The notes under the pieces are model-generated. The model ran no database searches and had not been told where the DNA came from. It saw only the letters and a program-made list of their open reading frames with translations. Positions 1 to 32,687 of a stretch of 32,687 bases of DNA are shown in pieces. The position numbers and the translations under genes were made by a program. Every line of letters starts with the position of its first letter. The stretch's first letter is position 1. Source of the stretch: Candidatus Cloacimonadota bacterium. GTDB taxonomy: Bacteria; Cloacimonadota; Cloacimonadia; Cloacimonadales; TCS61. The DNA is taken from the NCBI GenBank assembly GCA_021157525.1, contig JAGGWK010000021.1, positions 1 through 32,687 on the forward strand. The letters run 5' to 3'.

Positions 1-567
1 CTTACTTCCTTCACCGCAACTCTGGCACAGGAAACAACAGCCAATATCCAGTGGACGGTGGAATCTGAAAGCGGCATCGTCGGCTACTACGTCTATCGTT
101 CTGAAACCGATTATTCTCAGGCAGTTGCCATTTCTGATCTGATTCATGCAGATAACACACCATTCAGTCACAGCTATTCCTTCATCGATACCGAACTGGA
201 ATATGAACACACTTACAATTATTGGCTGGAAAGCATCAACTCCGATGGAACCACAAATCAGTGGGGACCTCAGGAAATCACCCTGGAAGGTGCTCCTGCT
301 CCACAATTACCTCAGGTTACCAGCCTGGAAGGTAATTACCCAAATCCCTTCAATCCCAGCACAATGCTGAAATTTAGTGTGAAAGAAAACGAAGAAGCTA
401 CCCTGACTATCTTCAATGCCAAAGGTCAGCAGGTTCTCAAAGAGAAATTTGCTCCCGGATACCATGAGTATGAATGGAATGCCGATGCTCAGGCCTCTGG
501 TCTCTATTTCTATCGTCTCTCTTCACCTTCTTTCAGCCAGGTTCGCAAAATGATGCTGCTTAAATAA
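1..567 (+). CDS. Secreted protein, 3' end, with T9SS type A sorting domain
   Basis: The reading frame is open from base 1, so the start lies outside the window; about 188 C-terminal residues are visible. The first part (ANIQWTVESESGIVGYYVYRSE, in pieces: IQWTVES, GYYVYRSE) resembles a fibronectin type III-like fold of the kind found before secretion tails. The final ~80 residues carry NYPNPFNPST, a beta-strand block with FNAKGQQVL, and end in RKMMLLK, the pattern of a type IX secretion type A C-terminal domain. The protein should therefore cross the outer membrane by T9SS and be released or anchored at the surface. The catalytic or binding part is missing, so its function cannot be given. A strong terminator follows 20 nt after the stop. 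Confidence 0.85.
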   Translation, partial: LTSFTATLAQETTANIQWTVESESGIVGYYVYRSETDYSQAVAISDLIHADNTPFSHSYSFIDTELEYEHTYNYWLESINSDGTTNQWGPQEITLEGAPAPQLPQVTSLEGNYPNPFNPSTMLKFSVKENEEATLTIFNAKGQQVLKEKFAPGYHEYEWNADAQASGLYFYRLSSPSFSQVRKMMLLK

Positions 568-587
568 TCTGAGCAGAATTTCCTGTG

Positions 588-617
588 GGGTGGATGCATC
601 GGCATCCACCCTTTTTT
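588..617 (+). terminator. Rho-independent terminator after the T9SS cargo gene
   Basis: A perfect 10-bp stem (588-597 with 602-611, GGGTGGATGC / GCATCCACCC) closes a 4-nt loop and is followed by six T. It sits 20 nt after the stop codon of the upstream gene and separates it from the phosphofructokinase operon. Confidence 0.92.
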
Positions 618-627
618 CTGATGAAAA

Positions 628-680
628 AAATCTCCCTTGATACTGCGGGAACCAAGAAAATACTTGTCAAATCTCCCTTG
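628..680 (+). repeat. 12-bp direct repeat upstream of the phosphofructokinase gene
   Basis: AAATCTCCCTTG occurs at 628-639 and again at 669-680, 41 bp apart, in the leader between the terminator and the next ribosome binding site. Spacing of about four helical turns would suit a two-site regulator, but this is inference from one pair of repeats. Confidence 0.5.
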
Positions 681-723
681 CTCTTCTCCTGTTACCTGGA
701 AAAAAATCATCCAAGGAGGATCT

Positions 724-1929
724 GTGGCATATCAAAAAATAGCAATTCTCACTGCAGGAGGGATCGCCCCTTGCCTGTCTGCATCTATTGGACGGCTCAT
801 ACGGAAATATACCGAAAAGCTCCCGGACGCGGAAATCATCGGGTATCTTCACGGATACAAAGGCTTGCTTACCGGGGAGAGCATCACCGTTACGCCCAAG
901 GTGCGGAAGCACGCCGAAGTACTCTATCAATACGGTGGCAGCGTGTTGGGAAACAGCCGTGTAAAGCTGAGTAATGTGGCCGATTGCGTGAAAAAAGGCT
1001 ATATCAAAAAAGGCCAAAATCCCTTTGACGTAGCGGCGAAACAGCTCATCAAAGATCGGGTGACCATCCTGCATACCATTGGCGGAGATGATACAAACAC
1101 CACTGCTGGAGAACTGGCATCTTACCTGCACAAAAGTGGTTACGAGCTCACCGTCCTTGGGCTGCCAAAAACAGTGGATAACGACGTTTATCCCATCCGC
1201 CAATCTCTGGGAGCCTGGACGGCGGCAGAGCAGGGAGCGCTGTTCTTTGAAAACGTGGCAAACGAAAATACCACCAGCTCACGACAACTGATTATCCATG
1301 AAGTGATGGGACGCAATTGCGGTTGGTTGACTGCCGCTACCGCCAACGCCTATCGGAACTGCCTGGAAAATCGTCATTTCCTGCCGGATATTTTGCTGGA
1401 GCAGCGGCGCTGGGATATCGATGCGGTATATGTTCCTGAGATGGAGATGAACATCAAAGACGAAGCTGCACGTTTGCTGAAGGTGATGGATGAGAAGGAT
1501 TGTGTAAATATCTTCCTCAGCGAAGGTGCCGGCCTGGAGAGTATTGTGGCGGAAATCGAAGCTCAGGGAGGTTCCGTCACACGGGATGCCTTTGGTCATG
1601 TTGCTCTGGATGAGGTGAATCCTGGTCAATGGTTTGCCAAACAGTTTTCTGCCATGCTCAAAGCTGAAAAGATACTGGTACAAAAAAGCGGCTATTTTGC
1701 CCGTTCTGCAGCGCCCAATCGCAAAGACCTGGAGCTGATTTTCAAATCCTGTGATCTGGCTGTGGAGTTTGGCCAGGAAGGGCTGAGCGGTGTTATTGGC
1801 CTGGATGAAGAGGCCAATGATAAACTCACCTGCATAGAATTTGACAGAATAAGGGGTGGAAAGCCTTTTGACATCACGCAGCAATGGTTTGTAAAAATGC
1901 TGCAGGATATAGGACAAAAGGAGGAGTAA
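724..1929 (+). CDS. pfp: 6-phosphofructokinase, pyrophosphate-dependent type
   Basis: Phosphorylates fructose 6-phosphate to fructose 1,6-bisphosphate in cytosolic glycolysis; the PPi type is reversible. The GTG start at 724 is chosen because AAGGAGG lies 6 nt upstream (712-718); the frame upstream of it has no such support. The 401-aa product carries the PFK signatures GGDDTNT (about residues 120-126), PKTVDND (148-154) and MGRNCGW. The second Asp in GGDD and the Lys in PKTVDND are the residues that in this family go with PPi rather than ATP as donor (family knowledge). No regulatory second lobe is present; the length is normal for this clade. It opens an operon with a SpoVG-like gene and hflX, 2 and 5 nt apart. 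Choice of phosphoryl donor is inferred from motifs only. Confidence 0.9.
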   Translation: MAYQKIAILTAGGIAPCLSASIGRLIRKYTEKLPDAEIIGYLHGYKGLLTGESITVTPKVRKHAEVLYQYGGSVLGNSRVKLSNVADCVKKGYIKKGQNPFDVAAKQLIKDRVTILHTIGGDDTNTTAGELASYLHKSGYELTVLGLPKTVDNDVYPIRQSLGAWTAAEQGALFFENVANENTTSSRQLIIHEVMGRNCGWLTAATANAYRNCLENRHFLPDILLEQRRWDIDAVYVPEMEMNIKDEAARLLKVMDEKDCVNIFLSEGAGLESIVAEIEAQGGSVTRDAFGHVALDEVNPGQWFAKQFSAMLKAEKILVQKSGYFARSAAPNRKDLELIFKSCDLAVEFGQEGLSGVIGLDEEANDKLTCIEFDRIRGGKPFDITQQWFVKMLQDIGQKEE

Positions 1930-1931
1930 AG

Positions 1932-2219
1932 ATGAAGATAAAATTTCGCGATGTAAGCTCGGGTATCGTAGAAGCCAGGGCGATAATAGAGGTCGTACCC
2001 GGCGTATTTTTAAACGAAGTAACCATCTTGCGCAAAGATAGCGAGCTGATTATCGAATTGCCACAAAAGAGTTTCAGAGGCAAGGATGACCGCATGCATT
2101 ACCTCGATATCATCACCTTTGAAAACGAAAACAAAGAGACCCTCTGGCATATGGAAATCAAAGAAGAATATCGGGAGTGGCGAAAAAATAACCGAAAGGT
2201 ATTGGTGTACGAAACATAA
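1932..2219 (+). CDS. Small SpoVG-like protein
   Basis: Encodes 95 residues. The ATG at 1932 lies 2 nt after the upstream stop, with an AAAGGAGGAG Shine-Dalgarno inside the end of the phosphofructokinase gene; an earlier in-frame start at 1884 would overlap that gene by 46 nt and has no ribosome binding site. The sequence has the SpoVG-type pattern: an early R-A-(x)-(x)-E segment, then GVFLNEVTIL, IIELPQKSF and a late DIITF strand. SpoVG proteins are small nucleic-acid-binding regulators first known from Bacillus septation. The C-terminus (about 25 residues, charged, EEYREWRKNNRK) is extra. Family membership is by eye and should be tested by profile search; no enzymatic role is expected. Confidence 0.55.
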   Translation: MKIKFRDVSSGIVEARAIIEVVPGVFLNEVTILRKDSELIIELPQKSFRGKDDRMHYLDIITFENENKETLWHMEIKEEYREWRKNNRKVLVYET

Positions 2220-2224
2220 CCTTC

Positions 2225-3514
2225 ATGCATCCAGAATATAGAGTGATACTCATCGGAGTGCATACCGATTCGGAAACTCGTGAGCACTTCGATGAGACTA
2301 TGGAAGAACTTTCTCAACTGGCCACAACTTCGGGCGTTGTTGTGGTTGACTCTCTGGTTCAACATCTGAAAAAGCCCCATGTGGCCACCTACGTAGGCAA
2401 GGGAAAACTCGGGGAAATAGCTAACGTAGCAAAAAATCGCCACGCGCATACCCTTATTTTTAACAACAATCTCTCACCCACCCAATCCCGGGAAATTTCC
2501 GACAGCACACATTGCAATGTGGTGGATCGTACCGAGCTGATTTTGGATATCTTTGCCCAGCATGCCCGTACCAAACAGGCCAAGCTGCAGGTGGAAATGG
2601 CTCAATTGGAATACTCCTTTACCAAACTGAAAAATCTCTGGAAACACCTTTCCCGCATCCAGGGGGGTATCGGGTTCCGAGGCCCCGGTGAAAAGCAGAT
2701 CGAGGTTGACAGACGACTGATCCGCCGCAGGATAGGCATCCTGAAAGAAAAACTGAAAACCATAGGCCAGGTGAATCAGACCAAGCGAAAACGGCGCAGC
2801 TCCTTTATCTCGGTGGCGCTGGTGGGCTATACAAATGCCGGCAAATCAACCCTTTTTAACCAGCTCACCCAAGAAAACCGCTACACCGCAGACAAGCTTT
2901 TTGCCACCCTGGATGCAAAGACGCGTCGCCTGTCAGGCAATTTTAACCAGGACGTGGTACTCACAGACACCATCGGGTTCATCAGAAAATTACCCCACAA
3001 ACTGATATCATCCTTTCATTCTACGTTGCAGGAAGTGGTGGATGCAGACCTGCTGCTACATGTGGTGGATGTGTCTCACCCCAATCTCTTCGAGCTTATC
3101 CAGTCGGTGGATGATGTGCTGCAGGAGATATCTGCTTACGACAAAGATCTGCTGATGGTTTTTAACAAGGTTGATCGCATGGAGGGAACTCACTTCCTGT
3201 TTCTCAAGAAGAAATTGGCTGAAATGTACCCGGATCACGTGCTGATTTCGGCAATTTCCGGCCAGGGAATGGATGAGCTGGAAAACAAAATTGTGACGTT
3301 TATCGGCCATACAAGACGGGCTCGGGAAATTCGGATTCCTGCTGAAATGACTAATCTGAAAGGGTTTATCAAACGCAGTGGGGAAGTGCTGGCAGAGGAG
3401 TATGATGCCAGGACTCATGAAGCGATTTTAACGGTAAAAATTCCTAGACAATTATATCCGGCCATAGAAAAACAAATCAGTGATTTTAATTTAAAGAAGT
3501 ATATTCATAAATAA
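2225..3514 (+). CDS. hflX: GTPase HflX
   Basis: Ribosome-associated GTPase that splits stalled or stress-inactivated 70S ribosomes. The 429-aa product has the family architecture: an N-terminal HflX domain with a glycine-rich stretch (GGIGFRGPGEKQIE, about 150-165) followed by a G domain with P-loop GYTNAGKST (about 200-208), the G2 Thr region, DTIGFI (G3) and NKVD (G4). A C-terminal domain closes it. It starts 5 nt after the SpoVG-like gene; no strong Shine-Dalgarno is seen, so translation is probably coupled to the upstream gene. The linkage to a central glycolytic enzyme is unusual but in one operon here. Confidence 0.96.
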   Translation: MHPEYRVILIGVHTDSETREHFDETMEELSQLATTSGVVVVDSLVQHLKKPHVATYVGKGKLGEIANVAKNRHAHTLIFNNNLSPTQSREISDSTHCNVVDRTELILDIFAQHARTKQAKLQVEMAQLEYSFTKLKNLWKHLSRIQGGIGFRGPGEKQIEVDRRLIRRRIGILKEKLKTIGQVNQTKRKRRSSFISVALVGYTNAGKSTLFNQLTQENRYTADKLFATLDAKTRRLSGNFNQDVVLTDTIGFIRKLPHKLISSFHSTLQEVVDADLLLHVVDVSHPNLFELIQSVDDVLQEISAYDKDLLMVFNKVDRMEGTHFLFLKKKLAEMYPDHVLISAISGQGMDELENKIVTFIGHTRRAREIRIPAEMTNLKGFIKRSGEVLAEEYDARTHEAILTVKIPRQLYPAIEKQISDFNLKKYIHK

Positions 3515-3533
3515 AAACATGGAGGATGAAAAG

Positions 3534-4739
3534 ATGATTAGTGATTTTCAAAAAATCCTATCTACCAATGTAAAAGGTATGAAGCGTTCTGCAATTCGTG
3601 AATTGCTGAAATTAACCGGAGATCCCGAGATTATTTCCTTTGCTGGCGGCTTGCCATCACCGGATTCGTTCCCTATTCAGCAATTGAAAGAGATCGTGAA
3701 TGAAGTGTTGGATGAAGATGGTGCTTCAGCACTGCAATACGGCGCTACCGAAGGGGACACGCGGCTGCGGGAATTGCTGGTGGAAAACTACCGGGCTTCC
3801 GGTTTTGACATTACTATAGATAACCTGATGATCACCACTGCATCCCAGCAGGGTCTTGATCTTCTGACAAAAGTCTTTGTCAATAGAGGTGATAAAATCA
3901 TCGTTGGCCTGCCTTCTTATTTAGGCGGACTCAGTGCGTTCAATTCTTACGGTGCAGATCCTGTCGGTGTTAAGTTTGACGATAAAGGTATGCGTGCAGA
4001 CCTTCTGGAAGCTGCTTTGGAAGAGATGAAACAAAAGGGTGAAAAACCCAAATTCATCTACGTTATCCCCGATTTCCAAAATCCTGCCGGCATTACCATG
4101 CCGGAATCCCGTCGTAAAGAGATCATCGCTCTGGCGCGAAAATATGATGTAATCATCGTAGAAGACAGCCCATACAAAGAGCTTCGCTTCGAAGGCGAGG
4201 ATCAAAAATCTCTCTATGCCCTGGATAACACCGGTCACGTGATTACTCTGGGAACCTTCTCAAAAATATTCGTTCCCGGATTCCGCATCGGCTGGGTGAT
4301 TGCTCACCCTGATATCCTCGATAAATTCATCGTTGCAAAACAGGCTACCGACCTCTGCACATCTCCCTTCGTACAAAAGATTTCCGCAAAATATCTGGAA
4401 AAAGGATACTATGCCGAAAATCTGGTAAAGACTATTGCCATGTATAAAGAGAAAAAAGAAGTGATGATGAAAGCCTTCGATGACTTTATGCCCGAAGGGG
4501 TTACATGGACGCGCCCCGAGGGCGGTCTTTTCCTCTTCCTTACCCTTCCCGAACATATGGACTCCGAAGAGCTCTTTAGGGAAGCTCTCAAAGAGAAAGT
4601 GGCCTTCGTTATCGGTCATGTATTCCACTGTGATGGAAGCGGTAAAAACACCATGCGCATAAACTTCTCCTACGCAACTAAAGATCAGATTGTCGAAGGC
4701 GTGAAACGCCTGGCTACAGCGATCAAAAAAACTATGTAA
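3534..4739 (+). CDS. PLP-dependent aminotransferase (LysN/Aro8/MocR-type fold)
   Basis: Class I/II aminotransferase of about 401 residues, cytosolic. The start at 3534 follows GGAGG (3521-3525) with an 8-nt spacer; an ATG at 3519 overlaps that Shine-Dalgarno itself and is rejected. Visible PLP features are FAGGLPSPDSFP near the N-terminus, NPAGITMP (183-190), VEDSPY (209-214) and the Schiff-base lysine in GTFSKIFVPGFRIGW (K244). This pattern is typical of 2-aminoadipate / aromatic / valine-pyruvate aminotransferases of the LysN-Aro8 group, so the substrate cannot be fixed. The aspartate-pathway genes just downstream make an amino-acid biosynthetic or degradative role natural. A terminator follows directly. 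Confidence 0.88.
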   Translation: MISDFQKILSTNVKGMKRSAIRELLKLTGDPEIISFAGGLPSPDSFPIQQLKEIVNEVLDEDGASALQYGATEGDTRLRELLVENYRASGFDITIDNLMITTASQQGLDLLTKVFVNRGDKIIVGLPSYLGGLSAFNSYGADPVGVKFDDKGMRADLLEAALEEMKQKGEKPKFIYVIPDFQNPAGITMPESRRKEIIALARKYDVIIVEDSPYKELRFEGEDQKSLYALDNTGHVITLGTFSKIFVPGFRIGWVIAHPDILDKFIVAKQATDLCTSPFVQKISAKYLEKGYYAENLVKTIAMYKEKKEVMMKAFDDFMPEGVTWTRPEGGLFLFLTLPEHMDSEELFREALKEKVAFVIGHVFHCDGSGKNTMRINFSYATKDQIVEGVKRLATAIKKTM

Positions 4740-4752
4740 TTCATCGATATTC

Positions 4753-4788
4753 GGGAGAAGTTCGGATGCGGGCTTCTCTCCCTTTTTT
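4753..4788 (+). terminator. Rho-independent terminator after the aminotransferase
   Basis: GGGAGAAG (4753-4760) pairs with CTTCTCTCCC (4773-4782) with a small bulge, followed by six T (4783-4788). It lies 13 nt after the stop codon and only 11 nt before the asd start, so asd must be read from residual readthrough or a promoter inside the preceding gene. Confidence 0.82.
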
Positions 4789-4799
4789 GGCAGGTGCCT

Positions 4800-5798
4800 A
4801 TGAAAAATATCTCAGTAGCAGTAGTGGGAGCCACCGGCGCCGTCGGCCGGGAAATGATCCGTGCCCTCCACCAGAGTATGCTTCCCATCGCCAAAATCAC
4901 TCTTTTCGCTTCTCCTCGTTCAGTTGGGATGCAACTGTCTTCTGACTTTGGGAATCTCACCATTCAGCCTCTTTGTCCGGGATGCTTTCGGGGTATAGAC
5001 ATTGCTCTCTTCAGCGCTGGCAGCAGCGTGAGCCGGGAAGTGGCCCCCCGGGCCGTTGCCGAAGGAGCTATCGTGATAGACAACAGCAGCTGCTGGCGGC
5101 AGGATGCATCCGTGCCTCTGGTGGTGCCGGAGGTAAATCCTGCGTTTTCTCATCAGGGGATCATCGCAAATCCAAATTGCTCCACCATTCAGATGGTAGT
5201 GGCTCTCCATCCCATCCACAAACGCTGGGGAATAAAACGAGTGGTGGTGAGCACCTACCAGGCGGTGTCTGGCAGCGGACACAGAGGCAGTGCAGAATTG
5301 CAACGACAAATCGGGCTTTACCCTGATAATGACCTTTTTGATACTTCTCATTTTGGCCAACCGATCTTAAATAATGTGATTCCCATCATCGGGGAGATGC
5401 AGCCAGACGGATTTACTTCAGAGGAGCACAAAATGCGTTTTGAAACCCGGAAGATTCTTGCCGCCCCGGAGCTGCTGGTGAGCGCTACCACGGTGCGGGT
5501 TCCCGTATTTGTGGGTCATGCAGAAGCTGTTACCCTGGAGTTGCTGCATCCGGCAGATCCCGACGAAGTGCGGATGTTACTCCATTCATCCCCGGGGATG
5601 CAGGTGCTGGACGATGGAGCTGACAGGCAACCCATGCCTATTCTCAGCGCTTCCTGCGATGATGTGATGGTGGGCCGTATTCGTCGTGATCCGGTATTTG
5701 ACAACGGACTGAGTCTGTGGATTGTAGCCAATAATCTGCGAAAAGGCGCTGCTCTGAATGCGGTGCAGATCGCCAAGCTTTTGTACAATGGCAGATAA
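4800..5798 (+). CDS. asd: Aspartate-semialdehyde dehydrogenase
   Basis: Reduces aspartyl-4-phosphate to aspartate 4-semialdehyde with NADPH, the branch point to lysine, diaminopimelate, threonine and methionine. The 332-aa product begins with the nucleotide-binding VVGATGAVG (residues 8-16), has NPNCST with the catalytic Cys127, an IDNSSCWR segment and a C-terminal VRVPVFVGHAEAV strand. The ATG at 4800 is preferred over a GTG two codons earlier because the weak AGG at 4792-4794 is better spaced. It overlaps lysC by 11 nt, so the two consecutive pathway enzymes are translationally coupled. No unusual residues were seen. Confidence 0.96.
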   Translation: MKNISVAVVGATGAVGREMIRALHQSMLPIAKITLFASPRSVGMQLSSDFGNLTIQPLCPGCFRGIDIALFSAGSSVSREVAPRAVAEGAIVIDNSSCWRQDASVPLVVPEVNPAFSHQGIIANPNCSTIQMVVALHPIHKRWGIKRVVVSTYQAVSGSGHRGSAELQRQIGLYPDNDLFDTSHFGQPILNNVIPIIGEMQPDGFTSEEHKMRFETRKILAAPELLVSATTVRVPVFVGHAEAVTLELLHPADPDEVRMLLHSSPGMQVLDDGADRQPMPILSASCDDVMVGRIRRDPVFDNGLSLWIVANNLRKGAALNAVQIAKLLYNGR

Positions 5799-6966
5799 AT
5801 ACATTATCCAGAAATTCGGAGGCACCTCTCTTGCTACGGCAGAGCAGCGGAAACAGGTGGCCCGGTGCATATCTGGCGCACTGAAGGCCGGGAAGCGACC
5901 TATCATAGTGGTTTCTGCTCCGGGCAGACTGGGTCAACCCTACGCCACCGACTCGTTGCTGGCGCTGGTAGATCAATCTCAGTCGCCCATAGCACCGCGG
6001 GACAGAGATCTTCTTATCTCCTGCGGCGAGATTGTTTCTGCCGTCCTCATCGCCCATGAACTTCAGATTTTGGGGCACAAAGCCATGGCCCTCACTGGTG
6101 CCCAGGCTGGCATTGTTACCGACAACAATCATGGAAACGCCACCGTAAAACACGTGTGTCTCGATCCTCTTTCTACCCTGTTGCAATACGGCATTACGCC
6201 GGTAGTTGCCGGCTTTCAGGGGAAAGCGGATTCTGGCGATGTGGTTACCTTTTCCCGAGGTGGAGGAGATACTACTGCCGCTGTTCTTGGGGTGGCTTTC
6301 GATTGCGAATATATTGAAATATTCACCGATGTTCATGGACTATTCAGCGCAGATCCGCGGGTAGTAAAAACCGCTAAGCTTATCGGGGAAGTGGATTATA
6401 CCGAAGCTGCCGAGTTGGCCGCAGAAGGTGCAAGGATTGTGCATCCTCATGCTGTGGATATTGCTCAGGGAAGGGGCGTACCTATTTGCATCTCTTCACC
6501 GGGTGACGCATCCCACGGAACAATCATACATCAGATCAATCATCATCGGCCAATTACGGGTATCACTGCAAAAAGCGATATTATCGCTGTTACCATTCCC
6601 GCTGCGGCATCTTCTTCTCAGCTATTTGACGCTCTTGCTCAGGCCCAGATCAGTGCCGATTTTATCACCGTCACGGCTGATTCTATCAGTTTTGTCACAG
6701 AGGCATCCTGCGGTGAAGCACTTTCGACAGTATTGAAGAATCTGAAACTGGATTTTACCCTGCGGCGGGATGTAGCAAAGGTATCACTTATTGGCACCGG
6801 CATGACGGGTATCCCGGGTGTAATGGCCGCCGTTGTTGCAGTTTTGCAGGATGCCGGTATCCAGCTGCTTCTGGTTACCGATTCTCACACCACTATCTCG
6901 TGCCTGATAGATCAAAAACACCGGGAAACCGCAGTGCAATTGTTACACCAGCGCTTTTGTGAATAA
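5788..6966 (+). CDS. lysC: Aspartate kinase
   Basis: Phosphorylates aspartate, the first step of the aspartate family pathway. The start is the ATG at 5788 inside the end of asd, giving MADKYIIQKFGGTS, the canonical kinase N-terminus; longer upstream reading has no similarity. Kinase motifs are KFGGTS (about 9-14), VVSAPGR, SCGEIVSA, SRGGGDTTA and FTDVHGLFSADPR. The last ~140 residues form two ACT-type repeats (VSLIGTGMTGIPGVMA is the conserved start of the second), indicating allosteric control by an end product, probably lysine or threonine. At 392 residues it is monofunctional and slightly short; no homoserine dehydrogenase is fused. Confidence 0.95.
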   Translation: MADKYIIQKFGGTSLATAEQRKQVARCISGALKAGKRPIIVVSAPGRLGQPYATDSLLALVDQSQSPIAPRDRDLLISCGEIVSAVLIAHELQILGHKAMALTGAQAGIVTDNNHGNATVKHVCLDPLSTLLQYGITPVVAGFQGKADSGDVVTFSRGGGDTTAAVLGVAFDCEYIEIFTDVHGLFSADPRVVKTAKLIGEVDYTEAAELAAEGARIVHPHAVDIAQGRGVPICISSPGDASHGTIIHQINHHRPITGITAKSDIIAVTIPAAASSSQLFDALAQAQISADFITVTADSISFVTEASCGEALSTVLKNLKLDFTLRRDVAKVSLIGTGMTGIPGVMAAVVAVLQDAGIQLLLVTDSHTTISCLIDQKHRETAVQLLHQRFCE

Positions 6967-6970
6967 GCAC

Positions 6971-7000
6971 TTGACAGACAGGAGAGGCATCCTGTAAAGA
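6971..7000 (+). promoter_or_regulatory. Candidate sigma70-type promoter for the CNB gene train
   Basis: TTGACA at 6971-6976, an 18-nt spacer and TAAAGA at 6995-7000, in the only non-coding gap (65 nt) between lysC and the next gene. The -35 box is perfect, the -10 is weak. Confidence 0.4.
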
Positions 7001-7031
7001 AATTACATAATAATGGATGAGGGAGAAGTAT

Positions 7032-7517
7032 ATGGCCATAACCCAGAAAAAAGAAAAGTATGATTTGAGTAACGAGAAGGAATTCATTCGTTTTATGGGG
7101 GAGATATCGATATTTTCCAAGCTTACCAAATCGGAACGGATGAACCTGAAAAAGTACATCTATCTACGCACCTTCAAACCGGGAGAGGTGGTCTTTAAAA
7201 AAGGGTATCCCAATGTGGTTTTTTACATTGTGCAGGAGGGGCTGCTCAAGGTCTATCTGGAAAAGGATGGCCGAGAGATAGTGCTGTCAAAGTTGCACTC
7301 CTTCGACTTTTTTGGTGAGATGGGACTTTTTTTGGAAGAATACCGTACCGCATCTATTGCAGCCATAGAAGAGTCGAAGCTCATCGCCATATCAAAGCGT
7401 GACCTGGCAGATTTCATCGCCAAATTTCCCCGGGCAGGAACCAAGATTCTCTACAAATTCGGTGAATTACTCAGCCGTAATATATTGAAAACAAACAATC
7501 GCATCAGTGAGGGCTAA
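7032..7517 (+). CDS. Cyclic-nucleotide-binding domain protein without DNA-binding domain
   Basis: 161 residues, almost all one cyclic-nucleotide-binding beta-roll: the strands ...FKPGEVVFKKGYPNVVFYIVQEG..., then FDFFGEMGLFLEEYRTASIAA, where FGEM-(x)8-RTA is the phosphate-binding cassette (Glu and Arg contact the cyclic phosphate in the family). The ATG at 7032 has GGGAG six nt upstream; ATGs at 7013 and 7017 overlap this site and are rejected. A CRP/FNR protein would continue with a helix-turn-helix, but this one stops after the C-helix. It may act as a sensor partner by protein contact. It stands 3 nt before a permease gene. Confidence 0.85.
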   Translation: MAITQKKEKYDLSNEKEFIRFMGEISIFSKLTKSERMNLKKYIYLRTFKPGEVVFKKGYPNVVFYIVQEGLLKVYLEKDGREIVLSKLHSFDFFGEMGLFLEEYRTASIAAIEESKLIAISKRDLADFIAKFPRAGTKILYKFGELLSRNILKTNNRISEG

Positions 7518-7520
7518 CTA

Positions 7521-8585
7521 ATGAACAGGTCTCGTGTTATCCGCCTGATCCTCACCATCTTGTCCCTGGCGTTGGGCGTGGCGGCGATACTCTACTACAA
7601 ATCCATCATCTCGTATTTGTTAGTGGGATTTCTGGTATCCTATCTGCTGTCCCCCATCATCAATTACGCAGAGCGCTCCCATATCAGCCGCGCTCTGGCG
7701 ATTATCATCGTCTATGTCATCATCCTCATTTTGCTGGCAATCTTCTTTACCTACATCATTCCGCAGATTATCCAGCAGTTGGCTGATTTCTCTGAAACCA
7801 TTAAATCGGTGCTGGAAAATCCGGAGAAGCTCAGCATGCGAAGCTTGGGCATTCCTGCTCTGGATCAATTGATAGACATGTTGGAAAAGACTTTCCCCGC
7901 CCTGAAGGTAGATGAGGAAGTTTTAAAATTCTTTGATAGTGGACGCCTTACTGATATCATGAATCAACTGCCTCTGGTCTTTAAAGGAGTGGCAAACATA
8001 TTGGCTTTTCTGGTGGTGGTGCCAGTTATCGTCTTCTTTATGCTCAAGGATGAACGGATCTTTTTGCGGAGCGTGATAAACAATGTCAGCAACCGCTACT
8101 TTGAATTTACCCTGCATCTGCTGGAGCGCATCGAAGAGAGCTTTGGCAAATTCTTCCGCGCTATTCTCCTGGAAACGGTCATTGTGGCGGTGATGAGTAT
8201 CATCGGACTCTTGATTCTGGGCATCCCCAATGCCTTGATTCTGGGGATTATCGTCGGGTTGGCAAATCCGATAAAGTACTTTGGCCCTTTTATTGGTGCC
8301 GTTCCCACCATGTTGGTTATTTTGCTCGGTCCCACACCCGATGTGTATGTGTTCTACTCTGCCATAATGTACGTGATCGTGCAGCAGGTGGATGGCAATA
8401 TCCTCTTTCCTGTGCTGGTGGGGAAAAGCATGGACATGCATCCTATGTGGGTGCTGCTCACCGTTATCGCCGGGGGCTATGCCTTTGGCATCTCGGGTAT
8501 GCTCCTGGGTGTACCGGTTGTATTCCTGGTCAAAACCATTTTCGAAGTGGCTCAGAAGAGTCTGAAGGAATTTGAAATAATCTAA
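7521..8585 (+). CDS. AI-2E / PerM family permease
   Basis: 354-residue integral inner-membrane protein with about eight predicted helices: two N-terminal, a soluble insertion (about 85-150, charged, SETIKSVLENPEKL), then a cluster of helices ending in GGYAFGISGMLLGVPVVFLVKT. The closing G-I-x-G-x-L-x-P-V motif and P-x-x-x-G-P region (IKYFGPFIGAVPTM) are typical of the AI-2E transporter (UPF0118/PerM) family. Members export autoinducer-2 or act in Na+(Li+)/H+ exchange; the substrate cannot be told from sequence. It is in one train with the CNB protein, which could regulate it. Confidence 0.88.
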   Translation: MNRSRVIRLILTILSLALGVAAILYYKSIISYLLVGFLVSYLLSPIINYAERSHISRALAIIIVYVIILILLAIFFTYIIPQIIQQLADFSETIKSVLENPEKLSMRSLGIPALDQLIDMLEKTFPALKVDEEVLKFFDSGRLTDIMNQLPLVFKGVANILAFLVVVPVIVFFMLKDERIFLRSVINNVSNRYFEFTLHLLERIEESFGKFFRAILLETVIVAVMSIIGLLILGIPNALILGIIVGLANPIKYFGPFIGAVPTMLVILLGPTPDVYVFYSAIMYVIVQQVDGNILFPVLVGKSMDMHPMWVLLTVIAGGYAFGISGMLLGVPVVFLVKTIFEVAQKSLKEFEII

Positions 8586-8606
8586 ATTTTGTTAAAAAGG
8601 GGAAGT

Positions 8607-10247
8607 ATGAGAAAAATTATTTTTGCCGCACTGCTGGTATGCAGCCTGAGTATGTGGGCCAGGATGCCTGCACAACTGGAAGACTTGAACCGCAGTATCA
8701 CGCTGCAATCGCAGCAATATCACGAGGAAAATCTCTTTGCCACTCCACGAGTTACCACCCAATACGAAGTGGGGGACAGTCGTTCCTTTTGGCGTTGGAA
8801 TCTTTCGGTGATGCCACCCACCTGGATACAGGAAACCGGCACCTGTAAGGCAGTGGGAGAACATTGCTACGTATTTGTTGCAGACAGCCAGTGGAACCTG
8901 CACATGGATCAAGCCGATGTGGATGCCGTGCTGGTGTACCTGGAAGAGGAGACCTTTGCCAGTACCCAGTATGGAGCTATCGAGATGGATGAAACCATTT
9001 TTGGCCCGGTACCCGACGAATTGGATAACGACCCCAAAGTAATCATCTTTTATTCCGCTCTGGGCTCCTTTAATGGCACCAGTTTTGACGGTTACTTCAG
9101 TAGCTACAATCAGGTAACCGAGCAGCAGGCCCAACAGATGAATCCATCCGGGCATAGCAACGAGTGTGAGATGATCTACATGACCTGCCATCCCCTTAAT
9201 CCTACAGAACCAATCCGCATCTCAGTTTTATCCCATGAACTTCAACACATGATTCACTGGGGCGGTGACATTAATGAAGATACCTGGGTAAATGAAGGAT
9301 GCTCCGAGCTGGCCATGATTTCCTTTGGGATGCCAGACCCTATAACCGTATTCCCTAACCAATCTGATAACAGTCTGAACAGCTGGAATCAGCAGTGGGC
9401 GGACTACGTAAAAGTGCAGCTGTTCTTTGGTTACCTGGCAGAAAAATATGCCGTTCCCGGCGATAGTCTCATGAAGGATATCGTGTTTGAACCACAAAAC
9501 GGCATTGCTGGCATCCAGACGCAACTGGTAGCCAACAACAGCCCAAAGGATTTTGCAGAGATTTTTGTGGATTGGACGGTGACGAACTATCTGAACGATC
9601 TGCAAATCGCCGATGGATTGTATGGTTACGAGACCATGGATGTGCCGCAGTTTCTGGCTACCGGCAACCACAATTCTTTCCCGGCAGTAGGCAGCGGTTC
9701 GGTAAAAGCCTGGGCGGCTGACTATATACGGTGCTATCCGGGAGACAGCGAACTGGACTTTTATGTTACAGCCTCATCGCCCATTACGGGTACACTTATC
9801 TACAAAGTATCCGATACCGAGTTACCCAAAGTGGAAATCTTTCCCATCACCGCATCGGGTGAGGTTGTTACCACCAATGCCCCAGCTTACCAACAGGTGG
9901 TGCTGGTTCTTTCCAATGATTCCGATGTAGCGGTAAATTATACCTATGATGTAGAGATAAGTGTAAGTGTGCCCCAAGAGCCGCAGGTAGAGGCGCAGCG
10001 TCTCAGCATCTATCCCAACCCCTGTTCGCTGGCCAGTGGCGAAGTACTTTTTGCTCTGCCTCAGGGAGTGCAACGGGGCACTGTGACACTGTATAATGTA
10101 AAGGGGCAGCAGGTGTTGAAACAGGGTTTGCATCCCGAACAAAAAAACCAGACGATGCCACTGACCGATGTCGGCTCGGGAATTTACTTTTTGCAGGTTC
10201 AATCGGGAGAAAAGAGCTATCAGACAAAGCTGATTCTTACGCAATAA
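8607..10247 (+). CDS. Secreted HExxH metalloprotease-like protein with T9SS tail
   Basis: 546 residues. ATG at 8607 follows AGGGGAAG; it starts a classical signal peptide (MRKIIFAALLVCSLSMWA). A zinc-protease motif HELQH (H210, E211, H214) is followed by DTWVNEG with Glu230, giving a gluzincin-like arrangement that resembles peptidase family M30 (hyicolysin-like). The C-terminal ~80 residues (YPNPCSLASGE..., YNVKGQQVL, GSGIYFLQVQSG, ending TKLILTQ) form a T9SS type A sorting domain, so the enzyme is expected outside the cell or on its surface. Protein degradation for amino-acid fermentation is a plausible role. The exact peptidase family is inferred from the motif and spacing only. Confidence 0.82.
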   Translation: MRKIIFAALLVCSLSMWARMPAQLEDLNRSITLQSQQYHEENLFATPRVTTQYEVGDSRSFWRWNLSVMPPTWIQETGTCKAVGEHCYVFVADSQWNLHMDQADVDAVLVYLEEETFASTQYGAIEMDETIFGPVPDELDNDPKVIIFYSALGSFNGTSFDGYFSSYNQVTEQQAQQMNPSGHSNECEMIYMTCHPLNPTEPIRISVLSHELQHMIHWGGDINEDTWVNEGCSELAMISFGMPDPITVFPNQSDNSLNSWNQQWADYVKVQLFFGYLAEKYAVPGDSLMKDIVFEPQNGIAGIQTQLVANNSPKDFAEIFVDWTVTNYLNDLQIADGLYGYETMDVPQFLATGNHNSFPAVGSGSVKAWAADYIRCYPGDSELDFYVTASSPITGTLIYKVSDTELPKVEIFPITASGEVVTTNAPAYQQVVLVLSNDSDVAVNYTYDVEISVSVPQEPQVEAQRLSIYPNPCSLASGEVLFALPQGVQRGTVTLYNVKGQQVLKQGLHPEQKNQTMPLTDVGSGIYFLQVQSGEKSYQTKLILTQ

Positions 10248-10258
10248 ATGGAGAGATA

Positions 10259-10918
10259 ATGACAAAATGGATAGTGACGGCGCTGCTTCTGGTTACCTTT
10301 CTGGCTGGATGGGCCGATGTTGTTTCGGAGCAGCAGGATGCAGATAATCAGGCGTTTTTAAGCGCCGTAGATAAAAACCTGATAAACACCATACGCATGT
10401 TGAGTGCTTTTGAAGCCGGTGCAGACCGCATGGACGCCCTCAAAGGGGTGCCGGAATATCGGCAATTTCTGATGAATAATACCATAGAATGCAGCCAGAT
10501 GCGCAATATTATCCAGCAGGCACAGAAAGATACGCCGGTTATGCGAGTCAGCAGAGTGCGGGAAATCATCGAAACCCTGAACCCCGGTATAACCTTCAGT
10601 TATGATGCCGTTACGGCAGAGCAAGACGAAGAGAACCGCATCTTTTTGGCAAAGTTTGGCTCGGTTTTGGTTACAGAGATCAAGCGCCTTACCGAGTTGA
10701 TCGTACAGCGGGAGCAAACCTTTGAGGCATCCCAATCCATCGATAAGGAATATTTTAATCTGCATTCTCATCATTATTTATTTTCGATGCTGCTCAATGT
10801 TATTTCCCCCAGCAAACATTTGTCGGCAACCAATCGGGGTGTGCTTGCTCAGATAGTTCATGGCGTGGAAGCGCAGCTGCAGAAAGAAGCGGCGGCACAG
10901 CGGACTGCCCATGAATAG
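10259..10918 (+). CDS. Exported protein of unknown function with internal duplication
   Basis: 219 residues with an N-terminal signal segment (MTKWIVTALLLVTFLAGWA). I do not recognise the family. It is helix-rich and has two similar blocks: EQQDADNQAFLSAV...INTIRML (from residue 24) and EQDEENRIFLAKF...VTEIKRL (from residue 121), about 97 residues apart, which suggests a tandem duplication of an ~95-residue helical domain. ATG at 10259 follows GGAGA. It overlaps the next gene by 8 nt. Location is periplasmic or outer surface; no catalytic motif, no T9SS tail and no lipobox were seen. Confidence 0.7.
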   Translation: MTKWIVTALLLVTFLAGWADVVSEQQDADNQAFLSAVDKNLINTIRMLSAFEAGADRMDALKGVPEYRQFLMNNTIECSQMRNIIQQAQKDTPVMRVSRVREIIETLNPGITFSYDAVTAEQDEENRIFLAKFGSVLVTEIKRLTELIVQREQTFEASQSIDKEYFNLHSHHYLFSMLLNVISPSKHLSATNRGVLAQIVHGVEAQLQKEAAAQRTAHE

Positions 10919-11807
10919 AGGCCTGTGGGCTGCCATTGCTTGCTACGTGATGTGGGGGCTTCTACCTCTCTATTGGAAGGCCTTGGCCCACATTCCTGCT
11001 CATGAAATCCTGGCTCACCGTATGACGTGGTCCCTGGGATTTTGCCTGGTCGTGCTGGCTCTCAGTGGCCAGCGAACCCTGTGGAAACAGTTACGGGCCA
11101 AACCGTCCATGCTGGGCACCTATGGCTTCACCGCCCTATTGCTGAGTATCAATTGGTTTGTGTATATCTGGGCAACCACCCATGGCCATGTGCTGGATGC
11201 TAGCTTGGGGTACTTTATCAATCCTTTGTTCAGCGTGTTTCTGGGAGTAGTGGTGTTGCACGAAAAGCCGCGTCCATTGCAGTGGGCAGCTATCGGTATT
11301 GCTCTTGTCGGCGTTATCTGGCTCACCATTATCCATGGCCGGGTTCCCGTCATTGCTCTGGCTCTGGCCGGTTCCTTTGGTATCTATGGCCTGGCAAAGA
11401 AGCGCTCAGAACTCTCTTCGGTGCAGGGGCTTACACTGGAAACCGCAGTACTCTTTGTGCCGGCAGCGGCATTTTTACTTTTTCAGGATGCCCGTGGTGT
11501 TGGCAGTTTTGGTCACACCTCGGTACAGGACGGTTTGCTTCTGGCCTTTAGCGGTGTCGTTACGGCCTTACCACTGATGTTTTTTGCCATGGCTGCCCGA
11601 CGCATTCCTCTCAATCAACTGGGGTTTTTACAATTTATAGCGCCGATCCTGCAATTTTCTTTAGGCATCATTGCCTTTGGAGAAACACTATCTTCCAATC
11701 GCCTGGTAGGCTATGTGGTTATCTGGATAGCCCTGACCATCTTCGTTTTTGATAATATTCGGGGTACGAAGCGGTATCACAGAGGTAAGGCTCATGGAGT
11801 GGCTTAA
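10911..11807 (+). CDS. rarD: RarD-like EamA/DMT transporter
   Basis: 298 residues, about ten transmembrane helices, drug/metabolite transporter fold. The start MNRGLWAAIACYVMWGLLPLYWK is diagnostic of RarD proteins (Y-x-x-W-G-x-x-P-x-Y-(W/F)-K), and the LLSINWFVYIWA and SLGYFINPL motifs follow. ATG 10911 lies inside the end of the preceding gene (8-nt overlap); a longer upstream reading gives a non-family basic leader and is rejected. RarD proteins are presumed exporters; the substrate is unknown. The stop lies 14 nt inside the next gene. Confidence 0.9.
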   Translation: MNRGLWAAIACYVMWGLLPLYWKALAHIPAHEILAHRMTWSLGFCLVVLALSGQRTLWKQLRAKPSMLGTYGFTALLLSINWFVYIWATTHGHVLDASLGYFINPLFSVFLGVVVLHEKPRPLQWAAIGIALVGVIWLTIIHGRVPVIALALAGSFGIYGLAKKRSELSSVQGLTLETAVLFVPAAAFLLFQDARGVGSFGHTSVQDGLLLAFSGVVTALPLMFFAMAARRIPLNQLGFLQFIAPILQFSLGIIAFGETLSSNRLVGYVVIWIALTIFVFDNIRGTKRYHRGKAHGVA

Positions 11808-12426
11808 GTTTTTCGATTATTTTGGTACTTTCGTCTTTGCCATATCAGGAGCACTACGAGCTACCCGGCATCGGCTGGACATTCTTGGATTGCTGGTGCT
11901 TTCAGGGGTTACCGGTGTAACTGGTGGCGTGATACGTGATGTGATTCTGGGGGATGTGCCCCCGGTGGTATTTCGCAATGAGTTCTATCTCATTCTCTGC
12001 CTTCTGGCGGGAGTGATGGTGTTTTTTCTCTCCCGATACATCGCAGCACATTATAACATTATTCGGTATCTGGATGCCGTAGGGCTGGGGGTGTTTGCCG
12101 CCATTGGTGCTGCCAAAGCCACAGCCTTTGGTTTGGGTCCGGTGGGAGTAATCCTGCTTGGCACGGTTACCGCTATCGGTGGCGGCATCGTTCGTGATGT
12201 ACTGGTGCGAGAGATACCATCACTGCTGCTGAGAGACCTCTATGCCACCGCCGCAATGGCCGGAAGCGCCTTCTACTACCTTGCTCACCTCTGGCAATTG
12301 CCAATGATGGTGCAGGTAACGGGAACGGTGTTTCTCACTACCGGCATGCGATTGCTGGCGATCTTTTTTAAATTACAACTGCCAAGGTCTTTCAGACCGG
12401 CGGAAATGGACAATATTGATTTATGA
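11794..12426 (+). CDS. TRIC-type cation channel family protein (YicG/UPF0126)
   Basis: 210 residues, six to seven membrane helices in two repeats. Each repeat has the signature G-x-GG-x-x-RD: GVTGGVIRDVILGDVPP in the first and IGGGIVRDVLVREIPSLL in the second. This is the trimeric intracellular cation channel / UPF0126 family. ATG 11794 has AGAGGTAAGG upstream and gives MEWLKFFDYFGTFVFAISGA, the normal N-terminus. It overlaps rarD by 14 nt and its TGA overlaps the next ATG as ATGA. Ion or glycine transport has been suggested for relatives; the physiological substrate is open. Confidence 0.92.
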   Translation: MEWLKFFDYFGTFVFAISGALRATRHRLDILGLLVLSGVTGVTGGVIRDVILGDVPPVVFRNEFYLILCLLAGVMVFFLSRYIAAHYNIIRYLDAVGLGVFAAIGAAKATAFGLGPVGVILLGTVTAIGGGIVRDVLVREIPSLLLRDLYATAAMAGSAFYYLAHLWQLPMMVQVTGTVFLTTGMRLLAIFFKLQLPRSFRPAEMDNIDL

Positions 12427-12659
12427 AGCAATTTATTATTAAAACGATTGTGGCCCTGTTGGGTCTTGGTTTGGGTGCCGGCGGTGGCTGGCTTTTCTCC
12501 CGTTGGTATAGCTGTCTGGGAGGTAGCTGAGGGGCATGGAGCAATGCGTGGACCAGCATTGTATTTGGTGGACTTTTAGGCTATGTGATTGTCTCAGGAA
12601 TCGTGGATGCCCTTGCATCCAAAAGGAAAAAGAGTAAAGATGATATTTCGGCATCCTGA
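12423..12659 (+). CDS. Small two-helix membrane protein with in-frame TGA; candidate selenoprotein (C-x4-U)
   Basis: Starting from the ATG that overlaps the channel stop (ATGA), the frame reads 35 codons, one TGA (12528-12530), then 42 more codons to a second TGA (12657-12659). The product would be 78 residues: helix 1 (IIKTIVALLGLGLGAGGGWLF), the short segment C31-LGGS-U36, then SNAWTSIVFGGLLGYVIV as helix 2 and a basic tail. It aligns without gaps, from memory, to small DUF6132-like membrane proteins with the pattern C-x-x-G-x-C-x-x-x-S-x-x-x-x-S-x-x-x-G-x-L-x-G, and the TGA falls on the second cysteine. A hairpin follows the TGA (see next entry). The extended frame overlaps the next gene by 20 nt, in keeping with the overlapping style of this gene train; stopping at the first TGA would leave a 109-nt gap. 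Alternatives are a nonsense mutation or a sequence error. Confidence 0.62.
12541..12562 (+). promoter_or_regulatory. Candidate bacterial SECIS hairpin
   Basis: CAATGC (12542-12547) pairs perfectly with GCATTG (12556-12561), extended by a G-U pair (12541/12562); the 8-nt apical loop is GTGGACCA. Seventeen nt lie between the TGA and the loop, within the spacing usually quoted for bacterial SECIS elements (about 16-37 nt), and the loop begins with G as that consensus requires. The function is inferred from position and shape. Confidence 0.5.
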
Positions 12660-13230
12660 ACTTGGCATAGTAACGGTGTATCGGCATAGGCGCTATCGCC
12701 GCATTTCCTTACGACCTCAAGATATAGGAAGGGCGGCACTGTATGTGCCTCAAGAATTTTGTGACAAAGACGTACGCAGATTTTTTAAAGAGCACAAGAA
12801 AGCCATCACCGCTCTGTGCGATAAACAGCGGCGAATCTACGACGAAACGGCGCAAAAATACAACTATAATCCCCATATGAGCCAAGATCAGGCAATTGCA
12901 TACTTGGGAAAACGCCTCTCTTATTGGGCAAACAAAATCACCTTTGATGATGTACCGGTGGTCAACAAGGTCACCCGTGTTACCATTCGGAACCAGCGGA
13001 GCCGCTGGGGAAGTTGTTCACACCGAGGCCACATCAGCCTGAACATCATGCTGATGCGACTGCCAGAAGAATTACGTGATTATGTGCTGATTCATGAATT
13101 GGTGCATTTGCAAGAGCCTAATCACGGGGCTCTTTTCTGGAAATATATGGAAACACTTATCCCGAACGTAGGTGAATTGAAAAAAGCTGTACGGAACATT
13201 CAACCGTTGGCTCTCAAGGAGTTCCGCTGA
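12640..13230 (+). CDS. YgjP-like M48-type metallopeptidase
   Basis: 196 residues. The zinc-binding motif is HELVH (H152, E153, H156) followed by NHGALFW (H162), and the preceding SRWGSCS (about 121-127) is the second hallmark of the YgjP/WLM-like (DUF45) family. The ATG at 12640 is chosen because the similarity begins there and an A-rich AAGGAAAAAGAG precedes; an upstream start at 12589 would overlap the small membrane gene much further. Members are annotated as M48 metallopeptidases, and YgjP itself has been linked to UTP hydrolysis; the substrate is unsettled. Soluble, no signal peptide. Confidence 0.88.
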   Translation: MIFRHPELGIVTVYRHRRYRRISLRPQDIGRAALYVPQEFCDKDVRRFFKEHKKAITALCDKQRRIYDETAQKYNYNPHMSQDQAIAYLGKRLSYWANKITFDDVPVVNKVTRVTIRNQRSRWGSCSHRGHISLNIMLMRLPEELRDYVLIHELVHLQEPNHGALFWKYMETLIPNVGELKKAVRNIQPLALKEFR

Positions 13231-13485
13231 TTCGCCCCTCACTGTCGAAGACAAAGAGGGCGTGCTGATCATCAATCAGCAGGTATGATGGGATGACTTT
13301 TTACTCTGCCAATTACCGTTGGACATCTTGAAAAAACGCTTTGGATGAACTGACCAATGAAGATTGTCATCGCTTTTCATCGCCTGTGTGGTCCTGCCAG
13401 CGAAGTGTGTCCAGACCAGAGAATCCTTGACGCCGTCAGACAGTTTGTGGCCTATATCACCCAAAAGTAATAAGGGAGGAGCCCA
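13231..13485 (+). other. Intergenic segment with coding-like remnants
   Basis: No complete gene of convincing size is seen. One frame reads EDKEGVLIINQQV then TGA, WDDFLLCQLPLDILKKRFG then TGA; a second frame reads ALDELTNEDCHRF. These pieces look protein-like but are broken by several stops and frame changes, which suggests a decayed gene. A 7-bp perfect hairpin (TGCTGAT at 13263-13269 with ATCAGCA at 13275-13281) lies within. Confidence 0.35.
13357..13470 (+). CDS. Possible 37-aa ORF or gene remnant
   Basis: ATG 13357 to TAA 13470 encodes MKIVIAFHRLCGPASEVC and PDQRILDAVRQFVAYITQK. It starts one codon after an in-frame TGA and has no clear Shine-Dalgarno. It may be the C-terminal end of the decayed gene described for this gap. 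It ends 15 nt before the nitroreductase start. No family is recognised. Confidence 0.25.
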   Translation: MKIVIAFHRLCGPASEVCPDQRILDAVRQFVAYITQK

Positions 13486-14046
13486 ATGCGAGAACTACTG
13501 ATCAAGAACAGGTCGATTCGTCGATTTAAACAAAGCCAGCGGATTCCCCGGATATTTTTGCAAGAGCTCATAGAAAACACCCGCTATTGTGCTTCTGCCG
13601 GGAACCTTCAACCCTTGCGATACCTGGCACTCAGCGATGAAATTTCCTGTGAGAAAGCCTTCTCATGTCTCAGTTGGGCAGGATATCTTACCGATTGGCC
13701 AGGGCCGGATGCGGGAGAACGTCCCAGTGGTTACATCATTTTGACGGCACAAGACGACGCTGGTACCGCAGTTCATTGGGATGCCGGCATTGCTGCCCAG
13801 ACGATTTTGCTCAGTGCAGCGGAACATGGTTACGGCGGATGTATCTTTGCCTCCATACGCAGAGAGCAGCTGGCACAGTATTTTCCCGCCCTGAAACCCT
13901 ACAAAATCATACTGGCGATTGCCCTTGGCGTGCCTGGAGAAACCGTCGTTGTCGATGATATCAAGGACGATGATGTTCATTACTGGCGTGACGAGAGACA
14001 TGTGCATCATGTGCCCAAGAGAACTTTGAAGGAGCTGCTGTTATGA
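13486..14046 (+). CDS. Nitroreductase family protein
   Basis: 186 residues of the FMN-dependent nitroreductase fold. The N-terminal RSIRRFKQSQRIP matches the R-(S/T)-x-R-x-F phosphate-binding start, CASAGNLQPLRY is the S-x-x-N-x-Q-P flavin contact, and WDAGIAAQTILLSAAEHGYGGC is the dimer-helix signature with GALG-like IALGVPGE near the end. These enzymes are cytosolic homodimers that use NAD(P)H to reduce nitro compounds, quinones or flavins; a specific substrate cannot be given. The start has a strong GGGAGGAG seven or so nt upstream. Its TGA overlaps the next ATG (ATGA). Confidence 0.9.
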   Translation: MRELLIKNRSIRRFKQSQRIPRIFLQELIENTRYCASAGNLQPLRYLALSDEISCEKAFSCLSWAGYLTDWPGPDAGERPSGYIILTAQDDAGTAVHWDAGIAAQTILLSAAEHGYGGCIFASIRREQLAQYFPALKPYKIILAIALGVPGETVVVDDIKDDDVHYWRDERHVHHVPKRTLKELLL

Positions 14047-14171
14047 AGAAACCCCCGAAGCTTGTCCTATGCGGCAAAGCCGTTATAGAACAAGCTGATA
14101 AAGGTTATCATTCCGGCCTCCCTGTAGATTTTTCCCAACCTGCAAAGTATTACCGGAGAAATATGCATTGA
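14043..14171 (+). CDS. Possible 42-aa ORF coupled to the nitroreductase
   Basis: ATG at 14043 overlaps the nitroreductase stop as ATGA and reads 42 codons: MKKPPKLVLCGKAVIEQ, then ADKGYHSGLPVDFSQPAKYY and RRNMH. The overlap is the usual sign of translational coupling in this window. The product is basic and not recognised; it could equally be the front of a gene truncated downstream. A hairpin begins at its stop codon. Confidence 0.4.
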   Translation: MKKPPKLVLCGKAVIEQADKGYHSGLPVDFSQPAKYYRRNMH

Positions 14172-14462
14172 AGGGCGGCTTTTCTGCCACCCTTCGTCAA
14201 GTGATTCCTGAAGATTCCCTCAGAGAGAGATGACGATACCCTGCCTGTTGTGCTCATTCGTAGTCACTCTCTCATGTTTTCACTCCAATCAAAAGATTCC
14301 TCGTGGCTTGCCGCGAGGATGGTCAACTTTGAGAATTTTCTTTATTGTCACAGATTTCATTCTTCCTAATCCACAATAATCAGACACGCCCCGATCGGGG
14401 GTTCTACAAATATGGGAACATGCTACTTTCCTCTCACAAACTGTACCTGTTATGAATGTCTT
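14172..14462. other. Gene-free convergent intergenic region with several hairpins
   Basis: About 290 nt between the left (+) genes and the right (-) operon. No gene is seen. It holds AAGGGCGGC/GCCACCCTT around 14171-14194 (one mismatch, no T-run), an imperfect stem AGAGAG-A-TGAC with GTCACTCTCT (about 14223-14273), CCTCG/CGAGG (14299-14303 with 14314-14318) and a perfect 12-bp palindrome CCCCGATCGGGG at 14389-14400. Base composition turns AT-rich across this stretch. Confidence 0.6.
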
Positions 14463-14483
14463 GGCATCATTTATGCCTTTTTT
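14463..14483 (+). terminator. Terminator for rightward transcripts
   Basis: GGCAT (14463-14467), 5-nt loop, ATGCC (14473-14477), then six T (14478-14483). It lies across the 3' end of the convergent rubrerythrin gene, so its stem is also transcribed on the minus strand, without a T-run there. Confidence 0.65.
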
Positions 14484-14923
14484 AAGGTATCTTGTATCTT
14501 ACTTACGTGACCTTTTTCCTGTTTTCTTAATAGCTCAAAAACATCTAACACATTGTCACTTATTTGAGTAAGGGTTGTTAACATGGTATAGGTTTGTTCA
14601 GTCTTTATCTCTCGTTGTAAGGCGATGTTTAAAACATCTTTGCTGGTGAAATCCTTCTCTATATTTTCGGTATTTATGATGACAGAAAGCATGTCTGTAT
14701 TCACTGGAATCTTCTGGGATAATTCTTTTTCGGTTAAAGCTCCTTTTTGTCTTAGCCTTCTCAAATGATTATAGTGATTTGTTTCATCATCAGCAAGTTT
14801 GGCAAGAAGCTCTTTAACGGTTTCATTAAGAACAATTTCTTTTGCTTTTGAATAAAAAGCAAAACTCTCCAATTCTATTTTCTCAGCATATTCAATAATT
14901 TCATTCAATGATAGCTCTCTCAT
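14471..14923 (-). CDS. Rubrerythrin-type diiron (ferritin-like) protein
   Basis: 150 residues forming a four-helix bundle. Likely iron ligands are E-x2-S-x-x-F-Y with EKIELESFAFY, then DDETNHYNHL (E-x2-H) in the first half and LQREIKTEQTY plus RKQEKGHVSKI (E-x2-H) in the second. There is no C-terminal rubredoxin domain (no CxxC pair), so it is an erythrin/ferritin-like protein rather than a full rubrerythrin. The family reduces hydrogen peroxide or binds iron in anaerobes. GAGGTGG precedes the ATG. It is the last gene of the membrane-complex operon, 32 nt downstream of the flavoprotein fusion, which could supply its electrons; that link is inference. Confidence 0.82.
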   Translation of the reverse strand: MRELSLNEIIEYAEKIELESFAFYSKAKEIVLNETVKELLAKLADDETNHYNHLRRLRQKGALTEKELSQKIPVNTDMLSVIINTENIEKDFTSKDVLNIALQREIKTEQTYTMLTTLTQISDNVLDVFELLRKQEKGHVSKIQDTLKKA

Positions 14924-14955
14924 ATTTCCACCTCGCTGTTACCGATTTTTATCAT

Positions 14956-16752
14956 TCATTTCTTTAGGAATTGATCAATTGCTCTTGCCGCAACATGACC
15001 ATTTGCAACACCATGGATCACATCCGGTCCTTGAATAATGTCTCCACCGACAAACAACCATTTCAGGTCAGATTGGAAGTTCTTATTCACTTGGATGCGA
15101 CCACGTGGCCCGAATTTCAGACCGGATTTTATCTCTTCGGAAAGATAGGATAGATCCATCCCCTGTCCGATAGATTCGACGATCATATCAGCTTCGAAGA
15201 ATTTTCTCTGGTTATCGTCAAATTTAGGGTTAAATCTGCCATCTTCATCGAACACAGAAAGGCACTTAACAACATGAAGTCCCTTGATTTTCCCATCACT
15301 AATTTCAATTTCTTTGGGTCCCCAACCAGGATCAATAACTGCTTTTTCTTCACGGGCTTCTACCACTTCTTCACGATCTGCCGGCATAATATCTTCGGTT
15401 TCCAGAGATGTAGTAAGTACATCCACTTTACCATATTTGATATTTTGCAATCGGGCTAACGTTCTGGTAATATCCATGGCAACATTTCCACCACCGATCA
15501 CCACAATTTTCTCAGCTACGTCTATCTCATTTCCCAGAGAAACTTCACGCAGAAGGTCGGTGGCAAAGTAAACTCTCTTGTTATCAGAACCTGGAATTCT
15601 GGTGCTACGACCAAGATGAAGTCCGGTTCCGGCAAACACTGCATCATAGTCTCTATGTAACTCTTCTAAAGAGATATCTTCTCCAACCCGAGTGCTAAAT
15701 TGCATCTCTACACCAAGAGATTTAATATAATCATAATCCTTTTCAATCTGATCATAGGGTAAGCGATATTCGGGAATACCATAACGAGTCATACCACCGC
15801 TATCGGGAAGGGCTTCAAATATTTTTACCTGATATCCCATAATAGCCAGATAGTATGCTGCCGAAATACCTGCAGGCCCTGCTCCGATTATCGCCACTTT
15901 TCTGTCTAAGATGGGATCGGCAAGATGTTCTGTTCCCAGAACTTCCATATATTTGTCTTTAGGAATCTGATCAGCTATATAGCGTTTTAGCCAGCGAATA
16001 GCAAGGGGCTCGCCATTGTGATGCAAGGCGCAAACAGTTTCGCATTTATGGGTACAAATACGTCCGCATATTTCAGGAAGGGGATTTGTTTCATAAAGGA
16101 TTCTGAAGGCATTTTCTATATCATCATCCCGGATAGCAGCGATGTAAGCCGGAATATCCATATGAGCCGGACATGTAGCAATACAAATGCCACACTCCAG
16201 ACATCTCTCCGCTTCCTTCATGGCCTGATCTTTGTTGTAACCTTTTACTATTTCAATGAAAGATTTGTCGCGGTTTTCTGGCTCAATCTCTTTCATCTTC
16301 ACACGATCATAATTGATAAGAGCTATCCCTTCGTCGCGTTTATAGCCTTTCGTTGCATCTTGCCATTTTGTTTTATCAGCACCGGGTATAAATCGATAAT
16401 CCTCAGGGTCATCTGCTACCCAGGTATAATCATTTGACATTGTAAGTGCACCTGTAGGACAAATATCTACACAGAGTCCACACCAGCAACAGCGACCGTA
16501 ATCTATTCTTGGTCTGAGCCCGCTATTGCCCTCTTTTGTCTCCTGACCTTCAACGGGTACCAGATCGATTGCGTCATTTTGGCAGATCTCTTCACAGCTA
16601 CCGCAGCCAATACATTTATCGAAATCATTTTTATGAAAACCACGATAATTAGCTGCTCCGGGTCTATCATTAATTGGATCTTTAATTGTCCAAGGTTTCT
16701 TAGCTGCTCTTTCCCAAACGTTAAATGGTGATAATATATCTTTTAATTTCAT
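14956..16752 (-). CDS. Fusion of Mbh/MbxN-type 2x[4Fe-4S] ferredoxin with GltD/NfnB-like NAD(P)H flavoprotein
   Basis: 598 residues. ATG 16752 is 2 nt after the upstream stop, with GAGAGG in front; a longer start at 16779 lies inside the upstream gene. Residues 47-57 and 88-98 are two C-x2-C-x2-C-x3-C ferredoxin motifs of the NuoI/MbhN type. From about 180 a GltD-like half begins: C184-x2-C-x2-C-x3-C194, then C229-x3-C-x3-C-x3-C241 (two more clusters), FAD site IIGAGPAG (288-295), NAD(P)-binding VIGGGNVAMD (418-427) and a closing GDIIQGPDVIHGVANGHVAA. It should connect the peripheral iron-sulfur chain of the complex to NAD(P)H. Fusion of the two parts into one chain is the striking point; in related systems they are usually separate proteins (from memory). 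Confidence 0.9.
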   Translation of the reverse strand: MKLKDILSPFNVWERAAKKPWTIKDPINDRPGAANYRGFHKNDFDKCIGCGSCEEICQNDAIDLVPVEGQETKEGNSGLRPRIDYGRCCWCGLCVDICPTGALTMSNDYTWVADDPEDYRFIPGADKTKWQDATKGYKRDEGIALINYDRVKMKEIEPENRDKSFIEIVKGYNKDQAMKEAERCLECGICIATCPAHMDIPAYIAAIRDDDIENAFRILYETNPLPEICGRICTHKCETVCALHHNGEPLAIRWLKRYIADQIPKDKYMEVLGTEHLADPILDRKVAIIGAGPAGISAAYYLAIMGYQVKIFEALPDSGGMTRYGIPEYRLPYDQIEKDYDYIKSLGVEMQFSTRVGEDISLEELHRDYDAVFAGTGLHLGRSTRIPGSDNKRVYFATDLLREVSLGNEIDVAEKIVVIGGGNVAMDITRTLARLQNIKYGKVDVLTTSLETEDIMPADREEVVEAREEKAVIDPGWGPKEIEISDGKIKGLHVVKCLSVFDEDGRFNPKFDDNQRKFFEADMIVESIGQGMDLSYLSEEIKSGLKFGPRGRIQVNKNFQSDLKWLFVGGDIIQGPDVIHGVANGHVAARAIDQFLKK

Positions 16753-16754
16753 TT

Positions 16755-17954
16755 TTACCTCTCTATTTCCGGTGGACACGTATGAAGTGAAACCATCAAA
16801 GCTGCTAAATCGGAGATTGATATATTTACCGCCAATTTTTCTAATACGGAAATTGCATGAGTATAGCTGGCACCACGGGCAAAGACACGTCTTGGATATT
16901 TTGTTCCATCAGAAACCATATAAAATCCATGTTCACCACGGGTAGATTCCGCTTTCACATAGGTTTGACCAGCCGGGATTTTCCAATGCAGTACATTAGG
17001 AAGCTTAGCTTGAATCTTCCCACCTTCCGGCATTTTGTCCATTATTTGAGAGATCAAATCCAAACTTTGATGAAGCTCTTGATATCTCACTTCTGCTCTG
17101 GCATAGGCATCTCCAACATCAGAAGTTATCATTTTCATATCCAGTTCAGCATATTTGCCATAGGGATTATTAATGCGGATGTCATCCTCTATGCCACTTG
17201 CCCTGGCAGATGGACCAACGATTCCATATTCTGTTACCATTTCCGGAGAGATAACGCCCAAACCTTTCAACCTGGCTTTCACAATAGCGTTATTGAAAAA
17301 GGTTTTTTCAATATCAAATAAAAGAGCTCTGGTACGTACAATAAGTTCTCTGGTTCTGTCTCTGAATCCTTCCGGAAGATCTTTACGAACTCCACCCGGA
17401 ATCATATACATATGGTAAACACGACCGCCGGTCATCTCTTCGAAAAGATCTAACCAGAAATCTCTCATTCCAATTGTCCATTGACCAATTGCACCCATAC
17501 CAAGAGAGCCTGCTTGACCACCAAGCCACATCAGAAAGCTTCCGACACGAGACATTTCCAAATTTAAAGTTCTCAACCAAAGTGCTTTTTCCGGAACAAC
17601 TATCCCAGCCAAATCCTCCATCGCTGCCGATACACAATATTCATTTGTATCAGGTTCAGGAACACAAATTCTGCATACGATTGGAAAGCATTGAATATAT
17701 CTCCGCCGCTCCATAAGTTTTTCAAAACCACGGTGAAGATAGCCTACATGAGTTTTGGCATCAACAATCTCATCACCGTTGATAATTAGCTCTACAGACA
17801 TATTTCCCGTTACACCGGGATGTTGAGGGCCTTGCCATGTTTTTATAAATTTTTGTGATTCCAAATCGATAACAGGTTTATCCTTTTCCATTTGAGGATA
17901 TTTAGATCTATCGGCTTCGAAGCCTTTATATTTACTCTCAGAATCTCTATTCAT
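16755..17954 (-). CDS. mbxL: NuoD/[NiFe]-hydrogenase large-subunit-like protein (MbxL/MbhL type)
   Basis: 399 residues; catalytic-subunit homologue of complex I and energy-converting hydrogenases. ATG 17954 overlaps the upstream stop by 8 nt and has AGGAGG closely upstream. N-terminal landmarks GPQHPG (42-47), GYLHRGFEK and the first metal motif VCRIC (C94, C97). The C-terminal motif reads HTCPPEIER: one Cys (C393) is present, but the position of the fourth NiFe cysteine is Glu396. A classical hydrogenase needs both CxxC pairs, so NiFe hydrogen chemistry is unlikely; this is an Mbx-type variant. It sits directly upstream of the ferredoxin-flavoprotein fusion. Confidence 0.9.
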   Translation of the reverse strand: MNRDSESKYKGFEADRSKYPQMEKDKPVIDLESQKFIKTWQGPQHPGVTGNMSVELIINGDEIVDAKTHVGYLHRGFEKLMERRRYIQCFPIVCRICVPEPDTNEYCVSAAMEDLAGIVVPEKALWLRTLNLEMSRVGSFLMWLGGQAGSLGMGAIGQWTIGMRDFWLDLFEEMTGGRVYHMYMIPGGVRKDLPEGFRDRTRELIVRTRALLFDIEKTFFNNAIVKARLKGLGVISPEMVTEYGIVGPSARASGIEDDIRINNPYGKYAELDMKMITSDVGDAYARAEVRYQELHQSLDLISQIMDKMPEGGKIQAKLPNVLHWKIPAGQTYVKAESTRGEHGFYMVSDGTKYPRRVFARGASYTHAISVLEKLAVNISISDLAALMVSLHTCPPEIER

Positions 17955-18507
17955 CATCCCTCCTGATTTTAGGAGATTTTGCAAAATCATGATACAATTT
18001 CTCTTTCATATATTCTTTTGGATCATTTGTCGATCTGCCTGGGCGGGGATAGAATGTTCTTTTGGAATATTCTAACGTATCAAAATCTCTTCGCATTGGA
18101 GGCATCTCTTCCCAACCTTCCAGAACAAAAGATTCATCTACCCGTGGAGAGCCGGGGAAGTTAATGCCATACATCTCATGGATTTCACGTTGGTATTGCC
18201 AGAGATGAGGCCAAATCCTATGCATAGAATCCATCTCGGCTTTTTCCCGATCGATCATAACATTAATGCCAAGGTTGATTTTAATCTCATAATTATAGAG
18301 CATATAGGTGAGTTGAAACTGATTATTTTCAATATAATCAACAGCTTGCATAAAATCCAGATGTTTGAAATTCTCGTCCAGTTTCAAATATCTCAAGATG
18401 AAATCGGTATGTTCTCTTTTTACCTTGATGAAATAGAGATCATCTCTTTGCTTTACAACCACAAGATCATCTATCTTTTCGTTCAATCTTTTAAGAATAT
18501 TTTTCAT
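17947..18507 (-). CDS. mbxK: NuoC/MbhK-like 30-kDa subunit
   Basis: 186 residues. The block HRIWPHLWQYQREIHEMYGINFPGSPR matches the complex I 30-kDa subunit signature (E-R-E-x-x-D-(L/M)-x-G-x-x-F-x-x-x-P), and the tail YSKRTFYPRPG also fits. It has no cofactor motif; in the family it is a structural subunit holding the NuoD- and NuoB-like proteins in the peripheral arm. AGGAG precedes the ATG. It overlaps mbxL by 8 nt and follows the NuoB-like gene by 8 nt. Confidence 0.9.
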   Translation of the reverse strand: MKNILKRLNEKIDDLVVVKQRDDLYFIKVKREHTDFILRYLKLDENFKHLDFMQAVDYIENNQFQLTYMLYNYEIKINLGINVMIDREKAEMDSMHRIWPHLWQYQREIHEMYGINFPGSPRVDESFVLEGWEEMPPMRRDFDTLEYSKRTFYPRPGRSTNDPKEYMKEKLYHDFAKSPKIRRDDE

Positions 18508-18515
18508 GTTTTCTC

Positions 18516-19157
18516 CTACCAGTTATAATCCGGCATGTTCCAATCTTTGATTATCTGTTTCTGATTTTTCTTATACCAATCGAAATTATCGGCATATTTG
18601 TTCATACCATCACATTCACCCTTTTGAATCTTCTCTTTCAATCGGTTAAATCCGGCAATAAGAGCTTCCGGGCGTGGCATGCATCCTGCGATATAGGTAT
18701 CTACGGGGATGTAATAATCAATCCTGTTTATGGTATTATAGCTATCATAGTACATACCACCGTTTATGGTACAACTTCCCAGAGCAATTACATATTTTGG
18801 GCCTTGCATCTGCTCATAACTGCGAACAATACGTTTGATAGTTTTAATGGAGGCATATCCGCCGATGATAAATACCGAAGCTTGACGAGGTGTTGGCCTT
18901 CCGGCAATTCCAAAGCGGGAAACATCAAAACGGGATGTCATTAATGGACGCAATTCCGTTGCCCCGCATCCTGTACCAAAAGCAAGTAGCCAAAGGGATC
19001 TTGCCCGTGCCCAGTTCACAAATTGTTCCAGGTATTTGTTTAGCGGTTCAACTCGAGAAGGTCTTGCATCAGAAAAAAGAATGCGTTCTTTTTCCGGTAA
19101 TCCTTCGTTCGCCAGTTTCATCTCTTTTTCTATTTCATTTAAATCTTTTTTTTCCAT
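18516..19157 (-). CDS. mbxJ: NuoB/MbhJ-like iron-sulfur subunit with one ligand cysteine missing
   Basis: 213 residues. The family carries the last [4Fe-4S] cluster before the active site. Ligands visible are C64 in FGTGCGATE, C129 in ALGSCTINGG and C159 in AGCMPRPEAL. Complex I has two adjacent cysteines at the first site (CC) and hydrogenases have CxxC; here only one is seen, with glycine around it, so a fourth ligand must come from elsewhere or the cluster is altered. The N-terminus has a ~50-residue charged extension (KKDLNEIEKEMK...). AAGGAG lies 7 nt upstream of the ATG. Confidence 0.9.
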   Translation of the reverse strand: MEKKDLNEIEKEMKLANEGLPEKERILFSDARPSRVEPLNKYLEQFVNWARARSLWLLAFGTGCGATELRPLMTSRFDVSRFGIAGRPTPRQASVFIIGGYASIKTIKRIVRSYEQMQGPKYVIALGSCTINGGMYYDSYNTINRIDYYIPVDTYIAGCMPRPEALIAGFNRLKEKIQKGECDGMNKYADNFDWYKKNQKQIIKDWNMPDYNW

Positions 19158-19166
19158 GATATCTCC

Positions 19167-20096
19167 TTAAAGATATGCGATATACAGTATCGCTAAAATT
19201 CCAATAGCAGTAGGCCATTTCAGGAAGAATCTAAAAGACTGTTCCGGTCTGAAACGGGGGAATGAAGCTCCTACAAATACCGAGAACATGTAGATGAAGA
19301 AGGTTTTTATCATCATAATAAGAAGTGCAACCAAGATATTCGGATGTGCAGCACCGCCGAAAAACAGATTCATAAAAAGGATCAATTTTGCAGCGGCAAA
19401 AAGGCCACGATTGGTTTGCAAGATTCCCAAAAAGCTTCCATTCATCTCGATGGGAGGTCCAATCGGGATTTCTTGAGGTGCCATGACAATGCTAAATGGT
19501 GCATGCCCATTCATCCCCAAAAGAGAGATCATTGCAGCAATCACTGCTAAGGGATTTGTAAATAGTGTCCAATTGAGAATACTACCCTGCTGAGCTTGTA
19601 CAATGGTCGTAATGTTAAGGGAGTGATATTGAATGGCAACTGAGATTATCGCAAGTGAAAAGGGGACTTCAAAAGCTGACATCTGAGATAAACCTCTGGC
19701 GATTCCCATGGGTGAATAAGGATGTCCACCCTCACCTGCACCTAAGGCCATTCCCAATTGACCAAAGAATATAAAATACATGACCAGTAACACATCTCCC
19801 CCCATTGAGAAATTCCCAAAAACCGTAGATCCTAAAATAACAGGGATAAAAAGATATGTTCCTAATCCGCCGGCAAAACGAAATACTGGTCCAAGAAAAA
19901 ACATATATCCATGAGAGATGGCAACTCGCCGGCTATGAGTTTGAATGATATCTAAAAAGGGTTGCCAAACTGGAGGTCCAAATCTGCCGTGAACGCGAGC
20001 ATAAATCTTGCGCACTATTCCGGTTAAAGTAAGGCCCCAAACGGTAGCAACCAGGATAGATATTACTGCATATAGTATTCTAATTATGATGTCCAT
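19167..20096 (-). CDS. mbxM: NuoH/MbhM-like membrane subunit
   Basis: 309 residues, about eight membrane helices. Signatures of the complex I NAD1 family: WQPFLDIIQT (the P-(L)-x-D-x-x-K region), GGHPYSPMGIARGLSQMSAFEVPF (E-x-x-x-P) and MAPQEIPIGPPIEMNG, the loop with the conserved acidic residues that couples the peripheral arm to the membrane arm. The protein carries the quinone-site fold in complex I, although Mbh/Mbx-type complexes do not use quinone. It starts 4 nt after the upstream stop, so coupling is likely. Confidence 0.92.
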   Translation of the reverse strand: MDIIIRILYAVISILVATVWGLTLTGIVRKIYARVHGRFGPPVWQPFLDIIQTHSRRVAISHGYMFFLGPVFRFAGGLGTYLFIPVILGSTVFGNFSMGGDVLLVMYFIFFGQLGMALGAGEGGHPYSPMGIARGLSQMSAFEVPFSLAIISVAIQYHSLNITTIVQAQQGSILNWTLFTNPLAVIAAMISLLGMNGHAPFSIVMAPQEIPIGPPIEMNGSFLGILQTNRGLFAAAKLILFMNLFFGGAAHPNILVALLIMMIKTFFIYMFSVFVGASFPRFRPEQSFRFFLKWPTAIGILAILYIAYL

Positions 20097-20099
20097 CTT

Positions 20100-23000
20100 T
20101 TACACTCCCATAACAATATATATCACAACAACATACAGGATGATATGCAGTACATATGTTTGGCCATTTCCGGTATAGATATGTCGAAAATAGTCTGCTA
20201 AACTGTGTGTCCATTCTGATGCTGAATGCCAGAAGTTCCAGATTCTTGGTTTACCCCAACCCCCCAGAGCTTTACGATAATGAGCATACATATTATGCGC
20301 AACATGGGTTGTCTGAGGAGACTCCGGTCTTTCGGCGGCATATACGATATTGAATTGTTTTACTTTTTGAGTTTTTCCAACCAGCAACAATAAGATGAGC
20401 AATGGGACAATAAAGGCACCCATAGTAACAAGCATTACTACGTGACCATCCCAATGTCCTAATTCACTGAAAATGGAGTAACCATCTATCCTGATTGAGG
20501 AGCCAAAATAGTGCATTGCAATTTTATTCAGCGGTTTAATTATCAGGTTTGGGAAAGCCGAGATAGCCATTATTCCACCCAGGAAAATATATTGTGGAAT
20601 AATAAACCAAACGGGTGCTTCTTTGATATCTTGATGTTCATATTTCAACTGCCCCAGGAATATCGAATGAATGATTCTGTAAAGGTAGAGGAAACTAACT
20701 GCTGATGCAAAGAATAACACACCGGCTTGTAAGTACCAGCCATTTGAGATGAATGCAGTATAGATAAGCCATTTCGCACCAAAACCAGATAATGGCGGCA
20801 CACCTGAAACAGCAATAATAGAGATAAGAACAGTAATATAAGACAGAGGCATTTTTTTTATCAAACCGCCCATCTCGTACATATTTCTTGTATGGGTTCG
20901 ATAATAGATTCCTGCCACAGCAATAAAAAGAGCAGATTTGAACATCATGTGATTAAATGCCAGATAAAGTGCAGAAACCCAACCTAAATGAGAGACCATG
21001 GCAATAGCTGCTACGATATATCCCACCTGACTCATACTGGAATATGCCAGTAATCGTTTTGCATCCTCTTGAAATGAAGCCAGAAAAGCTCCCACAATAG
21101 CGGTAAGAACTCCTATCCAGCCCACCCAATAGAAAATATCAAAAGATGGGGCAAATTTCACATAAGATATTCCAACCAGCAGAAGTCCAAAGACACCGGC
21201 TTTTAGTAAGATGGCTGATATGAAGGAAGATACATCAGCTTCTGCCTCGGCATGAGCTTCCGGCAACCAAATATGAACTCCAAGAGAACCTGATTTTATC
21301 ATAAAACCAATTGAGAGAAGTATGATAGAAATAAGGGGAAGTTGAACATTGGCCAAAGATATTACCAGTGGTGAATTTCCCATGAGTTGTGGAGCAAAGG
21401 CAAAACCAACCATCATCAGATATGCACCAGCAGTTGAGAAAATCATATACATAAGAGATGCCTTCTGTGCCTGCTTACCCCTGAGAATAAGTAAGAAGGA
21501 TGAAATTGTCATGAATTCCCAGGTTAAGAAAAATTCCAGATAATTTGTGGCAATTATCAAGTTCCCAAATGAGAAGATCATCATCAGCAAAAAGCCATAG
21601 AATCCTTCACTTTTTCCTGTTCTGTTTAAGGTGCTGATAATGTTAACAGCACTTCCGACAATAAAGATAATTCCGAAGAATAGCTGAATATTACTTTCAA
21701 AGGGATAGATATAATATCCATACGCAAGTACCGCTAACAAAGAGAGTAGTCCTTTTACCTTTGAAGGTAAGAAATCTATAATGTCAATTACCAGAACGGC
21801 TAAAACGGGAAGAATATGAATAAGGCTAAATCCATAATATACCTTCATTATCATAGCTGCAAAGAAAATAGCTATCACACCCAAAAAAGATGTTGAGAAA
21901 ATCTTACTGGCATCCCAGCGAGGTATTGTTGCAGCAATATCACTTTTTACCGTTAGAGTGAACCATCTGAAAAGGAAAATTATTTCAAATAACGAACCTA
22001 ACAAAATTGCGCTTAACGCAAAAAGCATCTTGCTGTGAACCAATAGCTTCACCAGCTCCCACTTTGCCCAAAATCCGGCAAAAGGAGGAATACCTGCTAA
22101 AGCAAAAAGAAATATGCCAAAGAGAATAAGCAGAGATCTATTTCCTCTTAACACATTCCAATCTGAGATATTCTCATGTTTAACAATCCCACTAAGCCAG
22201 AAAAGCCCAGCTTTGGAGATAAGATGATTGATGAAAAAACCACCAACTATCAGATAAATAAGATGTTGTGGAGCGTTTGCCGTGAACACTAAACTTGCCA
22301 CCAATAATCCCACCTGGCCAATAGATGAATATCCCAATAGCCGTTTGGCTTTTTTTTGCTTTAACGCTAACATATTGGAAAACAGGAAAGTAATAACTCC
22401 TGCGATTCCAAATACATTCAAAAAGCGCTCTGGCAGGATTGGCATGATCTTATAAAAGAGAAACAAAATTGCTGCTGAATTTACCACTGCAATCACAGAA
22501 ACAATGCCCGAATCTACCGCTTCATAAACATCTAAAGCCCAACCATTTGCAGGGAAGGGTTTCAATTCTATAAATATCGCTATTGATAACAAAAACAGCG
22601 CTATTGAACCATAATTTGTAAATTGTGATGCTTGAATAAAATCGATGTTTAAATTTCCTGAGAAATAGTAAATAAAGACAACTCCCAGTAAGAAAAATGT
22701 AGATGCAGTCACTCCGGCCAGCATATACTTGAAACCAGCGGAAAGAGATTTTCCTGTTTTACCAAAACTGGTGAGAGAATAGGTGGAAATCGATAAAATT
22801 TCCAAAAATACATACATATTAAAAAGGTCACGCGTCATCACCAAACCATTTACCCCCATAATGAGAATAAGGTATAAGGTTAGTGAAGAAATGTTACTCT
22901 CTTTAAATTTCTTATACAGAAATATTGCTGCAAACAGACCAATGAGGTTTGTAAAAAGCAATACAAAAGACTCTTGCACACCAAGCTGTAAATTAATTGA

Positions 23001-23210
23001 GACGGGTGCTCTAAAACCAGCTGTGTTTATCGTTAAGGTGGGAACACCTAAAAAGAGGAAACGATAAAACCAATCTGCAATAACAAGTACATTAAAGGTG
23101 AGTACGCCATAAAAGGCTGTCAGCGAAAATTTACGGTTTGTTTTATCGATGACAGATAAAAGGAAACCAATCGCCAATGAAAGAATAAGTATATAAATTG
23201 GGCTTACCAT
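20100..23210 (-). CDS. Fused double antiporter subunit (MbxH-MbxH', two MrpD/NuoL-M-like modules)
   Basis: 1036 residues, more than twice the usual length of one MrpD/NuoM-type subunit. The first module (about 1-505) has the TM5 glutamate in VFLEILS (E137), the lysine in IELKPFPANGW (K217) and a second KAGLF lysine region. The second module (about 506-930) repeats this: LTWEFMTIS (E565), IKSGSLGVHIWLPEAHAEAE (K639) and NHMMFKSALF. Each should form one ion-translocation path. The last ~110 residues form a soluble/amphipathic segment plus a terminal helix. AGGAG precedes the ATG, which overlaps mrpC by 7 nt. No frameshift or internal stop was seen; fusion of H and H' is the simplest reading. 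Confidence 0.92.
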   Translation of the reverse strand: MVSPIYILILSLAIGFLLSVIDKTNRKFSLTAFYGVLTFNVLVIADWFYRFLFLGVPTLTINTAGFRAPVSINLQLGVQESFVLLFTNLIGLFAAIFLYKKFKESNISSLTLYLILIMGVNGLVMTRDLFNMYVFLEILSISTYSLTSFGKTGKSLSAGFKYMLAGVTASTFFLLGVVFIYYFSGNLNIDFIQASQFTNYGSIALFLLSIAIFIELKPFPANGWALDVYEAVDSGIVSVIAVVNSAAILFLFYKIMPILPERFLNVFGIAGVITFLFSNMLALKQKKAKRLLGYSSIGQVGLLVASLVFTANAPQHLIYLIVGGFFINHLISKAGLFWLSGIVKHENISDWNVLRGNRSLLILFGIFLFALAGIPPFAGFWAKWELVKLLVHSKMLFALSAILLGSLFEIIFLFRWFTLTVKSDIAATIPRWDASKIFSTSFLGVIAIFFAAMIMKVYYGFSLIHILPVLAVLVIDIIDFLPSKVKGLLSLLAVLAYGYYIYPFESNIQLFFGIIFIVGSAVNIISTLNRTGKSEGFYGFLLMMIFSFGNLIIATNYLEFFLTWEFMTISSFLLILRGKQAQKASLMYMIFSTAGAYLMMVGFAFAPQLMGNSPLVISLANVQLPLISIILLSIGFMIKSGSLGVHIWLPEAHAEAEADVSSFISAILLKAGVFGLLLVGISYVKFAPSFDIFYWVGWIGVLTAIVGAFLASFQEDAKRLLAYSSMSQVGYIVAAIAMVSHLGWVSALYLAFNHMMFKSALFIAVAGIYYRTHTRNMYEMGGLIKKMPLSYITVLISIIAVSGVPPLSGFGAKWLIYTAFISNGWYLQAGVLFFASAVSFLYLYRIIHSIFLGQLKYEHQDIKEAPVWFIIPQYIFLGGIMAISAFPNLIIKPLNKIAMHYFGSSIRIDGYSIFSELGHWDGHVVMLVTMGAFIVPLLILLLLVGKTQKVKQFNIVYAAERPESPQTTHVAHNMYAHYRKALGGWGKPRIWNFWHSASEWTHSLADYFRHIYTGNGQTYVLHIILYVVVIYIVMGV

Positions 23211-23557
23211 TTTAACTCCTGATAATCATCAATTGATAGCGATTTGTTCTTTTGGTATAATTTTATAACAAAGGTCAACATCAAAGCTGTTACTGCCAGA
23301 CCGATGACGATGGCGGTAAGAACCAACGCAGATGGAATGGGATCAACGATTTTATTTGCTGCGTCTGCCACACTCACGGATGCATCCAGGATAGGTGCTG
23401 TACGCCCTTTTATATAGCCTATGGAGACGATGATCAGGTGTACGCCGGTATCTATGATGGAAAAACCGATGATGATTTTAATAAGGTTTTTTTGGGTGAG
23501 CATGGCCCAAAGGCCTATGATTACCAGCAAAAACCCCAATGTCATTACCAGGTTCAT
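23204..23557 (-). CDS. mrpC: MrpC/MbhG-like (NuoK-type) subunit
   Basis: 117 residues, three membrane helices. Matches MrpC/NuoK: helix 1 (LVMTLGFLLVIIGLWAML), helix 2 with G-F-S-I-I-D-T-G-V-H-L, then a loop and IPSALVLTAIVIGLAVTALML, the DP-I-P-x-A-L-V-L-T-A-I-V-I motif typical of MrpC. The start overlaps the upstream stop as ATGA with GAGGGGGG upstream. Base composition changes from GC-richer to AT-richer inside the last part of this gene. Confidence 0.92.
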   Translation of the reverse strand: MNLVMTLGFLLVIIGLWAMLTQKNLIKIIIGFSIIDTGVHLIIVSIGYIKGRTAPILDASVSVADAANKIVDPIPSALVLTAIVIGLAVTALMLTFVIKLYQKNKSLSIDDYQELKW

Positions 23558-24234
23558 TCTTCCCCCCTCATGGCATGCAGGATGCCTACCAGTTCTGTTC
23601 CTACTTTCAAACCAATCAGACTGTAAATTAACGGGATGGCGCCGGCACTGAAGATGGTGCCAAAGGTGCCCAGCGGCAGGATGCGGTTATCCAGAAATCC
23701 GCCGGCAAGTACTATTCCCAATGCCCCGATAGTTACATAAAAGAAGCCGGAAAATGATTCGAGAAAGAGAAACACATTGTGGCTCCAATCCTGATTTATC
23801 AGCATCATGAACAGGATGCCTGAAGCGATAACCACGCCGCCCTGAAATCCGCCTCCCGGTGTGAGGTGACCATGCATAAAGATGTACACCCCAAAGAGGA
23901 TGATGATGGGAAGCAGGAAGGATGCGCCGTTTTGCAATAATTCCGAAGCAGGACGCTTAGGGGTGATGAGTTTTTTCTTTTTACCCATCAAAAAGCCGAT
24001 ACCTGCCGTGGCGATAAAGAGTACCGTCACCTCACCCAGAGTATCAAGACCACGGTAGGTTACCACGATGGCGGTTACCAGGTTTGGGGCGCCAAGGTCG
24101 TCAGCTCCCTGAGTAGCGTAATAATTGGCCAGAGGAGTGAGGGATGTGTGGAGTGGCGTATTGATAAGCATTGGCGCAAAGATGAGAGCGGCCAGCAGCA
24201 CAATAGCAACCAAGGACAATACCTGTTTAATCAT
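23554..24234 (-). CDS. Fused MbhE- and MrpB/MbhF-like subunit
   Basis: 226 residues. The N-terminal half contains NLVTAIVVTYRGLDTLGEVTVLF, the pattern of the MrpA C-terminal/MbhE region; the second half has FGVYIFMHGHLTPGGGFQGGVV, the hallmark of MrpB (MbhF). The ATG overlaps the upstream stop by 8 nt, with AGGAGG in front. In Mrp antiporters this pair forms the Na+-handling part of the membrane arm. Fusion of E and F is also what I recall for MbxF. Confidence 0.88.
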   Translation of the reverse strand: MIKQVLSLVAIVLLAALIFAPMLINTPLHTSLTPLANYYATQGADDLGAPNLVTAIVVTYRGLDTLGEVTVLFIATAGIGFLMGKKKKLITPKRPASELLQNGASFLLPIIILFGVYIFMHGHLTPGGGFQGGVVIASGILFMMLINQDWSHNVFLFLESFSGFFYVTIGALGIVLAGGFLDNRILPLGTFGTIFSAGAIPLIYSLIGLKVGTELVGILHAMRGEE

Positions 24235-24484
24235 CGGTATCCTCCTCCTTTTGTTTGATGTTTTTTAGCGCCAACAGAAACACAACGGTGGTGAGACCAG
24301 AGCCTATGGCGGCTTCAGTCATCGCCACATCCGGCGCAGCAAGAAGGAGATAGATGAGACTGGCCAGCAAACTGATGATTCCGGCTGCAATTACCGATGA
24401 CACCAGGTTTTTGATGTACACGGCAAGAAAAGCTGCCACCAGCATTATACTGCCTAAAATGATGATAAAAACGGTGTTTAACAT
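24227..24484 (-). CDS. MbhD-like small membrane subunit (MrpA C-terminal-type)
   Basis: 85 residues, three helices, beginning MLNTVFIIILGSIML. The diagnostic stretch is LLAAPDVAMTEAAIGSGLTTVVFL (A-P-D-V-A-x-T-E-A-x-x-G), seen in MbhD and in the MrpA C-terminus (DUF4040-like). The start is the ATG at 24484 with GGAGGAC upstream; a longer reading of the frame adds 53 polar residues from the antisense of the neighbouring frame and is rejected. Overlaps both neighbours by a few nt. Confidence 0.88.
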   Translation of the reverse strand: MLNTVFIIILGSIMLVAAFLAVYIKNLVSSVIAAGIISLLASLIYLLLAAPDVAMTEAAIGSGLTTVVFLLALKNIKQKEEDTDD

Positions 24485-24810
24485 TTGTCCTCCTCGGTTG
24501 CTTCGTCTTCCCGAAGGCGATCTATCACGGTGCGGTTGGTGAGGGCTATCTTCATGTGGTGGGCAGCTCGGGCCAGAGCGTGGGACGATAGTGGATTGGT
24601 AAAGAGTATAAAGAGAATCAGGATTGTAACTTTCCACACGCATCCGCAGTAGCCTATGCCGATTCCCGTTAAAAACAGGATGCTACCCAGGGTGGTGGCT
24701 TTGGTGCCTGCCTGCATCCGATTGTACACATCGGGCATACGGAGTATACCTAATGCTCCTAAAAGCAAAAACAGTGAACCGATGAGAGTAAGGATGGATC
24801 CTGCCAGCAT
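24478..24810 (-). CDS. mrpG: MrpG/MbhC-like subunit
   Basis: 110 residues. GILRMPDVYNRMQAGTKATTLGSILFL is the MrpG signature (R-x-P-D-x-x-x-R-x-H/Q-A-x-T-x-x-x-T-x-G). Two to three helices with a charged C-terminus (DRLREDEATEEDKC). The ATG at 24810 overlaps the upstream TGA as TGATG; a GTG one codon earlier is less likely. Accessory subunit of the Mrp-type antiporter module. Confidence 0.9.
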   Translation of the reverse strand: MLAGSILTLIGSLFLLLGALGILRMPDVYNRMQAGTKATTLGSILFLTGIGIGYCGCVWKVTILILFILFTNPLSSHALARAAHHMKIALTNRTVIDRLREDEATEEDKC

Positions 24811-25070
24811 CACAGCCCCCTTTCAATGTAGCGAGCCACGGCTATTACACCAAGAAAACTGATGAGGGCATAGACCAAAGCCACATCCAGATAGATGGCG
24901 CGTCCTGCCATGGCGGCTATGAGAGCAATAAGGGATATGGAAATGATGGTCATTACGTCCAGAGCAACTGCGCGGTCGGCGGGAGTTGGACCCTTTATCA
25001 TGCGTAAAAGTGGCAGGAGCAACGCGCTAAAGGCGATGATTCCTGCGATAGTATAAAGCAGATTAGCCAA
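24810..25070 (-). CDS. mrpF: MrpF/MbhB-like subunit
   Basis: 86 residues, three helices. The motif GPTPADRAVALDVMT (G-P-x-x-x-D-R-x-x-A-x-D) is characteristic of MrpF, followed by YLDVALVYALISFLGVIAVARY. It overlaps the MrpE-like gene by 8 nt and ends in TGATG with mrpG. Role: small subunit required for cation/proton antiport. Confidence 0.92.
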   Translation of the reverse strand: MANLLYTIAGIIAFSALLLPLLRMIKGPTPADRAVALDVMTIISISLIALIAAMAGRAIYLDVALVYALISFLGVIAVARYIERGL

Positions 25071-25557
25071 AAATCACCTCCAGATATTTTTCGAAGGTGT
25101 GCACGATTTTATTCGTGGCATCTTCAATGTTTGCAGATCGTACGTCGATCCAATGAATATAATAATACTCACCACAGGTATCCACCGTTAAGGTGCCGGG
25201 GGTGAGGGTAATGGAATTTGCCAGGATTGTTCGGCCCATTTTCGATTTCAACCGTGTCTTCACCTTTACAATGCCCGGGGAAATGGGCAGGGAGGGGGAT
25301 AGCACCCGGCTGGCAACATCGAGGTTTGCCTTGAAGAGCTCCCACAAAAAGACAAAGATATAGAGAATAAAGAAAAAAATGGCTTTGGGGTGCAGATTGA
25401 TGTCTGCAAAGATGTGGGCTTTGGAACCAAAAATAAGGGTGATAATAAGGGCTACTATCCCACCTGCAATCAGCTCCTGCGCATGTACACCAGCTAAAGA
25501 TATCCAGACAATGATCAAAGAGATAAACAGTAACAAATGCTGTTTTAAAGTTTTCAT
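25063..25557 (-). CDS. mrpE: MrpE/MbhA-like subunit, first gene of the complex operon
   Basis: 164 residues with two to three N-terminal helices and a cytoplasmic C-terminal domain. VDT-x-G-E-Y-Y-Y-I-H-W-I-D-V and NSITLTPGTLTVD are the MrpE core (the family consensus is N-S-I-T-L-T-P-G-T). GAGG lies 5 nt upstream of the ATG. It opens an operon of thirteen genes that run to 14471 with mostly overlapping junctions; a candidate promoter lies 34-62 nt upstream. Confidence 0.92.
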   Translation of the reverse strand: MKTLKQHLLLFISLIIVWISLAGVHAQELIAGGIVALIITLIFGSKAHIFADINLHPKAIFFFILYIFVFLWELFKANLDVASRVLSPSLPISPGIVKVKTRLKSKMGRTILANSITLTPGTLTVDTCGEYYYIHWIDVRSANIEDATNKIVHTFEKYLEVIFG

Positions 25558-25590
25558 TCATACCTCATATTCTCATGCTATATATTTCCA

Positions 25591-25619
25591 AATATTGTGG
25601 CATAGTTATGATATGTCAA
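25591..25619 (-). promoter_or_regulatory. Candidate promoter of the Mbx-like operon
   Basis: On the minus strand TTGACA (25619-25614), a 17-nt spacer and AATATT (25596-25591; four of six matches to TATAAT). It is correctly placed for the operon starting at 25557. Confidence 0.5.
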
Positions 25620-25749
25620 ACTGTTTTTTCGAAATAGAAATAATTGACAGTGGTAAAATAAATTTCCCGCAAGCTATCATCAAACTTATCAGTGCGTTAG
25701 TCTTTTCACCAAAACAGAAAGATTTTTTTTATTGACGTTATAACCTTCG

Positions 25750-25780
25750 TTCCAATAAAGAGAGGGGTGATTAATATAAT
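25750..25780 (+). promoter_or_regulatory. Candidate promoter of the permease operon
   Basis: A perfect TATAAT stands at 25775-25780; the -35 region is poor (TTCCAA at 25750-25755, spacer 19), and a second weaker pair TTGACG (25732-25737) / AATAAA (25754-25759) lies just upstream. The predicted start of transcription falls at the beginning of the 9-bp repeats. Confidence 0.4.
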
Positions 25781-25790
25781 AAATTTAATA

Positions 25791-25862
25791 AGTTGAGTAA
25801 GTTGAATTAGTTGAATTGGTGGAATTAGTTGAATTGGTGGAATTGGTGGAATTGGTGGAAAA
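25791..25862 (+). repeat. Eight tandem copies of a 9-bp unit
   Basis: Units of the form (A/G)GTTGAATT / GGTGGAATT repeat without gaps: AGTTGAGTA, AGTTGAATT twice, GGTGGAATT, AGTTGAATT, GGTGGAATT twice, GGTGGAAAA. The array sits in the leader of the permease operon, immediately after the TATAAT box and 48 nt before the start codon. Copy-number change could alter the mRNA leader. Confidence 0.9.
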
Positions 25863-25881
25863 GCAGGGAATATTCCTCTGC
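25863..25881 (+). promoter_or_regulatory. Inverted repeat in the permease leader
   Basis: GCAGGGAATATTCCTCTGC: the central GGAATATTCC is a perfect 10-bp palindrome, and the arms GCAG/CTGC extend it with one bulge. It lies between the tandem repeats and the Shine-Dalgarno and may be an operator or a leader hairpin. Confidence 0.45.
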
Positions 25882-25910
25882 AAAAGAAAATATAAAAACC
25901 GGGGATGGAT

Positions 25911-26336
25911 ATGATAAAAGCTGTTACGATGTTGAAATACTTTCAGAGCCAACTGTGGCGAACGCTGTTTTTGGTCGGTGCAGGGGTGCTCTTTGCGGTT
26001 ACTCTCAGTAGCCTTATACGTCTGGAAGCGGTGGACGTCCTGCAGGAGAAAGTGGCTTTGCCACTACAAATTATCTATGGTGAGCTACTGGGATTCATCT
26101 CTCCGGGGCCTCGGTACATTATGTATCCTATCCTTATTAAACTGCAGGAATTTGGGGTGAATATGGGAGTGATTATTGCTCTTATCAGTGGTCATGTGCT
26201 TATCGAGCCTTCCACCTTTTTGGTGGAAGCGGGCTTCTTTGGGTATCGATTTCCCATCAAGCGTTTTGTGGTATCTCTCATCGTTACCTTTTTAGCAGGG
26301 ATGGCAGCAGCGGCTCTGAGCGGGTTTGTATGTTGA
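25911..26336 (+). CDS. Half-size permease (COG0701/ArsP-like), first of a pair
   Basis: 141 residues, about four membrane helices. The core reads SPGPRYIMYPILIKLQEFGV...ALISGHVLIEPSTFLVEAGFFGYRFP, which parallels the repeat unit of UPF0718/DUF318 permeases (P-x-x-x-x-P-x-x-x-x-L-x-x-x-G) but at half length. ATG 25911 is preferred to 25905 because GGGGATG would be too close to the latter. It overlaps the second half-permease by 7 nt, so the two are probably made in equal amounts and pair up. Substrate unknown; some larger relatives export arsenicals. Confidence 0.68.
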   Translation: MIKAVTMLKYFQSQLWRTLFLVGAGVLFAVTLSSLIRLEAVDVLQEKVALPLQIIYGELLGFISPGPRYIMYPILIKLQEFGVNMGVIIALISGHVLIEPSTFLVEAGFFGYRFPIKRFVVSLIVTFLAGMAAAALSGFVC

Positions 26337-26860
26337 AGTGGTGGAAGAGTCTCGGTCCGGATATCAAGATTGCCATCCTGCTTATCGGTATTTCCGGTGT
26401 ATTGATGCTGTTTTATTCTGTGGATGTGAAGCAGCTGTTTATCACCAATTTGGCACTAACCATCAAAATTTTGTACCTCACGGTGGTAGCCATCGCTATT
26501 ACCACTGTTATCCATTTTCTTGTGCCCGTGGATTTTGCCGAAAAATACCTCAAGAATAACAGTCTTCTCTATCTCTTTTATGCCACCCTGTTGGGTACTC
26601 TCACCCCGGGCCCCGTCTACGCCATTTATCCCATTGTGCTGGAACTGCGTCGCAAAGGTGTGAGTAATGCCATTTTGGTGGCCTTCCTCACTGGTCAAAC
26701 TATTATCGGCCCGGCCCGCGCTCCCTTTGAGATAGGATTTTTCGGCCTTAAATTTTATCTTTTCCGCATCCTTCTTGCACTTGTTATGGGCCCGGTAGCC
26801 GGGCTTCTGTATATTGCTTTTTCTCGCCTGTGGCCGGATATCAAAGAGATCAAATCGTGA
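26330..26860 (+). CDS. Half-size permease, second of a pair
   Basis: 176 residues. A first helix pair (IKIAILLIGISGVLMLFY) precedes a core homologous to the upstream gene: TLTPGPVYAIYPIVLELRRKGV...FLTGQTIIGPARAPFEIGFFGLKFY. Shared positions (PGP-x-Y-x-x-Y-P-I, K/R-G-V, GFFG-x-(K/R)-F) show that the two are ancient duplicates. The start overlaps the upstream stop (ATGTTGA) and the stop overlaps the next GTG (GTGA). A heterodimeric transporter is the likely arrangement. Confidence 0.68.
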   Translation: MLKWWKSLGPDIKIAILLIGISGVLMLFYSVDVKQLFITNLALTIKILYLTVVAIAITTVIHFLVPVDFAEKYLKNNSLLYLFYATLLGTLTPGPVYAIYPIVLELRRKGVSNAILVAFLTGQTIIGPARAPFEIGFFGLKFYLFRILLALVMGPVAGLLYIAFSRLWPDIKEIKS

Positions 26861-27597
26861 TCTATCTGCTGATGTTTGGAGTGGGCGTTGTTGCCGGCTT
26901 CATGAATACCCTTGCTGGCGGTGGTTCTTTGCTGGTGTTGCCGATTCTCATTCTGGCAGGGCTCCCTTCGCCAGTGGCAAACGCCACCAATCGCGTGGCC
27001 ATCTTGCTACAAAACGTCACAGCGGTTCAGCGCTTTCATCAGGCTGGGAAACTGGAGGTGAAGCCGATATTACATATCACCGTATCGGCTGTTGTCGGTG
27101 CCATCCTGGGCTCACTTTTTGCCGTCAATATAAACTCCGCCCTATTTGATAAAATTCTGGGTTTTGTTTTTATCTTGATCCTGATATTGGTATTACGACC
27201 AAAATCTAAAAAACCGATGAAGACATTGCCCCGTTGGCTGGAATGTGTTGTTTTCTTTGGGGTGGGGCTCTACGGTGGTTTTATTCAGGCAGGGGTTGGC
27301 TTTATCTTTTTGGCCGCCCTCAATCTCATCGAGCACTACAACCTGGTGCAGGCCAATGCCGTGAAGACCTTTATTGTGATGAGTTATACCATCTTTGCCG
27401 TTATCGTCTTTGCCACAGCCGGTAAGATATTATGGATTCATGGACTGGTGCTTGCCTGCGGTAACAGCCTTGGTGCCTGGCTGGGGGTGAGATCGGCGGT
27501 GAAAAATGGCGAATCCTTCGTGAAGATGGTTCTGCTCATTGCGGTGAGTATTGCCTGCCTCAAATTCTTTGGGCTCTTTGCACTCATTGGATTGTAA
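26857..27597 (+). CDS. TauE/SafE family anion exporter
   Basis: 246 residues, seven to eight helices. The N-terminus GVGVVAGFMNTLAGGGSLLVLPILILAGLPSPVANATNR is the TauE/SafE (DUF81) signature, and a second copy, GLYGGFIQAGVGFIFLAALN, begins the other repeat. The GTG at 26857 that overlaps the upstream stop as GTGA is preferred; an in-frame GTG at 26830 would overlap by 31 nt. Relatives export sulfite, sulfoacetate or other organosulfur anions. Confidence 0.88.
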   Translation: MIYLLMFGVGVVAGFMNTLAGGGSLLVLPILILAGLPSPVANATNRVAILLQNVTAVQRFHQAGKLEVKPILHITVSAVVGAILGSLFAVNINSALFDKILGFVFILILILVLRPKSKKPMKTLPRWLECVVFFGVGLYGGFIQAGVGFIFLAALNLIEHYNLVQANAVKTFIVMSYTIFAVIVFATAGKILWIHGLVLACGNSLGAWLGVRSAVKNGESFVKMVLLIAVSIACLKFFGLFALIGL

Positions 27598-28419
27598 ATG
27601 ATCAATTTACTGCTTTCCATCATCGCCTCGGTGCTCATCGGAAACCTGCTGATGCTCTTTATGCAAGATGTCAAAAGTGATATCTTCATCATCTTTTTGG
27701 GCAATTACATTACCGCCACCGCCTTCAGTCTGGCAAGAACCTCTGGGGGATTTCATCTTCTTACACCCTTTGATATCGGACTGGGATGTATCACCGGCCT
27801 CTTCTTTCTGGTCAATTTTCTCATCTATCGTAAAAATATCGGGGTCAATGGTCTTTCCCTCAGTGTGGGAGTGATGCGCATTTCGCTGATAATTCCCACC
27901 TTGTTGGCCATCCTGTTGTTTAGTGAGCGAATTGAGTTGTCAAACTACCTGGGCATCGGTGTGATTCTTCTGGCTTTTGTCTTTGTTACCGAAACTCGCA
28001 CACTTCACAATCTTCTCTGGATAGGTCTGCTCTTTGTGGTTACCGGCATCAGTGATGCTTCGCTGAAGATGTTTGATGAGTGGGGAACCGGACCACAGGA
28101 GTGGTTTGTGTTTCTCATCTTTGCCTCGGCGGGAGTGTGGAATCTGGGACTGATCTTCTTGCGTAAAAGCCGTTTTCAATGGCGGTCTCTGGGATATGGC
28201 CTTATACTGGGGGTGCCAAACCAACTGACCACCCGCTTCTTTCTGGCATCCCTGGAAGACGTGCAAGCTGCCATCGCCTATCCACTGATGGCTTCCGGCG
28301 TGGTGGTGATGACTATCCTTACCGACATCTTTTTCTGGCGTAAACGCTTCAGTGGAAAACAGAGGATATCCATGGCCCTAATCGTGGCGGGAATTGTGCT
28401 ACTGAATATCCAGAGATAA
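27598..28419 (+). CDS. EamA-like (DMT superfamily) transporter
   Basis: 273 residues with about ten helices in two five-helix halves, each with the drug/metabolite transporter pattern: VGVMRISLIIPTLLAILLFSERI is the typical helix 3-4 link with the conserved E of the first half, and YPLMASGVVVMTILTDIFFWRKRFSGKQ the equivalent in the second. It begins on the base after the previous stop, with no spacer, so it is translated with the operon. Substrate unknown. Confidence 0.8.
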   Translation: MINLLLSIIASVLIGNLLMLFMQDVKSDIFIIFLGNYITATAFSLARTSGGFHLLTPFDIGLGCITGLFFLVNFLIYRKNIGVNGLSLSVGVMRISLIIPTLLAILLFSERIELSNYLGIGVILLAFVFVTETRTLHNLLWIGLLFVVTGISDASLKMFDEWGTGPQEWFVFLIFASAGVWNLGLIFLRKSRFQWRSLGYGLILGVPNQLTTRFFLASLEDVQAAIAYPLMASGVVVMTILTDIFFWRKRFSGKQRISMALIVAGIVLLNIQR

Positions 28420-28446
28420 AAAAAGAGCCGCTCGGATGAACGGCTC
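28418..28446 (-). terminator. Terminator of the TerB-like gene
   Basis: GAGCCG (28425-28430) pairs with CGGCTC (28441-28446) around a 10-nt loop; on the minus strand it is followed by a seven-T run. It lies between convergent genes and may also slow transcripts coming from the left, though no T-run follows on that strand. Confidence 0.85.
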
Positions 28447-28463
28447 ATGCGTGCTTGGATGAT

Positions 28464-29159
28464 CTAATAGGTTTTGAGGTGCTGATATCGGGCGCTGCGG
28501 TTTTTCCAGTTGCTTACAAATTTTGCATACACCAGGTCATGGTCGATTTCCGTAGATTCCTGGACTTTCACAAGTTTATCCAGCACCTTAATTTCGTCGG
28601 CTTTCATGGCAAAGGTTTTGTGCAGGCTCTCTTTAACGATGTATTTTTTTACGCTTTCAGGTAGCATCAGATAGAGGAGGCTGTAGTCTTTTACGTCCAG
28701 CTTAAAGGCGGCGATCAGTTTTTCGATAAAGGCTTTTTCTTGGGGATGAAACTCATTGTCGGCCACGATCAGCAAGAGCGATGTTTCCAGAATCAGCAAT
28801 TTATCTTCCCGGGAAGTTACATCTGGAAGCAAAGTATCCAGAGAACTGGGGCTTACAAATTCCTTTTCCAGCAGCTTTCTTTGTTCTTCAGTAAAGGCGA
28901 CATCAGCAAAGGCTTGGTCAAAGACAACCCGCTCTTCCGGGCTGATTTTTCCATCCTGCCATGCTGCGTTGATGATGATCTTAGCTGCATTGAACAGATT
29001 CTCTACATTCTCCGGTAAAACTTTTTGAGGGATAGATTCAGCAAGGATGGTTCCCGACTTTATCTCTTTCAGTGTTCCCACTTTATGACCATTTGCATCT
29101 CGAGAGATGGAAAAGGAGTAGGTCCCATCAAAATAATACTCAACAATCTTTTTTTTCAT
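28464..29159 (-). CDS. TerB-like domain protein
   Basis: 231 residues, soluble, no signal peptide. After a ~50-residue N-terminal part with beta-strand character (VEYYFDGTYSFSISRD), two helical repeats follow with acidic motifs of the TerB type: WQDGKISPEERVVFDQAF and VADNEFHPQEKAFIEKLI (A-D-x-E-x-x-x-x-E). TerB proteins are helical metal-binding stress or membrane-linked accessory proteins; the role is not known. GGGGGAG precedes the ATG. It is transcribed alone between its own promoter and terminator. Confidence 0.72.
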   Translation of the reverse strand: MKKKIVEYYFDGTYSFSISRDANGHKVGTLKEIKSGTILAESIPQKVLPENVENLFNAAKIIINAAWQDGKISPEERVVFDQAFADVAFTEEQRKLLEKEFVSPSSLDTLLPDVTSREDKLLILETSLLLIVADNEFHPQEKAFIEKLIAAFKLDVKDYSLLYLMLPESVKKYIVKESLHKTFAMKADEIKVLDKLVKVQESTEIDHDLVYAKFVSNWKNRSARYQHLKTY

Positions 29160-29187
29160 ATTCTCCCCCTTGATATTTCTGGTTTGT

Positions 29188-29217
29188 ATTGTTTTAAAAT
29201 CTACATAATCTTGTCAA
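29188..29217 (-). promoter_or_regulatory. Candidate promoter of the TerB-like gene
   Basis: Minus strand TTGACA (29217-29212), 18-nt spacer, AACAAT (29193-29188), ending 29 nt before the start codon. Confidence 0.45.
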
Positions 29218-29282
29218 ACAATTAACTGACATAATGTGCTATTTCATAAATCCCGGCAAGATTTTTAAAAATACGAAACTAT

Positions 29283-29390
29283 ATGGTTCTTCTGATGTTT
29301 TGCGTTTTGGCAGGATGGCTACAGGCAAAACCCATCAATGTTGTTTTGAACTCGGGACCTCAGTTTGAGGCTGATACGTTGCGACCATGA
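29283..29390 (+). pseudogene. Signal-peptide ORF, probable remnant of a secreted-protein gene
   Basis: ATG 29283 to TGA 29390 encodes 35 residues: MVLLMFCVLAGWLQA is a good signal peptide, then KPINVVLNSGPQFEADTLRP. This reads like the start of an exported protein whose body is gone. There is no clear Shine-Dalgarno. The break coincides with the first copy of a 9-bp repeat, so a small insertion or deletion may have ended the gene. Confidence 0.4.
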
Positions 29391-29534
29391 CAATAGCCTG
29401 GCCGTTCACGGCTAGGGTTGTGTCTCTCTTAAGAAAAAACGACGAAGGATAACAATAATCTGTCATTCAAAATGAACTAATAGTCTACTTGTGCGCACGT
29501 TGAGCAAAGCTCAAGGGGAGTAGTATTGCGACCA
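29379..29534. repeat. Segment flanked by a 9-bp direct repeat (TTGCGACCA)
   Basis: TTGCGACCA occurs at 29379-29387 and 29526-29534, enclosing 138 nt without a gene. Within it CCTGGCCG and CGGCTAGG (29397-29416) form an 8-bp stem with one G-U pair and a TTCA loop, and TTGAGC-AAA-GCTCAA makes a second hairpin near 29499-29513. No terminal inverted repeats were seen, so identity as a small mobile element or an RNA gene is only a suggestion. Nothing else is seen in 29160-29587. Confidence 0.4.
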
Positions 29535-29536
29535 GC

Positions 29537-29571
29537 AAAAAAAACAGCAGAGATTTCTCTGCCGTTTTTTT
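29537..29571. terminator. Bidirectional terminator
   Basis: GCAGAG (29547-29552), ATTT loop, CTCTGC (29557-29562), with eight A on the left (29537-29544) and seven T on the right (29565-29571). It can stop the cyclophilin gene on the minus strand and rightward transcripts on the plus strand. Confidence 0.85.
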
Positions 29572-29587
29572 ATGAGCTGATATCTAC

Positions 29588-30703
29588 CTATTTCATCAAG
29601 ACGCATTTCATCAGCTCGCTGGAGTTGGTACCACTTTTCATACGATAGAGATACACGCCTGAGGTAACAGCAGCGCCTTCATTGTCTGTACCATCCCAGA
29701 TAACGGAGTAGGAGAAGGCATCCTGCGTGGAAGTGGAAGTGAATCCTTCAGATGAGAGGGTTTTTACTATCTGGCCGCGAGAATTAAACACCTCAATGCG
29801 GGCGTCGGCGCTGATTTCCTGATTTAGTGAAAAACTGAAAGTTGTACTGGGATTAAAGGGATTGGGGTAGTTTTGGTGCAGCCTCACAGATCCGGGAGTA
29901 ACGGCTACGCCTGCACCGGCGCCGGCCACTTCCACCGTCCAGATAGTGGGATATTCGTATTCTCCATTGCTCACCAGAGATTTGATCTGGTAGGTGCCGC
30001 CCAGGGGGAAGGAGTAGAAAAATACATTGGATGTTTCGGTCTGCAGTTCGTCATTTACATACCATTGATAGGTGAGGTTAGAATCGTATGAATAGACGGC
30101 GAAGACGATGTATCCCCCTGCATCTGCGGTAAGCTCATGCTCTGGCGGAACGATTTCGTAGAGCTGCGGTGTGACGATGCGGATGCTGTCAATTTCCACA
30201 TCAATGAGGGGCTTGTTTGCAGGATTGCCATTGGGACCGGTGGTTGGCACAACGTTTATGGCATCAACCACATCAAAGCCTTCGATCACATTGCCAAAGG
30301 CGGCGTAGGTGTAATTACCGCTGGTGAAAGGTTCTACCGTGATAAAATATTGCGAGCCTGCGCTGTTTGGCTGGCCGGTGTTTGCCATGCCGATTACATA
30401 GGGCTCATTAAACAGGATGTTTTCGTTAAATTCGTCGGGGATTGTATAGCCAGGACCTCCATAGCCATTGCCATTCGGTCAGCCATCCTGATTCATAAAA
30501 CCGGCAATAACCCGATGAAAAATGAGGTTATCATAAAAATTGGCATTGGTGAGATCTTTGAAATTGTTCACCGTTATAGGAACGTAATCTTCCCGAAGCT
30601 CCACTTTAAAGGTACCCATAGATGTGTACCACTGTGCCACCGATTGACCAAAAAGGCCCCCCATCATGGCCAGAATACCCAAAATAATCAAAAACCGTTT
30701 CAT
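29588..30703 (-). CDS. Secreted cyclophilin-type peptidyl-prolyl isomerase with T9SS tail, interrupted by one in-frame TGA
   Basis: ATG 30703 follows GAGGAGG and starts a signal peptide (MKRFLIILGILAMMGGLFG). The cyclophilin core reads FHRVIAGFMNQDG, then TGA at codon 75 (30481-30479), then PNGNGYGGPGYTIPDEF, NEPYVIGMANTGQPNSAGSQYFIT, all in one frame, so only the single codon is anomalous. The family has D or C at this place (Q-x-G-(D/C)-P-x-G). After the isomerase comes a ~100-residue Ig/PKD-like part (YQWYVNDELQ) and a T9SS type A domain (NYPNPFNPSTTFSFSL ... MKCVLMK). With TGA decoded, the product is 371 residues. Options are selenocysteine (a hairpin follows), a recent nonsense mutation from a Cys codon, or a sequence error. 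Confidence 0.75.
30445..30463 (-). promoter_or_regulatory. Weak candidate SECIS hairpin in the cyclophilin gene
   Basis: On the minus strand TATGG pairs with CTATA (5 bp, one G-U) around the loop AGGTCCTGG, starting 20 nt after the TGA. The loop begins AGGTC, like the AGGUCU loop I recall for E. coli fdhF. The same bases encode the conserved YGGPGY segment, so the hairpin may be coincidence. Confidence 0.3.
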
Positions 30704-30718
30704 CTGTCCTCCTCTCAT

Positions 30719-30733
30719 ATTTGTTTAACAAAT
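30719..30733. promoter_or_regulatory. Perfect inverted repeat upstream of the cyclophilin gene
   Basis: ATTTGTT-T-AACAAAT, 7-bp arms with a one-base centre, 16-30 nt upstream of the start codon. Position suggests an operator or a -10 overlap site. The rest of the 282-nt gap to the nucleotidase-like gene holds no gene that I can support. Confidence 0.4.
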
Positions 30734-30985
30734 CCAAGAAAGCCCTATGGGCAGTTATGACGTCAAGAATAAAAAAAGCATTCCCTTCGCCAAGGCTCCG
30801 GCATTGGGAAAATCTCGGAGGGGCTGGATGTCTTCAATGCATTCGGAAGTTAAAAGGCAAATACCTTTTTCAGATTTATGAAAACATGCCGGGTTTGATC
30901 TCCACCTCTCCCCCCAACTTACAAACCCTTTGACGTACCAACAGAAAAACAGATGGTGGTAATGAAATAAATTCCTGGAGGTCTG

Positions 30986-31255
30986 ATGAGGAACTATGTA
31001 ATCATTCTGCTGCTTTGCACTGCCATTGCCCTGATGGCCAGCGAGGTGGATACCCTTTTTATTTTGAATACCACCGACGTTCATGCTGAGCTTCTGGGCT
31101 TTGATTTTACCACTCGGCAGCCACGGCCGCAAGGTCTTGCTCGCGTGCAAACCCTCATCGATTCACTGCGTAACCACCACCATAACGTGTTACTTCTGGA
31201 TTGCGGCGATATGATGCAGGGCAACATCCTGGCATATTACTACAGTTCGTCATGA
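30986..31255 (+). pseudogene. 5'-nucleotidase/UshA-like gene truncated by an IS element
   Basis: GGAGG (30977-30981) and ATG 30986 start a good signal peptide (MRNYVIILLLCTAIALMAS), followed by LFILNTTDVHAEL (metal-binding D-x-H) and VLLLDCGDMMQGNILAYYY (G-D-x-x-x-G), the first two blocks of the calcineurin-like phosphoesterase domain of UshA/CpdB-type 5'-nucleotidases. The family usually exceeds 500 residues; here similarity stops after about 87 residues at an IS end, where a stop is met at once. The rest of the gene may lie beyond the right end of the IS, outside the window. Confidence 0.85.
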
Positions 31256-32687
31256 AAAAGTATCTAACTTATTGAAAAATATATTGACTACGACGTGATA
31301 AATATATAAATAACACCCAGAAAGAGAAATAAACAATAGTAAAACCTGGGAGTTTTAATGATAAAAAAACAGATATCAGAGCCAGAATTATTTCGGTCGC
31401 AATTGAGCAATATCATCAATCTAAATCATTCATTATGTACACTAGCCAGAAGCATCGATTGGTCATCATTGCATGAAGAACTCAAGTATTTGTATCACGA
31501 GGATTTTGGCAGACCAGCTAAATCAGTACGTTTGATGGTAGGACTTCATTATTTGAAATACATGAAGGATCTGAGTGATGATCAATTGGTAGAGATGTGG
31601 GTAGAAAATCCTTACTGGCAGTATTTCTGTGGTGAGGAATATTTTCAGACCGAATTTCCGATACATCCTACGACTATGACTAAATGGCGTAACCGCTTGG
31701 GAGAAGAAGATCTTCAGACATTATTAGAAGGTACTATCAAAAGTGCTTTATCTACCAAGACGATCAAGCCAAGTAGTTTAAAGAAAGTTAATGTTGATAC
31801 CACAGTACAGGAGAAGAACATCGCATATCCAACAGATATTAGGCTTTACTTTTCTTTGATCAGAAGATTGGTGAAATATGCTAAAAGTAATCAGATAAAA
31901 ATGAAACAGACTTACATGCGAGTTGGTAAGAAAATGTTACGCAAACATTCAGGTTATTGTCATGCCAAGCAGATGAAGCGAGCTGCCAAAATCAGAAACA
32001 AAATGAAGACAAATTTGGGAAGATTATACAGAGATATTCGACGTAAATTACCACAAGAATTAGTAGAGGATTTAGCCTTCCAAGATATTAGCGAGCTTGT
32101 AGAGCGTGGTTTGTCACAGACCCGCAAAAGTAAGAACAAATTGTACAGTGTGCATGAACCCCATGTAGAATGCATTAGTAAAGGCAAAGCACATACACGT
32201 TATGAATTTGGTTGCAAAGTGGGCTTTGCCAATACTTCCAAAGAAGGTTTTATTTTATCAGCTCTCGCTTTGCATGGTAATCCTTATGATGGACATACTC
32301 TTGATAAAACTCTTAAACTAGCAGAAAAGAATGTAGAAGCTATTGGAAGCCTGTCAGATGTATTTGTAGATTTAGGTTATCGAAAACATGATTATAAAGG
32401 CAAAGCGAAAGTTCATATTGTAGGAAGAAGTCGTCGTAATTTATCCTGGTCAGAAAAGAAGTGGTTCAATCGTCGTAGCGTTATCGAAGCAGATATAGGT
32501 CATATAAAAAATGAACATCGTTTAGATAAGAATTATCTGAAGGGTAAACGAGGAGATCAGATCAACGTGGTTTTGGCAGCCTGCGGCTACAATCTCAGAA
32601 CCATTTATAGGCGCATTGCGTCTATTTTTTTTGTTTTGTACAAATGTATCAAAAATTTGCTCAATTTTATCCATTTCCCAAGAAATC
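31248..32687 (+). mobile_element. IS5-family insertion sequence, left part
   Basis: The left end lies near 31245-31260, where similarity of the interrupted nucleotidase ends; the exact tip cannot be set because the right end is outside the window. Sequence from here on is clearly more AT-rich than the neighbouring genes. A leader of about 100 nt with the pair CCCAG/CTGGG precedes the transposase gene. Confidence 0.85.
31358..32687 (+). CDS. IS5-family DDE transposase, 3' end outside window
   Basis: Open from ATG 31358 (GGGAG 6 nt upstream) to the window edge, 443 codons without a stop. The N-terminal part (DWSSLHEEL, FGRPAKSVRLMVGLHYLKYM) is the DUF772-like region; the DDE residues lie in KVNVDTTVQEKN, VFVDLGYRKHDY and RRSVIEADIGHIKNEHRLDKNYLKG, and GDQINVVLAACGYNLR closes the domain as in IS5-type enzymes. 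It cuts and joins the IS ends. No frameshift is seen, so it may be active. Only a few C-terminal codons should be missing. Confidence 0.9.
   Translation, partial: MIKKQISEPELFRSQLSNIINLNHSLCTLARSIDWSSLHEELKYLYHEDFGRPAKSVRLMVGLHYLKYMKDLSDDQLVEMWVENPYWQYFCGEEYFQTEFPIHPTTMTKWRNRLGEEDLQTLLEGTIKSALSTKTIKPSSLKKVNVDTTVQEKNIAYPTDIRLYFSLIRRLVKYAKSNQIKMKQTYMRVGKKMLRKHSGYCHAKQMKRAAKIRNKMKTNLGRLYRDIRRKLPQELVEDLAFQDISELVERGLSQTRKSKNKLYSVHEPHVECISKGKAHTRYEFGCKVGFANTSKEGFILSALALHGNPYDGHTLDKTLKLAEKNVEAIGSLSDVFVDLGYRKHDYKGKAKVHIVGRSRRNLSWSEKKWFNRRSVIEADIGHIKNEHRLDKNYLKGKRGDQINVVLAACGYNLRTIYRRIASIFFVLYKCIKNLLNFIHFPRN

Follow-up and report, generated by a model that had tools for sequence, protein, structure and literature searches.

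An in-frame UGA codon predicted to encode selenocysteine in a DUF6132-like membrane protein of Cloacimonadota

The described systems closest to the locus reported here are bacterial SECIS-dependent selenoproteins with a C-x2-U or U-x2-C motif, which share with it an in-frame UGA, a downstream hairpin lying within the coding region, homologues that carry cysteine (Cys), and a SelA/SelB/SelD/tRNA-Sec system. The protein considered here differs from them in having C-x4-U in a predicted two-helix membrane hairpin. Two sulfur-related selenoprotein types, compared by their inventory names only, belong to different families: the TsoB rhodanese/DsbD fusion-like protein (NF045694), with U-x4-U, and the YeeE/YedE thiosulfate transporters (PF04143). 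The 2026 inventory comprises 119 prokaryotic selenoprotein families and subfamilies (PMC13188914), and neither DUF6132 nor a C-x4-U motif appears among them. In the literature searched, DUF6132 occurred in no selenoprotein paper, and the sole text match was an unrelated paper on an EamA (DUF6) transporter. A first, sequence-only reading of this DNA knew of no account of the family as a selenoprotein; none was found in the sources covered, a groundwater survey (doi 10.1016/j.celrep.2025.116760) lying outside that coverage. The locus thus apparently represents a selenoprotein family not described before, decoded in the usual bacterial way.

A second comparison is with the Cys-containing members of DUF6132 from Bacteroidota, Bacillota, Spirochaetota and other phyla, which are likewise probable small two-helix membrane proteins. 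Both forms share the core G-[YW]-L-Y-Y-[KR]-x-[IV]-G-C-x-S-G-x-[CU]-P-x-T-S-N, with the same spacing between the two Cys/Sec positions, and the selenocysteine (Sec) form swaps the second Cys for Sec. After this core the Cys members continue as S-N-P-[YFW], whereas the Sec form has S-N-[VA]-W; the TGG codon for this Trp provides the SECIS loop with its GG.

The reading frame and its family

The window, meaning the whole stretch of 32,687 nucleotides that was analysed (contig JAGGWK010000021.1 of a Candidatus Cloacimonadota bacterium), holds the gene at positions 12423-12659 of the forward strand. As first described, its frame starts at an ATGA overlap, is interrupted by one TGA (codon 36, 12528-12530) and continues to a terminal TGA stop at 12657-12659. 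Translating 12423-12659 with TGA as U gives a product of 78 residues, MKQFIIKTIVALLGLGLGAGGGWLFSRWYSCLGGSUGAWSNAWTSIVFGGLLGYVIVSGIVDALASKRKKSKDDISAS, with Sec at position 36. The motif residues singled out at the outset are all present: Cys31 (codon TGT, 12513-12515), which is invariant across the family alignments and is the partner of Sec36 in C-x4-U, and the series S40-x4-S45-x3-G49-x-L51-x-G53. This translation, homology across the TGA and a leave-one-out profile mark the gene as coding for a Sec-containing DUF6132-like membrane protein. We put the probability that it encodes a DUF6132-type protein with Sec inserted at roughly 0.93; insertion of Sec at codon 36, taken by itself, is predicted with still greater confidence.

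The orthologues pass the Pfam DUF6132 model, but the window protein alone, contrary to what the first description might suggest, gave no match at the gathering cut-off of 23.2 bits for PF19628. Against the same cut-off, the best relative (L011) scored 32.8 bits, and two Cys members (L017 and L030) scored 30.0 and 25.6 bits. A profile built from close relatives without the window protein scored that protein at 38.2 bits (E 2.4e-10), the best of 4000 shuffled controls reaching 14.4 bits. Neither the window protein nor its relatives matched an NCBIfam family above cut-off. A weak Pfam match of the window protein to Peptidase_U4 (E 0.05) was dismissed as reflecting general hydrophobicity.

The gene is tightly packed at both ends. 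Upstream, a gene of the Gly_transporter family (PF03458, UPF0126 type; Pfam E 2e-48) at 11794-12426 (+) overlaps its start codon. Downstream, a YgjP-like metallopeptidase gene (PF01863; Pfam E 2e-35) occupies 12640-13230 (+), and its likely ATG at 12640 lies inside the readthrough frame. Given the ATGA overlap on one side and this ATG on the other, it is the readthrough frame, not a 35-residue open reading frame (ORF), that occupies the space between the two genes.

A further frame of the window, 30688-31086 (+), also has just one TGA, with 81 open codons on one side and 51 on the other, and lies outside the main genes.

Decoding machinery, relatives and the bSECIS hairpin

The genome encodes a complete set of Sec components, which excludes a lack of machinery, a possibility raised earlier as an objection. 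It has a tRNA-Sec (60.7 bits, anticodon UCA) close to SelB, together with SelB (314 bits), SelA (538 bits) and SelD (382 bits). SelD (L039:1501-2424) has one in-frame TGA near its start, followed about 18 nt later by a hairpin whose loop is GGG, and is itself a predicted selenoprotein. Among the 20 genomes that carry the Sec form, SelB exceeded the curated cut-off in 18, and the other two, which are 73% and 86% complete, contain SelB-like fragments. In a family of the same order (f10), no SelB was found above cut-off and the protein was absent from the genomes searched. An unusual tRNA-Sec of Cloacimonetes type has been noted (PMC5330540), in keeping with the use of Sec in the phylum.

A homologue was present in 25 of 99 related genomes (24 besides the window's own), most matches having one internal TGA, and a profile applied to 125 genomes of the phylum detected the protein in 30. 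Reading the DNA at the position in question showed that codon to be TGA in 20 Cloacimonadota sequences (the window and 19 others) and Cys in six other members (L014, L017, L018, L030, L031 and L032); three further matches without an internal stop fall outside these counts. The sequence-only reading had allowed that same-lineage homologues might carry an ordinary stop here, but those lacking TGA all have Cys where the residue was read. The identical TGA in 20 separate assemblies also makes a sequencing error untenable. Among the best-matching 80 loci of a second collection, every TGA form belonged to Cloacimonadota and the other phyla had a Cys codon, a scan that covered the best-matching relatives only and so leaves room for Sec forms elsewhere. 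No relative of the protein was found in the viral contigs searched.

One Cys orthologue (L014/L048, on contig C216 of genome G039) sits in the same gene order as the Sec relatives. It reads GGT TGT AAA GGT GGT TGT, that is, Cys and one codon shorter, and it retains the hairpin stem. A tree with few columns, which needs three Sec/Cys changes overall, places it inside a Sec group, on a branch marked with a star. The Cys in this orthologue is likely a recent replacement, and we infer its direction as Sec to Cys. Since Cys forms are also present in genomes that bear SelB, they cannot be put down to a lost machinery.

Two variants were also seen. One Sec member (L140, G124:C7) has C-x3-U in place of the C-x4-U spacing. 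A divergent small membrane-like protein (L147:1501-1683, equivalent to G049:C8:1666-1848) has C-SGGG-TGA and a hairpin 3' of the TGA; it scores 13 bits against the leave-one-out profile and is possibly a second Sec-containing branch.

The hairpin that would direct Sec insertion lies at 12541-12562 (+), with the arms GCAATGC and GCATTGT and the loop GTGGACCA. Initially described as a perfect 6-bp stem (CAATGC at 12542-12547 pairing with GCATTG at 12556-12561) whose loop starts with G at 17 nt past the TGA, it proved real and is extended by an outer G-U pair to 7 bp. The hairpin itself begins about 11 nt past the UGA, within the coding sequence. Published rules for bSECIS elements specify a loop of 3-9 nt, a stem of 4-16 bp, a G in the first two loop positions, a spacing of 16-37 nt and an MFE of at most -7.5 (PMC13188914). 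The window hairpin fits these rules, with a loop of 8 nt, a stem of 7 bp, G in first place, a spacing of 17 nt and an MFE between -10.8 (43 nt) and -15.5 (53-54 nt), and all 20 TGA-form sequences have a stem-loop of the published geometry.

For the window alone the hairpin is moderately unusual only, being equalled in 38 of 4000 synonymous reshufflings. The folding energy of the whole segment gave z -2.2 against dinucleotide shuffles (53 nt) and z -0.2 against synonymous reshuffles; not falling below the latter, it is not a useful statistic here. Conservation and covariation in the 20 genomes are stronger evidence for the hairpin than these window-only statistics. Stem pairing is preserved in 95% of cells, with three pairs changed on both sides, and the covariation score of 0.31 was reached by none of 500 shuffles and compares with at most 0.11 for slid partners. 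The relatives close their stems with AACGTTT/AAACGTT or AATGCTT/AAGCATT, and the apical loop is GGTC, 19 nt past the TGA, in 18 of the 20 sequences and GGTT in L033. The window hairpin, with its 8-nt loop at 17 nt, is without the two inner pairs of the relatives and has GUGGACCA instead of GGUC, but the GG that the Trp codon contributes to the loop keeps its position. Most Cys members have S-N-P-Y or similar after the core and Sec members S-N-V-W or S-N-A-W, a pattern consistent with the hairpin dictating the codons there. The proposal that this UGA is read as selenocysteine is thus strongly supported by the machinery, by the TGA and Cys relatives, by the bSECIS rules and by covariation.

Predicted structure, gene neighbourhoods and possible role

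In an AlphaFold2 model, helix 1 spans residues 2-32 (12426-12518, +), and helix 2 with a basic tail spans residues 42-77 (12546-12653, +), a part that is conserved under purifying selection in the relatives and would be made only upon UGA readthrough. The model is of moderate confidence (mean pLDDT 74.5, pTM 0.39) and places Sec36 in the loop between the helices and Cys31 at the end of helix 1. The positive-inside rule is ambiguous, as the loop and the N-terminus each have one or two positive charges. The sole hint, the basic C-terminus, points tentatively to a C-terminus inside and a loop outside.

We propose that ribosomes decode UGA codon 36 as selenocysteine through SelA, SelB, SelD, tRNA-Sec and the bSECIS hairpin. 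The product would form a membrane hairpin of two helices, with Cys31 and Sec36 in the short stretch that joins them. These two residues could form a reversible selenenyl-sulfide, and the pair, anchored in the membrane, may act in thiol/persulfide redox chemistry or in a sulfur relay, Sec standing where the homologues use Cys. This membrane-anchored thiol/persulfide role is tentative and was suggested by the neighbours of Cys homologues. A set of 72 such neighbour proteins, in which Flavobacterium is over-represented, contained 22 matches to thioredoxin, 13 to rhodanese, 7 to the metallo-beta-lactamase fold, 5 to Pyr_redox_2 and 2 to YgaP-like TM. We take the metallo-beta-lactamase fold to be as in persulfide dioxygenases and Pyr_redox_2 as in CoA-disulfide reductases. 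In Cloacimonadota, one Cys member is followed by two thioredoxin-like genes.

The neighbourhoods of the Sec form look different. In the window, YgjP and then nitroreductase genes lie downstream of the Sec gene; in the relatives, YgjP-like, GNAT, MFS and nitroreductase-like genes are nearby, and a YgjP-type gene adjoins the Sec gene in several of them. This common gene order supports orthology of the window protein and its relatives, and no evident sulfur genes were found beside the Sec-form loci in the neighbourhoods examined. Sec may be inserted into a protein of another kind, such as one that binds metal, assists transport or has a structural part in another membrane complex. The membrane selenoproteins of the inventory, which include mercuric transport and Cu/Zn efflux proteins (PMC13188914), are compatible with such a role, but the thioredoxins and rhodaneses that often adjoin the Cys homologues argue against it, and we give it somewhat less than an even chance.

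Returning to the thiol/persulfide role, its fullest version would be a new selenoprotein family built on a minimal two-helix hairpin, in which a C-x4-U selenenyl-sulfide passes on electrons or sulfane sulfur at the surface of the membrane and the embedded SECIS has shifted S-N-P-Y to S-N-V-W. Taken whole, this picture is rather unlikely.

On the opposite strand of the window, at 14471-25557 (-), a rubrerythrin-like gene adjoins genes for a ferredoxin/Pyr_redox flavoprotein and for complex I/Mrp-like subunits (49, 30 and 20 kDa, NADHdh and a proton antiporter). This cluster resembles an energy-converting membrane hydrogenase or oxidoreductase.

Coding constraint past the TGA and significance of the gene

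Under the standard table 11 reading, TGA would be a genuine stop, as it is elsewhere in the window, and the gene would yield a 35-residue single-helix peptide or be a decaying pseudogene. The second half of the frame, however, is conserved in 20 genomes. After the TGA and the hairpin, variation at the three codon positions in these genomes is 0.27, 0.07 and 0.53, and median dN/dS is 0.22 over the 25 codons after the TGA compared with 0.27 before it, values that are rough because dS is near saturation. The codons past the TGA are under purifying selection, and the codon-position pattern together with the low dN/dS excludes an untranslated remnant. With a Cys codon at the place of the TGA in homologues and a conserved, covarying hairpin behind it, a genuine stop is very improbable. 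Reassignment of TGA to an ordinary amino acid such as Trp or Gly in this lineage would also account for an in-frame TGA inside a conserved frame, but it is scarcely credible, given that TGA ends 7 of the 32 main ORFs picked in the window, so that, as already noted, the code is not simply reassigned, that the aligned residue is Cys and that a full Sec system is present.

Read as a Sec codon, this UGA would enlarge the prokaryotic selenoproteome by a family that seems not to have been described before, found in a phylum that is largely uncultured and known mainly through metagenomes. With the standard code, the gene would be missed or annotated as a 35-residue fragment. With its 78 residues, the protein is small enough to test in a simple way why a membrane thiol pair uses Sec in place of Cys, and orthologues of both kinds at the same syntenic position offer a natural comparison. 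The locus may also provide a functional handle on DUF6132, a family for which we found no functional paper.
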